This document shows positions 1 through 46,080 of a stretch of 46,080 nucleotides of DNA, in pieces. Numbering within the stretch: position 1 is the first letter of the stretch; each line of letters begins with the position of its first letter. Source of the stretch: a virus. A program made the translations under genes and the position numbers. The notes below the pieces were generated by a model that was given only the letters and a program-made list of their open reading frames with translations, had not been told where the DNA came from and made no database searches. Where the stretch lies: positions 1-46,080 of IMG/VR virus record IMGVR_UViG_3300050821_001085; one strand, written 5' to 3'.

Positions 1-87
1 AGCGCCAAGCAATCCTAACGGCAAATACATCGAATAGGTGGATTCATGAGACCTGTTTACGTTACTGTTGTCGGTTCAACGGGTGGA
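1..87. repeat. terminal direct repeat, left copy
   Basis: Bases 1-87 are identical to 45994-46080. This is the signature of a circular or terminally redundant genome assembled as a linear contig, with a unit length of 45,993 bp. The repeat spans the end of the glycosyltransferase-like gene and the start of the next one, so it is an assembly overlap rather than a regulatory repeat. A physical 87-bp terminal repeat cannot be excluded from sequence alone. Confidence 0.95.
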
Positions 88-384
88 CCTGGTGCGGATG
101 GGAATAGCCAGCCTATCCCGATGGACACTAAACAAGCACCGTTCAACGTCTCTATCGGGTGTATTGCTACGGGGACAGTATCCTATAGCGTTCAGTACAC
201 TTACGACGATCCCTATATCGGATTCACGTCCACTACCAACTGGTTCAATCTGCCGCTGATTACGACGCAGACGGCGACGATTGACGGAAACTTGTCATTT
301 CCGGTTACTGCGGTGCGGTCTCATCTGGCGTCTGGAACGGGGACGGTCATAATGTCGGTTATCCAAGGATGGGGCGGATCATGA
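46..384 (+). CDS. small Thr/Ser/Gly-rich phage protein
   Basis: This 112-aa product is not recognised. It has no signal peptide or membrane segment and looks beta-strand-rich, with many Thr, Val, Gly and Ser, as small virion proteins often are. It follows the glycosyltransferase-like gene by 8 nt across the circular joint. Its stop overlaps the next start (ATGA at 381-384), so it is probably translated together with the exported tail-side proteins downstream. A role in the virion is a guess from position. Confidence 0.7.
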   Translation: MRPVYVTVVGSTGGPGADGNSQPIPMDTKQAPFNVSIGCIATGTVSYSVQYTYDDPYIGFTSTTNWFNLPLITTQTATIDGNLSFPVTAVRSHLASGTGTVIMSVIQGWGGS

Positions 385-1055
385 TTAAAAAACTTTTCAT
401 TGTATGTGACGTTATTGCTGCGGCTTCGTTCATAACGTCCATATCGGCATATGCCCAAGCGCCAACTCCTGTTACTTGCGTAAGCGGGTGTATAAATACC
501 GGAGTAACCGGAACTACCGTTGAAATTGCCGATGGAACCAATGGACCAGCAGCTGTCAAGGCTGCCTCTACTGCGCCTACGGCAACGGATAAGGCTCTGG
601 TTGTTGCCATATCTCCCAACAGTGTTAACGCAAACGGTCAGGCAACAATGGCTAATAGTGCCCCTGTTGCATTAGCGAGCAATCAATCCGTCGCCGATCC
701 GTGCATGTTTACAGCTAAGAGTAATCTTGCGGTTAGCGTACAGACAGCGATAAGTGTGCAGCTCGTTGCGCTTTCTACCGGCACCACGATCTATGTTTGT
801 TCACTGTCTCTCATTGGTTCGACGGCGACGGTATTTTCAATTACAACTGGAACAGGCACTGCTTGTGCGACATCTACTGCTGCGGTTTTTGGAACCGCAA
901 CTGCAACGAATGGTATTTCGTTGGCCACAAATGGCGGACTAACCTTGGGCAATGGCGGCGGTACGGTTGGATTGGGTGCTTCTGGCGCCGAATTGTGTCT
1001 TATCCAATCAGGAGGCGGCACATTGGCAGGCAATCTTACTTACGTACAAAAATAA
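381..1055 (+). CDS. exported Ser/Thr/Gly-rich protein with signal peptide
   Basis: This 224-aa protein begins MIKK, has a hydrophobic stretch and then AYAQA, a convincing Sec signal peptide of about 26 residues. The mature part is low in charge and rich in Ala, Thr, Val and Gly, with cysteines spaced as in exported disulfide proteins. The start at 381 was chosen for the ATGA overlap with the previous gene and the purine-rich GGGGCGG just upstream. Phage tail proteins normally lack signal peptides, so either it acts in the periplasm or outer membrane of the infected cell or it decorates virions by an unusual route. Function unknown. Confidence 0.75.
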   Translation: MIKKLFIVCDVIAAASFITSISAYAQAPTPVTCVSGCINTGVTGTTVEIADGTNGPAAVKAASTAPTATDKALVVAISPNSVNANGQATMANSAPVALASNQSVADPCMFTAKSNLAVSVQTAISVQLVALSTGTTIYVCSLSLIGSTATVFSITTGTGTACATSTAAVFGTATATNGISLATNGGLTLGNGGGTVGLGASGAELCLIQSGGGTLAGNLTYVQK

Positions 1056-1063
1056 AAACAAAC

Positions 1064-1732
1064 ATGACGCGATTTTTAGCTGTAATTTTGTTTTGCGTAG
1101 GAATGTTTTGCCTAGCGCAAAGCAATGCGCAAGTACCGCTCACTGGAGCCGGCCCGTCCGGCTCACTATGCGCTCCAGTATCTGCGCCTACTGGTGGCCT
1201 GTTCGACAGCGCAACATATAGCTCCTTTAGCGGAGGCGGCAATCATTCTACGGTTGCGACAAGCCAAGTCGCTTCACCGGATTGTACTACGGCCGGTGCG
1301 ACAATCACCGAGGATAGCACGGCAAGCTCGCCACATTACGCACAGGCAACGGCGACAGCGAGCCTTACCGTTCAACAATATACATTCACGTCTTGGGTTA
1401 AGCAGGTCAATATCGTAAGTGGGGCGCGCAATTATCAAGCTGCTGTGTTTAGCTCAAATTTTGGATCAGAGGCATTTGTAGGTGTAGTGATTTCAACTTG
1501 TGTCACGAATATAAACCCAACCGCGACTGGTACATTTGCAAGCGCATCAGTCACTCTCACGGCAGTCACCGGCGGATGGTGCAAGGTTGCGCTGCACTAC
1601 ACTGGAATAGTTGACACGTCTGTTTTTCTTATAAGCCAATTATTGAGTGGTGCCACTGCGTCATACAGTGGTAATGGCACATCAAGTCTTGGCGCGTGGG
1701 GTGCGGATTTCCGAACTGGAACCGGCCCATGA
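1064..1732 (+). CDS. exported protein with signal peptide, unknown function
   Basis: A 222-aa protein starting MTRF with a hydrophobic core and cleavage after about residue 22 (SNAQ). The mature part is Ser/Thr/Gly/Ala-rich and probably beta-structured. There is no clear Shine-Dalgarno; the leader is A-rich. It starts only 8 nt after the previous gene and its stop overlaps the next start (ATGA at 1729-1732), so it belongs to the same exported set. The sequence around residues 120-180 (SWVKQ, RNYQAAVFSSNFG) is compatible with a jelly-roll carbohydrate-binding fold, which is only an inference. Confidence 0.7.
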   Translation: MTRFLAVILFCVGMFCLAQSNAQVPLTGAGPSGSLCAPVSAPTGGLFDSATYSSFSGGGNHSTVATSQVASPDCTTAGATITEDSTASSPHYAQATATASLTVQQYTFTSWVKQVNIVSGARNYQAAVFSSNFGSEAFVGVVISTCVTNINPTATGTFASASVTLTAVTGGWCKVALHYTGIVDTSVFLISQLLSGATASYSGNGTSSLGAWGADFRTGTGP

Positions 1733-2913
1733 AAAGAATTATAACATTCTGTTTTTTATTTCTTGCGAGCATTTCGCTGGGCAACGCGCAGGGAATAGTT
1801 CTATCTCATCCGGTATCATATCTCGGCGTTGTCGCAACTCGTGGAACCGTGCCGACGAACTTCACCAACACATTCACTACTTGGATGACGCGCTCGGCGC
1901 ATTTCTCGCGTGATACAATCACGTCGCTGAAAATCATCGTACCAAATTTCTATGTGGATGTGCCAGGATCGACTTTCGTTGAACTCGGCACCGGAGCAAC
2001 AACAACCGTCACTGCCTCAATCGAGTATCCGCAAGGGACGTTCACACAGATAAAATTTAGCGGGTCTGCTAGTGGATCTGTCACGAGCGGCTCGTATCTC
2101 GTTTCTGACGCGACAGCAATTGCAATTCCCAACAATACCCAATTCTGGGTTCGCATGTATATGACCAACCCAAACGGGCAGGTCTATGACGGGAGCGGAT
2201 TCCAGGGGAATGCAGCTATCGGGGATGCCTGTAATACATTCGACGGTGATAAGACCTTATCGGGAACGGTGTCCAGTCAGTTTCCCGGTTATATGACGGC
2301 GCCGCTGGCGATCATTGCCCAGACCTTACAGCCATCAGTCGAATTGATTGGCACAAGTCGCATGGCTGGCCTAAAGGATGTTTATACAGCGAATAATGGC
2401 GATTTAGGAATTGCCGCGCGTTCTATTGGTCCGTCCTTCGGTTATATTCAGGCCGGAATTCCAAGCGATACTGTTCCTAATTTTATTGCATCACATACTA
2501 ACCGGGTGGCGCTTTCTCAGTACGTCTCGCACGTCATAGCCGAGGGGCCTACGAACAACGCTGCGGGAACGTCCAATGGACAACTGCAACAATATTGGGG
2601 ATTTTTCCCTCCTAACGGCAATCAGGTTTTCGCAATTACGTGCGATCCTGAAACGACAAGCTCGGATAGTTGGGCGACTTCTGGCAATCAGACAGTCAGC
2701 GTAAATTATTCAACTGTGAATGCCTTTATGAATACACTACCTCTCCCCATACTGCGATCATTCGATATTACCACCGTGACGGCAACTGCCAATAAGTGGA
2801 ATGTTGATGGAACGGCTAATAAATGGACCGCAGATGGAATCCATGAAAGCCAATTCACTAATCTACAAATTCAGGCGAGCGGAGTGATACTGGCTTCGGC
2901 ATTTTACCGATGA
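1729..2913 (+). CDS. exported SGNH/GDSL-type hydrolase
   Basis: This 394-aa protein has a signal peptide (MKRIITF, hydrophobic core, SLGNAQ, about 21 residues). The C-terminal half carries SGNH-hydrolase blocks in the right order: a GTS at residues 208-210 in the nucleophile position, EGPTNN at 272-277 in the oxyanion/Asn block, and DGIH at 369-372 supplying Asp369 and His372. Family members hydrolyse esters, often O-acetyl groups on polysaccharides. The N-terminal about 180 residues are beta-rich and may be a binding or assembly domain. The start is fixed by the ATGA overlap. A role in deacetylating host surface polysaccharide is likely but inferred. The first block reads GTS rather than GDS. 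Confidence 0.75.
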   Translation: MKRIITFCFLFLASISLGNAQGIVLSHPVSYLGVVATRGTVPTNFTNTFTTWMTRSAHFSRDTITSLKIIVPNFYVDVPGSTFVELGTGATTTVTASIEYPQGTFTQIKFSGSASGSVTSGSYLVSDATAIAIPNNTQFWVRMYMTNPNGQVYDGSGFQGNAAIGDACNTFDGDKTLSGTVSSQFPGYMTAPLAIIAQTLQPSVELIGTSRMAGLKDVYTANNGDLGIAARSIGPSFGYIQAGIPSDTVPNFIASHTNRVALSQYVSHVIAEGPTNNAAGTSNGQLQQYWGFFPPNGNQVFAITCDPETTSSDSWATSGNQTVSVNYSTVNAFMNTLPLPILRSFDITTVTATANKWNVDGTANKWTADGIHESQFTNLQIQASGVILASAFYR

Positions 2914-3188
2914 TGGACCAGCCCCCAGCCATTGTTGAAGTAATGACCGACTATGACGGCACGACCGCGGAACGGCAGGCCATGATCAACTGGTTGACCA
3001 AAAATGGTGTACAGGTCCGCATCCTAGGGACTTGTGCTTTATCCTGCACCCGGTTCCTGACGCTGCCACCGGATCAGGTCTGCGTATCGCCTGCTGCATG
3101 GATCGGCGCAAAAGACAATACCAATGAACTCCGCTGGGAACGGGGACGGGATTTAATAGACCGAGGCTATAGACAATGCGCGCGGTGA
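2910..3188 (+). CDS. short protein resembling the active-site region of Clp-fold serine proteases
   Basis: This 92-aa product overlaps the hydrolase stop (ATGA at 2910-2913). Residues about 40-65 contain TCALSCTRFL, then VCVSPAAWIGA. This resembles the nucleophile-helix region (S-x-C-T/S followed by C-V-x-P-x-A-x-x-G) of Clp/SppA-fold proteins that are common in rhizobia. Known members are about twice as long, so this may be a minimal or truncated version. Without a database search the link is suggestive only. It is co-translated with the SGNH hydrolase and the fibre genes. Confidence 0.6.
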   Translation: MMDQPPAIVEVMTDYDGTTAERQAMINWLTKNGVQVRILGTCALSCTRFLTLPPDQVCVSPAAWIGAKDNTNELRWERGRDLIDRGYRQCAR

Positions 3189-3250
3189 TATTCGGACTGA
3201 TGATCTACTGCACTCCCTCAATGCTCTATCTCGCATGGAAATTGCGCTAA
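3176..3250 (+). CDS. 24-aa membrane micropeptide
   Basis: Starts at ATG 3176, inside the end of the preceding gene, and stops directly before the ATG at 3251. The product is mostly one hydrophobic helix (AVIFGLMIYCTPSMLYLAW) ending in K-L-R. Its tight fit between two genes supports a real, coupled reading frame, but no clear ribosome site is visible. Function unknown. Confidence 0.45.
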   Translation: MRAVIFGLMIYCTPSMLYLAWKLR

Positions 3251-3649
3251 ATGGTCACGACCACCTTTTCCACTCTCACGGACGGGTTTCAGTATCTCTC
3301 ATTATTCGATCAGGCGTTTGCGCAGTGCGGTCCTTACGGTTCGGTTATTGTCACGACATCGGGCGGAACATACACGATTCCCCTGCTTCCAATCAGCGGG
3401 ATAGTGGACAATCGCGATGTTCTTATAAATGGATCGGGATCAAATTCGGTTCAGCTTCCTAATTCCAGTCTGTATGGCAATGCCGCGCAAAGCATAATCG
3501 ACATTGCGGGCACGGCTGCGACGGACAATATCACCATCCTGCCGTTCGGCACTCAGAAAATACGCGGGCAAAACAATCTCAAGATCGTCGCCAACTATGG
3601 CGGCTATACGCTTTGGCCGATCCCTACGGGCGGCTGGTACTTGAAATAG
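3251..3649 (+). CDS. putative small tail/fibre-associated protein
   Basis: A 132-aa beta-rich protein without a signal peptide, starting immediately after the micropeptide stop. It is rich in Gly, Ser, Thr, Ile and Asn, with phrases such as SVIVTTSGGTYTIPL and NNLKIVANYGGYTLWPI that recall fibre or fibre-tip domains binding water or sugars. It lies directly upstream of the long beta-helix fibre gene. Assignment as a fibre component is by composition and position only. Confidence 0.6.
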   Translation: MVTTTFSTLTDGFQYLSLFDQAFAQCGPYGSVIVTTSGGTYTIPLLPISGIVDNRDVLINGSGSNSVQLPNSSLYGNAAQSIIDIAGTAATDNITILPFGTQKIRGQNNLKIVANYGGYTLWPIPTGGWYLK

Positions 3650-3656
3650 GGCATCA

Positions 3657-6068
3657 ATGAAACGTCTAATCTTTCTTCTCCTGATCTTTATCGGATTAGG
3701 GGTTGCTCCTGCTATGGCTGGCGATTGCGATGGGATTTATGGGGCCAATCAGGTTTGCGGAAGCGTAGCAGGTGGGGCGCCTGGCCCTATTGCATTTTCT
3801 ACTGTTGGGCGCACTCCACTTACCGGCAATATCAGTTACTACGTTAATGGCAATTCTAGCGGCACAGCAGCTTGTGGCCCGACCGGCGGATCGACGTGTT
3901 CGGCGGGCAGCGATAGCAACAATTGTCTGACACCAACGACGGCCTGTTTGACGGCGCAGCGTCCTGTCAATTTTATCATCAACAATATAGACGCGGCCGG
4001 TTTTGTCCCTACTATTTATTTGGCGCACGGCTCAAACGTCAATTATTCGTTTTCATGCACCGGCGGTCCCGTCATTGGGCAATCGTCTTTTATCGTCAGC
4101 GGCGATGGCAACGCGCCGACCGCCGTCACCATAGTGCCGCCCGCACTCAGCAGCGCCATTGCCGTCAAGGATGGATGCACGGTCGAAATACAGCACTTCG
4201 CCTTTGCCGACAACGGCACCAATAATGGCGTGTCGTTTATCAGTACTGGCGTCGGCGGCTTCGGACACGTTGACATGAACGACATCACGTTCGGGTCAAT
4301 GACCATAGGCACACAAATCACCGCATCTTACAGCAGCTCGGTGACGGCTACCGGCTCGCTGACCATCAGCGGCGGTGCGAACGCTGCTTTGACGGCAAGC
4401 AACGGCGGCGTCATCGATTTTGGTTCTCAGACCGTCACGGTAAGCGGCACCCCCGCGTTTGGAACCGCGTTTGCTTTCATGATAAACGGCGGCGTCATCA
4501 ACGCCACCAGCACGACATTCTCCGGGGCCGCCACCGGCCCGCGTTGCATCATAGACGGCCCACTGAATGTCAGCGGCTACAATCCGAACGCCGTGTTTCC
4601 CGGCAATACGAATTGCGTGCAGAACGAATATGTCGGTGCTATCGGATTACAACAAGGTTCTGGCGGAAGCTCGACATTTGGCTATGGCGCTGCCGGGCAA
4701 TGCTTAACTTCTGGCGGCGCCAGTACATCGCTGGATGTGTGGGCCAATTGTGCCGGTGCTGGTGTACCGCAGAACAACCTCAATACGCAGTCCGGAAACT
4801 ACACGATTCAGACAACTGACTGTGGCTTCACGATCAATGAGACTGGGGCGCAAAAGACGATCACGCTGCCGTCAGTCTCGGGATTCGCCACTAACTGCGT
4901 GCTGGCGGTCTATAACGCCAACAGTACGAGAGGCCAGATTCTTTCCGGCTTTCCGGGTGCTGTCGCTGCAACTCCAACTAATATTCTTTGGCCCCTCGAT
5001 ACTATTACCGTCCAGATCGTCAACGGCGCGTGGACGATCCAATCCTATGTCAATCGGCACAAACTCACGGCATCGATAACGGTCTTTGTTGATAACACCA
5101 ACGGTGCCGACACAAACGATTGTCTCGCGACAACGACGGGGGCGTGTAAGACAATTCAAGGGGCACTCAACTATGTCAACACTTGGGATGGCAATACACA
5201 GGCGATAGCAATCTCGGTAGCGGACGGAACCTATACCAACAATGTCACGCAAAACGGTCCATTTCACGGCAATCCGACTGTCACTCTGACTGGCGATCTG
5301 GCGACGCCTGCCAATGCTCTGATCTCAACAACCAGCGCCGACGGTATCGATTTGACCAATGGCGCGATACTTACACTCGGGGGCTTCAAAATAGTCACGA
5401 CAACGGGCGGCAGCGGCATTGTCGTCAGCAATGGTTCGTTTCTCAGCATTACTGGAGCAATGAACTACGGCGCAATCGTAGGCGCACAGTTGACTTCTAA
5501 AACAGGGTCAACAATCACGATTGGCGCAAACTACACGATTTCCGGGTCTGCCGCTTCGCATTGGTCGGCGATTCAGGGTGGACAGATTATCGCGGGAAGC
5601 CATGCGATCACCGTAAGCGGAACGCCAGCATTCTCAACAGCATTTGCGCAATCTATTTCCAGCGTGATCGGCGCAGCTTCCGCAACATATAGCGGAAGCG
5701 CGACGGGGCCTTCCTTTGCCGTATTATTAAACGGTGTCATTGCCAACAACGGTTCTAGCGCGCTTCCCGGTAGTGTTAGCACCAGTACAGTAGCCACGCA
5801 CGGCTATGTGACCGTGCCGGGAACACCGGCTATCTCATCCTGCGGCGGTTCACCTAGTGCTGCAACCGGCACCGACTTTTCTGGTAGTGTCACCGAAGGT
5901 ACGACCGCAACCGGCTGTACGATCACATTCGCAACAGGATCAACTTTTGTTGCTTGCACTGTTTCGCTTTCGACCGGAGCGGCAGTGGGTATCTCGACGC
6001 TCGGCGCGACACTGGTCGTAACCCATGCGTCGCTGTCGAACAACGTGCTATATTGGCAATGCAGTTAG
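3657..6068 (+). CDS. long beta-helix tail fibre/spike-like protein with signal peptide
   Basis: An 803-aa protein that opens with MKRL, a Leu/Ile-rich core and APAMA, a clear signal peptide of about 21 residues. Two DUF1565-like stretches, YYVNGNSSG (about residue 62) and VFVDNTNGADTNDC...KTIQGALNYV (about residues 478-510), mark right-handed parallel beta-helix modules. A segment containing VTVSGTPAFGTAFA (about residue 260) recurs as ITVSGTPAFSTAFA (about residue 650), showing internal duplication. The last 80 residues (CGGSPSA...TEGTTATGCTITF) match the style of phage fibre-tip domains. It probably binds or cleaves host surface glycan. The signal peptide is unusual for a fibre. Confidence 0.75.
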   Translation: MKRLIFLLLIFIGLGVAPAMAGDCDGIYGANQVCGSVAGGAPGPIAFSTVGRTPLTGNISYYVNGNSSGTAACGPTGGSTCSAGSDSNNCLTPTTACLTAQRPVNFIINNIDAAGFVPTIYLAHGSNVNYSFSCTGGPVIGQSSFIVSGDGNAPTAVTIVPPALSSAIAVKDGCTVEIQHFAFADNGTNNGVSFISTGVGGFGHVDMNDITFGSMTIGTQITASYSSSVTATGSLTISGGANAALTASNGGVIDFGSQTVTVSGTPAFGTAFAFMINGGVINATSTTFSGAATGPRCIIDGPLNVSGYNPNAVFPGNTNCVQNEYVGAIGLQQGSGGSSTFGYGAAGQCLTSGGASTSLDVWANCAGAGVPQNNLNTQSGNYTIQTTDCGFTINETGAQKTITLPSVSGFATNCVLAVYNANSTRGQILSGFPGAVAATPTNILWPLDTITVQIVNGAWTIQSYVNRHKLTASITVFVDNTNGADTNDCLATTTGACKTIQGALNYVNTWDGNTQAIAISVADGTYTNNVTQNGPFHGNPTVTLTGDLATPANALISTTSADGIDLTNGAILTLGGFKIVTTTGGSGIVVSNGSFLSITGAMNYGAIVGAQLTSKTGSTITIGANYTISGSAASHWSAIQGGQIIAGSHAITVSGTPAFSTAFAQSISSVIGAASATYSGSATGPSFAVLLNGVIANNGSSALPGSVSTSTVATHGYVTVPGTPAISSCGGSPSAATGTDFSGSVTEGTTATGCTITFATGSTFVACTVSLSTGAAVGISTLGATLVVTHASLSNNVLYWQCS

Positions 6069-6077
6069 GATAAGCTG

Positions 6078-6512
6078 ATGGGACGCGATAAGCACTACGT
6101 TCCCGGTACTTTTTACCGAGTGGACGACCGAACAGGTTTTCCTACCCGTTCGTATCGCACTCAGAAGGAATGGCAAGGTTATATCGTTGACAGGCGCGTA
6201 TGGGAAGCAAGACAACCACAAGACTTCGTTAAAGGCGTAAAGGACGATCAGACCGTTCCTGAGGCTCGTCCATTACAGCCCAACACTTTTATCGAACTCA
6301 ACGCGACCGGAGCACGATTCTGGTGCTATAACAACGAAGGCCGAAAGGCTGGCACTTTCCTCGTTCTCCAAGCCGCATCGGGCGCAGTCGATCCCGGCAT
6401 CAATTCGGAATCCAACTATCAAAACTCAGGCGGTACGGCGGGATGGTTGGTTTATGGTACGACGCCAGTTCCCCCCGTCGATCCCTCGCAATTTCCTAGC
6501 AATATTCAATGA
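6078..6512 (+). CDS. virion structural protein upstream of the gp4-like gene
   Basis: A 144-aa protein preceded by AGGA. The N-terminal 60 residues are charged and aromatic (HYVPGTFYRVDDRTGFPTRS), followed by a beta-rich part and a Pro-rich tail. Its stop overlaps the start of the gp4-like neck gene (ATGA at 6509-6512). The gene is positioned where P22-like phages place head-completion or neck proteins. Family name not recognised; structural role inferred from location. Confidence 0.7.
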   Translation: MGRDKHYVPGTFYRVDDRTGFPTRSYRTQKEWQGYIVDRRVWEARQPQDFVKGVKDDQTVPEARPLQPNTFIELNATGARFWCYNNEGRKAGTFLVLQAASGAVDPGINSESNYQNSGGTAGWLVYGTTPVPPVDPSQFPSNIQ

Positions 6513-7477
6513 CCACATCCGGGACAGATACTTACAACGAAACTCAGTCCCAGATCATCTATGCTAGTGCGCGCAAGCTCGGGTTTATCTCATTCGAGGA
6601 AACCCTGAGCGCGAACGCCTATACTGCGTTTTCCAATCAACTGAACGTCAATATCAAGGCCCTTGATGCTACCGGGCTGCATCTATGGACAGAAGAGGAA
6701 GCGATCCTGTTTCTCCAGCCTGGGCAGTATTCATATACGCTAGGCGGAACGACTACGGATAATTGTGCCTGGACGAACTATAATCAAACGGCATTGACCA
6801 ACAATGCGTCACAAGGTGCAACCTCGATAGTTGTTAATTCCGCGACTGGCTTTGCCGCCAACTACTATGTTGGGGTCGGTCTCAATTCAGGCGCTATTGC
6901 GTGGTCGAAGGAAAGCGGTGCTCCATCGGGGACAACTATAACGCTATCTACTCCATTGCCAGGCCCGGCAGCGGCGGCTAACTATGTCTTTGTCTATCAG
7001 ACCCAGATTTTAAGACCGCTCCGAGTCGTATCTGGTAGACGGTTTGCCTTCAATGGGCAGATCGATACGCAGATGATCCAGATGTCGCGTGTCGATTACA
7101 GGAATCAGCCGAACAAAAGCAATTTGGGTGTTCTAACGCAGTTCTTCTACGATCCGCGTGGCGGTTCTAATACTCAAGGCGTCATGTGGATTTGGCCCGC
7201 GCCATCCTCAGTAAACAATGCGTTAAAGTTTACGTGGTGGAGACAGATACAGGACTTCTCCACTCCGGGAAACAATCCCGATCTTCCACAGGAATGGTTG
7301 GACTTCCTGATTTGGAGCCTGGCTGAAAAGATGGCGGCGGAAGCAGACTGTCCGGCGGAACGCTATGCGATGATTAAGGAACAGGCTTCGGCGGCGTTTG
7401 ATGTTGTCAGTGGGTTCGATAGAGAGCCCGAAAGCTATCTTTTCGGCTACGACGCGGACCAAACCGGGCCTCCGTAA
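6509..7477 (+). CDS. P22 gp4-like tail accessory factor (head-closure protein)
   Basis: 322 aa. The N-terminal about 75 residues (IIYASARKLGFISFEETLS...LNVNIKALDATGLHLW...LQPGQYSYTLG) fit the helical tail-accessory-factor family of P22 gp4, which binds the portal and closes the filled head. A central Ser/Thr-rich beta insertion (about residues 85-170) makes it roughly twice the length of P22 gp4 (166 aa). The C-terminal part (PQEWLDFLIWSLAEKMAAE) is helical again. It overlaps the gp10-like gene by one base (TAATG), matching the gp4-gp10 order of P22. Confidence 0.8.
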   Translation: MTTSGTDTYNETQSQIIYASARKLGFISFEETLSANAYTAFSNQLNVNIKALDATGLHLWTEEEAILFLQPGQYSYTLGGTTTDNCAWTNYNQTALTNNASQGATSIVVNSATGFAANYYVGVGLNSGAIAWSKESGAPSGTTITLSTPLPGPAAAANYVFVYQTQILRPLRVVSGRRFAFNGQIDTQMIQMSRVDYRNQPNKSNLGVLTQFFYDPRGGSNTQGVMWIWPAPSSVNNALKFTWWRQIQDFSTPGNNPDLPQEWLDFLIWSLAEKMAAEADCPAERYAMIKEQASAAFDVVSGFDREPESYLFGYDADQTGPP

Positions 7478-8889
7478 TGGTCAATATTCCCTGGGCGACG
7501 AATCAGGCGGTATCTCAATCCCTGCCTGTCCAATCGCAGCGCATGGAGAATTGCTATTCGGAGAAAGAACCGCAGGATGCCAAGACTCCGATAGCAGTAT
7601 TTCAGTCTCCCGGTATTACGTCTTTTGCTTCTCTGGGCTCCGGTCCTATCCGAGCTCTAAATACAATGAACGGCGTTCTTTATGCGCTCTCGGGTGGGAC
7701 GTTCTACAGCATCGATAAAAATGGAGTCGGAACGTCTCTAGGCGGCCAGATCAGCGGAACGGGATATGTTCCGACGAGCAATAATGGTACGCAAATCATG
7801 CTCGTCAATGGAACGAGCGGGTATGTATGGGCGCAGACGACAGGGTTTCAGGTCGTCACCGATCCCAATTTTCATCCGGCGTCAGCTATAACATTTTTCG
7901 ATAACGTCTTTGTGCTCAACAATACCAGCAATAACCAATGGTTCATTTCCAATTCGCTTGATGGAACGACCTACAACGGACTTGCCTTTGCATCCGCCGA
8001 AGTCTCCCCAGGATTTGTTTTGGGGATAGTTAATCAGCAGGAAAACCTCTTGCTGTTCTGCACCAATCATACCGAGACTTGGTATGATGCCGGAACGCCC
8101 ATCTTTCCGTTTCAGAGAATAGATGGGGCTACTGTAGAGCGTGGTTGTGCAGCAGGTCAAACGGCAGTCAAGGAGGACAATTCAGTATTCTTTCTCGGAG
8201 ACGATCTGATCTTCTATCGTCTGGATAATTTCATTCCCAAGCGTGTTTCGACCCACGCAGAGGAAGATACTTGGCGGTCCTACACGGTGGTTTCCGATGC
8301 CTATACATTCTCATTCACATATGAAGGTCATAAGTTCATCACTCTGACCTTCCCAAGCGCAAATGCGACTTGGATATTCGATATTGCCACGAGTATGTGG
8401 CACATAAGGAATTCTCGCGATCAATTCGGGAATTCATACGGTCGATGGCGCGCTACCTGTGCGGTGAATTGCTACAACAAAATCCTGGTTGGGGATGCTT
8501 ACTCGGGTCAGATAGGCTTTCTGGATAAGACGGTGTTTACCGAGTATGGTAATACGATGGTTTCCCGAATGGTGTCTCCATCGATCAACGAGGATCGCAA
8601 GAGGATTTACCATTCCAATTTCGAGCTTGATATGGAAACCGGCGCCGGAAATACAGTTGATCCCGGTTCTAATCCACAAGTGATGTTGGATTGGTCGGAC
8701 GATGGGGGGAGGACGTTTTCCATTCCTCAGACATGGCGATCGCTTGGTAAAATAGGCGCCTATAAACAGCGCGTGCGGTGGCCCGGTATTCTTGGTCAAT
8801 CGAGGGATAGGCGGTATCGGGCCTCGATTTCCGATCCTGTGCCTCGGGTGGTGATAGCAGCTCGGGCGGACATCAAGGTTGGCATGTGA
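7477..8889 (+). CDS. P22 gp10-like packaged-DNA stabilisation (tail hub) protein
   Basis: 470 aa, nearly the length of P22 gp10 (about 472). It begins with PWATNQAVSQSLPVQSQRMENCY, typical of the family, and continues as repeated beta-blades (GPIRALNTMNGVLYALSGGTFYSID, NLLLFCTNHTETWYDAGT, DNSVFFLGDDLIFYRLD), consistent with the beta-propeller-like hub that plugs the head and holds the spikes. It sits directly after the gp4-like gene, as in P22. The TGATG overlap couples it to the next gene. Confidence 0.85.
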   Translation: MVNIPWATNQAVSQSLPVQSQRMENCYSEKEPQDAKTPIAVFQSPGITSFASLGSGPIRALNTMNGVLYALSGGTFYSIDKNGVGTSLGGQISGTGYVPTSNNGTQIMLVNGTSGYVWAQTTGFQVVTDPNFHPASAITFFDNVFVLNNTSNNQWFISNSLDGTTYNGLAFASAEVSPGFVLGIVNQQENLLLFCTNHTETWYDAGTPIFPFQRIDGATVERGCAAGQTAVKEDNSVFFLGDDLIFYRLDNFIPKRVSTHAEEDTWRSYTVVSDAYTFSFTYEGHKFITLTFPSANATWIFDIATSMWHIRNSRDQFGNSYGRWRATCAVNCYNKILVGDAYSGQIGFLDKTVFTEYGNTMVSRMVSPSINEDRKRIYHSNFELDMETGAGNTVDPGSNPQVMLDWSDDGGRTFSIPQTWRSLGKIGAYKQRVRWPGILGQSRDRRYRASISDPVPRVVIAARADIKVGM

Positions 8890-9368
8890 TGATTCCCGCT
8901 AGTGCCATTCCCACTCCGATTGTCTCTCCTACGGCCGCGAGCAAGAGTTTTATAACGCAGAACACCGATCCGACCTCGTTGCAGGCTCCGCAGATTTCCA
9001 ATACCGGCCGTCTCGCGTTGCAGCAGGCACACGATTACGTGGTCAATATGTGCCGGCGCTTTCCGGCCAATGCGTCTACATCTGGCAATGTGATTACGCT
9101 CACTCTGCTGGATATTCAACCAACACTGACGCAATATGCGGACTATGACGATTTTGGATTTGTAGCCGATGCCACGACAACCGGGAATGTGACGGCCAAT
9201 ATAATGACCAATGTCAATGGCACGCCTACCGCTCTTGGGGAGTTGAACGTCTATAAGAACAACGGCGGGACGCAAGCGGGAAGTGGGGATATAACAATCA
9301 ATCGGCAATACTGGCTTACCTATGTGGATTCGCTGAATTCCAATGCGGGTGGATTTGTCGTGCGATGA
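8889..9368 (+). CDS. virion protein in the P22 gp26 (tail needle) slot
   Basis: 159 aa. The ATG at 8889 overlaps the gp10-like stop (TGATG); a GTG 3 nt upstream is an alternative start. It has a Thr/Pro/Ser-rich N-terminus, one helical segment (RLALQQAHDYVVNMCRRFPAN) and a beta-rich remainder. It lies between the gp10- and gp14-like genes, where P22 encodes its tail needle, but it lacks the long trimeric coiled coil of gp26. It may be a short needle analogue or another neck component; the role is inferred from synteny only. Confidence 0.65.
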   Translation: MIPASAIPTPIVSPTAASKSFITQNTDPTSLQAPQISNTGRLALQQAHDYVVNMCRRFPANASTSGNVITLTLLDIQPTLTQYADYDDFGFVADATTTGNVTANIMTNVNGTPTALGELNVYKNNGGTQAGSGDITINRQYWLTYVDSLNSNAGGFVVR

Positions 9369-9829
9369 TCGAGCGGAAGTCAGCCGAATTCGTTAACGAG
9401 ATAGTCAATCACCCTAGTATTCACCCATGGATCAGCGGTCCGATTGAGGGACCGCTAGACCTGACAGGACTGATTGAAGATGGTTCTTATATCCCGCTTA
9501 TGGGCGAGTTTGGCGGCTTTATGTTCTGGCGATTATCTGGCGGCGTTTATGACGCGCATAGCGCGGTACTGCCGGAAGGGAGAGGAAAATGGACGAAAGA
9601 AGCGGCTATAGAGGCTTTGCATTGGATGTTCGAGAAGGAAGGTGCCAAAGAAATCATGATGGCTGCGCCGAAAGGCAATCTGGCCGTTTTGATCTTGATT
9701 AGAAGTCTCAAGGCAAAGTTTCGTGGCAGAATAGAAAACGGATGGCATCTGAAAGGCCAATACGTTCCATCGGAAATCTACTCTCTAACAAAAGCGGACT
9801 TTGAAAAATGCCTGTCGCAATACCATTGA
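9365..9829 (+). CDS. P22 gp14-like head assembly protein, GNAT-related (DUF2824-type)
   Basis: 154 aa. It reads like a degenerate GNAT fold: GEFGGFMFWRLSGGVYDAHSAVLPEGRG (strands), a helix WTKEAAIEALHWMFEKEGAKEIM, then LAVLILIRSLKAKFRGRIENGWHLKGQYV. Proteins of this type in P22-like phages are gp14/DUF2824. The start overlaps the previous stop (ATGA) and its end overlaps the gp7-like gene by 22 nt. Whether it acetylates anything is unknown. Confidence 0.7.
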   Translation: MIERKSAEFVNEIVNHPSIHPWISGPIEGPLDLTGLIEDGSYIPLMGEFGGFMFWRLSGGVYDAHSAVLPEGRGKWTKEAAIEALHWMFEKEGAKEIMMAAPKGNLAVLILIRSLKAKFRGRIENGWHLKGQYVPSEIYSLTKADFEKCLSQYH

Positions 9830-10515
9830 TCGGAGGCTTGCTTGCTGGTGGGGGCTCTCTCCTTGGCGGCTGGCTTCAATCCAAAGCAGCCGATAAAGCA
9901 TCGCAGGCGCAGGTTGCCGAAGAACAACAGGCTCTTGCCTTACAAGAACAGCAACTTGGAAAACTCAATCCTTGGATCAATGTAGGCTCTGGCGCAAATT
10001 ACACGCTTGGGCAACTTTATGGCATTGGGGCGGGAGGCGGTTCCGCCAATGCGCCGCAGGATTTCTCATCGTTTTTCAATTCGCCAGATTATCAGTTTGC
10101 AAAGCAGCAGGGACAAGCCGGATTGGTGAACTATCAGAATGCCGAGGGGCTAGGTGGTTCTGGTGCCGGTCTGGCTGCCGCCTCGACATTCAATCAAGGA
10201 TTGGCCACGCAGCAATTTGGAAACTACTTCAATCGGCTTATGGGGCTATCTCAACTTGGTGCTAGTGCGGCTGAGGCTGGGGTTGGTGGAGCGAACGCAG
10301 CAGCGCAGACAATGGGCAATATAGGCCAATCTCAAGCTAGTGGCATCATTGGATCGGCCAACGCCCTAAGCGGTGGAATTAGTGGTGCCGGAAATAGTTT
10401 GTTGCTGGCGAGCATTCTTGGTGGACGTGGAGCGCAGTCTACACCATCAGCAAGTCCCACTTCTTATCAATGGGGGACTCCAACCCCTCCATATCAAGCA
10501 ACGCCGTGGGGATAG
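9808..10515 (+). CDS. P22 gp7-like DNA ejection protein
   Basis: 235 aa (P22 gp7 is about 229). A Gly-rich hydrophobic N-terminus (PLIGGLLAGGGSLLGGWL) is followed by a Gln/Ala-rich helix (KASQAQVAEEQQALALQEQQL) and a Gly/Ala/Asn/Ser-rich body. This pattern is characteristic of podoviral proteins ejected with the DNA to form a channel across the envelope. It is the first of three ejection genes in the P22 order gp7, gp20, gp16. It overlaps the gp14-like gene. Confidence 0.8.
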   Translation: MPVAIPLIGGLLAGGGSLLGGWLQSKAADKASQAQVAEEQQALALQEQQLGKLNPWINVGSGANYTLGQLYGIGAGGGSANAPQDFSSFFNSPDYQFAKQQGQAGLVNYQNAEGLGGSGAGLAAASTFNQGLATQQFGNYFNRLMGLSQLGASAAEAGVGGANAAAQTMGNIGQSQASGIIGSANALSGGISGAGNSLLLASILGGRGAQSTPSASPTSYQWGTPTPPYQATPWG

Positions 10516-10521
10516 AAATAA

Positions 10522-11931
10522 ATGCCCGACTATAATCCGGCTGTAGCTTTAGGTATTCAGCCGCCGCAACCAATTGATGTTGGCAAGGCGCTTTCTACGG
10601 CTGCCGAATATCAAAGATCACAAGCGCAGACCGATCTTGCCAACGCGCAGGCTTTACAATCGCAGCGAAAATATAATGGATTACTAGCGGCATCGCAGGC
10701 GCTGGCTCACGGCGGCGATCCTGTCCAGGCTGGCGCACAGGCTGGTGCCGATCCGCAGGACATTAACAACCTCTTGAATGCAGCGGCTAATCAGAGGGGC
10801 ATTCAACGGGCTGGTGGCATAACCCCCCAAGCTGCATCTGAATTTGCAAGCGCACAATCTTCTTTGGCTAGTGCGGCTGCGAGTCGAGCCAATACGGTAA
10901 AGACCGGAGAGGAAACGACGGGAATTCGGATTAAGAATGCGTCTCAGATAGCGGCCCCCGTGATTGCCGATCCGACAGACGATGGAGCATGGAAAACGGC
11001 CGTTGATGCCCACTATAAAGCTGTTGGTGGTTCCCCATTAGAGCGGCATCAAGTTTTGAATGTAACTGATCCGCAGACGCGATTGAAAATTGCGCAGCAA
11101 TATAGCCTGCAAGGTGCATCGCCGGATGAATTGAATAAACCAATTGCAATGAGTGGCACAGAAGGCTTTACGTCGGCAGCTAGGCTTGCACAGCCTCAAC
11201 AACCTGGCGGAACTCCGGGAGGCAGGCCGGCCATTGTGCAGCCACTTTCCCCCGGCGCAATCAAGACGCAAGAAGGATTTGCTACACAGAACGTCGCCGA
11301 TGTGAAAGAGGCCAATGAAGCCTATAAGACCGCCGGCAATGTTCAAACCGGGTTGCTCAATCTGCAAAACAATCTCGATCAGCTTCCTGCAGGGGGATAT
11401 TGGACGACGGGCAAGGATGCTGGAACAAGGCTCGCGCTTGCAAAGACGGTGAATACGGCAGTTCAGACGGCGGGAGGACAGCCTATCTTTGATCCGGCCA
11501 AAGTGGCGGCCGGCGAAGCGGCTCAAAAGGGTACAACTAAACTCGGCTTCGATCTTGCCAAGACGCTCGGCAGTCGAGAAGCGGCAATGATCGTGCAACA
11601 GTCGATCGGCGTGCAGCCCGGTATCGAAATGACTCCCGAAGGCAATCACCACATCATGACTGCGCTCATGGTTGCCGCACAACGCGACAAGGATTACGGG
11701 CAATTCGTCAATCAATATGTAAAGCAAAATCCGAACATGACGCCAGGCGAAGCACAGATAGCTTTTAACCAGCAGCATCCGCCGTCTGAATATGTGCAGA
11801 ACTATAATCGCGTTCTACAGGCGCCGAAGGCTGCGGTGGATATGCTGCGTAAGAATCCAAAACTCGCCCCGCAGTTCGATGCAAAATATGGCGGTGGTGA
11901 AAATCTCTCGCGGTTCTTGCTGGCAAACTGA
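10522..11931 (+). CDS. P22 gp20-like DNA ejection protein
   Basis: 469 aa, matching P22 gp20 (about 471). It is Gln/Ala-rich and mostly helical, with the internal repeats of long-helix ejection proteins (RSQAQTDLANAQALQSQRKY, EGFATQNVADVKEANEAYK). It lies between the gp7- and gp16-like genes. It is assigned by order, length and composition rather than by a strong sequence motif. It shares a TGATG overlap with the next gene. Confidence 0.8.
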   Translation: MPDYNPAVALGIQPPQPIDVGKALSTAAEYQRSQAQTDLANAQALQSQRKYNGLLAASQALAHGGDPVQAGAQAGADPQDINNLLNAAANQRGIQRAGGITPQAASEFASAQSSLASAAASRANTVKTGEETTGIRIKNASQIAAPVIADPTDDGAWKTAVDAHYKAVGGSPLERHQVLNVTDPQTRLKIAQQYSLQGASPDELNKPIAMSGTEGFTSAARLAQPQQPGGTPGGRPAIVQPLSPGAIKTQEGFATQNVADVKEANEAYKTAGNVQTGLLNLQNNLDQLPAGGYWTTGKDAGTRLALAKTVNTAVQTAGGQPIFDPAKVAAGEAAQKGTTKLGFDLAKTLGSREAAMIVQQSIGVQPGIEMTPEGNHHIMTALMVAAQRDKDYGQFVNQYVKQNPNMTPGEAQIAFNQQHPPSEYVQNYNRVLQAPKAAVDMLRKNPKLAPQFDAKYGGGENLSRFLLAN

Positions 11932-14144
11932 TGCCCGATCCCAATCCGTTTGACCAATTCGATACTGCTCAGGCACCTGCCCCGCCGCCAAATGCTTTCG
12001 ATCAATTTGACCAACCATCGGGAGTGGAACGGACACCGGAAGGCCGATTGAGAATTACGATTGGTCCCAAGCCGTTGCCTGCGGGGGGCAATCCGGGCGG
12101 TTCTAGCATGGGCACGGGGGAAGCCCTCGTTACCGGGCTCAAGCAAGGATTGTCGGCAAATTTCAGCGATGAACTTGCGGGTGTAAATGCGGCGGCTGGC
12201 CTTCCCGATATTGTGGGCAAGACCGTGGGTAGTGCAGCGACGTTGCCGGTCGGTCTTGCCCGATTGGCCTATGAGCACGCAACCGGACAGCCGGGAGAGG
12301 CCACCAAGGCATTTAACGAGACAGTCGCACAGGTCCGCCAGCAGCAGCAGCAGGCCCAGGAAGAACACCCTATTGCGTCCACAGCGGGCAATATCGGCGG
12401 GGCGCTTGCTACCAGCCTGTTGCCGCTAGGGGCGGCTAGTCAGGGAGCATCTTTAGGCGCCAGAATGGGCGCTGGCGCCCTTGCGGGTGGCGCCTATGGG
12501 GCTGCTTATGGAGCGGGGGAAGGTGAAGGCTTAGAGGATAGAGCCCAGCGGGCGGCCACTGGCGGCGCTTTAGGCGCTACTATGGGAGCGGTCGCGCCTC
12601 CAATCCTTTCCGGTGTGGGAGCGGCGGCTAAATTTATAGGAAACCGTGCGGGCGCCCTTCTTGGGCACCCCATACAAGCGTTGCAAGCCAGTAAGGACAT
12701 AGATCAGGCAGCCTCTCAACGGGTTGCCGATCTTCTGAAATACGATGCTCAAAATACTCCAGGCGGAATGTCGGCAAGCGATGTAGCGGCTGCTCATGTG
12801 AGCGGCCAAAGTCCGGTGCTGATGGATTTGGGCAATGCGGCAACTCAGGAAGCCGCCAGAGCCGCTGCCAATACTTCGCCTGCGAGCCGCGCCGCACTCG
12901 AAACTCCGATCAAGGGCCGTTTTGAGGAACAATCACAGCGGGTGTCGGATTTTGTAAAGGGGCTAGTGCCAACTCCTGCCAATGCCGACCGAACGCGAGA
13001 AGCATTAGAACAAGCCGCGCGGCTGGTTAACAAGCCAGCATATGCCAAGGCTTATAGTGCTGGCGATCGGCAGGTATGGACTCCAGAATTGGAGCGATTG
13101 ACGGCGGCTCCATACGTCCAATCGGCATTGCGTGGCGCAATTAGCAAATGGAAGAATTATGCCATCCGCGATGGATTTGGTGCGATGAATCCGCCATTTC
13201 GGGTGGAAAATGGAGGTCTTATTAAAACTGGCGGAAATGGACTTCCGGCTTATCCAAACATTCAATTATGGGATTATGCAGCGAGGGAATTGCAGGATAG
13301 AGCGAGAGCTGCTCCGCGTGGTAGTCAAATTGGCGCTCTCTATAATGATCTTGCCCGGCTATTAAAAACAGAACTCGATAAGGAAGTTCCTGAATATGGT
13401 GCGGCTCGGGCTGGCGCTTCTGCATTTTTTGGTGCCGAGAATGCTTTGGAGGCAGGTCAAAAGTTTGTAAATATGCGCGGTTCTCTAGAGCAGGCGCGGC
13501 AGGCAATCAATAAAATGTCTGCCCCGGAGCGATCTTTGTTTGCGGAGGGCTTTGCCTCCGATTTGGCTGACAAGGTTTCCAAGATAGCCAATAATCGCAA
13601 TGTCACGATTGATCGTATTTTCAATTCACCAGATGGTAAGGCGAGAATCAATCTCGCTTTAGGGCCTAATCGTGCCGGAGAACTGGAAATGTTCCTTCGG
13701 CGTGAAGATGTGATGGATTTGGCGAGAAAGGCTGTTTCTGGCAATAGCACGACGGCTCGCCAACTGATTATGCAATCCCTCGCTAATGCGGGCTCTCATG
13801 GGGCCGTTGGTGCGGGGATTGGCGCGAGCATAGATGAAATCCTTAACGGTGAATTGAATTGGAAGCATGTTCTGTTGGGCGGAATGCTCGTTGGGACCGG
13901 GGTGGCTACGAGTGCGGTTAATGCAAAGCTGGCGCAGAGCATTGCTGAAAAGCTTGCCTCAGACGATCCAAAAGTCTGGCGTGAAGTCTTGCGGATGGCG
14001 GCCAACAACCCTCAAGTCGCAAACACGGTCAAGCGCGGTGAAGCGTTCTTGGAGAAGCTTGTCGGGAGCACGTCTGGTAATCATCCGATGCTTCCAATCA
14101 CCGGCGCATTGCCAGCCGCCGCCGACCAGCAGCAACAGCAATGA
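11931..14144 (+). CDS. P22 gp16-like DNA ejection protein
   Basis: 737 aa, longer than P22 gp16 (about 609). The first 80 residues have a Pro/Phe/Asp-rich repeat (NPFDQFDTAQAP, NAFDQFDQ). Residues about 145-245 are a Gly/Ala-rich, potentially membrane-inserting region (GALATSLLPLGAAS, AGALAGGAYGAAYGAG). The remainder is helical, with another Gly/Ala stretch near residues 620-660 and a Gln-rich C-terminus. Such proteins help move DNA across the inner membrane. It is the third gene of the ejection cluster. Confidence 0.8.
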   Translation: MPDPNPFDQFDTAQAPAPPPNAFDQFDQPSGVERTPEGRLRITIGPKPLPAGGNPGGSSMGTGEALVTGLKQGLSANFSDELAGVNAAAGLPDIVGKTVGSAATLPVGLARLAYEHATGQPGEATKAFNETVAQVRQQQQQAQEEHPIASTAGNIGGALATSLLPLGAASQGASLGARMGAGALAGGAYGAAYGAGEGEGLEDRAQRAATGGALGATMGAVAPPILSGVGAAAKFIGNRAGALLGHPIQALQASKDIDQAASQRVADLLKYDAQNTPGGMSASDVAAAHVSGQSPVLMDLGNAATQEAARAAANTSPASRAALETPIKGRFEEQSQRVSDFVKGLVPTPANADRTREALEQAARLVNKPAYAKAYSAGDRQVWTPELERLTAAPYVQSALRGAISKWKNYAIRDGFGAMNPPFRVENGGLIKTGGNGLPAYPNIQLWDYAARELQDRARAAPRGSQIGALYNDLARLLKTELDKEVPEYGAARAGASAFFGAENALEAGQKFVNMRGSLEQARQAINKMSAPERSLFAEGFASDLADKVSKIANNRNVTIDRIFNSPDGKARINLALGPNRAGELEMFLRREDVMDLARKAVSGNSTTARQLIMQSLANAGSHGAVGAGIGASIDEILNGELNWKHVLLGGMLVGTGVATSAVNAKLAQSIAEKLASDDPKVWREVLRMAANNPQVANTVKRGEAFLEKLVGSTSGNHPMLPITGALPAAADQQQQQ

Positions 14145-14190
14145 CCACGGCATTGAAATCAAAAGAATGATCGCAACGGAATAGATCAGA

Positions 14191-15636
14191 ATGACCAACC
14201 GAATCTTCAATCCAGACATTCAATATTCCGATGGAACTGGCGTTCCGCTTGCTGGCGCCCAGGTTTTCTTTTACGTCACCGGAACTAGCACAAAACAAAA
14301 CACGTATTCCGACAAAGCACTGACTATCCCCAACGCAAATCCGATTGTGCTAGATGCTAGCGGTCGCCTCGGGGATTGCTGGTTACAGACGTTGCCATAC
14401 AAGGTCGTCCTTGCCCCGGCTAACGATACCGATCCTCCGACTTCCCCTATCTGGACGAAAGACCCGGTATGGACTTCTGACTATTCCACCGTCGCGCAAT
14501 TTCAATCCGTCAACGGCAACCCGAATGGACAACTCGCCGGCACAGCAGGCTCGGCTACTGTCCCAGCAAGCGTAGCATGGGATTACACCAACGATATTCT
14601 CTACGTCTGCACGACCACTGGAACATCCACGACTGCGGTTTGGACGGCGGTTAATCCGGCTACGGGTGCGAGCACGGTACTGCCCACCCCGCAGGGCAGA
14701 TTGACATTGACAACTCAAACTCCGGTCATCAATGCCGATGTAACAGCGGCCACAACGATCTACTACACGCCGTACACTGGCTTGCTTATTCCGATCTATA
14801 ATGGAACAAACTTTATAGCGAGCAGCATTGTTTCTGAAATTTCCATGGCGCTCGTTGCCGCTCATGCGGCAAGCAACATCTACGATCTGTTTATCTTCTC
14901 ACTCAGCGGAGTTGTTACGCTGGGGAGCGGTCCTTCCTGGTCTGCCGGTTCTGGTGGTTCGATAACTGCGGGTTCTTGTGCCAGAGGAACAGGTGCGGGT
15001 GGGACTGCACTTGCGCGGTTGAACGGCATATTGACGAACGCTGTCAGTATGACAATGACTTATGGAACAGGCGGATCGGCGGGCTCGACAACGACCGTTG
15101 CAGCCAATCGGGCTACGTATGTTGGTTCCATGTTCATGGATACCACGAACGGGCAAGTGAGCTGCTACGTCAGTTGGGGACAATCCAGAAAGTGGGGATT
15201 GTGGAACGCCTACAATCGCGAGCCTATCACGGTTCAATGTGGAGATAGTACCGCAAGCTGGCCCTATACAACGCAAACGGTTCGTGAGGCGAATGGGTCT
15301 ACCGCAAATACCATTGTGATTTTCAGTGGCCTCGCGGAAGAACCTTATGCGCTGACTTATTTGGACAACTTTCAGACGGCGGCGGCTACCGCTTGCGGCG
15401 TGACGATAGGAATAGGATTCAATACGACAACGACATTTGCCGGTATGCGCGGTTCATATTCATCCAGCATTGGAACGCAGCTTAATATCAGTTCGTCTTT
15501 GCTTGGTTCGTATCCTGCGGCTCCCTCTCTCGGTATCAACAATATCAATGCGCTGGAGGAAGCGGTTCCGCCGGGTGGCGCAACCATGCTGGGAACGACC
15601 GCGAGTATGCTTCTACAGGCACAATGGAGGGGATAA
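14191..15636 (+). CDS. tail spike/fibre with P22-type head-binding N-terminus
   Basis: 481 aa. Residues 1-75 (FNPDIQYSDGTGVPLAGAQVFFYVTGT...TYSDKALTIPNANPIVLDASGRLGD) match the pattern of head-binding domains that anchor P22-like spikes and many fibres to the virion. Residues 95-170 hold a linker (WDYTNDILYVCTTTG), and the rest is a Gly/Ser/Thr-rich receptor-binding region ending in AQWRG. It is the last structural gene before lysis, like P22 gene 9. The C-terminal domain is not recognised, so enzymatic activity is uncertain. Confidence 0.8.
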   Translation: MTNRIFNPDIQYSDGTGVPLAGAQVFFYVTGTSTKQNTYSDKALTIPNANPIVLDASGRLGDCWLQTLPYKVVLAPANDTDPPTSPIWTKDPVWTSDYSTVAQFQSVNGNPNGQLAGTAGSATVPASVAWDYTNDILYVCTTTGTSTTAVWTAVNPATGASTVLPTPQGRLTLTTQTPVINADVTAATTIYYTPYTGLLIPIYNGTNFIASSIVSEISMALVAAHAASNIYDLFIFSLSGVVTLGSGPSWSAGSGGSITAGSCARGTGAGGTALARLNGILTNAVSMTMTYGTGGSAGSTTTVAANRATYVGSMFMDTTNGQVSCYVSWGQSRKWGLWNAYNREPITVQCGDSTASWPYTTQTVREANGSTANTIVIFSGLAEEPYALTYLDNFQTAAATACGVTIGIGFNTTTTFAGMRGSYSSSIGTQLNISSSLLGSYPAAPSLGINNINALEEAVPPGGATMLGTTASMLLQAQWRG

Positions 15637-16203
15637 ATGCTTTTCGATGCAGTTAAGGCAGAATATGAGGCTGATCTGGCAAACGCCAAACCGACGCGAT
15701 CAAGCGAAGCTGTAGCGGTTGCCAAAAGTCTTGTAGCCAACCGTTCCATTTTTCTGAAAATGCAGGAACTATCCGGTGTTCCGGCCCTCTGGGTCATGCC
15801 AGTGTTCGAGCGCGAGAATCCGTCGTTCAATTCATACCTTGGCAATGGCGATCCGCTCAATCATCCGACCGTGCATGTGCCGCGAGGACGTGGTCCTTTC
15901 AATGATTGGGCAGAGGGTGCGGTGGATGCTCTTAAACTCGATCATATCACCGGCACGCCAGCAGATCAGTGGACTTGGCCTTGGGCCTGTTATCGCTGGG
16001 AGCTGTGGAACGGAGTTGGTCCGCGCAATCACGGCCGACCTTCGGGCTACCTGTGGTCCGGCACCACGATCTACCAAGGCGGCAAATACATTGCCGATGG
16101 CGTGTGGTCGCGAGGGACTTTTGACAAACAACTAGGTTGCGTTGAGATTGCGCGTGCGATAGCGGAACTTGATCCAGAAATAGGGAAAGGATTTACGTCA
16201 TGA
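15637..16203 (+). CDS. endolysin (lysozyme-like muramidase family)
   Basis: 188 aa. The conserved block is FERENPSFNSYLGNGDPL (about residues 57-73), then VPRGRGPFNDW (about 82-92) and YRWELWNGVGP...GYLWSGT. This is a phage/bacterial lysozyme-like family in which the Glu near residue 58 is the expected catalytic acid. There is no signal peptide, so a holin is needed. It lies directly after the spike gene and its stop overlaps the holin-like gene (ATGA), forming a lysis cassette. It probably cleaves host peptidoglycan; the exact bond is not deducible. Confidence 0.75.
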   Translation: MLFDAVKAEYEADLANAKPTRSSEAVAVAKSLVANRSIFLKMQELSGVPALWVMPVFERENPSFNSYLGNGDPLNHPTVHVPRGRGPFNDWAEGAVDALKLDHITGTPADQWTWPWACYRWELWNGVGPRNHGRPSGYLWSGTTIYQGGKYIADGVWSRGTFDKQLGCVEIARAIAELDPEIGKGFTS

Positions 16204-16481
16204 CCCCGGATTTTATCTACGGACAATTACGCTTGGCGGCTGTCGCCATCCTCGCCTATGCGGGCGGTCGCGGCTGGTTGACGCCGGCCGATGCGGGGTT
16301 GTTGACGGCGTTGGGCACATCGCTCGGGCCATTGCTCATCCCTTGGATTTGGTCGATCGCGGTGAATATTGGCGTTGTGCATGTCGCCTCGGGGAGTGCA
16401 GCAGCCAAAGTTGCCGAAGTTGAAAAGACAGCACCGGCCGCCGCTGCTCAGGGTGCGGCCACTGCGTTGGCGGCCTCCTAA
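16200..16481 (+). CDS. putative holin (Pam3-gp28-like)
   Basis: 93 aa. The N-terminal half carries two hydrophobic segments (about residues 8-23 and 33-60, including LLTALGTSLGPLLIPWIWSIAVNIGVV) separated by a short polar turn, followed by an Ala-rich tail. This architecture and length fit the Pam3-gp28 family of putative phage holins. It is coupled to the endolysin upstream (ATGA) and to a 56-aa gene downstream (TAATG). Confidence 0.75.
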   Translation: MTPDFIYGQLRLAAVAILAYAGGRGWLTPADAGLLTALGTSLGPLLIPWIWSIAVNIGVVHVASGSAAAKVAEVEKTAPAAAAQGAATALAAS

Positions 16482-16651
16482 TGGACCTCTCAACCATCTT
16501 TCAGTTCATCCCCTACGCCTCCCGATTGGCGGCAGCGGCACAAACCATTGAACGCCTGGAGAAAGACCCCGGCGTTCAAGACATCATCAAGTTGGTGGAA
16601 GAAATCGGGCCGTTGCTGGCCAAGGCTGCGGCGCCGGCTCAGCACGGTTGA
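16481..16651 (+). CDS. 56-aa protein coupled to the holin gene
   Basis: ATG at 16481 shares an A with the holin stop (TAATG). The product is amphipathic and helical (FIPYASRLAAAAQTIERLEKDPGVQDIIKLVEEIGPLLAKAA). Small acidic helical proteins of this kind commonly follow holins in rhizobial phages and may tune lysis timing. Function not known. Confidence 0.65.
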   Translation: MDLSTIFQFIPYASRLAAAAQTIERLEKDPGVQDIIKLVEEIGPLLAKAAAPAQHG

Positions 16652-16659
16652 ATTCTGGC

Positions 16660-16683
16660 GGGTGTGTCTGACATGCCACACCC
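16660..16683 (+). other. stem-loop upstream of the outer-membrane protein gene
   Basis: GGGTGTG (16660-16666) pairs perfectly with CACACCC (16677-16683) across a 10-nt loop. No T-tract follows, so it is not a standard terminator. It lies in the only untranslated gap of the lysis region (16652-16724) and may protect or punctuate the mRNA ahead of the outer-membrane protein gene. Confidence 0.5.
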
Positions 16684-16724
16684 CATGCGCGTATGGTGAG
16701 AAGGTCAACTCATAGGAGAACACC

Positions 16725-17426
16725 ATGCGCAGATTGCTCCCCGTCCTTGCCCTTCTGGCGGCCACTGGTGCGGCCAATGCCGCTGACCCTGCACCCAAGC
16801 CCGTCTTTGTCACCAAAGCCCCTGTGGTGCGCGTAGCTCCGGCACCCATCGTCTGTAGCCTCACTCAATGCAATGTCTGGTTCCTTGGCCCGTCGATCAT
16901 GGGCATGGGATCGAACATCGACATTATCGGTCAGGGTATCTCCAATTCGGTATTTGCCAACGGCGGATACGTTGCCGGCACAGCCGGTGCGCAGATGTGG
17001 AATAGCGGCATGTTTCTCGGGGTTGAGAACATGGCTGGCTGGGCCTTTGGTTCACCGGCCAGCGTGAACGGCGTCGGCGTCACCACCCAAGGCGGCTTGG
17101 ACATTCTGTGGTTCGAGGCAGGCGGTAGCTTGGGCGATCTGTTTGGTTCCGGCGCCCAGCCCGTACCGCTCAACACCGCTTTGGCGGCTGACCTTATCTC
17201 ATTGTACTTTGGTACAGGCCCTGCCCAGCCGTTCGGCAATTCCTCGCTCGGCACCAAGAGTTTCTGGACCAGCGGTGCGGGTGCGCGCTACCTGCTTCCG
17301 ACCGCGCGGCCGGTCATGCTCGACATCAAATATATCTACGGCAATAACCAAAATAATGTCGGTCTTGCCAGCAACAAGAACGTGCAACTGGTCGGCGTGA
17401 GCCTGTTGGTTCCGTTTAACTTTTGA
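16725..17426 (+). CDS. phage-encoded outer-membrane beta-barrel protein
   Basis: 233 aa. A signal peptide of about 19-20 residues (MRRLLPVLALLAATGAANA) is followed by a Pro/Lys/Val-rich spacer like that of rhizobial outer-membrane proteins, then alternating strands, ending VPFNF with the terminal Phe required for barrel assembly. A strong GGAGA site precedes the ATG. It sits just after the lysis genes, the usual place for morons such as lambda Lom. Likely roles are surface alteration, superinfection exclusion or host fitness; none is shown by sequence. The gap before it suggests separate control. Confidence 0.75.
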   Translation: MRRLLPVLALLAATGAANAADPAPKPVFVTKAPVVRVAPAPIVCSLTQCNVWFLGPSIMGMGSNIDIIGQGISNSVFANGGYVAGTAGAQMWNSGMFLGVENMAGWAFGSPASVNGVGVTTQGGLDILWFEAGGSLGDLFGSGAQPVPLNTALAADLISLYFGTGPAQPFGNSSLGTKSFWTSGAGARYLLPTARPVMLDIKYIYGNNQNNVGLASNKNVQLVGVSLLVPFNF

Positions 17427-17506
17427 TGAAACACATCGCCACCATCCTCCTGACTATGTTTGTGGTGGTGGCGACTATCTACACCGTAGCCGCGTGGGTT
17501 AACTGA
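17426..17506 (+). CDS. 26-aa membrane micropeptide
   Basis: Starts at ATG 17426, overlapping the preceding TGA. It is one hydrophobic helix (IATILLTMFVVVATIYTVAAW) with an N-terminal K-H. Its stop overlaps the next ATG (TGATG). The chain of one-base overlaps supports translation. It may be a lysis-accessory or membrane peptide. Confidence 0.5.
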   Translation: MKHIATILLTMFVVVATIYTVAAWVN

Positions 17507-17592
17507 TGCAGGTCGCTTTCGACATCGTGGTGGGGATCATCGTTCTTGCGATGGTGCTGCGGTTCGTGGCGGCCTGCATCAGTCGCATATAG
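17506..17592 (+). CDS. 28-aa membrane micropeptide
   Basis: Coupled to the previous micropeptide by TGATG. A single predicted membrane helix (FDIVVGIIVLAMVLRFVAAC) ends in S-R-I. Nothing further can be assigned. Two consecutive micropeptides next to the lysis cassette suggest a role at the membrane. Confidence 0.5.
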   Translation: MQVAFDIVVGIIVLAMVLRFVAACISRI

Positions 17593-17647
17593 TACTTTAG
17601 TACCGGGACTTTAGGATGCGTTGTCATACCAACGGATGACGGGCAGG

Positions 17648-17980
17648 ATGCCGCGTAGAAGAAAAAACTACCAGACCACTGTTTGGAACGCGGGAACGGC
17701 GGTGAACGTCTTTGCAATCCCGGCTCTAACTTTCGTCTTTCTCGCGGGCGGTTTTTACTTCGTCAATAAATACAAATTTGAAGTGTATGATGCGGCTGCG
17801 GCCGATGTTATGTCGATCAAATTGCACAACGCCGGCCAGGATGAGCAGGTCAAGGAAATCCAAGCGTTGCTGACGCGCATTTCCAGCCAGGTTGACGCGC
17901 TGCGCAATAATACGCCGGTATCGGGTCCGGGTTCTGGCGGCGGTGCTGCGGTCGGGGGCAGCACGCGGCAGGGGCCGTGA
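17648..17980 (+). CDS. membrane-anchored coiled protein, possible inner-membrane spanin
   Basis: About 110 aa from the ATG at 17648; an in-frame TTG at 17621 would add nine residues. A basic start (PRRRKNYQ) precedes one membrane segment (about residues 19-38, NVFAIPALTFVFLAGGFYFV), then a helical region (VKEIQALLTRISSQVDALRNN) and a Gly/Ser-rich end. The N-in membrane anchor plus periplasmic helix fits i-spanins such as Rz, and the location after endolysin and holin agrees, but no lipoprotein partner was found. Confidence 0.6.
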   Translation: MPRRRKNYQTTVWNAGTAVNVFAIPALTFVFLAGGFYFVNKYKFEVYDAAAADVMSIKLHNAGQDEQVKEIQALLTRISSQVDALRNNTPVSGPGSGGGAAVGGSTRQGP

Positions 17981-17981
17981 T

Positions 17982-18407
17982 GTGGGTGATTGGGCGCCAT
18001 TCGTTGCAATCTTGGCAGTTCTTACTGCTATTGCTTCATTGGCGATGAATTTCATCAACAATAGTGCCACCAAACTTGATGCTATCCGCAGCGACATGCT
18101 TTCAATCAGGGAGCACAACGAATTCAAACTAGGGCTTGAATCCAGACTTCTTGCCTTAGACGGCCTAGTAAACAAAAAAGCCCCGACTGCTCGCGTCAAG
18201 GAATACAAAAAAGACCTATTGCGCGAACTAAAATTACTGCGCAGTCAAGTGAATGAAAAACCATCTGTGGGTGAATTGAAGGGGTCGGCAGACGCTTTGA
18301 AGGAGCAGTTGCTTGCTCTTGAACGGCGCATTCAGGAAAGTGCACAGGCGGCGGCCTACCAGCGAACGACGACGGCATCGGCTTTGGCTGACACACATGG
18401 CAAGTAG
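17982..18407 (+). CDS. membrane-anchored coiled-coil protein
   Basis: About 141 aa from the GTG at 17982, 2 nt after the previous stop. One membrane helix (about residues 5-25, APFVAILAVLTAIASLAMNF) is followed by a long charged coiled coil (RSDMLSIREHNEFKLGLESRLLALDGLV...LKEQLLALERRIQESAQ). An ATG at 17892 in the same frame would add 30 basic residues inside the upstream gene, which looks less likely. It shares architecture with the upstream gene; the pair may act together at the envelope. Function unknown. Confidence 0.6.
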   Translation: MGDWAPFVAILAVLTAIASLAMNFINNSATKLDAIRSDMLSIREHNEFKLGLESRLLALDGLVNKKAPTARVKEYKKDLLRELKLLRSQVNEKPSVGELKGSADALKEQLLALERRIQESAQAAAYQRTTTASALADTHGK

Positions 18408-18409
18408 CT

Positions 18410-18577
18410 GTGCCCTCCCTCCACCTTCCCGCCAACGGCAAGTGCCCCAAATGCGGGGCCATAATCCCAATCGCTAGGATCGAGCCACACCCGATCAAAC
18501 CGATCGCTTACCACTACTACGATTGCGCCAAGTGCGGTCAGGTGCTGGTCAGGGTGTATGATCTCAAACCGGATTAA
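18410..18577 (+). CDS. 55-aa zinc-ribbon protein
   Basis: From the GTG at 18410. Two CxxC knuckles, CPKC (residues 12-15) and CAKC (39-42), spaced 23 residues apart, define a zinc ribbon. It is the last plus-strand gene of this block, and its stop interleaves with the stop of the convergent minus-strand gene (18574-18577). It may bind nucleic acid or a host protein. Confidence 0.6.
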   Translation: MPSLHLPANGKCPKCGAIIPIARIEPHPIKPIAYHYYDCAKCGQVLVRVYDLKPD

Positions 18578-18861
18578 TTTTGCCGTTGCCGTCTGGCCGT
18601 AAGACCTTCCTTCTCGCGCGTCAGGTAGTCGACCATGTTGACCCACGCCTGGATGTCGGCTCCTACCAGCCGCGGCGTGCCTCGTAATCGCACGTTGGCT
18701 TCGATGATGCAATTTATTTGCTGTGTCATTACATAGGCGATGTCCTGATCCTCTGCGGCCTTGGCTGCGGCGGCCACGGTAGTCTTACCCACGCTAGCCA
18801 GCTCGGCTTCGAGTGCCACTGTAATGTCACGGCGATTGTCCTGTCCGTCTGCGTTGCTCAT
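18574..18861 (-). CDS. 95-aa hypothetical early protein
   Basis: The start at 18861 was chosen because GGAG lies 6 nt upstream. The product is helical and mixed-charge (MSNADGQDNRRDITVALEAELASVGKTTVAAAAKAAEDQDIAYV), without membrane segments. It is the promoter-distal end of the minus-strand block and meets the plus-strand zinc-ribbon gene tail to tail with overlapping stops. Not recognised. Confidence 0.65.
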   Translation of the reverse strand: MSNADGQDNRRDITVALEAELASVGKTTVAAAAKAAEDQDIAYVMTQQINCIIEANVRLRGTPRLVGADIQAWVNMVDYLTREKEGLTARRQRQN

Positions 18862-18875
18862 TCCCAGCTCCTTCG

Positions 18876-18895
18876 TGTTAACTTGTCTACTGTCG
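18876..18895 (-). repeat. 20-bp leader motif, copy 1
   Basis: TGTTAACTTGTCTACTGTCG (plus strand) matches the copy at 23487-23506 at 18 of 20 positions. Both copies lie on the minus strand immediately upstream of the ribosome-binding site of a minus-strand gene. A shared regulator site or mRNA leader element is possible. Confidence 0.6.
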
Positions 18896-19030
18896 GCGTT
18901 CAATGAGATAGCTTCCGAAATAAGAAGCGATTGCGAGACCTAGCCAGAAAATTTTGCCACTATAGGCAAAACCGCACACCCCGGCACCGACAAAATATCC
19001 CGCAAGCATTAACCTGAGTTCGTATTTCAT
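18887..19030 (-). CDS. 47-aa two-helix membrane protein
   Basis: Begins MKYELRLML, with two short hydrophobic segments (AGYFVGAGVCGFAY and IFWLGLAIASYFGSYLI) and ends E-R-R-Q. The start at 19030 was preferred over longer upstream frames because those overlap the neighbouring small gene. Only a weak ribosome site (GTCGGA) is present. Function unknown. Confidence 0.55.
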   Translation of the reverse strand: MKYELRLMLAGYFVGAGVCGFAYSGKIFWLGLAIASYFGSYLIERRQ

Positions 19031-19046
19031 TCCGACATACTCTTGT

Positions 19047-19172
19047 TTAATGCGCCAAATCGGGATGGTTTTTCTTGATCGCATCCTGGAATCTTTGCGC
19101 GGCTGCAATGGCGCCCGTTTCAGTTAGCATTGGCGGTGCAGTTATCCTTCGGTCTTTCCAGACTATTCCCAT
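19047..19172 (-). CDS. 41-aa hypothetical protein
   Basis: A good GGAGAAGGG site precedes the ATG at 19172. The product (MGIVWKDRRITAPPMLTETG...RFQDAIKKNHPDLAH) is basic and partly helical. It fits exactly between its neighbours. Not recognised. Confidence 0.5.
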   Translation of the reverse strand: MGIVWKDRRITAPPMLTETGAIAAAQRFQDAIKKNHPDLAH

Positions 19173-19211
19173 GATCCCTTCTCCATGCTGTTCGGCGGTT
19201 AGCGCCTGATT

Positions 19212-19424
19212 TCAAAACATCCGAACCCATTGCTGCTCGCGGACCTCGAAAGTCTGTCCCGTCGATCCTCGGCACAAGTAGCCGTCTGGCAACCCCGTAG
19301 CGGACATTCGCGGTGGCCAGTCCGGCTCGCCGGCTCGCTTGTGCCGTTCCCAGGCTTCGTCGATAAGCTGCTTGCCGCGCTCGTCGAGATCACTGGCGAC
19401 TTCTTCGGTTATCTTGCTTGCCAT
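19212..19424 (-). CDS. 70-aa hypothetical protein
   Basis: A perfect AGGAGG lies 6 nt before the ATG at 19424, so the start is secure. The N-terminal half is a charged helix (ITEEVASDLDERGKQLIDEAWERHKRAG); the C-terminal half (PDGYLCRGSTGQTFEVREQQWVRMF) is strand-like. No membrane segment. Function unknown. Confidence 0.65.
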   Translation of the reverse strand: MASKITEEVASDLDERGKQLIDEAWERHKRAGEPDWPPRMSATGLPDGYLCRGSTGQTFEVREQQWVRMF

Positions 19425-19433
19425 TGTGGCCTC

Positions 19434-19775
19434 CTATGAAGTTGACGACATTCGTCCTGATAGTGCCTGTTTTGTCGGTAAAAACCCGCCTCGGCGACCG
19501 AAGCGAGTGACGGCTACCTCAGTAGATCGCGACCCGGCCGGAACGGTGCCATCGCGCTTACAAGCCTGCACACGAACGCGCTCACCGCCGATGCAGACGA
19601 ACTGGATTCGTACATACCTTTGACGGCCGCGAAACCGGCGTTCGTCCCGTCGCCATATTTGTCCTTCGCCAAGTTCAAGGGCGCGAGCTAGAGTGGCGAC
19701 CTGATTCAATGTGAGATTGAGAGGGACGGGGCTGTCAGTCCGATTGGCTGGGTTACGCATATATTTTTGCGTCAT
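19434..19775 (-). CDS. 113-aa basic hypothetical protein
   Basis: The ATG overlaps the upstream stop (ATGA) and has GGAG 7 nt upstream. It is Arg-rich (RRDERRFRGRQRYVRIQF) with beta-like segments, suggesting nucleic-acid contact. Residues 18-38 (NLTLNQVATLARALELGEG) could form a helix-turn-helix-like unit, but the match is weak. Function unknown. Confidence 0.6.
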   Translation of the reverse strand: MTQKYMRNPANRTDSPVPLNLTLNQVATLARALELGEGQIWRRDERRFRGRQRYVRIQFVCIGGERVRVQACKRDGTVPAGSRSTEVAVTRFGRRGGFLPTKQALSGRMSSTS

Positions 19776-19927
19776 TGTCTTTCTCCATCAAATTCATCTT
19801 CCCACTCGCAGACGCGGCGCTCGGCAACCTGCGGGCTAAGCCCAAGTCCTTCAAGGCGAGCGATGGCGTCTATATAGCTCAATTGCTTTGCCTTAAACTC
19901 TCGCTCGACCGCATCTTCGCTATCCAT
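19772..19927 (-). CDS. 51-aa acidic helical protein
   Basis: From the ATG at 19927, with a GGGAG-type site just upstream. The product (DSEDAVEREFKAKQLSYIDAIARLEGLGLSPQVAERRVCEWEDEF) is helical, with a pattern (A-I-x-x-L-x-x-L-G-L-S-P-x-x-A) seen in short phage proteins of unknown role. Its stop overlaps the next start and its 5' end overlaps the upstream gene by 8 nt. Confidence 0.6.
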   Translation of the reverse strand: MDSEDAVEREFKAKQLSYIDAIARLEGLGLSPQVAERRVCEWEDEFDGERQ

Positions 19928-20174
19928 AGGATTCTCCCGACTGACCCCGTGTATGCCGGTATTTGTTTTCGGTGTCCTTTAGCTTCTCTTGGAGCACTCG
20001 GTGTTCATGGCGAAAGACGGCCTTTTCCAGTACGCTGCCTTGAGGCCACCTGACGCGCGGCGCTGGATCAAGCGTGTATGCGTGAGTGGCAATCAAGGCG
20101 TCCGCTTCGGCCAAATCACGCTCTAGGCGTTCGATGTGGGCGCGGATTCCGTCAAGGGCTTGCATCACGAGCAT
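19920..20174 (-). CDS. 84-aa helical hypothetical protein
   Basis: GGAGCGCAG directly precedes the ATG at 20174. The N-terminal helix (LDGIRAHIERLERDLAEADALIATHAYTL) and C-terminal helix (EKAVFRHEHRVLQEKLKDTENKYR) suggest a small coiled protein. It overlaps both neighbours by a few bases, as is typical for this block. Confidence 0.6.
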   Translation of the reverse strand: MLVMQALDGIRAHIERLERDLAEADALIATHAYTLDPAPRVRWPQGSVLEKAVFRHEHRVLQEKLKDTENKYRHTRGQSGESYG

Positions 20175-20344
20175 CTGCGCTCCATCACGTCAAACATATC
20201 GGTCATGCCCTGCATGTAGGCGCTCGCCAAAATCTCCCGCAATGGCCTGTCCCCATAGTGCATGTACCGGAATAGAAATTCAGTGCGGCGCTTGGCAACG
20301 TCGATCATGGCGGTCGGTACTTCAACGTCGCGAGATTCTTGCAT
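20165..20344 (-). CDS. 59-aa hypothetical protein
   Basis: TAGGAGATTGAA precedes the ATG at 20344, a good ribosome site. The product (ESRDVEVPTAMIDVAKRRTEFLFRYMHYGDRPLREILASAYMQGM) is helical and basic. It overlaps the downstream gene by 10 nt. Not recognised. Confidence 0.6.
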   Translation of the reverse strand: MQESRDVEVPTAMIDVAKRRTEFLFRYMHYGDRPLREILASAYMQGMTDMFDVMERRCS

Positions 20345-20377
20345 TTCAATCTCCTACATTCGGCGACTAACGACGCA

Positions 20378-20626
20378 TCAGCCGTCGCAGATGTTTGGTT
20401 CGGCGCGAGCGGACTTGAAGTCCGCGAGAGAGGCGCAGTCAATCTCGACCTTGCCGATGTTCTCACCCTTCATGGCCTTGGCCATCGCCTCGTCGCGCGT
20501 CTTGGCGTGTACGATGCAAGTGGCGCCAACAAATTGAGCGCGACCAGTAACGATCCACTCAACATTCTGTGGCTCTTTTTTCTTCGCCATAGCCTTCAAT
20601 TGCCTCCGCGTTGTTCGGTAGCCCAT
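20378..20626 (-). CDS. 82-aa basic hypothetical protein
   Basis: The start at 20626 is chosen because it overlaps the upstream stop (TGATG) with AGAAGG 7 nt before. An internal ATG at 20590 (MAKKKEPQNVEW) is an alternative. The core (EWIVTGRAQFVGATCIVHAKTRDEAMAKAMKGENIGKVEIDCASLADF) looks like an alternating strand-helix small domain. Function unknown. Confidence 0.6.
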   Translation of the reverse strand: MGYRTTRRQLKAMAKKKEPQNVEWIVTGRAQFVGATCIVHAKTRDEAMAKAMKGENIGKVEIDCASLADFKSARAEPNICDG

Positions 20627-20718
20627 CACGCCACCTTCTCGCTGCTCTTTTCCATCCGCATCCGCTGCACGGTATGGGTGTTCTCCCGGCTGGCGCGGCT
20701 GTAGTCCATTGCGGTCAT
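20626..20718 (-). CDS. 30-aa coupled micro-ORF
   Basis: Its ATG at 20718 overlaps the methyltransferase stop (ATGA) and its own stop overlaps the next start (TGATG). The product (TAMDYSRASRENTHTVQRMRMEKSSEKVA) is basic and probably unstructured. Support comes only from the coupling geometry. Confidence 0.4.
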   Translation of the reverse strand: MTAMDYSRASRENTHTVQRMRMEKSSEKVA

Positions 20719-21548
20719 CTGCGTTTCGATAATTCTTGGATGCTGATATTACGCGGATCGCGGAAGCCGGGGGCGCGTTTGAAAACTAGAACGTCCTCGA
20801 CCGATATGCCGCCTCCACGCTGTTTATTGAATCTCGACCACAAAGATGGCGGTGGTTCCCACCCGTGCCTATCCGTCAAAATCCATCCTACGGATTGAGC
20901 CATGAGAATGGTATCGAGATCGAGCCGCATTTCGACGCCGAGCCGCGTCCAGTTCTTTGTGACTACGATCATGCGATTGCAGACCGATTTCAGGTGGTCA
21001 TACACCGCCGTCATTTGCTGACGATATTTCAAGATGGCATCGACGCCACCGGGGTTGCCTATAAAATCGGGATGATCGCAGGCATAGCTATCGCGAAAGC
21101 CGACAACAGGGCCGCGTTTTGCATCGTTGTGGGCGGCTGGCTTCATCCGATCTGCCTTCGGATAGTAGGGTGGCGAAAAGATGCATGTCGAACAGGCCCA
21201 AGAGATTTTTGTCGCTGGCACGGCCGACACGACGCAGCCCCATCGGGAAAGCGGGGCGGTAAACTTTATCATCGCGTGGTCGATGTCGTTCAAAAACATA
21301 TGCCGCCCGGTTTCCCACGCCAGCGTTCCAACTCCGCACATCGGATCGCCGATATTCGACGTGGCTGCAAGGTCGGCGAGCGCCGTAGCGAGGCCGGGGG
21401 CGAACTTGGCGCGATGATTCGCGCTGCCAGGGATTTCGATGGCGTTCGATGGATTGACGTGTAAATCGACCACATGACGCTGCAAGGCTTCTGGAATGGC
21501 CTCGTATTCGTTAGGCACCCGCAAATGCTTTGGAACCGGGGAAGTCAC
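20715..21548 (-). CDS. DNA methyltransferase, SPPY type (probable N4-cytosine)
   Basis: 277 aa from the GTG at 21548, which has GGGAG upstream and overlaps the previous stop (GTGA). Motif X-like ANHRAKFAPGL (residues 43-53) precedes motif I DPMCGVGTLAWE (68-79), and the catalytic motif IV is FSPPYY (124-129). The order X-I-IV and the Ser-Pro-Pro-Tyr motif point to an m4C-type DNA methyltransferase, although Ser/Asp/Asn variants overlap in specificity. No cognate nuclease is adjacent, so it is probably an orphan protecting phage DNA or altering regulation. Confidence 0.8.
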   Translation of the reverse strand: MTSPVPKHLRVPNEYEAIPEALQRHVVDLHVNPSNAIEIPGSANHRAKFAPGLATALADLAATSNIGDPMCGVGTLAWETGRHMFLNDIDHAMIKFTAPLSRWGCVVSAVPATKISWACSTCIFSPPYYPKADRMKPAAHNDAKRGPVVGFRDSYACDHPDFIGNPGGVDAILKYRQQMTAVYDHLKSVCNRMIVVTKNWTRLGVEMRLDLDTILMAQSVGWILTDRHGWEPPPSLWSRFNKQRGGGISVEDVLVFKRAPGFRDPRNISIQELSKRR

Positions 21549-21748
21549 GATTCCGCTCCCGTGAATTTCCTATACCCCGCCATAAACGCCTCATGATCCG
21601 CCGCTGACCGAAACTTCATGCCTTCCAGCCATTGCCAAGCGCGATAGGCGAGGACTTGCAGTTCGCCGGGCCATTGCGGGCAGGCGGCATCGGCCCATTT
21701 CCGAAATGACGGGGCGTCGGTTGGGATTTTGTCAGGTGCCAGATTCAC
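21545..21748 (-). CDS. 67-aa hypothetical protein
   Basis: From the GTG at 21748 with GGAG 8 nt upstream. The product is helical and Trp-rich (FRKWADAACPQWPGELQVLAYRAWQWLEGM). Its stop overlaps the methyltransferase start, so the two are co-translated; it may be an accessory to that enzyme. Not recognised. Confidence 0.6.
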   Translation of the reverse strand: MNLAPDKIPTDAPSFRKWADAACPQWPGELQVLAYRAWQWLEGMKFRSAADHEAFMAGYRKFTGAES

Positions 21749-21752
21749 GGCC

Positions 21753-21836
21753 TTATCTCCGCGTGCAGTATTCGAGCTTGGCGAAATTCGACACCGGGTC
21801 GGTGCGGTAGGCTTCCATCAATTCATTGAGACGCAT
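21753..21836 (-). CDS. 27-aa micro-ORF resembling an integrase core-binding helix
   Basis: ATG at 21836 with GAGGG about 7 nt upstream. The product (RLNELMEAYRTDPVSNFAKL followed by EYCTRR) has the rhythm of the SAM-like core-binding domain of tyrosine recombinases (L-x-x-x-Y-x-x-x-P-x-x-x-x-L-x-x-x-T-R). It is far too short to be functional as a recombinase. It may be an integrase remnant or coincidence. Confidence 0.4.
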   Translation of the reverse strand: MRLNELMEAYRTDPVSNFAKLEYCTRR

Positions 21837-22014
21837 AACCAGCCCTCACAGTAGCTCGATTTTGTATTCGACCGCGACGCAGGCGCGGTAGCTCTGCCAT
21901 TGCCTCAGCCTTGGCAATGATCTTATCTAACCGTGCCAGTTCGCGCTTTTCCTCCGGCGTCAGATATGCCCGCCAGTCGCGCGCATTGGTTTTTGCCCTG
22001 CGTAAATCGCTCAT
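21823..22014 (-). CDS. 63-aa basic helical protein
   Basis: The start at 22014 (MSDLRRAKTNARDWRAYLTPEEKRELARLDKIIAKAEAM) is preferred over a longer frame from 22119 because the extra N-terminal residues come from the intergenic control region. Only GAGG 14 nt upstream resembles a ribosome site. Highly basic; it could bind nucleic acid. It is the first gene after the 22178-22205 terminator in the minus direction. Confidence 0.55.
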   Translation of the reverse strand: MSDLRRAKTNARDWRAYLTPEEKRELARLDKIIAKAEAMAELPRLRRGRIQNRATVRAGYASQ

Positions 22015-22056
22015 GTGATTAACGTGAACCTCGCTAGAGGATAAGTCAATAGGGGG

Positions 22057-22085
22057 TTGCAAATTATTTTTGGCCGGTATATAAG
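22057..22085 (+). promoter_or_regulatory. sigma70-like promoter on the plus strand inside the minus-strand block
   Basis: TTGCAA (22057-22062), 17 nt, then TATAAG (22080-22085). The -10 box matches the consensus at 5 of 6 positions and the -35 at 4 of 6, with optimal spacing. Transcription would begin near 22092 and run opposite to all neighbouring genes toward the hairpin at 22178-22205. Confidence 0.5.
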
Positions 22086-22091
22086 GGGCGG

Positions 22092-22205
22092 CATTGAACG
22101 TGTGGATAGGACAATCCATCCGACCTAGGAGGACCCCATGACCCCCGGCGGCTAAAGACCGCGAGATTGGAAAAGCAAAGGCGCCACGGGCAACTGCGGC
22201 GCCTT
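22092..22205 (+). ncRNA. candidate about 115-nt antisense-orientation RNA with a 5-codon ORF
   Basis: Between a sigma70-like promoter and a GC-rich hairpin lies a transcript that contains a perfect AGGAGG (22127-22132) 5 nt before ATG (22138), followed after five codons (M-T-P-G-G) by TAA. A small stem, TGGAT/ATCCA (22102-22106 with 22114-22118), lies upstream. Such a short frame cannot be an ordinary gene. The RNA could be a regulatory sRNA, a leader-peptide attenuator or a ribosome-binding decoy. Existence is inferred; no expression evidence. Confidence 0.4.
22178..22205. terminator. bidirectional rho-independent terminator
   Basis: AAGGCGCC (22178-22185) pairs perfectly with GGCGCCTT (22198-22205) over a 12-nt loop. 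On the plus strand it is followed by ATTCTTT; on the minus strand by TTTGCTTTT. It can end both the small plus-strand unit and the minus-strand transcript arriving from 28615. Confidence 0.7.
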
Positions 22206-22229
22206 ATTCTTTGGCCGACATAACCTCAG

Positions 22230-22535
22230 TTAACCGGCATTTGCTGGTCGGATCAGCCCACGCGGTAACTCCCAAGCATCGGCCGGCGTAAGCTGATGCC
22301 GGATATTCCATTCTCTTATCTCCTTCCGATCGCTCAATTCGGCAGGCTCATATCTGCCCTCTGGCAGACGGCGAAATGTGATTATCAGAAAGTGATCGTC
22401 GGCCATCGACGCAAACTCGGAGGGCGCTCCTAGGGGTTCCATCATTCCAATGCGGAAATAATCGCCGACACGCTGCGATCCAACATTAAAGGCTCGCTCA
22501 ATAGCCTTTCGATGAATGTCATAAAATTCTGCCAT
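22230..22535 (-). CDS. 101-aa hypothetical protein
   Basis: GGGAGA 5 nt before the ATG at 22535 fixes the start. The product (AEFYDIHRKAIERAFNVGSQRVGDYFRIG...DHFLIITFRRLPEGRYEPAEL) mixes an N-terminal helix with strands and a polar C-terminus (WELPRGLIRPANAG). It is the last gene before the bidirectional terminator. Not recognised. Confidence 0.65.
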   Translation of the reverse strand: MAEFYDIHRKAIERAFNVGSQRVGDYFRIGMMEPLGAPSEFASMADDHFLIITFRRLPEGRYEPAELSDRKEIREWNIRHQLTPADAWELPRGLIRPANAG

Positions 22536-22536
22536 T

Positions 22537-22698
22537 TCATTCTCCCGACATTGCAGAAGACTGTCGGCGACGGCTTTGATTGATTTTGAGCCACGCGCCC
22601 CTAAAGCTGCGCAGTTTAAAATAGTGCAGTCCCATGATGCGATATTGATAGGGCGTCTTTCCGACCACCCAGCCGCCCCGCTTCGTCCACCTGACCAT
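22537..22698 (-). CDS. 53-aa basic hypothetical protein
   Basis: From the ATG at 22698; its stop lies just upstream of the next start, and the next gene's ribosome site is inside its last codons. It is Arg/Lys/Trp-rich (RWTKRGGWVVGKTPYQYRIMGLHYFKLRSFRGAW), suggesting nucleic-acid or membrane-surface binding. No strong ribosome site of its own. Confidence 0.5.
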   Translation of the reverse strand: MVRWTKRGGWVVGKTPYQYRIMGLHYFKLRSFRGAWLKINQSRRRQSSAMSGE

Positions 22699-22708
22699 TT
22701 TTCCCACG

Positions 22709-22837
22709 CTACCGCCAAAAGATCAGTGCCAAGAAGATGCCGACAGTACCGATGATCATGAGAGATAATCCGCTGACCGCCAAAACGTCGCGGACGGTGA
22801 TTACATGGTCCATTGCAGTTGCCCACATATCTGTCAT
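22709..22837 (-). CDS. 42-aa single-pass membrane protein
   Basis: ATG at 22837 overlaps the upstream stop (TAATG). A membrane helix occupies the C-terminal half (AVSGLSLMIIGTVGIFLALIFW) and ends in Arg. Its coupling to the helical gene upstream supports expression. Function unknown. Confidence 0.55.
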   Translation of the reverse strand: MTDMWATAMDHVITVRDVLAVSGLSLMIIGTVGIFLALIFWR

Positions 22838-23214
22838 TAATCGGGACGCGCACCGCCTGCGAGGCGAAAATAAATCACATCGTCGGCGTGAAGTTCATAG
22901 CTGCGCTCGGGCTGACTACCATAGGTCGCCGCCTGGATTTGGAAGCTATCGGCCGCGCCGCGATGTTCGTTGATTTTGCTAGCGCACTGCGAAAGCCGCG
23001 ATTGGACGGATGGATCAAGAATCACATCCACCCGCTTACCACCAGTCACGTCACTTTCACGAATCTCAACGCCAGCACCTTTCGCCTTTTCAATGGCCTT
23101 CTCTTGCTCTGCCTTCCACCATGCTACGCGCCCCGCATGATAGTCATACTCAGCCGCAGCGGCCTCGCTGATCTGCTTGCCGGTAAATTGGAAGGTATGT
23201 TCAGTGCGCTTCAT
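22837..23214 (-). CDS. 125-aa helical phage protein
   Basis: GGGAGA 6 nt before the ATG at 23214. Residues 12-55 are a charged coiled-coil-like helix (KQISEAAAAEYDYHAGRVAWWKAEQEKAIEKAKGAG); the middle (VDVILDPSVQSRLSQCASKINEHR) is again helical, and the C-terminal 25 residues are strand-like. Soluble, function unknown. Confidence 0.65.
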   Translation of the reverse strand: MKRTEHTFQFTGKQISEAAAAEYDYHAGRVAWWKAEQEKAIEKAKGAGVEIRESDVTGGKRVDVILDPSVQSRLSQCASKINEHRGAADSFQIQAATYGSQPERSYELHADDVIYFRLAGGARPD

Positions 23215-23246
23215 CGAGTTTCTCCCTGTTAATTCCGTAGATGTGC

Positions 23247-23474
23247 CTATTTGCGCGAAGTCTTTTTGACGGCCTCAACGTCGAAAGCGTCGGGGCGCGA
23301 TACAACGTGGGAGAGGCAATAGACCCATGCCTCTTGATCCTCACTTGTCTTGACCCATTCGCCGGCTCGACGGATGGCCGCCTTCTCTGACCCAAATTCC
23401 TGGACCTTGCCGTGCTCTGTGCAGAGCGCATTATTGTCCATCGAGCAAACGATCCAACTCGGCTTAATCGCCAT
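23247..23474 (-). CDS. 75-aa hypothetical protein
   Basis: GGAG 7 nt upstream of the ATG at 23474 selects this start over a longer frame that would include the repeated leader motif (23487-23506). The product (IVCSMDNNALCTEHGKVQEF..KAAIRRAGEWVKTSEDQEAWVYCL) has alternating strands and a helix with three cysteines. Not recognised. Confidence 0.6.
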   Translation of the reverse strand: MAIKPSWIVCSMDNNALCTEHGKVQEFGSEKAAIRRAGEWVKTSEDQEAWVYCLSHVVSRPDAFDVEAVKKTSRK

Positions 23475-23486
23475 CGGGATTCTCCA

Positions 23487-23506
23487 TGTTAACTTGTTGA
23501 CTGTCG
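23487..23506 (-). repeat. 20-bp leader motif, copy 2
   Basis: TGTTAACTTGTTGACTGTCG (plus strand), 18 of 20 identical to 18876-18895. It is placed just before the GGAG of the gene at 23247-23474 and just after the stop of the ribbon-helix-helix gene. The equivalent spacing to the ribosome site in both copies argues for a leader or operator role. Confidence 0.6.
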
Positions 23507-23719
23507 TCACTTGTCGAGTGCGACTGAAATCAGTTCCCGCACCACCGCAGCAAAAGATATTTTTCGCTTCGCCGCTCGCTTGGCTATTTCCTCATGCACT
23601 TCAGGCAGGAAGCGCACCGCAGTCGTCGGCAGCCTGTTGATGTATCCATTGCCGTTTTCATAGAGCTTACCCTTGGCCGTTCTGGACCAGCTTCGGTCGT
23701 AGTGTTCATCGGTAAGCAT
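23507..23719 (-). CDS. ribbon-helix-helix DNA-binding protein
   Basis: 70 aa with GGAGATA upstream of the ATG at 23719. The C-terminal 40 residues (TTAVRFLPEVHEEIAKRAAKRKISFAAVVRELISVAL) fit the Arc/MetJ ribbon-helix-helix fold: a strand with alternating polar residues, then two amphipathic helices separated by a short turn. The N-terminal 30 residues are polar. It probably acts as a dimeric repressor, perhaps on the 20-bp motif directly downstream; that target is a guess. Confidence 0.65.
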   Translation of the reverse strand: MLTDEHYDRSWSRTAKGKLYENGNGYINRLPTTAVRFLPEVHEEIAKRAAKRKISFAAVVRELISVALDK

Positions 23720-23743
23720 TGGCTATCTCCTTGATTTTGGCGG

Positions 23744-24214
23744 CTAACCTGTCGGATGTCGGTAACTTACCGACGCTCGCATATGTGCCCTACAGTACGG
23801 TACTCGTTTTAGTAGATCAGCTTCCGGCTGACCGCAAAAGAAAAACTCTGCTTCTCCCGGATTTCCACATGGCCATCTGCACGATTCATTCGTCAGCCCG
23901 AACAGATCGCACTTGTGCGGGAATTCTGTCGGCATGATTGCCGGACCATCTTCAATAACCACTTGCGCAGGTCGAGCGAAGTTGAATTTCGGTTTTCGTG
24001 CCTTCTTAATCAGTTTTTCTTTCACAGCCGAGAGTGGCCGAGGCGCGACAATATCGCATCGTCCCATTTTCCCGATGATCGCATTGCGGGTGTATGTCGT
24101 GCCGAATTCATCGTTCATCTGCCGGGCTATCCACGCGGATGTGCCGCATTGAGGGCTACCGCATAGATCGCGCAGGCGCTCTACTTGTTCATCTGTCCAG
24201 GTAGGAAAGCTCAT
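23744..24214 (-). CDS. gcrA: GcrA-like cell-cycle regulator
   Basis: 156 aa. The N-terminus (WTDEQVERLRDLCGSPQCGTSAWIARQMN...YTRNAIIGKMGR, residues 6-52) is the GcrA helix-turn-helix with the hallmark TRNAxIGK. The C-terminal domain has CRWPCGNP (112-119), FFCG (125-128) and YCRAH (140-144), the Cys/His positions of the sigma70-interacting half. In Caulobacter, GcrA binds RNA polymerase sigma70 and promotes transcription at CcrM-methylated GANTC sites. The ATG at 24214 overlaps the upstream stop. A phage copy could redirect host cell-cycle transcription or recognise methylated phage promoters. Confidence 0.85.
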   Translation of the reverse strand: MSFPTWTDEQVERLRDLCGSPQCGTSAWIARQMNDEFGTTYTRNAIIGKMGRCDIVAPRPLSAVKEKLIKKARKPKFNFARPAQVVIEDGPAIMPTEFPHKCDLFGLTNESCRWPCGNPGEAEFFFCGQPEADLLKRVPYCRAHMRASVSYRHPTG

Positions 24215-24534
24215 TGCCAAGCCTCTATTATCTGTGTTCCAGCTTCATGGTCCCCACTCACACGATATAAAGCCAAGGCAACATAGATTGGTTGAATTGA
24301 ATATGCGTTCCAGAATGTACGCTCGCCTATTTCATGCTGCTGGCGATGATGCTGATTGCACATTGGGAGCGTCCAGCAATCGTCCGGCTTGATCCCGAGA
24401 CCAGTTATCGGCTTTGCGGCTTTCGGTTCAGAATAGCGAATGTGACAGCACTCGGAAGCCGTGTTGTCCAAACAAATAATGCAAGGCAAGGATCGTATCC
24501 ACTCACAATGCTTTTCATCCTTTTGCCGGCTCAT
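24211..24534 (-). CDS. HNH-like (DUF968-type) nuclease
   Basis: 107 aa from the ATG at 24534, preceded by TGGAGG and overlapping the upstream stop. It carries CIIC (residues 18-21), CHIR, and a C-terminal MCNQHHRQQHEIGERTFW in which the Cys and three His residues fit a zinc-stabilised HNH/beta-beta-alpha nuclease of the kind used in phage recombination. Length is compact for the family. It is co-translated with GcrA downstream. Endonuclease activity is predicted, not certain. Confidence 0.7.
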   Translation of the reverse strand: MSRQKDEKHCEWIRSLPCIICLDNTASECCHIRYSEPKAAKPITGLGIKPDDCWTLPMCNQHHRQQHEIGERTFWNAYSIQPIYVALALYRVSGDHEAGTQIIEAWQ

Positions 24535-25019
24535 GACGCCTCCACAAATTGATCTTTGTCGCGCCAGCAAACAAAATCCGTTTGCAACAAATCCAGCCGC
24601 AGCGCCGCTTCCGTCCCCGGCAGAATATCCTTGCGCGATTCCACTTTGCACCATTCCCTAATGTGCATAGCCGCGCCATCCTTCCCCACTAGCTTACCCT
24701 CTTTTTCACCAAGATATTTCCAGAATAGCGGGTCGTTGCTGAGTATTGCAGCGCGCGTAACCAGCGGACTTCTAGGTGCCCGCGCCGGGGGCTGAGTCGG
24801 CGCGGGCTTCTCCGTGGCAGTGTTTGTTTCCTCCTGTTGCTGTTTCAATCTCGCGATGGCAATAGGCACTGGCGTTGTATATGTTGGCCAACCTAAACTC
24901 TCAGTGAGTTGCGCGCCAAGCTCCGCGGGGACGTGCAAAGTGACTTTGACAAATCCCTTGTGCTGCCGATCATTCTGAATATCGACAACTTGGGCGGCTA
25001 TGGCGGCTGGTTTGTTCAT
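24531..25019 (-). CDS. 162-aa hypothetical protein of the replication/recombination-like cluster
   Basis: From the ATG at 25019, 2 nt past the upstream stop; no strong ribosome site is visible, so translation is likely coupled. Residues 1-50 include a strand-rich part (HKGFVKVTLHVPAELGAQLTESLG), then a Pro/Thr linker, then a helical C-terminal domain (LVTRAAILSNDPLFWKYLGEKEG...HIREWCKVESRKDIL) of a type seen in many phages next to ssDNA-handling genes. Function unknown. Confidence 0.65.
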   Translation of the reverse strand: MNKPAAIAAQVVDIQNDRQHKGFVKVTLHVPAELGAQLTESLGWPTYTTPVPIAIARLKQQQEETNTATEKPAPTQPPARAPRSPLVTRAAILSNDPLFWKYLGEKEGKLVGKDGAAMHIREWCKVESRKDILPGTEAALRLDLLQTDFVCWRDKDQFVEAS

Positions 25020-25021
25020 GT

Positions 25022-25429
25022 TCAAAACGGAATTGGGTCGTCTATATTGTCTGGCATCGGATCGGGATCGACCGGAGCTTGGCGCGGTGCTGGACGTTGC
25101 TGTTGTGCGCGGCTAGGACCATCCTTTGCCATCGGCGGACGAATACGGATGGCAGCGACCGAGCGGCCCTGGAAGTCAACCATGGCTTCGTACAGCACCA
25201 CTTCCTTGCCGCCCCAATTGTCTGTGTCATCGCCATAAGCTGCGGCGATATTGTTGCTATTGGTTTTGTTCATCACGACGCCTTTTTCCTTGCCTTGGAA
25301 AAAAAGCACCGGCTTATTGTCGTCGCCCACATCGCGCATTTCGACATGGGAAATCGTAACACGGATATTCCGGCCCTGTAGATCGGCGGCGCGGAGATAT
25401 TCGCTAGGAAACGCTTGCGAGATCAGCAT
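25022..25429 (-). CDS. OB-fold-like phage protein with an SSB-type acidic tip
   Basis: 135 aa; GAGAGGAAAGA precedes the ATG at 25429. The body (NIRVTISHVEMRDVGDDNKPVLFFQGKEKGVVMNKTNSNNIAAAYGDDTDNWGGKEVVLYEAMVDF) belongs to a widespread phage family with alternating strands and one helix. A Pro/Gln-rich linker leads to a C-terminus reading DNIDDPIPF, almost the SSB tail DDDIPF that recruits replication and repair enzymes. It is probably a single-strand-binding or annealing accessory; the ssDNA role is inferred. Confidence 0.7.
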   Translation of the reverse strand: MLISQAFPSEYLRAADLQGRNIRVTISHVEMRDVGDDNKPVLFFQGKEKGVVMNKTNSNNIAAAYGDDTDNWGGKEVVLYEAMVDFQGRSVAAIRIRPPMAKDGPSRAQQQRPAPRQAPVDPDPMPDNIDDPIPF

Positions 25430-25799
25430 CTTCTTTCCTCTCGGTTTTGACTGGTGTAGTGAGTGTAGCAAGAGTCCGTTCCATCGCGTCGGCCATCTTG
25501 CGCATTTCCACAACATCGGCAGCAAGAAAGCGGATCGGCAAAGACTCGGTGTGCCAGTTATTATCATCCCCAATTTTCAAGAGTGCGTGTTCCACGGCAC
25601 CCTGCATTCTAAGGCGGTGTTCGTGTATGAGCCGCATCCAATATTCAGAGGGTGGCATTTTAGTCTCCCGTTGTATCTTGCGCGTCATTGCGAGAACTTG
25701 ATTGCGACGCTCGTAAGCTGCGTTCTGTCCCTTGGCTTCCTTCGCTTCCGCAGCGCGGCGCCAGTAGTCGGGATTAACTGCGCGCATTGCCCGTCTCAT
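25404..25799 (-). CDS. 131-aa basic helical protein
   Basis: The start at 25799 (MRRAMRAVNPDYWRRAAEAKEAKGQNAAYERRNQVLAM) is chosen because it overlaps the upstream stop by 26 nt; further upstream starts would run deeper into that gene. It is rich in Arg, Ala, Glu and Lys and strongly helical, ending with an acidic stretch. It overlaps the OB-fold-like gene by 26 nt. Function unknown. Confidence 0.6.
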   Translation of the reverse strand: MRRAMRAVNPDYWRRAAEAKEAKGQNAAYERRNQVLAMTRKIQRETKMPPSEYWMRLIHEHRLRMQGAVEHALLKIGDDNNWHTESLPIRFLAADVVEMRKMADAMERTLATLTTPVKTERKEDADLASVS

Positions 25800-25944
25800 A
25801 TTCGTATCGATCGCTATCGTCGTCGTATTCCTCGCCATTGCCGCAGCAATCGTCACAGGCGAAAGTCTCTATGCCGGATACCCAACAGCGGGTTAGACGG
25901 CCGATCTTGCGGCAACAGTCGCATTCTCCGAATGGTTCTTTCAC
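25774..25944 (-). CDS. 56-aa cysteine-rich zinc-binding protein
   Basis: GTG at 25944 overlaps the upstream TGA (GTGA). CDCC (residues 8-11), a single Cys (21) and CDDCC (30-34) provide a zinc site; a very acidic C-terminus (EEYDDDSDRYEYE) follows. Such small zinc fingers with acidic tails can mimic nucleic acid or bind host proteins. Not recognised. Confidence 0.6.
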   Translation of the reverse strand: MKEPFGECDCCRKIGRLTRCWVSGIETFACDDCCGNGEEYDDDSDRYEYETGNARS

Positions 25945-26135
25945 GAATAAACCCCCGCCTCTGCATCGTCCTTGCTGTCCTGATCCTCGATTGTCGGATA
26001 GTGCTTGCGCTGCCAGCGGCGGATTTTTATGCGCTCGCGCGCTTCTTGGACCGAGCGGCCATCGGCGAGTTTGGCATGAAGATCGGCAATGAATGCGTCC
26101 CACTCTGCTTTCGGCATTGGGTTATCGCAGGCCAT
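25941..26135 (-). CDS. 64-aa hypothetical protein
   Basis: GAAGAGGCG lies 4-6 nt before the ATG at 26135. The product (PKAEWDAFIADLHAKLADGRSVQEARERIKIRRWQRKHYPTIEDQDSKDD) is helical with a basic middle and an acidic end. Its stop overlaps the zinc-binding gene's start. Not recognised. Confidence 0.6.
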   Translation of the reverse strand: MACDNPMPKAEWDAFIADLHAKLADGRSVQEARERIKIRRWQRKHYPTIEDQDSKDDAEAGVYS

Positions 26136-26136
26136 G

Positions 26137-26223
26137 TCACGCCTCTTCCCGGTTGAGAACGATGATGCCGACCAAGCTAATGTAGTCGAGAGCGATGAGG
26201 TAAAATGTTATAGCATCGGTCAT
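26137..26223 (-). CDS. 28-aa membrane micropeptide
   Basis: AAAAGGTGACGAT precedes the ATG at 26223, a good ribosome site. The product is a single hydrophobic helix (AITFYLIALDYISLVGIIVL) ending N-R-E-E-A. Its stop lies 2 nt before the next ATG. It follows the repeat-rich region and its hairpin in the minus direction. Confidence 0.5.
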   Translation of the reverse strand: MTDAITFYLIALDYISLVGIIVLNREEA

Positions 26224-26242
26224 ATCGTCACCTTTTATCTAG

Positions 26243-26271
26243 GTGGTGAAGCAGGTTTTGCCTGCCTCACC
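26243..26271. other. hairpin at the end of the repeat region
   Basis: GGTGAAGCAGG pairs with CCTGCCTCACC with one mismatch across a short T-rich loop. It is built from two inverted copies of the array's core motif. It lies 20 nt upstream of the micropeptide gene at 26137-26223. With no T-tract it is not a clear terminator. Confidence 0.55.
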
Positions 26272-26826
26272 TTACCCGGACTAAGCATAACAGGATCGGC
26301 CTTAACCCGCTTCTCCTGCTTTACCATTCGTGTCAGGAACGTGCATGGACGCCAATGCGATACGCCGCCTGCTTCGATCAACCGCAATGAAGTCTGACCA
26401 ACTGAGATCGGCCATTCCATTCCGGCCCTACTCGTCACGACAGATGACACGCTCGAAACTGCAACGCTAATCTGGCACTTGCGAGAACAAGCAAATCCTG
26501 CCGAACAATCCAACGCCTCGACGCGATGGTCTCTGCATTGGCTCGCACCAACTGTCCGGTCACCGACCTTCCGGTCTATGCCGGCCTCACTACTCCTAGT
26601 CCCAACGCGAACGGCATTGACATTCTCTGCCTGCTTCAACATGCACAGCCTAAACGGGCTTGGATTTACCATCCGTTCCGGTCTCATCTACGCCTGCCTC
26701 AACTTGCACCTACCCGCAATGAATAACCGTTACTCAACTCGCACTCTTCGCGATGCCTGCTCGACATCAACCGGCCTGTATCTTGCCTATATCGGACAAG
26801 CCTCACAAAACCTCTCCTGCTTTACT
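26261..26826. repeat. quasi-periodic array of a CCTGCYTYRMC motif in a gene-poor stretch
   Basis: The 26236-26895 interval has no convincing gene although the rest of the block has almost no gaps. On the plus strand a core CCTGC followed by Y-T-Y-R-M-C-like bases occurs at 26261, 26315, 26368, 26497, 26630, 26693, 26756 and 26816, that is at steps of 54, 53, 129, 133, 63, 63 and 60. The long steps are about two units. Flanking sequence is diverged. Candidate roles are replication iterons, binding sites for a regulator or a decayed repeat array. A 150-codon minus frame (26235-26687) crosses it but has atypical Arg/Cys-rich composition. Confidence 0.55.
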
Positions 26827-26895
26827 AAGCGCAGCGTTGCCCATAGGATCAGAACGAAACTGCTACGCGACTATCCTTGCCTCTCACCGGCCAAG

Positions 26896-27402
26896 CTATG
26901 CGCTCGGTCGGCTTTCAATATTAGCGCGGCGTTTGGCAACAATTTCTTTTGCCGACTTGATCACGTCGCACAGGTCCTCAAATTGCCGATAACGCTTCTG
27001 GAAGCCGTCCAAGTCGCGCTCGGCTTGCTTGAGAGCTTGTGCCTGCAAATCCGCGCTATCAAGCACGTCTTGCAAGCTGCGATAACTCACGCCGCCCTTG
27101 TCCGCGATGGAAATATAAGCCGGCGGGTCCTCGTCGCGCTCGTCATCGACAACCCGGATAGATCGGATCAGCGTGCGGGCTTGATCGAGGCGGAACGCTT
27201 CTGCTGCTATGGCATCGTCCCACTCGAAATGTTTGTGCAGCACAGAGCGGTTATTGCGGGCTTCTGAAACAACCGCCTTTGGCGTCAGGTGGCCGTTACT
27301 CGCCGCCGCGATAGTCGCCAGAGCCTCACCGATCTTTTGCGGCGCAGCTTTGGCCTTGTTCTTGATTGTTAGCGGCTCGTCTTTGAAAGTGTATTTGATC
27401 AT
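26896..27402 (-). CDS. 168-aa phage protein near replication/recombination-like genes
   Basis: GGAGATAAGCC precedes the ATG at 27402. Residues 1-85 form a basic helical domain (KIGEALATIAAASNGHLTPKAVVSEARNNRSVLHKHFEWDDAIAAEAFRL); a strand-containing middle and a long C-terminal coiled helix (DLQAQALKQAERDLDGFQKRYRQFEDLCDVIKSAKEIVAKR) follow. The N-terminal H-x-x-P-x-x-V-x-x-A-R-x-x-x-S-x-L-x-x-x-F-x-W pattern is common to a conserved phage family of unknown function. It is the last gene before the repeat array. Confidence 0.65.
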   Translation of the reverse strand: MIKYTFKDEPLTIKNKAKAAPQKIGEALATIAAASNGHLTPKAVVSEARNNRSVLHKHFEWDDAIAAEAFRLDQARTLIRSIRVVDDERDEDPPAYISIADKGGVSYRSLQDVLDSADLQAQALKQAERDLDGFQKRYRQFEDLCDVIKSAKEIVAKRRANIESRPSA

Positions 27403-27415
27403 GGCTTATCTCCAA

Positions 27416-27835
27416 TCAGAATGGTTCGTCATCAGATGAACCAGGAAGGGCCAAAAATTCATTCGGTGTCTCATCTTCATCTTCGGCGTCTGGATCAACC
27501 CATTCGGTCATGCGAGCTTCAACAACTACATCCTTCATGCCCTTCGGCGTTTGCTTTTGGGCAGCCTTACGCTGGACGCTAGTGCGCTTTTCGAGGATTG
27601 AGATTGAAGCATCACGGATGGCCACAACGTCAGCCATGACGGCCCGCAAGTTTTCCTTGTTACCCTCGTAGAGCCGCAGAGCCACGCCATGATGGTCGCC
27701 ACCACGTTGGCCGTTGAATGGCACGATGCTGCCGTAAGTCATTTTCCAGTCAGCCGGAATTTCAATCTTCCGGGTATTGCCGTTCTTCAGAGTGAGGATG
27801 AAGGACCGCATTGCAGGTTTGATAGGTTTTGCCAT
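27416..27835 (-). CDS. 139-aa protein with an SSB-like acidic C-terminal tip
   Basis: GGAG about 10 nt before the ATG at 27835. The N-terminal 75 residues are strand-rich (SFILTLKNGNTRKIEIPADWKMTYGSIVPFN...VALRLYEG), a basic helix follows, and the C-terminus is highly acidic (DPDAEDEDETPNEF), ending SSDDEPF, close to the DDDIPF tip of SSB. It lies between the conserved 257-aa protein and the 168-aa protein. Interaction with single-stranded DNA or the host replisome is inferred. Confidence 0.65.
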   Translation of the reverse strand: MAKPIKPAMRSFILTLKNGNTRKIEIPADWKMTYGSIVPFNGQRGGDHHGVALRLYEGNKENLRAVMADVVAIRDASISILEKRTSVQRKAAQKQTPKGMKDVVVEARMTEWVDPDAEDEDETPNEFLALPGSSDDEPF

Positions 27836-27841
27836 TTTATT

Positions 27842-28615
27842 TTACTCCGCTGCCATCGCATAGGATGCCGGGATCGGCATGGTGCCCTTGCCGGCGGCAA
27901 ACGATTCCCATGCCGTCTGCTCTTGCAGATTGGCAAGGTGGAAGGCGCCGAACATGCCTTTGCGTTCGTTGCGCCACTCGCCGAGGCCCGACGCCATACC
28001 GCTTTCGTTGATCAGGAACGTCAGAGCTTCCGGCGCCAGTACGGACGCATTGAAGCGGCCGGTGATCTTCATGGCCCACACGGTGAACTGGCCGCGATAG
28101 GCAAGGTTCGCGATCTTCTGCAAGCCGCTACCGATCTTCACCATATCCTCCCGCATTTCTGGCTCGCCGCCGTAGATACGGACTAGGGGCATGTCGCAAA
28201 CCGCACCCGAGAGTGCAGGGCGCGTGCGAATCATCTGGGCGTCGATCCATAGCGCCTGCATGACGGACGAACGGGCGATGCCCTTGTCCTTGTGTGCAGA
28301 CGATAAGATGCAGTTCTTGACGCCGGTTGCCGGAAAGCCATAGCTGCCGTCGCCCATTTCGTAGAGGGACGATACAAAGTCCGCCTGCGGGTCGCGGGCT
28401 TCCTTGCCGGCGCGCGTGGCCTTGACCTGCTTTTGCAGCATTTCCAGTTTGGCCTTCTGCGACCAGGCATGAGTAATAAGCGGCGTGTCGCCGACCAGCC
28501 ACAGATGAAAGGACTGGAAAATCGGCTTGGTGGACAAAAGCGCCCCAAGATTGATAGGCTCCTGCGAAACTTCGCGTTTCGACTCAGCTTCGACTGACTT
28601 GGATTTCTTCGGCAC
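27842..28615 (-). CDS. conserved phage protein, first gene of the minus-strand early operon
   Basis: 257 aa from the GTG at 28615, with GGAG 6 nt upstream. Recognisable blocks are FHLWLVGDTPLITHAWSQKAKLEML (about residues 34-58), ARDPQADFVSSLYEMGDGSYGFPATGVKNCIL (about 73-105), then EMREDMVKIG and ending NERKGMFGAFHL. I recognise this as a family common in phages of many hosts, with alternating strands and helices, but no established activity comes to mind. As the first early gene beside two proteins with SSB-like tips, a part in DNA handling is plausible. Confidence 0.7.
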   Translation of the reverse strand: MPKKSKSVEAESKREVSQEPINLGALLSTKPIFQSFHLWLVGDTPLITHAWSQKAKLEMLQKQVKATRAGKEARDPQADFVSSLYEMGDGSYGFPATGVKNCILSSAHKDKGIARSSVMQALWIDAQMIRTRPALSGAVCDMPLVRIYGGEPEMREDMVKIGSGLQKIANLAYRGQFTVWAMKITGRFNASVLAPEALTFLINESGMASGLGEWRNERKGMFGAFHLANLQEQTAWESFAAGKGTMPIPASYAMAAE

Positions 28616-28644
28616 GGCGAACTCCTGTTGTTGTGAGCGCACCG

Positions 28645-28678
28645 TGTCACAGATTGACAGACCCGTCAAGGGTTGTCA
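28645..28678. promoter_or_regulatory. operator-like cluster of TGACA half-sites
   Basis: TGTCA (28645-28649), TGACA (28655-28659) and TGTCA (28674-28678) give two inverted pairs. The outer one reads TGACAGACCC-GTCAA-GGGTTGTCA, nearly symmetrical. TTGACG (minus strand, 28669-28664) could serve as the -35 box of the minus-strand early operon, though no good -10 box follows. The location between divergent genes and overlapping the regulator promoter fits a repressor/Cro-type operator. Confidence 0.6.
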
Positions 28679-28701
28679 GAAACTTTTTTTTAGGCTATGC
28701 A
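28673..28701 (+). promoter_or_regulatory. promoter of the HTH regulator, predicting a leaderless mRNA
   Basis: TTGTCA (28673-28678), 17 nt, TATGCA (28696-28701). Transcription would start at about 28708, which is the A of the regulator ATG. The -35 box lies inside the operator-like dyad, so the product could autoregulate. Confidence 0.5.
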
Positions 28702-28707
28702 GGACGC

Positions 28708-28926
28708 ATGATAACCGCCAAGCAAATTCGCCAAACCCGACTTAGGCTCAACGAAACGCCAGGTGTTTTTGCGAAGCATTTTGGCGTAGCGCGCACGACA
28801 ATTCTCCATTGGGAGAATGGAAATCCTCCAAAATTCGGCCCTACAGTGCAGCATGTCGAACGCGTACTAGCTGAACTGGCTTTTGCCTTTGCGAAGCACC
28901 AACGAGCGCGGGCGGCAGCGGAGTGA
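28708..28926 (+). CDS. small XRE/Cro-like helix-turn-helix regulator
   Basis: 72 aa. TAKQIRQTRLRLNETPGVFAKHFGVARTTILHWENGNPPKFGPTVQHVERVL is a typical Cro/CI-type HTH domain: helix 2 PGVFAKHFGV (residues 18-27), recognition helix RTTILHWENG (29-38). No dimerisation or cleavage domain follows, so it resembles Cro or a short repressor. It is transcribed divergently from the early operon across a shared operator. It probably controls the early/late or lysis decision, as there is no other CI-like gene. Confidence 0.8.
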   Translation: MITAKQIRQTRLRLNETPGVFAKHFGVARTTILHWENGNPPKFGPTVQHVERVLAELAFAFAKHQRARAAAE

Positions 28927-28940
28927 TTGCAATGCAATCA
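28924..28940. promoter_or_regulatory. perfect inverted repeat at the regulator stop codon
   Basis: TGATTGCA and TGCAATCA are exact reverse complements separated by one base. The left arm contains the stop codon of the HTH gene. It looks like a dimeric operator rather than a terminator because it is AT-balanced and lacks a T-tract. Confidence 0.5.
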
Positions 28941-28964
28941 TGGTGGGTGGATGTGCCGTGACCT

Positions 28965-28976
28965 ACTAGGCCTAGT
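28965..28976. promoter_or_regulatory. 12-bp perfect palindrome ACTAGGCCTAGT
   Basis: A perfect dyad, with two more complementary base pairs outside one mismatch. It lies 25 bp after the first dyad in the untranslated control region. A binding site or processing site is possible. Confidence 0.4.
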
Positions 28977-29015
28977 GGGACTTGCAAAATGATAAAATGC
29001 GGCCTAAAAAACGAT

Positions 29016-29044
29016 GCCCGGCTCGGATGGAAGTCCGGCCGGGC
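29016..29044. other. very stable GC-rich hairpin
   Basis: GCCCGGC (29016-29022) pairs with GCCGGGC (29038-29044); an inner CGGA/TCCG stem extends it to 11 bp with one bulge. On the minus strand it is followed by ATCGTTTTTTAGG, so it would terminate leftward transcription entering the regulator; on the plus strand no T-tract follows. It is followed at once by a second perfect stem, TCGCAT/ATGCGA (29048-29053 with 29069-29074). Confidence 0.6.
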
Positions 29045-29140
29045 GGATCGCATTGAGCTTGGCGGCAGATGCGACCTAAGTCCTGGGCCTTATTTATCGT
29101 CTCCGGCCAATCAGGTCAACCTCCGTAAAAATAGCCGCCA

Positions 29141-29310
29141 GCAGGCAGGGTGTAGGGGTTCTTACTCCAGCTCGGATGCCTGTAGTGGTAAATGCCGAGT
29201 ACTGGTTATCGTCCCAAGCCTCGTCCGAAGTGACAGGAACGATAGGCCAGCCCTCCTGCCCTGCACGGTAAATTCCGTGGGGGTAAGGGGGTGCTGGCTT
29301 GAACCCAGCC
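29141..29310 (+). ncRNA. candidate structured RNA with nested helices
   Basis: A closing helix GCAGG(c)AGGG (29141-29150) with CCCTCCTGC (29251-29259) encloses a hairpin CCAGCTCGG/CCGAG(ta)CTGG (29167-29175 with 29195-29205) and a helix TATCGT/ACGATA (29207-29212 with 29239-29244). CTGG at 29202-29205 can pair either backward or with CCAG at 29247-29250, giving two exclusive folds. Two further hairpins follow: CACGG/CCGTG (29264-29268 with 29275-29279) and GCTGG/CCAGC (29293-29297 with 29305-29309). The overlapping frame 28989-29333 has no ribosome site and poor coding character. Class unknown. Confidence 0.5.
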
Positions 29311-29384
29311 TGAACCGAGTGACAGACTGCTAGAAAGGGAAGAAGATTAAGGGCTTAGGAAGGCTCAGAATAGGAAGAAGGAAA

Positions 29385-29470
29385 GAATTTTCCCTCAAAT
29401 CCATATAAAACCTTATCTTCCTGTAGATTTTGGCAAAATTTGGCTGTGGAAACTGTGGAAAACTACTAAA
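29385..29470. other. candidate replication origin: AT-rich DNA with tandem DnaA-box-like 9-mers
   Basis: An A/T-rich stretch (from about 29385) runs into TGTGGAAAC TGTGGAAAA (29445-29453, 29454-29462), two directly abutting 9-mers; the second is one mismatch from the DnaA box TGTGGATAA. The site lies beside the divergent strand switch, where origins are often found, and a perfect box TTATCCACA lies at 30932-30940. No phage initiator was recognised, so host DnaA use is the inference. Confidence 0.4.
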
Positions 29471-29485
29471 ACACAAGGAAACTCA

Positions 29486-29665
29486 ATGGCATACGGCAGT
29501 CGAACTTGTGCAAAACCGACCATCCAATCGCGCTATGAGGCCGCTTGCTTCAAATACCTCCAATATCTATTCCATGGCGAGCCGCCTTGGCGGATTAGGG
29601 AAGCTGCGAAAGACGTATACCGTTATTCGCCCGGCTGGGTCCTCAAATCCGAAACGGTTCACTGA
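29486..29665 (+). CDS. 59-aa hypothetical protein coupled to the m6A methyltransferase
   Basis: AAGGAAACTCA precedes the ATG at 29486, and the stop overlaps the methyltransferase ATG (TGATG). This start and frame are preferred over a TTG frame from 29430 with a 37-bp overlap. The product (AYGSRTCAKPTIQSRYEAACFKYLQYLFHGEPPWRIREAAKDVYRYSPGWV) is basic and aromatic. It may assist the enzyme or bind DNA. Confidence 0.6.
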   Translation: MAYGSRTCAKPTIQSRYEAACFKYLQYLFHGEPPWRIREAAKDVYRYSPGWVLKSETVH

Positions 29666-30189
29666 TGAGCCAGCGGGACAGCGGCTACGCTCGGAAGGAT
29701 AGGGACTGCTACGAGACGCCCGAATGGGTTACCGATGCCTTGATTCCGCATCTTCCGACTACGAATTGCGTAATTTGGGAGCCTGCGGCGGCAACCCACA
29801 AGATGGTTGATGCTCTGCTCAAGGCTGGGTTTGATGTTGCGGCCTCGGATATATCGACTGGCCGCGATTTCCTTATGCAGCCTGCTCCTAAGCCTTTTCG
29901 AGGCATAATTACCAATCCACCCTATGAACTGGCTACAGAATTCATCGATCGCGCGCTATTCATAACACCGTCAGATGGATTTGTGGCCATGCTGCTCCGC
30001 ACCGATTTCGACCACGCCAAAACCCGAATGCGGCTATTTGGAAAATGCTCGATATTCTCGAAAAAGGTGGTTTTAACCAAGCGCATCAAATGGTTTGAGG
30101 ATACTGACGGACAGCCATCATTCAATCATGCTTGGTTTATTTGGGACTGGAAACATCAGGGACCGCCGACCCTCGCGTATGGACCATAG
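29665..30189 (+). CDS. DNA adenine methyltransferase, NPPY type
   Basis: 174 aa. A motif-I-like WEPAAATHKMVDAL (residues 38-51), acidic SDIS (about 61-64) and the catalytic NPPY (84-87) identify an N6-adenine DNA methyltransferase of the short phage type. The C-terminal half (MLLRTDFDHAKTRMRLF...HAWFIWDW) supplies the target-binding part. There is no partner nuclease. It sits next to the candidate origin and the parS site, so it could mark phage DNA for replication control or evade restriction. Specificity is not deducible. Confidence 0.8.
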   Translation: MSQRDSGYARKDRDCYETPEWVTDALIPHLPTTNCVIWEPAAATHKMVDALLKAGFDVAASDISTGRDFLMQPAPKPFRGIITNPPYELATEFIDRALFITPSDGFVAMLLRTDFDHAKTRMRLFGKCSIFSKKVVLTKRIKWFEDTDGQPSFNHAWFIWDWKHQGPPTLAYGP

Positions 30190-30205
30190 CGTTTCACGTG
30201 AAACA
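30190..30205. promoter_or_regulatory. parS-like centromere site
   Basis: GTTTCACGTGAAAC (30191-30204) is a perfect 14-bp palindrome and, with the flanking c and A, matches the bacterial chromosomal parS consensus TGTTTCACGTGAAACA at 15 of 16 positions. parS is bound by ParB, which spreads from it with CTP and is moved by ParA. It lies in the 28-bp gap between the adenine methyltransferase and the next gene. No full-length ParB or ParA was found here, so the host proteins are the likely readers. Confidence 0.75.
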
Positions 30206-30217
30206 ATCGGGTGACAG

Positions 30218-30343
30218 ATGCCCCTCAGCCCCATAACGGCAATAAGCCTCATCATCGGCAGCTTCGCTCTGATTGGCGTTTCTGTGGCTTTGTACGATGC
30301 TGTGGGATGGCGGTTTGAGTTAGATCGGAAGGACGACGAATGA
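30218..30343 (+). CDS. 41-aa single-pass membrane protein
   Basis: From the ATG at 30218, 14 nt after the parS-like palindrome, with a GGGTGA-type site upstream. One membrane helix (ITAISLIIGSFALIGVSVALY) is followed by a charged tail (FELDRKDDE). Its stop overlaps the next start (ATGA). It could anchor something at the membrane; function unknown. Confidence 0.6.
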   Translation: MPLSPITAISLIIGSFALIGVSVALYDAVGWRFELDRKDDE

Positions 30344-30600
30344 AATGGTCCCCGATCAGCACGGTTCCAAAGGATCGCTACGTTCTTTTGCTGCGCGACG
30401 ATACGCCGGCATGGGATGGTAATATGGACGTGGGCCGATGGTTTGATGACGAACGCGGGGGTTGCTTTTGGTCCAGTGGTGGCCCGAACGGGGGTTTGGA
30501 ACTCAATATGCAGGGATGGGGCAAATACACTCATTGGATGGAATTGCCATCAACGGAGGAAATACATGGGGCGCCCGCGCAAGATCGGCGTGAAACGTGA
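30340..30600 (+). CDS. 86-aa hypothetical protein, DUF551-like
   Basis: ATGA overlap with the membrane gene. The sequence (KWSPISTVPKDRYVLLLRDDTPAWDGNMDVGRWFDDERGGCFWSSGG...THWMELP) follows the DUF551-type pattern W-x-P-I-s-x-x-P, strands, then THWMPLP found in many phage early genes. Function unknown. The C-terminal 10 residues overlap the next gene. Confidence 0.65.
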   Translation: MKWSPISTVPKDRYVLLLRDDTPAWDGNMDVGRWFDDERGGCFWSSGGPNGGLELNMQGWGKYTHWMELPSTEEIHGAPAQDRRET

Positions 30601-31174
30601 TGCAAGTGGCAAATCCAGGGGCAAAATCGGTGGTATCCACCCCGAGACGATCGCCGTTCGGGAACGCGAGCTGCGCAAAGACGGAATAATCCTCCACCAA
30701 ATGCGATACAACGGCGTTTCAGACGTTCCTACATCCACGGCAACCGATGCGAAGGCGGGATTTACCCTTGGTCGGCTACTGCTTTTCCACGAACAAGGGG
30801 ACCATGCACGGGGAATAAACCGCCAGCAATACGAGGCGGGGGATTATTGGGCAAACCTCTGCCGGCGCCATTCGGCGGTAATGGGGTATTCTCTCGGCAT
30901 GAAATCCCCCACGCTCGGCCAGGTCAATGGGTTATCCACAACGGAGCCACTAGAGGAAACAATCCTATTCGTTAGACGGCAATGGTCCAATGCTTACAAT
31001 GGGTTATGTGGACTGATCCCAGATTATAGCGATCGGCCGCTTAAACTCTCGTTCGGGGTATGTGTGGAAAACTGGCCCATAGGGGTTTTGACCGCAAACG
31101 ACTACGGCCTACTGCGGATAGCGTTGAACACGATAGGGCAGGCGCTGGATTTAGGGAAGCAAACGCGAGGTTAA
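30566..31174 (+). CDS. 202-aa basic phage protein (unassigned)
   Basis: A strong GGAGGAAATAC precedes the ATG at 30566. The N-terminal 35 residues are very basic (GRPRKIGVKRDASGKSRGKIGG) and begin with the AT-hook-like core GRPRK. The middle is helical (GFTLGRLLLFHEQGD..RQQYEAGDYWANLCRRHSAVMG), and the C-terminus contains LRIALNTIGQALDLGK. Such proteins precede terminase genes in related rhizobial phages. A DNA-binding role is plausible; a perfect DnaA box lies inside the gene. Confidence 0.65.
   Translation: MGRPRKIGVKRDASGKSRGKIGGIHPETIAVRERELRKDGIILHQMRYNGVSDVPTSTATDAKAGFTLGRLLLFHEQGDHARGINRQQYEAGDYWANLCRRHSAVMGYSLGMKSPTLGQVNGLSTTEPLEETILFVRRQWSNAYNGLCGLIPDYSDRPLKLSFGVCVENWPIGVLTANDYGLLRIALNTIGQALDLGKQTRG
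30932..30940. promoter_or_regulatory. perfect DnaA box TTATCCACA
   Basis: An exact match to the strong DnaA box, inside the coding region of the 202-aa gene. A further one-mismatch copy, TGTGGAAAA, is at 31063-31071. Single boxes can occur by chance, so weight comes only from proximity to the AT-rich tandem boxes and the parS site. Confidence 0.4.
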
Positions 31175-31179
31175 CCGCT

Positions 31180-31380
31180 ATGAGCAAACAATCTTTTCCG
31201 CTCGATCCGCTCCGCCGTCAACTCGCGACCGCTGAGTTGACGAAAGAGGATTTAGAAATTCTCGATGGTATTAGACGGCGCTATGCTGGCGATCACAATA
31301 TAGTCACCCTTTTTACTATTATTGACCGACTTCGAGGGGACGCGCAGCTTGGTCTAAACCCTGCGCGGACTATACGATGA
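31180..31380 (+). CDS. 66-aa hypothetical protein
   Basis: The start at 31180 (MSKQSFPLDPLRRQLATAELTKEDLEILDGIRRRYAGDHNIVTLFTIIDRL) is chosen because GAGG lies 9 nt upstream; longer frames run into the previous gene. Helical, mixed charge. Its stop overlaps the next start (ATGA). Not recognised. Confidence 0.6.
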   Translation: MSKQSFPLDPLRRQLATAELTKEDLEILDGIRRRYAGDHNIVTLFTIIDRLRGDAQLGLNPARTIR

Positions 31381-31607
31381 AGGTCTATGTGACGCCGGAT
31401 CAGTTTTCTTGGCTGCAAGGGGCGATGCAGCGCGCCGACAATTCAGGCGATCCCGCCGAGGTGGACCAAATCATCGGACAGTTATGTATTTTTGCGCTAT
31501 CCAACGGATCAGAGGATTTTTATCCTTCGTTAGTCCGTGAAACTCCGACCGAAATTGAGGTCTTGTACAATCGAACACGTACAGGACGCCAACCGCCAAC
31601 CACTTGA
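31377..31607 (+). CDS. 76-aa hypothetical protein
   Basis: Coupled to the previous gene by ATGA. The product (KVYVTPDQFSWLQGAMQRADNSGDPAEVDQIIGQLCIFALSNGSEDFY) is helical with an N-terminal strand. Not recognised. Next to it, 31608-31668 holds no clear gene. Confidence 0.6.
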   Translation: MKVYVTPDQFSWLQGAMQRADNSGDPAEVDQIIGQLCIFALSNGSEDFYPSLVRETPTEIEVLYNRTRTGRQPPTT

Positions 31608-31668
31608 TTTAGCGCAAATTCCGTTATATGTCCGAAATGTCCTCCTAAAATTGCGTCTGCGAGGCTCC

Positions 31669-31769
31669 ATGCCGCTCACCAAAGGCAAATCCCGCGCCGC
31701 CTTCTCAAACGTCAAGCTGTTGCAATCGCATATTCGGTCAAGCGCCGATCCAAACGCAAGAAAGGCTAA
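31669..31769 (+). pseudogene. frameshifted small basic phage protein gene
   Basis: The frame from the ATG at 31669 (GAGG 4 nt upstream) begins MPLTKGKSRAAFS, and the -1 frame then gives KRQAVAIAYSVKRRSKRKKG with a stop at 31767-31769. Together these are the two halves of a familiar short phage protein (MPL-x-K-G-K-S ... K-Q-A-V-A-I-A-Y-S-V-K-R). The usual 8-12 residues between the halves are missing, consistent with a small deletion that broke the frame. Alternatives are a programmed frameshift or an assembly error. Confidence 0.55.
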
Positions 31770-31774
31770 TCCAC

Positions 31775-32014
31775 ATGGAAAAGATGGCCAAAGAGGGTCC
31801 GGGCCCGATCAAGCAGCACCAACGGGAAGCCCGTCACGGGGGTGATCCGCAGGAACATACCGACTTCGGGGTTAAGCCGCACAACCACACCCACAAGGCT
31901 CACAGCGAGCCCGAGGGCGGCAAGAAAAAGCACATGCACGACGGGAAGCGGGGCATCCCAAAGCACAACGGCTACCATCCCCAGCCCGATCACGGCCCAT
32001 TCCACGAGGAATAG
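31775..32014 (+). CDS. 79-aa His/Lys/Gly-rich protein
   Basis: From the ATG at 31775, with AAAGG upstream, directly after the frameshifted gene. It is extremely rich in His, Lys, Gly and Pro (HGGDPQEHTDFGVKPHNHTHKAHSEPEGGKKKHMHDGKRG) and likely disordered; the histidines could bind metal ions. Followed immediately by the next gene. Function unknown. Confidence 0.6.
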   Translation: MEKMAKEGPGPIKQHQREARHGGDPQEHTDFGVKPHNHTHKAHSEPEGGKKKHMHDGKRGIPKHNGYHPQPDHGPFHEE

Positions 32015-32248
32015 ATGGCAAACGGTCTTTTCGGGGGTGGCATTCCTCAAGTGCCGCAGGGTCCAACCAATAGCGGCGGCACTGGATTATTTGCCGGTGG
32101 GCCGCCTCCTACTCAACCTGGACCCCCTCCTACAAATTCCGGATTAGGTGGTCAGACCAACGGGGCCTTTCCTATGGGCAATCAGGCTTTCGGAAATAAC
32201 TTCCCGGCAATCCTGCAAGAAATGCTCAAGCGACGCGGCGGGTGGTAG
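32015..32248 (+). CDS. 77-aa Gly/Pro-rich low-complexity protein
   Basis: The ATG directly follows the preceding stop, with GAGGA 4 nt upstream. It is almost entirely Gly, Pro, Asn, Gln and Thr until a short C-terminal helix (NFPAILQEMLKRRGGW). Probably a disordered linker or assembly peptide. Its position before the terminase genes is shared by small structural accessories. Confidence 0.6.
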   Translation: MANGLFGGGIPQVPQGPTNSGGTGLFAGGPPPTQPGPPPTNSGLGGQTNGAFPMGNQAFGNNFPAILQEMLKRRGGW

Positions 32249-32433
32249 TGAAACTGGCCCGCGCCACACCTCTATCCTTGCCAGGCCACTTAGGATCGGT
32301 CCATCGCGAAGGTGTTGCATCAAAACCACTCCTACCCACAAGCTTCACCAATCCAGCGGAAAAACCGCTAAAGCGGCCTAGGAAGAAGGCGGCGTTCGCT
32401 CATTCAAGGCCGGGTGCGGCGTTTATGAAATGA
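32248..32433 (+). CDS. 61-aa basic protein
   Basis: GTG at 32248 overlaps the previous TAG; an in-frame GTG 6 nt upstream is an alternative. It is Lys/Arg/Pro-rich (PAEKPLKRPRKKAAFAHSRPG) and ends with ATGA overlapping the next start. Possibly DNA-binding. Support is mainly coupling geometry. Confidence 0.5.
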   Translation: MKLARATPLSLPGHLGSVHREGVASKPLLPTSFTNPAEKPLKRPRKKAAFAHSRPGAAFMK

Positions 32434-32684
32434 GTGAAGTTCGTAGTTGGCATGATCGCCATCAATGGGACGGCCCGCGAATTGAAAGAAACGGCGTTAT
32501 AGTGCCTACTTGCATAATTTGTGGAGCCGATGCGAGCGAATGTAAGCCATGTGTTTCCCGTGCAGAGATTGCTCAAATTATTCAGGAAAAACAAATAGGT
32601 AAAACTTCAAATGGCCAATCCGAGAGGACAGCAGCGCGACAAGCCATTCCGCGACGCACTGAGGATGGCGATAGCGGACGCTGA
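32430..32684 (+). CDS. 84-aa protein with a Cys4 motif
   Basis: ATGA overlap with the preceding gene. CIICGADASECKPC (about residues 28-41) supplies four cysteines for a zinc site; the N-terminus is polar (SEVRSWHDRHQWDGPRIERNG). It overlaps the small-terminase candidate by 74 nt, which is long for this genome, so the C-terminal part or the whole gene may not be translated as written. Confidence 0.5.
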   Translation: MSEVRSWHDRHQWDGPRIERNGVIVPTCIICGADASECKPCVSRAEIAQIIQEKQIGKTSNGQSERTAARQAIPRRTEDGDSGR

Positions 32685-32916
32685 GGGGGACTTTGCCAAA
32701 CTACGCAAGGTCGCCAATGCGCTTGTGAAGCGTGGGACTGCCGGCGATGTTCAGGCAATCAAAGAGATTGCCGATCGATTGGACGGTAAGGTTCCCACAG
32801 CGATAGTCGGCGACGAGGAATATGCGCCTGTGCAATTCGAGGAAATAAGGCGGGTGCTAGTTGGGCAAAACGCTCACGATCAAGACAGCGAAGATATTCG
32901 CCCCGCTACTCACTAA
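32611..32916 (+). CDS. putative small terminase subunit (DUF5681-like)
   Basis: 101 aa. PRGQQRDKPFRDALRMAIADAEGDFAKLRKVANALVKRGTAGDVQAIKEIADRLDGKVPTAIVGDEE follows the pattern of short proteins that precede terminase large subunits in many phages: a basic start, helices, then I-K-E-I-A-D-R-L-D-G-K-x-P. It overlaps the large terminase by 56 nt. DNA recognition for packaging is the probable role; no assay or strong motif proves it. Confidence 0.65.
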   Translation: MANPRGQQRDKPFRDALRMAIADAEGDFAKLRKVANALVKRGTAGDVQAIKEIADRLDGKVPTAIVGDEEYAPVQFEEIRRVLVGQNAHDQDSEDIRPATH

Positions 32917-34162
32917 TGCTCGATACAAAGGGGCATATGGCGGTCGCGGTTCAGGCAAGAGCCATTTCTTCGCAGAGGCATTGGTTGAAGAGCATATCTG
33001 TATGCCAGGCTTGCGTTCCGTCTGCATTCGCGAAGTGCTCAAGAGCCTCAAGGAATCGGCCAAGCTGCTGATTGAGGACAAGATACAAGCCTTAGGCGTC
33101 GGTCATCTGTTCGATGTCCAGAAGGCAGAGATTAGATGCCCTGGTAATGGGCTGATCGTGTTCGAGGGAATGCAGGACCACAATGCAGAATCGATCAAGT
33201 CGTTCGAGCGTTTTGGACGTTGTTGGGTCGAAGAGGCTCAGACGCTATCAGAGCGCAGCCTCTCCCTGTTGCGACCCACAATCCGCGATGCAGACTCAGA
33301 GATTTGGTTTTCTTGGAACCCCCGACGAAAGACTGATGCTGTTGATAAGTTCCTGCGACAGCCAAAGCCCGATAACGCGATTACAGTTTGTGCAAATTGG
33401 CGGGATAATCCTTGGTTCCCAGCCGTCCTCCAAGAAGAACGCAAGACCGATCTAAAGCTCTACCCCGAGAGATACGACCACATCTGGGAAGGTGGCTATG
33501 CCAAGGCATTCGAGGGAGCCTACTTTGCCAAGCTTCTTAATGAAGCTAGAGCGCAAAAGCGGATCGGGTTTGTACCTGCCGATCCAATCCTCCCCATCCG
33601 GGCGGTTTGGGACCTGGGAGGGTCCGGCGCGTCGGCTGACGCCATGGCGATCTGGCTTGTCCAATGGGTCGGAAACCAGATCAACGTCATTGACTACATC
33701 GAAGGCGTCGGACAAGTCCTAGCGTACTATGTGAACGAGCTACGGGCTCGGAAATATCATCCGGTGTGCTATCTACCGCACGACGGCGTGAACGCAAACA
33801 ATATCACCGGAAAACGCTATCGAGATCACCTGGAAGATGCCGGGTTTGATACCATAGTTATCCCCAATCAGGGTAAAGGGGCTGCTATGATGCGCGTGGA
33901 GGCGACGCGGCGTATTCTGCCGATGTGCTTCTTCAACGAGGCCACGACAGAGGCAGGCAGGGATGCTTTGGGTTTTTACCACGAACGGAAAGACGAAGCT
34001 CGAAACGTTGGTCTCGGACCTGACCATGATTGGTCAAGCCACGCCGCTGATAGTTTCGGTCTTATGGCTATCTGCTATGAAGGACCGGAAGGCCCGCTGA
34101 ACTATCATGATCTGTTTGACAGGCCAGTTGAGACGCAGCGATCTGAGATAACCGGCTACTAG
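32861..34162 (+). CDS. terminase large subunit
   Basis: 433 aa from a TTG start at 32861; a stop lies directly before it and no earlier start exists. The ATPase part has Walker A GGRGSGKS (residues 27-34, Lys33), Walker B RCWVEE (Glu124/Glu125) and a coupling motif FSWNPRR. The nuclease part has Asp251 in VWDLGGSG, DGVNANNITG in the middle, and Asp388/Asp397 in DHDWSSHAADSFG. It packages DNA into the prohead and cuts it. Headful packaging is expected if it works like P22. Confidence 0.9.
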   Translation: MGKTLTIKTAKIFAPLLTNARYKGAYGGRGSGKSHFFAEALVEEHICMPGLRSVCIREVLKSLKESAKLLIEDKIQALGVGHLFDVQKAEIRCPGNGLIVFEGMQDHNAESIKSFERFGRCWVEEAQTLSERSLSLLRPTIRDADSEIWFSWNPRRKTDAVDKFLRQPKPDNAITVCANWRDNPWFPAVLQEERKTDLKLYPERYDHIWEGGYAKAFEGAYFAKLLNEARAQKRIGFVPADPILPIRAVWDLGGSGASADAMAIWLVQWVGNQINVIDYIEGVGQVLAYYVNELRARKYHPVCYLPHDGVNANNITGKRYRDHLEDAGFDTIVIPNQGKGAAMMRVEATRRILPMCFFNEATTEAGRDALGFYHERKDEARNVGLGPDHDWSSHAADSFGLMAICYEGPEGPLNYHDLFDRPVETQRSEITGY

Positions 34163-34184
34163 CACTTAGGCAAAGAGGCAGGAA

Positions 34185-34484
34185 ATGAAGTTAGGCAATA
34201 AAACGTTAATTCGTATCTATGCAAAGCATGAACCTTACGCCGATGGCCACCTAGCCGAAGTTACACAGGCTATGTTAGCTCTTGGTGCGCCGTGTATTGA
34301 AGTGGTTGAATGGCGCAGCGATTACTTTGCGGTAGAAGGTTCGCACCGCTTGGCTGCTGCCCATCATCTTGGGCTTGCGCCGGACCTAATTGTTTCGACG
34401 CCTGATTTGCTTGAGCCCGAGGCCGAGCTGTTCTGGGAACAGGTTAAAAAGACGTTGCCTCATTATTCGTGGCTCGTCCAATGA
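34185..34484 (+). CDS. small ParB/Srx-like domain protein
   Basis: 99 aa with AGGCAGGAA upstream of the ATG. The core IEVVEWRSDYFAVEGSHRLAAAHHLGLAPDLIV (about residues 39-71) matches the ParB N-terminal/sulfiredoxin-like nucleotide-binding pattern (y-x-V-x-G-x-H-R-x-x-A-A-x-x-L-G). There is no DNA-binding HTH or dimer domain, so it is not a complete ParB. Known members act as nucleases or CTP-dependent switches. Its presence with a parS-like site is noteworthy but a link is only inferred. Confidence 0.65.
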   Translation: MKLGNKTLIRIYAKHEPYADGHLAEVTQAMLALGAPCIEVVEWRSDYFAVEGSHRLAAAHHLGLAPDLIVSTPDLLEPEAELFWEQVKKTLPHYSWLVQ

Positions 34485-35167
34485 TCGGCCTTACCGACGA
34501 TGAAGCCCTACGCGACTTAGCCAAGGGTATCACCTACACTTACATCAGCGAAGTTCAGGGCGATGTAGCCGAATTCGGCTGTTTCTGGGGCAAGAGCGCC
34601 AGAGTGATCGCCCAGCAGATGCAGATGTGCGACCAGGTGCATTGCGCGTCTGACAGTTCCCCTGTCCTTGGCGAGCGCAAGCTATGGCTATTCGATAGTT
34701 TCCAGGGATTGCCCAAGGCTACGTTACCGCCCGATACCGAAAGCCCGCACGTCATATCCGGCGCGTGGAATTGGACGGTTGAGGGCGACAAGGCGCCGAC
34801 GCCTACGGGCATCATGCAGCAATGCTCTGCGTTCCTGCCTGTGGATCGGATCAAGGTCATTCCGGGCTGGTACAAGGAAGTCCTGACGCAGATACATGAC
34901 GGCACCAAGTTCGCGTTCGTGCATATCGACTGCGATCTGTATGAGAGCGCCTATTGCGTGCTGGATTATCTGTTCGGCAATAACATGCTATCAGACGGTT
35001 GCGCGCTGTTCTTCGATGATTGGTATTGCAACCGGGGAAGTCCGCAGTATGGCGAGCAAAAAGCATTTGACGAGATTCGCAGCAAATATGGCGCGATCTA
35101 CGATCAAGATGTTACCGACTGGGGACCATACGGCATAGTGGGCCGCAAGTTCATCGTGCATAGATGA
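34481..35167 (+). CDS. TylF/MycF-like SAM-dependent methyltransferase
   Basis: 228 aa from the ATG at 34481 (ATGA overlap; a GTG at 34469 would add four residues). VQGDVAEFGCFWGKSARVIA (about residues 25-44) is the SAM-binding motif; LWLFDSFQGLPK and FVHIDCDLYESA (about 143-154) are signatures of the macrocin O-methyltransferase family, with the metal-binding Asp residues in D-C-D and FFDDWY. These enzymes methylate sugars. With the glycosyltransferase-like gene it could modify virion or cell-surface glycan. Confidence 0.8.
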   Translation: MIGLTDDEALRDLAKGITYTYISEVQGDVAEFGCFWGKSARVIAQQMQMCDQVHCASDSSPVLGERKLWLFDSFQGLPKATLPPDTESPHVISGAWNWTVEGDKAPTPTGIMQQCSAFLPVDRIKVIPGWYKEVLTQIHDGTKFAFVHIDCDLYESAYCVLDYLFGNNMLSDGCALFFDDWYCNRGSPQYGEQKAFDEIRSKYGAIYDQDVTDWGPYGIVGRKFIVHR

Positions 35168-35271
35168 TGGAAGCCTGTCACGCATTTGGTTGGGGGTGGA
35201 TGCTAGTCATGTTGTTGTTGGGCTTCTTTGCTGGAATCCTGTTCAAAAACATTATTCACCAGATGCACTGA
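35164..35271 (+). CDS. 35-aa membrane micropeptide
   Basis: ATG at 35164 (or 35167) overlaps the methyltransferase stop; its own stop overlaps the next ATG (TGATG). It is one hydrophobic helix (FGWGWMLVMLLLGFFAGILF) with a basic-polar end. Expression is supported by coupling on both sides; function unknown. Confidence 0.55.
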   Translation: MMEACHAFGWGWMLVMLLLGFFAGILFKNIIHQMH

Positions 35272-35429
35272 TGACCTACAGCCTAATCACCCAAGCCCTA
35301 CGCCGCGAACGCGCAGAGCAATACGAGAAAAACCTGAAAGACCAGGACAAGTCAGAATGGCGCGAGTACATCGCCAACAAGCGGGCGCCGTTCGTGCTGA
35401 CCGAGCGATCTAGTTCAACGGGGTATTAG
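35271..35429 (+). CDS. 52-aa hypothetical protein
   Basis: TGATG overlap with the micropeptide selects the ATG at 35271 over longer frames. The product (TYSLITQALRRERAEQYEKNLKDQDKSEWREYIANKRAPFVLTER) is a charged helix. Not recognised. Confidence 0.55.
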   Translation: MTYSLITQALRRERAEQYEKNLKDQDKSEWREYIANKRAPFVLTERSSSTGY

Positions 35430-35430
35430 G

Positions 35431-35688
35431 ATGAATACAGCCATAGCAGTTCTGGCATTTATCGGCGCTGTATGGGGTTTCCATCAAATAGGATGGAAGG
35501 GCGGCAGTGGTGGAACGCAAAAGATGCTTGGATTTTTGGATGTTCCTATAATTCAGGAAACAAGCCAAGAAATCAGTTACAAAAACTTACCATCGCGCAA
35601 TCGAGTAATTGGTGATTGGATGGTCTTTGGATTGGGCGCTGGCGTCGTTGTTCTATTTGCGGTTCTGTTCGTTCAATCATTTCAGTAA
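35431..35688 (+). CDS. 85-aa two-helix membrane protein
   Basis: Starts one base after the previous stop with AGG just before. Two membrane segments (residues 3-20 AIAVLAFIGAVWGFHQIG and about 60-82 DWMVFGLGAGVVVLFAVLFVQ) flank a 40-residue polar loop. It ends 6 nt before the portal gene. Function unknown. Confidence 0.65.
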   Translation: MNTAIAVLAFIGAVWGFHQIGWKGGSGGTQKMLGFLDVPIIQETSQEISYKNLPSRNRVIGDWMVFGLGAGVVVLFAVLFVQSFQ

Positions 35689-35694
35689 CAAATC

Positions 35695-37779
35695 ATGGCC
35701 CTCCCCGCCCTCGCTGTAGACAATACAGCGGCCGGCGAAGCTACGCCAAATATTGCCCACCATCAAAAGCTCCTAGCTTGGATCAAGTCCAAAAACATCG
35801 CCCCCGAGCTCGACAAGACGCTGTTGAGCAAGATCGGCGAGCGGGTAATGGACGAATACCGGATTGACGAAACATCCAGAGGGGAATGGAAAACCAAGAC
35901 CGAGCAGGCCATGGACCTGGCCATGCAGGTTGCCAAGGAGAAGCAGTTTCCGTGGCCTAAGGCCGCGAATGTTCTCTATCCCTTGATGACCAATGCGAGT
36001 ATCCAGTTTGCCGCCAGAGCTTATCCGGCGATTGTCCAAAACAGGGATGTGGTCAAGGGTATAGTGATCGGGGACGACGATGGCATTCCGGCTATCGATC
36101 CCAAGACGCAGCAGCCATTGAAAGACCCGCAGACGGGAGCCCCTGTGTGGGCCGTTCCTCCAGGGTTCAAGCAGACCCGTGCCGATCAGATCGGCGAACA
36201 TATGTCCTGGCAGCTCCTGGACGAAATGCCGGAATGGGAACCGGAAACGGACACGCTTTTGCATGTCCTTCCCATCGTGGGATGCGACTTCCGCAAGAGC
36301 TATTTCGATCCTGAGAAGGCCAGGAATTGTTCGTTGCGGGTTTCGGCCATGAAACTTGTGATAAACTACAAGGCGAAGTCCATGGAGACGGCGCCTCGGA
36401 TTTCCGAAGAACTAGAGTTCTATCCGAACGACATCGAGACGATGTTTCGTGCGGACCTGTGGCTTGAGCCCGCTACACCATTCGGGACTGCCGCGAATGC
36501 GCAGGATGGCGACAAGGATGCGCCGCATGACTTCATCGAGCAGCATCGGACTTGGGATTTAGATGAGGATGGATATGCAGAGCCGTATATTGTCACCGTT
36601 CACAAGGAAACCCGCCAAGTCGTCCGTATCGTCACTCGTTATGACCAGGATGGAATCCACTTTTCAGGACGAACTCATAAGATCGTCAAGATTGAGCCGA
36701 TCCATTACTATACGAAGTACGACTTCCTGCCGAATCCTGACGGCGGCATTTATGGGGTGGGATTTGGTCAGTTGTTGCGGCCTATTAACGAGGCGGTCAA
36801 TACCACACTAAACCAGCTCATCGACGCCGGCACATTGCAGAACACAGGCGGCGGCTTCATTGGCAAGGGATTGTCCATGAATGCCGGCGCAATCCGGTTT
36901 CAGTTGGGCGAATACAAGGTTGTGAATACCGGCGGTGCTGCGCTCAAGGACAGCATCGTGACGATGCCATGGCCCGGTCCTTCCACCGTTCTGTTTCAAT
37001 TGCTAGGCCAGCTCATCGAGAGCGGCAAGGAAATCGCTTCGATCAAGGATGTACTTACGGGTGAAGGCCAGAGCGCCAATACGCCAGCCACCACTACGCT
37101 TGCCATCATCGAACAGGGCTTGAAGGTTTTTACCGCGATCTACAAACGGGTTTATCGATCGCTCAAGGCTGAACTTGCCAAGCTTTATCGCCTGAATCGC
37201 GTCTACGGCGATGAAATCTCGCAATACAAAGTGGGAAACACCTGGAAGAAGATTGCGAAAGAGGATTACGTCAAAGGCTCCGGAGTAGAGCCCGTCGCCG
37301 ACCCGACGATGGTAACGGACATGCAGGCGTTGGGGCGGGCTCAGTTCCTCATGCAGTTCATGAATGATCCTCTCTGCGATCCCAAGGAAATCCGGCACCG
37401 TATTTTCACGGCGGCGAGCATCGAAAACATCGACAAGGTTATCCTTGCCCAGCCGATGCCAAATCCCGAGATTGCCGCGAAGGGCATGGAGTTGGAACAG
37501 CGCGGCAAGGAGCTAGCGGACAAAGGCCAATTGCTATTGCAAGACGCGCAAACAAAGAAGGCGCAAGAGGTTCTGTACTACGCTCAAGCCATCAATCAGC
37601 TTGCGGCGGCTGACAAGGCTGTTGGTGACCAGCATATCCAATGGCTTGACCAGCAATTGCAGATTTGGGAACGGCAGCATGAGGCCGCTACGCAGCCGGT
37701 AGGGGAAGGTCAGACGGTGCCGGGTGCTCCGCCGATGCCGCCTCCTGTCCCACCTCCACCAGCTGTTGCCGGAACTTAA
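35695..37779 (+). CDS. portal protein (P22 gp1-like)
   Basis: 694 aa (P22 gp1 is 725). The pattern is typical: ASIQFAARAYPAIVQNRDVVKG, DTLLHVLPIVGCDFRKSYFD, EQHRTWDLDEDGYAEPYIVTVH, YDFLPNPDGGIYGVGFGQLLRPINEAVNTTLNQLIDAGTLQ, a helical stem and a Gln-rich C-terminal barrel-like helix ending in a Pro-rich tail. Forms the dodecameric DNA channel at one head vertex. It lies downstream of the terminase, separated by several small genes, whereas P22 has terminase and portal adjacent. Confidence 0.9.
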   Translation: MALPALAVDNTAAGEATPNIAHHQKLLAWIKSKNIAPELDKTLLSKIGERVMDEYRIDETSRGEWKTKTEQAMDLAMQVAKEKQFPWPKAANVLYPLMTNASIQFAARAYPAIVQNRDVVKGIVIGDDDGIPAIDPKTQQPLKDPQTGAPVWAVPPGFKQTRADQIGEHMSWQLLDEMPEWEPETDTLLHVLPIVGCDFRKSYFDPEKARNCSLRVSAMKLVINYKAKSMETAPRISEELEFYPNDIETMFRADLWLEPATPFGTAANAQDGDKDAPHDFIEQHRTWDLDEDGYAEPYIVTVHKETRQVVRIVTRYDQDGIHFSGRTHKIVKIEPIHYYTKYDFLPNPDGGIYGVGFGQLLRPINEAVNTTLNQLIDAGTLQNTGGGFIGKGLSMNAGAIRFQLGEYKVVNTGGAALKDSIVTMPWPGPSTVLFQLLGQLIESGKEIASIKDVLTGEGQSANTPATTTLAIIEQGLKVFTAIYKRVYRSLKAELAKLYRLNRVYGDEISQYKVGNTWKKIAKEDYVKGSGVEPVADPTMVTDMQALGRAQFLMQFMNDPLCDPKEIRHRIFTAASIENIDKVILAQPMPNPEIAAKGMELEQRGKELADKGQLLLQDAQTKKAQEVLYYAQAINQLAAADKAVGDQHIQWLDQQLQIWERQHEAATQPVGEGQTVPGAPPMPPPVPPPPAVAGT

Positions 37780-37831
37780 AGTTCCATTGCGTGTTGTTTA
37801 ACCGGCCCTTGGTGGCCCTTGAGGCAAGACA

Positions 37832-38365
37832 ATGGGAAGGGCATTTTTGAAAATTGGGGATCGCCGTGGAACGAGAGTTCTTATGGCGATTATTCCTGGG
37901 GATCGCCGCCCACGGTTGCTCGTAAAATGCGACTGCGGGAATGAATATACGATTAGCGGCAATGCGTTTTGTGCCAGTAAATTCTGTAAAAAATGTTATG
38001 TACCGCATGGCGCTAATCGAAAATATGGAAACAGATTAACCAAAGATAGTCTGCTGTATAGAGTATGGTCGAGAATGAGGACTCGTTGTCGAACAAAAAC
38101 CGGCCAAAATGGTAAATATTGGGGCGGCCGCGGAATAACAGTCTGTGCCGAATGGATGGAATTTCCGGCTTTTGAAGCATGGGCGCTTGCCAATGGTTAT
38201 CAAGACGGTCTTTCGATTGACCGCATAAATTCTCTCGGCAATTACGAGCCGTCTAATTGCGAATGGGTTACTCATAGCGAAAATAGCCGCAGAGCGCGAC
38301 GCGACTATGCGTCAGTTCGTATCGAGAGGTTGGCTGCCAACGGGATGTTATCGTTCGGCGCCTAA
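37832..38365 (+). CDS. HNH homing-endonuclease-like protein with zinc ribbon
   Basis: 177 aa. An N-terminal zinc ribbon (CDCG ... CASKFCKKC, about residues 33-55) precedes RTRCRTKTGQNGKYWGGRGITVCAEWMEFPAFEAWALANGY and SIDRINSLGNYEPSNCEWVTHSENSRRAR, the sequence style of HNH/AP2-type mobile endonucleases. Such free-standing genes insert between structural genes. It has no strong ribosome site and no overlap with its neighbours, unlike the rest, which fits a late insertion. Confidence 0.75.
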   Translation: MGRAFLKIGDRRGTRVLMAIIPGDRRPRLLVKCDCGNEYTISGNAFCASKFCKKCYVPHGANRKYGNRLTKDSLLYRVWSRMRTRCRTKTGQNGKYWGGRGITVCAEWMEFPAFEAWALANGYQDGLSIDRINSLGNYEPSNCEWVTHSENSRRARRDYASVRIERLAANGMLSFGA

Positions 38366-38380
38366 TCGAAGGAGGCTATA

Positions 38381-38575
38381 ATGCCGATTGGTCTTTTGTT
38401 TTGGATGCTGATGATCCTCTGGCTGATTTTCGGCGGGATTTGGTGGAGGAATGGTTCGGGATGGGCTTACGGATGGGGCGGCAATTTGCTGCTGCTATTC
38501 GTATTGTTATTCCTGCTCGGATGGAATGATTTTGGCTTTATTCTTCAAGGAGGAAGGGGAAGCCCTTTTCACTAA
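38381..38575 (+). CDS. 64-aa membrane protein
   Basis: A strong GGAGG precedes the ATG at 38381. Two hydrophobic segments (LLFWMLMILWLIFGGIWW and NLLLLFVLLFLLGW) are joined by a Gly/Trp loop. Sequences like this are frequent upstream of scaffold genes in rhizobial phages; function not known. Confidence 0.65.
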   Translation: MPIGLLFWMLMILWLIFGGIWWRNGSGWAYGWGGNLLLLFVLLFLLGWNDFGFILQGGRGSPFH

Positions 38576-38704
38576 ATGTCAGCCAAGTGCCACCGATTCC
38601 GCCGGATAGGATGGAGCCGCCGTCAATCTGTCGAGGCTGCTAGGCGCTTAGGAATTGTTCTAATCGTGATTGTTGTCATACTGATCTTGATCGCACTGCA
38701 ATAG
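38576..38704 (+). CDS. 42-aa basic membrane peptide
   Basis: The ATG directly follows the preceding stop. An Arg-rich N-terminus (RFRRIGWSRRQ) is followed by a Leu/Ile/Val helix (LGIVLIVIVVILILIAL), orienting the basic end inside. Not recognised. Confidence 0.55.
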   Translation: MSAKCHRFRRIGWSRRQSVEAARRLGIVLIVIVVILILIALQ

Positions 38705-38712
38705 GAGTGACC

Positions 38713-38997
38713 ATGAGTTTCTGGACCCGCAGTCCCAACGCATCGGATAGCACGCGAAGATTCGCAATCTTCCCGGCATCGAATGTCGTTCTGGAAATGA
38801 AGCCGGTTACTGCCGAGCAGATGGATGGTCTTTACAAGTCAGACGAGTGGTACAAGACGACCGAGAAAAAGGATATTCTGCTCGCAGTTCCCGTGTATTA
38901 CGACCTTGCCGGGCGTGTTTGGCCTCGTCCATTAGTGGGATGGGTGGTTGCAGATGAGATTGTGCCGGACACGAAGGCCGATGACGCCAAAAAGTGA
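38713..38997 (+). CDS. 94-aa phage protein
   Basis: GGAGTGACC precedes the ATG at 38713; a GTG at 38707 would add two residues. The product (SFWTRSPNASDSTRRFAIFPASNVVLEMKPVTAEQMDGLYKSDEWYK..LLAVPVYYDLAGRVWPRPLVGWVV) is strand-rich and soluble. Possibly a minor head protein; not recognised. Confidence 0.65.
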   Translation: MSFWTRSPNASDSTRRFAIFPASNVVLEMKPVTAEQMDGLYKSDEWYKTTEKKDILLAVPVYYDLAGRVWPRPLVGWVVADEIVPDTKADDAKK

Positions 38998-39130
38998 GCC
39001 TGTTCGGTTTCAGAATATCCAGCCATTGCCCTACACCATCGACAAGACGCTAACGCCTGTGCTGATGTATGTGTTTGACCAGCCATTGACTGAAAAGGAA
39101 AGGAACAGACATGACTCCCCAAGAATTTAA
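38981..39130 (+). CDS. 49-aa hypothetical protein overlapping both neighbours
   Basis: GAAGG precedes the ATG at 38981, inside the end of the previous gene; its end overlaps the next gene by 20 nt. The product (TPKSEPVRFQNIQPLPYTIDKTLTPVLMYVFDQPLTEKERNRHD) is Pro-rich. Expression is plausible from the ribosome site but unproven. Confidence 0.45.
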   Translation: MTPKSEPVRFQNIQPLPYTIDKTLTPVLMYVFDQPLTEKERNRHDSPRI

Positions 39131-39452
39131 AGCGTGGTTTGAAGGTTTTACGGAGGCATTTGGTTCAAAGTTGCCAACAAAAGTGCAATGGGCGCGAATC
39201 AAAGAACGTGTTGGTGAGATTGACGGAAAGCCAATTACGGAGCGCATCTTTGTTGATCGCTGGTATCCTTATTGGCAAACGCATTATGCAACCTATACTC
39301 CGACCATCACTATTCCATATTATTCAACCTGCAATGTGCCAGCGGCGAGTCTCACTGGCATAAATTACGCATCGGCGGCCAGCAGCAATTTTGATAGTTG
39401 CGTTGCTATGAATGCTGTTGGCCGCGCGGAAGCAGCATCCTTAACGGGATGA
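39111..39452 (+). CDS. 113-aa phage protein
   Basis: AAGGAACAGAC precedes the ATG at 39111. The first 50 residues (TPQEFKAWFEGFTEAFGSKLPTKVQWARIKERVGEIDGKPITERIFVDRW) are a helical motif common in short phage proteins near head genes; the rest is Thr/Ser/Ala-rich. Its stop overlaps the next start. Function unknown. Confidence 0.65.
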   Translation: MTPQEFKAWFEGFTEAFGSKLPTKVQWARIKERVGEIDGKPITERIFVDRWYPYWQTHYATYTPTITIPYYSTCNVPAASLTGINYASAASSNFDSCVAMNAVGRAEAASLTG

Positions 39453-39841
39453 AATTCGATAATCGCTACGACATCGTATCCGGTGCGGACAGCAAGGGTG
39501 AAACGGTCTATGTTGACAGACGCATTCCGCAGTATTCGCCGCGTCTGAGAACGAAGGACGGCAAGCCCGCCAATCTCTGGAAATACCTCGGCACCCATGA
39601 GACCTACGAGACGGCCGCTATGGATCGCGGCTTTTCTTATGATCGCGCGCACACTAAAGTTGCCACTCCAATGGAGAGACGCGCTGTTGAGGCTGATGGT
39701 GTTTCCTGGAAAGCCTACAGCGAAGAGATAGACGGCTATCTGTCGCATATCGAGAAAGAGAAGGTCACACGACCGCCGCCGAAGGGATTGCACGTCGATC
39801 CGCAGTCGGCGATTGGGCATCATAGGCATAAAGCGAAGTGA
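39449..39841 (+). CDS. 130-aa phage protein, possibly zincin-like
   Basis: ATGA overlap sets the start at 39449. The sequence KFDNRYDIVSGADSKGETVYVDRRIP, then LWKYLGTHETYETAAMDRGFSYDRAHTKVATPMERRAVEADGVSWKAYSEEIDGYL resembles a conserved phage family in which a His-Glu helix (here THETYETA) and later Glu residues recall metallopeptidases. No classic HExxH is present, so activity is uncertain. Position between portal and scaffold suggests a part in head assembly. Confidence 0.6.
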   Translation: MKFDNRYDIVSGADSKGETVYVDRRIPQYSPRLRTKDGKPANLWKYLGTHETYETAAMDRGFSYDRAHTKVATPMERRAVEADGVSWKAYSEEIDGYLSHIEKEKVTRPPPKGLHVDPQSAIGHHRHKAK

Positions 39842-39848
39842 GGCAGTA

Positions 39849-40199
39849 ATGGCTTGGGATAAAGATGCTGTTGAGAAATTGCGTAATTATGCCGCTAAAG
39901 TCTGCGATGGTTCTGGTGTATTTTGCGAAGCTCCAATGGAATTACTTGAATCTGCCGCAGATGAAATTGAACGCCTACGCAAACTTGCGAGTGAACTCAG
40001 TTCAGTATGTAATATGCCCAAAGATTTCTGGCCATCTGTTCTCTATATTCATGGAGAGCATAACGGAAATTCTCTTGGATATGCCATAACGAAAGAAGCA
40101 TTTAGCGACGGAATAATAGACTTCAAAAAAACTATAAACTTGCTCAGGATGGCATTATGGCAAGCCCCAACTAATTTCCCTGAAAATTTTGTTAAATGA
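39849..40199 (+). CDS. 116-aa hypothetical protein
   Basis: GAGGC upstream of the ATG at 39849. A helical N-terminal half (AWDKDAVEKLRNYAAKVCDG...MELLESAADEIERLRKLASEL), then a mixed C-terminal half (PKDFWPSVLYIHGEHNGNSLGYAITKEAFSDGIIDFKKTINLL). Lower G+C than its neighbours, hinting at separate acquisition. Its stop overlaps the next start. Confidence 0.6.
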   Translation: MAWDKDAVEKLRNYAAKVCDGSGVFCEAPMELLESAADEIERLRKLASELSSVCNMPKDFWPSVLYIHGEHNGNSLGYAITKEAFSDGIIDFKKTINLLRMALWQAPTNFPENFVK

Positions 40200-40459
40200 T
40201 TACCCGCGAGCAATACGGCGAGTGGCACAATCATCCAGCCTCGCAATTCTTCCGACAATTCCTGAAAGACCGCGCCGATAGCCTGATCCATGCCGGAACA
40301 GAAGCATGGCTGAATAACGACATCACGTTCAATCGCGATGAAGCGCGCGGACGTGTCAGGGAAGATTTGGAAATCGAAAGCCTAGCCTACGATACGATAG
40401 TCACATTCTACCAGGAACGGGAAAATGCAGGAAAAGATACTGAGGACGGTTCACGCTGA
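40196..40459 (+). CDS. 87-aa phage protein
   Basis: ATGA overlap at its start. ITREQYGEWHNHPASQFFRQFLKDRADSLIHAGTEAWLNN...REDLEIESLAYDTIVTFYQ is helical; similar short proteins commonly precede the co-chaperonin/scaffold genes of P22-like rhizobial phages. It overlaps the GroES-like gene by 35 nt. Function unknown. Confidence 0.6.
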   Translation: MITREQYGEWHNHPASQFFRQFLKDRADSLIHAGTEAWLNNDITFNRDEARGRVREDLEIESLAYDTIVTFYQERENAGKDTEDGSR

Positions 40460-40817
40460 GTACATTCCAGCTATCTACATGGGCGAAAACCGCTCTGGCT
40501 GGACGCCTATCGGCGATTACGTTCTTGTGCGGCCGGACGCTATTGCTCGTAAATCGTCAGGTGGTATCGAGTTGCCAGACGATTTGGCCGAGCGAATGCA
40601 GCTCGCCGCAATTACTGGCGTTATTGTCGAATGCGGGGATGAGGCATTCCGCTGGAATGCGGACAGAACGCGGCCACACGAAGGCTATAAGCCGATCGCT
40701 GGCGACCGCGTGATATTCGAGAAGTATGCAGGCAAGCCGATACTTGGCGAGGATGGCAAGAACTATCGAATCCTCGAAGATAAAGCCATCGGCGGAATCA
40801 AGAAGAGGAAAGCATGA
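40425..40817 (+). CDS. GroES-like co-chaperonin
   Basis: 130 aa. GWTPIGDYVLVRPDAIARKSSGGIELPDDLAERMQLAAITGVIVECGDEAF...PIAGDRVIFEKYAGKPILGEDGKNYRILEDKAIGGI reproduces the Cpn10 beta-barrel: the R-P-x-x-x-x-K-S-G-G-I-x-L-P mobile-loop region, the G-D-x-V-x-F-x-K-Y-A-G strand and the final R-I-L. Like T4 gp31 it probably pairs with host GroEL to fold the coat. Coupled to the scaffold gene by ATGA and two genes upstream of the coat-associated proteins, which supports that role. Confidence 0.85.
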   Translation: MQEKILRTVHAEYIPAIYMGENRSGWTPIGDYVLVRPDAIARKSSGGIELPDDLAERMQLAAITGVIVECGDEAFRWNADRTRPHEGYKPIAGDRVIFEKYAGKPILGEDGKNYRILEDKAIGGIKKRKA

Positions 40818-41626
40818 GTGATGTTGAAGGCGCACAGGACGCGCCACTGAATGCTCCCAATGAAGTAGAGGCCGAAGCCCGCAAAATGGGCTGGGTTGCC
40901 AAGGATGAGTTTCGCGGCAATCCTGACAATTGGCGTCCCGCTGACGAGTTTTTAGATCGTGGTAAACGTATCTTGCCTATTGTCTTGAAAGACAATGAAC
41001 GGCTTCAAAAGAATTTTGACCGCGTTCAGGATGAATTAAAAGAACTGCGGGAATCGACTAAGCAACTTGTGGAGTTTCATACCGACGCAGCCAAGCGCGA
41101 ATACGAACGCGGCAGGCGCGAGATTGAAGCCAAGATCGAAGCTGCGGCAGCCAATGCCGATGCCAGTACCGTTCGTCAGGAAATGGTCAATCTGGACAAC
41201 CTGACGAAGCAGAACACACCGCCGGCCAAGCGAGCCGAGCAGCAGACCATCCAGGTCGATCCTGAAATCCAGGATTGGATTACGAAAGAACGCTGGTTCA
41301 ATGCCGATCGCGCTTTGAACGGCTTTGCAATCGACGCCTACGACCGGCTGCAACGCGATAAGCCTGGAATGACCCAAGCTGAATTGCTCGCCGAGACCAA
41401 GCGGCAGACCATGGAGAAGTTCCCTGAGAAATTCGGGATTAATCCTAATCGTGAGGGAGCCGCGGCTGTGGCGACACCATCTGGCGGTACTGGCGCGACG
41501 CGCAAGAATGGCAAGACCTACGAGAATCTTCCGCCCGACGCCAAGCAAGCCTGCGACAAGTTCGTGAGAACCATTCCGGGTTACACGAAGGAAAAGTATG
41601 TGGCAGCCTATGAATGGGATGAATAG
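40814..41626 (+). CDS. scaffolding protein
   Basis: 270 aa (P22 gp8 is 303). It is highly charged and helical throughout, with a long coiled coil (NERLQKNFDRVQDELKELRESTKQLVEFHTDAAKREYERGRREIEAKIEAAAANAD, about residues 60-115), and a helical C-terminal end that in scaffolds contacts coat protein. It lies between the co-chaperonin and coat genes, the standard position. No protease-like motif is seen. Confidence 0.8.
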   Translation: MSDVEGAQDAPLNAPNEVEAEARKMGWVAKDEFRGNPDNWRPADEFLDRGKRILPIVLKDNERLQKNFDRVQDELKELRESTKQLVEFHTDAAKREYERGRREIEAKIEAAAANADASTVRQEMVNLDNLTKQNTPPAKRAEQQTIQVDPEIQDWITKERWFNADRALNGFAIDAYDRLQRDKPGMTQAELLAETKRQTMEKFPEKFGINPNREGAAAVATPSGGTGATRKNGKTYENLPPDAKQACDKFVRTIPGYTKEKYVAAYEWDE

Positions 41627-41628
41627 TC

Positions 41629-42102
41629 ATGGATGAAATTCAGGAACGGCGCGGTCCCGGTCGGCCGCCGAAGTACGTCACCGAAACTCAGGTAAATCCG
41701 TTGGCAGCCGCTTCCATCGAACCGCCCCGGCAGCGACCCAATCGCAAGCCGTTCGGAACGCTGGAACAAACGATGGCCTATGAAACAAGGGCCGGATACC
41801 ACAGGCATTGGTTCAACGACGTAAAAGACCGTATCTCACGGGCTCAGGAAGCGGGATACGAGCATGTCAAAGACAAGGAAGGCAAGAACGTGCAAATGGT
41901 TGTCGGCACCGCAGAAGGTGGCGGCCCAATGCACGGTTTTCTCATGGAAATTCTCGAGGAATGGTACAAGGAAGATATGGCGGCGCAACAAAAGATCGTT
42001 GACGACCGCGAAGCCCAAATCAAACGGGGCGAAGCTGAGAGGCAAGCAGGGGACGGCCGTTACATTCCCGCACAGGGAATTTCAATCAAACACGGTTCAT
42101 AA
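41629..42102 (+). CDS. 157-aa head-associated protein with an AT-hook-like motif
   Basis: Starts 2 nt after the scaffold stop. RRGPGRPPK (residues 7-15) is an AT-hook core (G-R-P flanked by basic residues) and the rest is helical and charged (HVKDKEGKNVQMVVGTAEGGGPMHGFLMEILEEWYKEDMAAQQKIVDDREAQIKRGE). It may bind DNA or act in head assembly. Not a recognised P22 homologue. Confidence 0.65.
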   Translation: MDEIQERRGPGRPPKYVTETQVNPLAAASIEPPRQRPNRKPFGTLEQTMAYETRAGYHRHWFNDVKDRISRAQEAGYEHVKDKEGKNVQMVVGTAEGGGPMHGFLMEILEEWYKEDMAAQQKIVDDREAQIKRGEAERQAGDGRYIPAQGISIKHGS

Positions 42103-42148
42103 GTCCCTATCACCATTTTCTGAAATTCATACGTGGGGAGTTTAACCC

Positions 42149-42778
42149 ATGGCGACGAATACGAGCGTCGCACGTGGCCTTATCCCATATGCTCACTTCG
42201 ATGGTAGCGTATGGAACGGCAGTGCGAACATCTACTATGTCGCTTCCGGTTACGGCACCGCCCTTTACATCGGCGATCCGCTCGTAACCCATAGCGCCAG
42301 CAACGACGCGAACGGCATTCCTGCCGTTCAAATCGGCGTGACTGGTTCCCCGATCATCGGCGTGATGGTCGGCATCGTGGACGGTGGTGCGTTTGCCGCA
42401 ACCACGATTGCAGTTACCCGAGACCTTCCGACCTACCATCCGGCCTCCACGGCGCAATACATTCTGGTCTGCGACGATCCGAATGTTCTCTACATGGTGC
42501 AGGACGACGCTTCGTCCCAGACCAATTTTGCGCCGCAACTCTGGGCAGGCAAGAATGCCACCCTCGCATCTGGTTCAGGCAACACCACGACCGGATATTC
42601 GGGCTGGCAGATGGCGGCTTCCACCGTGGCAACGACGAACACTCTTGATGTCAAGATCATTCGTCCGTTGAACAGCGCCGATAACCTCATTGGCACCACC
42701 ACCAATACCAACATGAACGCAAAATGGCTCGTGAAACTGAATAACTATCAGTACGCGAACCAGATTGCCGGCGTATAG
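42149..42778 (+). CDS. 209-aa coat-adjacent structural protein (decoration candidate)
   Basis: Beta-rich, Gly/Thr/Ala/Ser-rich protein (ARGLIPYAHFDGSVWNGSANIYYVASGYGTALYIGDPLVTHSA...GSPIIGVMVGIVDGG), without cysteine-rich or membrane parts. It precedes the coat gene by 12 nt, a position often held by head decoration proteins. Function inferred from position and composition. Confidence 0.7.
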   Translation: MATNTSVARGLIPYAHFDGSVWNGSANIYYVASGYGTALYIGDPLVTHSASNDANGIPAVQIGVTGSPIIGVMVGIVDGGAFAATTIAVTRDLPTYHPASTAQYILVCDDPNVLYMVQDDASSQTNFAPQLWAGKNATLASGSGNTTTGYSGWQMAASTVATTNTLDVKIIRPLNSADNLIGTTTNTNMNAKWLVKLNNYQYANQIAGV

Positions 42779-42790
42779 GGGGATTGACCA

Positions 42791-43702
42791 ATGGCCGTTA
42801 TTACAACTGGCGCACATCCAAAAGCCCTCTGGCCCGGCATCAAAGAATGGTGGGGCCGTTCGTATTCCGAGCACAAGGAGGAATGGCCGGACCTGTTCGA
42901 GTCCGAGACCTCCGACAAGGCATACGAAGAGGACGTGGAAATCTCCGGCTTCGGGCTCGCCCCGATCAAGCCGCAGGGCTCCGCAATCGACTACGACACC
43001 GAAGTTCAGGCGGCGGTCACGCGCTATACGCACGTTGCCTACGCTCTGGGCTATATCGTCACCTACGAGGAATTGCGCGACGATCTTTACGAAGTCGTCA
43101 GCAAAAGACGAGCAAAGCAGCTTGCCTTCTCGTTCCGTCAGACCAAAGAGAACGTGTGTGCGAACGTCTACAATCGCGCATTCAGTTCGTCTTTCACTGG
43201 CGGCGATGGCGTGTCGATGATTAACTCCGCCCATCCCACGACCACGGGCGGTAATCAGTCGAACGTCCTCACCACCGCAGCGGACTTGTCCGAGGCGTCC
43301 ATCGAAAATCTGGTGATCCAGATCATGCAGGCGTTGAACGGCAGAGGCTTGAAAATCTCTCTTATGCCCGAGTCGATCCACGTCCCGACGCAACTATGGT
43401 TCGAGTCCAATCGTGTGTTGAAATCCGTGCTGCAAAACGACACGGCCAACAATGCCATCAACGTGCTCAAGGCAACCAACGTGTTTCCGAAGGGCATCAT
43501 GATGAACCACTACTTCTCGTCGGCGACCGCATGGTTCATTCGGACGAACTGTCCGGCTGGACTCAAGCATTATACGCGCGACGCGATAATGTTCGATCAA
43601 GATAACGATTTCGATACGAAGAACGCGAAAGCGGCGTCTTACGAACGGTACTCAGTCGGCTGGTCCGACTGGCGGCAAATCTTCGGAACTGCCGGCGTGT
43701 AG
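42791..43702 (+). CDS. major capsid protein (Mu gpT-like type)
   Basis: 303 aa. LFESETSDKAYEEDVEISGFGLAPIKPQGSAIDYDTEVQAAVTRYTHVAYALGYIVTYEELRDDLYEVVSKRRAKQLA (about residues 38-120) is characteristic of the gpT-like coat family, followed by NLVIQIMQALNGRGLKISLMPESIHVPTQLW and the ending SDWRQIFG. The HK97 fold is expected. It lacks the P22 I-domain length (430 aa). A strong terminator follows at once, as expected for the most abundant virion protein. Confidence 0.85.
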   Translation: MAVITTGAHPKALWPGIKEWWGRSYSEHKEEWPDLFESETSDKAYEEDVEISGFGLAPIKPQGSAIDYDTEVQAAVTRYTHVAYALGYIVTYEELRDDLYEVVSKRRAKQLAFSFRQTKENVCANVYNRAFSSSFTGGDGVSMINSAHPTTTGGNQSNVLTTAADLSEASIENLVIQIMQALNGRGLKISLMPESIHVPTQLWFESNRVLKSVLQNDTANNAINVLKATNVFPKGIMMNHYFSSATAWFIRTNCPAGLKHYTRDAIMFDQDNDFDTKNAKAASYERYSVGWSDWRQIFGTAGV

Positions 43703-43746
43703 CTCCCATCTCTCTGAACCCATCGACAACCCGGAGAGACAACTTA

Positions 43747-43775
43747 GGCCCCACCGTAAAACGTGGGGCCTTTTT
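43747..43775 (+). terminator. rho-independent terminator after the coat gene
   Basis: GGCCCCAC (43747-43754) pairs perfectly with GTGGGGCC (43763-43770) over an 8-nt loop and is followed by TTTTT. It ends the capsid transcript, or attenuates read-through to the downstream structural genes. Confidence 0.9.
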
Positions 43776-43831
43776 CATTCAACCCGACACGACACAATCG
43801 GCCGTTTTCGTGGGCGGCCAGGAGAACAACT

Positions 43832-44797
43832 ATGACTGCATTTGAAGGTCCCTTGATTGTTTATGGGACGCGGAATGCCCCCGGTCAGGGTGGTACGAAT
43901 AACCCGAATAAAGCTCCGTCTCCGTTCGGTCAGGGCGTTGGACTGCTCGATGATCGCGCGGGTTACAACGTCAATCGTTGGGGATGTATTACGTGGATGG
44001 GTTCCGGCGGTGCTTTTGTTCCTCTTATCAATCAAGCGCCCACGGCCCTGACAGTGACAAATATAGCTGCATCGCAGACGGCTACGGCAGGAACGGCGCT
44101 TACTCTGGTTTCCAGCGCCAATAGTGGCGTGACTCTTGTTGCGAGTGGTGGCGTGACAATTTGGGCCTCGGGAAATCTCATTCCAGCAAACACGCTCGTT
44201 CTGGATGGACTGCCAGGGTTGATTACGCCCTATCAGAACGTCACGCAGCCATCCAGCGGAAATCCTATGGTGTCGCTGTACGATCCGACCAAATCAATCT
44301 CCCGCAATGTCCGCATTACGTGTAGCGGTGACGATCATTTGGCAACATTCCTCGTTTCCGGCTACGATCTCTACGGCTATACACAGACGGAAACGATTGC
44401 GGGTGTGACGACTGCCGTTGCATCAGGCAAAAAGGCGTTCAAGTTTATCACTTCGATAGTTCCGGCGGGGACGGTCAGCTCTACCGCGCTCACTGTCGGA
44501 ACCGGCGATGTTATTGGCTTTCCGCTCCGGGTCAATTCTCCGGGATATACCAATATTTGGTGGGCCGGTACGCAAGCGACGGTTACGACCAACCCGTTCG
44601 GTACTGCATCGGCTTATAACTTTGCCGATACGACATCGCCCGCAACTTCGACCACTGGCGATCCGCGGGGCACAATCTATCTTGGAACTGCAACGGCATC
44701 GAACGGTACGGCTTCTCGCACGCTTCAAGTTGCGGTCTCTCTCGATCCGTCCGCTTTCGGTGCTGCGGATGCCATCTTTGGCGTGAAACCAGCGTAA
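43832..44797 (+). CDS. 321-aa structural protein, possible decoration or head-fibre protein
   Basis: GGAGAACAACT precedes the ATG at 43832. The N-terminus (AFEGPLIVYGTRNAPGQGGTNNPNKAPSPFGQGVGLLDDRAGYN) is disordered-like; the rest is Ser/Thr/Val/Gly-rich with Ig-like or jelly-roll strands (TALTVTNIAASQTATAGTALTLVSSANSGVTLVASGGVTIW). It lies between the coat terminator and the glycosyltransferase. Probable surface-exposed virion component. Confidence 0.7.
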   Translation: MTAFEGPLIVYGTRNAPGQGGTNNPNKAPSPFGQGVGLLDDRAGYNVNRWGCITWMGSGGAFVPLINQAPTALTVTNIAASQTATAGTALTLVSSANSGVTLVASGGVTIWASGNLIPANTLVLDGLPGLITPYQNVTQPSSGNPMVSLYDPTKSISRNVRITCSGDDHLATFLVSGYDLYGYTQTETIAGVTTAVASGKKAFKFITSIVPAGTVSSTALTVGTGDVIGFPLRVNSPGYTNIWWAGTQATVTTNPFGTASAYNFADTTSPATSTTGDPRGTIYLGTATASNGTASRTLQVAVSLDPSAFGAADAIFGVKPA

Positions 44798-44817
44798 TTT
44801 GATGACGTAGGCATATT

Positions 44818-44850
44818 GGGGCGGTCCTTAGCCCTCCTTCGGACCGCCCC
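44818..44850 (+). other. strong GC hairpin without T-tract
   Basis: GGGGCGGTCC (44818-44827) pairs perfectly with GGACCGCCCC (44841-44850) across 13 nt. No U-run follows. Lying between two structural genes, it may slow RNA polymerase or protect the mRNA 3' end; complete termination is less likely. Confidence 0.6.
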
Positions 44851-44872
44851 GCCCTCTCAGACAGGAAACAGA

Positions 44873-46030
44873 ATGGCAATCATCCAGGCAGGCGGTCACG
44901 CTCAAGTCGTACAGTTTTTCGAGGACTTTCTGAAACAGTTAAAGGCCAATCCGAAGATCGGTTATGGGGTCATGATCGGGGTGGAGGAATTCACAAATGA
45001 TTCCATGGGCGGGTTTGTTGGGGATAGGTTGCTTGATTTGAAGGCCGAAAAAGCAGTTCGCTGTGTTGCCGATCATATTTCGGAAATGCGGGTCAACCGG
45101 ACCATGCCGCCGCGCCCACCGAATGCGCCGGCTAATCTGGTGATCTACAACGTACCTGCCGGGTCCATCTGTTTCGACTTCCTGAACTGGATCATTGATG
45201 CGGAAATGATCCGCAGGATGGAAGGGGCGCCGCCTCCCTTGAAGGTCCACTTCTGGTTTGGCCGGAACGGCAAGGATGGCCTTTACACCGAACGCTGCAA
45301 GCAGATGTTTGAGCATGTGGTGAAGCCCGCTCTTGAGCTCGTCGGGGCCATTGAACACTCAGATGCTGAGAAGGGCCGCTATTACATCACTCGACACATC
45401 CGTGAGATTGTTACTCAATCGCGGGAAGGTGTTGAAATCCCGAAGTTCAAGGCGCCGGAACGGTCTTTGAAGGCCATGAAGAAATGGCTTGGCGGTGCCA
45501 CTCCTATCACGATCACATTGCGGGAAGCCGCCGATTGGGAACATCGCAATAGCAGCTTGGATGCCTGGATTCGGTTTGCGAAGGACTTGGAAGCGCAGGG
45601 CGAGACGGTGATTTTCGTTCGGGATACTTGCAAGGCAACCGAAATGCTGGATGGGTTTAGGACTTGCCCCGATGCCTCGTTGAACCTTCAATCCCGTTGC
45701 GCGCTCTATGAATTGGCGAAGGCTAATCTTTTCGTTGCCAATGGTCCTTGTGAGTTGGCCAAGTTTGGGACAAAGCCGTATTTGGTCTTTACGCAGATCG
45801 AGCCCGAGGGTTCGGCCTACCAGGCCAACACCGCGTCATTCTGGAAACGTGAAGCTCTGATGGACATTCCGCAGGACCAATATCCTTGGGCAGCTCCTAA
45901 TCAGCGCGTTGTGTATCAGAAAGACACTTACGAGAATATCTGTGCGGCGTGGGAGGAAATCAATGTGAATATTCCTGCCCCGCATACGCTTTCAGCGCCA
46001 AGCAATCCTAACGGCAAATACATCGAATAG
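44873..46030 (+). CDS. glycosyltransferase-like (GT-B/sialyltransferase-style) protein
   Basis: 385 aa; GGAAACAGA precedes the ATG at 44873. The C-terminal half has TITLREAADWEHRNSSLDAWIRFAKDLEAQGETVIFVRDT (about residues 200-240), then ASLNLQSRCALYELAKANLFVANGPCELAKFGTKPYLVF, the nucleotide-sugar-binding Rossmann layout of GT-B enzymes with the small G-P-C-E-L-A loop. No membrane segment or signal peptide. Next to virion genes, it could glycosylate a capsid or tail protein. The substrate is unknown. Confidence 0.65.
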   Translation: MAIIQAGGHAQVVQFFEDFLKQLKANPKIGYGVMIGVEEFTNDSMGGFVGDRLLDLKAEKAVRCVADHISEMRVNRTMPPRPPNAPANLVIYNVPAGSICFDFLNWIIDAEMIRRMEGAPPPLKVHFWFGRNGKDGLYTERCKQMFEHVVKPALELVGAIEHSDAEKGRYYITRHIREIVTQSREGVEIPKFKAPERSLKAMKKWLGGATPITITLREAADWEHRNSSLDAWIRFAKDLEAQGETVIFVRDTCKATEMLDGFRTCPDASLNLQSRCALYELAKANLFVANGPCELAKFGTKPYLVFTQIEPEGSAYQANTASFWKREALMDIPQDQYPWAAPNQRVVYQKDTYENICAAWEEINVNIPAPHTLSAPSNPNGKYIE

Positions 46031-46080
46031 GTGGATTCATGAGACCTGTTTACGTTACTGTTGTCGGTTCAACGGGTGGA
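45994..46080. repeat. terminal direct repeat, right copy
   Basis: Identical to bases 1-87. It contains the end of the glycosyltransferase-like gene and the first 42 nt of the next one, showing that the sequence re-enters its own start. Confidence 0.95.
46039..46080 (+). CDS. second copy of the start of the 46-384 gene (partial)
   Basis: The first 14 codons of the gene that starts at 46, truncated by the end of the window. It is the same gene seen twice because of the terminal overlap, not a paralogue. Confidence 0.9.
   Translation, partial: MRPVYVTVVGSTGG

Follow-up and report, generated by a model that had tools for sequence, protein, structure and literature searches.

Orphan structured RNAs tied to phages or to mobile DNA include GOLLD and HEARO. 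The put RNAs of phage HK022 are about 70 nt long, consist of two stem-loops and occur in two copies (putL and putR) downstream of the PL and PR promoters, where they suppress termination and bind the zinc-binding domain of the RNA polymerase beta' subunit (PMC9378689). The phage RNA described here resembles put in lying near early promoters and ahead of any kind of downstream gene. Put acts without a phage protein. Unlike put, the RNA described here is at least 175 nt long, is built of helices P1, P2, P3, P4 and P6 with a pseudoknot and a predicted strand exchange, and occurs once per phage rather than twice; its size and copy number show that it is not itself put, even if a similar mode of action is conceivable. 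With riboswitches and attenuators it shares mutually exclusive folds that have strands in common, but the gene downstream of it is not conserved, and a terminator or Shine-Dalgarno (SD) platform would be putative only. Like GOLLD and HEARO it is a structured RNA tied to phages and mobile DNA, but it matches neither of them, nor any Rfam family.

The window, by which we mean the whole stretch of DNA analysed, is a phage record of 46,080 bases with the gene set of a Terminase_3 type phage (Pfam and PHROG profile matches), and the nearest relatives of its terminase include many prophages of Bradyrhizobium and other Rhizobiales. Three close terminase relatives on contigs binned as Omnitrophota, Thaumarchaeota and Mycobacterium (L138, L180 and L198) look like binning errors. 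Elsewhere in the window, ARAGORN predicts a tRNA-Pro (AGG) at 12392-12491, of an unusual length of 100 nt and unconfirmed by the Rfam tRNA model. Leftward genes stop at about 28669, and a rightward gene for a small HTH regulator occupies 28708-28926 (+ strand; weak Pfam HTH_31 and PHROG transcription-regulator matches, under the Pfam cut-off). Between them, 28643-28680 carries repeated TTGACA/CTGTCAA-like half sites, likely operators in the divergent promoter region that separates the HTH gene from the leftward operon. The next plausible gene 3' of the RNA is a 59-aa ORF (29486-29665), with a stop that overlaps the start, at 29665, of a gene for a phage DNA methyltransferase. The gene-free gap of some 560 bp noticed behind the regulator thus measures 559 bp (28927-29485). 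Codon scores are low in all six frames across it, and indels in the loops of the homologues disrupt any reading frame, so that the protein-coding signal that would have told against an RNA is absent; a 114-aa ORF has no match in Pfam or PHROG, and a search for homologues of the minus-strand open frame from 29330 to 29097 found none. About 100 nt upstream of the RNA, folding predicts a GC-rich hairpin (29015-29044, + strand), and all four close members of the family have a similar one (-23 to -27 kcal/mol) at 73-138 nt ahead of the RNA. A protein with a GRPRK motif, homologous by eye, is encoded at 30569-31171 of the window, at 2312-2902 of L219 and at 2199-2792 of L220; in two phages its gene immediately precedes the RNA, in the window it follows at a distance of about 1.3 kb, and the window and L219 copies have no PHROG match.

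Rfam 15 at the gathering threshold gave no match in the window, and a permissive scan of the RNA region returned only MIR2118, far under threshold and outside the element; the homologues likewise match no family. The element was absent from the first 216 loci gathered through relatives of the neighbouring genes (the methyltransferase, the HTH regulator, the terminase and the 27845-28615 protein) and searched with blastn, nhmmer and tblastx. The translation of a + strand frame, used merely as a route to similar DNA, led in IMG/VR to L218 and L219, which are identical at this locus, and to L220; their DNA matches the window at 29139-29306 (79%) and 29177-29325 (75%), respectively. A covariance model of these first three members found L232 (IMG/VR 3300046462_000393; E 2.3e-12), giving four close members (the window, L219, L220 and L232), and the model of these four matched Rhizobiales chromosomes more weakly, at L240-L243 and L246 (E 1e-5 to 7e-3); these copies have in common with L232 the series GTCCCAT..CCGGCTCC..CAGGA, the P6 hairpin and GAACCCTCCCTCACCA. 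A blastn search with a chromosomal copy matched two GenBank phages (E 8e-30) and a prophage on a Pseudochrobactrum plasmid (E 6e-5). The four-member model matches phage OM868082.1 (L258) at E 1.9e-7, at the same spot as blastn from the chromosomal copy; because model and blastn converge there independently, we regard the window type and the chromosomal and prophage type as one family. The more widely spread form, that of the two GenBank phages, the Rhizobiales chromosomes and the plasmid prophage, is the shorter of the two. The covariance-model search proposed in the initial annotation therefore did yield further members in phages and prophages and, together with the covariation described below, upholds its label of an unclassified structured RNA. 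That the region belongs to a real RNA family is, in our judgement, almost certain. On these searches the family is previously uncatalogued, the novelty being at the level of the family, and a search of the open literature gave no description of the RNA.

The RNA is rare: DNA matches occur in 7 of 397 Rhizobiales genomes, the covariance model found none in 147 Bradyrhizobium genomes, and a core pattern found none in a class sample of 385 genomes and two in a phylum sample of 398, both already known, with nothing new beyond Rhizobiales. Since the genome scans start with a lossy first look, this distribution is a lower bound. Each of the phages G000, G001, G002, G013 and OM868082.1 has one strong match, the only extra matches being weak ones to the element's own complement. 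Two candidates from an IMG/VR pattern scan (L222 and L224) proved to be ordinary coding genes, and five weak model matches (L233, L244, L245, L247 and L249) GC-rich hairpins; all were rejected. The phages OM868082.1 and PP438429.1 are recorded from Synechococcus yet carry, at 74% identity, a copy of an RNA whose other occurrences are in Rhizobiales and phages of Rhizobiales; their host record may deserve checking.

For the segment 29141-29310 the predicted folding energy is -78.4 kcal/mol (z = -3.3), and none of 200 shuffled sequences was as stable. The same z is reached by 1.7% of 542 windows tiled over both strands of the phage, so that folding energy alone cannot carry a claim of structure: the stability exceeds that of shuffled sequence, the comparison suggested at the outset, but not exceptional genome-wide. 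The comparison of homologues is more telling. For a structure comprising P1, P2, P3, P4, P6 and the pseudoknot, scored on an alignment that was fitted to the first model and somewhat favours this structure, 93.4% of helix cells are paired in the four close members (shuffles, 86.8%; slid controls, 41-51%); 12 pairs are changed on both sides (4.8 in shuffles, 0-1 in slid controls), the covariation score is 0.308 (0.200 in shuffles), and none of 500 shuffles reaches the observed value of paired cells, double changes or covariation. The compensatory changes on which the initial annotation had staked its structure are therefore present. Among the paired cells, G-U outnumbers A-C by 24 to 3, from which it follows that the + strand is the RNA. 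Judged by these comparisons, the + strand of 29141-29330 is a structured, non-coding RNA, and the conserved core in the close members is P1, P4, P6 and a pseudoknotted P3.

P4 and P6 are the best supported helices, the evidence for P3 and the pseudoknot being fair and that for P2 weak; all helices are given on the + strand. In the four-member alignment P1 joins GGGT (29148-29151) to ACCC (29303-29306), and being invariant it is only consistent with structure; an outer P1 pairing, CAGG/CCTG, is absent from L232 and was rejected. P2 (29155-29168, GGGGT/ACTCC) has 79% of its cells paired. P3 (29170-29200, GCTCGG/CCGAGT) is replaced in L220 by a wholly different yet complementary stem, GACCGTT/AACGGTC, which is misaligned in the scored alignment. 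Its loop sequence TGCCTG (29177-29182) pairs with CAGGCA (29142-29147) in a conserved pseudoknot that the initial annotation had overlooked; L220 has a C-G to U-G change there, and in L232 both strands have an insertion that adds one C-G pair. P4 (29207-29244, TATCG-TCC/GGA-a-CGATA) has three pairs changed on both sides, and P6, a long hairpin (29245-29299), has seven, with 96% of its cells paired. The 3' strand of P6 contains an SD-like sequence, TAAGGGGGTG (29284-29293), one base off a perfect Shine-Dalgarno sequence and opposite an anti-SD-like strand; an ATG comes immediately after it in L219, and the window has no usable start codon there. The long-range helix first proposed to close the structure (29141-29150 with 29251-29259, GCAGG-C-AGGG/CCCT-CCTGC) exists, but it belongs to the minimum-energy fold only if the RNA is cut at about 29265, the full RNA favouring the much stronger hairpin 29245-29299.

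The idea of two exclusive folds stands in kind, but with other partners. CTGG at 29202-29205 had been proposed to pair either with CCAG at 29167 or with CCAG at 29247-29250; the second pairing is kept by covariation, and the first is not conserved and was rejected (CCAA in L219, missing in L220). The exchange that is conserved is that of strand 2, CCAG (29247-29250), between strand 1, CTGG (29202-29205), and strand 3, CTGG in the 3' strand of P6 (29294-29297). Strands 1, 2 and 3 read CTGG/CCAG/CTGG in the window and L220, ATGG/CCGT/ATGG in L219, ATGG/CCAT/GTGG in L232, TGGC/GCCA/TGGC in L241 and L243, TAGC/GTTA/TAGC in L259 and TTGC/GCAA/TTGC in L258, and thus vary in concert across most of the nine members compared. 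Pairing of each member's own arms exceeds that of arms dealt among members on the 5' side (44 against 38.5, P 0.019) and on the 3' side (57 against 43.5, P 0.0003), P values that are optimistic in that the arms were placed by hand and the members are related, their independence being overrated by shuffling. Of the two partners the upstream one is the less secure, since the best ungapped 5' helix of L258 in this test is in another register (GTTG/TGGC) and L246 shows no pairing of strands 1 and 2. In folding predictions, strands 1 and 2 are paired in truncated RNAs that end ahead of the 3' strand of P6, with more than four expected pairs in six of nine members, and strands 2 and 3 in the full RNAs of eight of nine; the predicted shift from one to the other is strong in six members, weak in L219 and L259 and nil in L246. 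The 5' strand changes partner as well, 29145-29151 (which includes the GGGT of P1) pairing with 29258-29264 in the truncated fold, where L220 has one C-G to U-A change, and GGGT with 29303-29306 in the full fold. Covariation and predicted folds together make a functional strand exchange probable.

All nine members compared also carry two copies of a short repeat at a spacing of about 90 nt, in the loop of P4 and 3' of P1. In the window the copies are AGTGACAG at 29229-29236 (R1) and again at 29318-29325 (R2), just after P1 and 89 nt after R1, both on the + strand. The sequence differs between genomes and the copies are alike within each genome; the summed length of shared runs is 73 against 45.3 in shuffles, none of 20,000 of which was as high. 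A complementary partner in cis is not found above shuffles, and the rest of the window has no more complements than expected by chance. We infer that R1 and R2 may be where the RNA contacts an outside partner.

In several prophages the RNA appears to have a promoter of its own. In L259 it starts beside a leftward recT/exonuclease operon, and its promoter region has ATCAACAT/ATGTTGAT operators, the same as those between the LexA-like repressor and cro genes; the promoter of L240-L242 has AGGTAT..ATACCT palindromes, and a similar site accompanies a nearby Peptidase_S24/HTH repressor gene in L240. Such operators at its promoter would be expected to silence the RNA in lysogeny and to allow its synthesis on induction, and repressor-controlled early expression in the prophage type is, on these sites, quite likely. 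The window, G001, G002 and G013 have the RNA within an operon, and a repressor-controlled promoter would there be hypothetical. The palindrome CTACTAGGCCTAGTGG (28963-28978), which has no second such site in the window, may be an operator at the RNA promoter; no operator common to it and 28622-28707 was found, and nothing links it to the HTH gene. Downstream of the RNA the window, G001 and G002 have a long same-strand structural operon, which in the window includes the terminase and portal genes. The next gene encodes DUF488 in L259 and DUF5131 in L258 (and in L254, by its first residues only); it is a 70-aa ORF before a replication protein in L232 and the 59-aa ORF and methyltransferase in the window, and none is evident in L240-L242. 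The position after the RNA in the prophage-type contexts L254, L258 and L259, with its DUF5131 or DUF488 gene, may be a slot for cargo genes. Scans of the + strand behind the RNA found no intrinsic terminator in the window, L241, L243, L258 or L259, a result that would fit a leader RNA equally well as a separate sRNA.

These contexts bear on what the RNA might do. A cis-acting processive antiterminator like HK022 put, whose nascent RNA binds RNA polymerase and lets it pass the terminators of the downstream operon, would account for an RNA that lies ahead of the long operons of the window and G001/G002, directly after repressor-controlled promoters in L259 and L240-L243, indifferent to the gene that follows and with no terminator behind it, and put does act alone, over 10 kb (PMC9378689). 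The RNA is, however, far larger than put and of another build, is present in a single copy per phage instead of one per early operon, and in L240 and L259 is directed towards the repressor gene and away from the early operon, so that antitermination, although the leading alternative and one to be taken seriously, seems to us a rather unlikely role. The aptamer-like core, the hairpin after it that takes over one core strand and the SD-like sequence within P6 recall a riboswitch-like leader, with P4 and the pseudoknot as aptamer and P6 as expression platform for the next gene. But that gene differs in every context and is missing in L240-L242, and P6 has neither a U-tract nor, in the window, a properly spaced start codon; with no conserved downstream gene, we consider such a leader improbable.

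The long perfect hairpin, the direct repeats R1 and R2 and the location in a phage would also suit a structure acting as DNA, such as a replication origin or a packaging or recombination site, whose palindromes merely resemble RNA helices. The excess of G-U over A-C on one strand, the pseudoknot and the indel-tolerant loops indicate RNA instead, and the position relative to the terminase and replication genes is not fixed, which makes a DNA-level role more improbable still. As for chance folding in a G+C-rich gap, the energy z is matched elsewhere in the phage and homologues of the neighbouring genes lack the element, but the compensatory changes recur in homologues from independent phages and prophages, and the four-member covariation (12 double changes, equalled in 0 of 500 shuffles) refutes it; we give it next to no weight.

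Our first choice, held at slightly under even odds, is an early phage RNA that acts in trans and refolds during its transcription. It is preferred because the RNA appears as a separate, repressor-controlled transcript in several prophages, because the exchange is conserved and because a duplicated contact site lacks a partner in cis; action in trans, taken by itself, we hold to be somewhat short of an even chance. In the nascent RNA, the strand 29247-29250 would pair first with 29202-29205, extending P4; once the 3' half of P6 has been transcribed it would move to 29294-29297, and the 5' GGGT would then pair with ACCC at 29303-29306 to give the final fold, an order of pairing that is supported by covariation and folding. 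The transcript would be early or lytic, kept off in lysogeny by the phage repressor and turned on at infection or induction, and R1 and R2, exposed in the P4 loop and the 3' tail, would contact a host RNA or protein in trans. We therefore offer only tentatively the complete picture of an early RNA family of temperate phages of Rhizobiales and their relatives, acting in trans through phage-specific R1/R2 sequences displayed by a strand-exchange switch. The function of the RNA could still turn out to be of a known kind, for example antitermination. If the picture is right, an undescribed RNA, repressor-controlled in some prophages, would be common to phages of soil bacteria, nitrogen fixers among them, and its refolding mechanism, readable from covariation, would make it a test case for strand exchange in nascent RNA.
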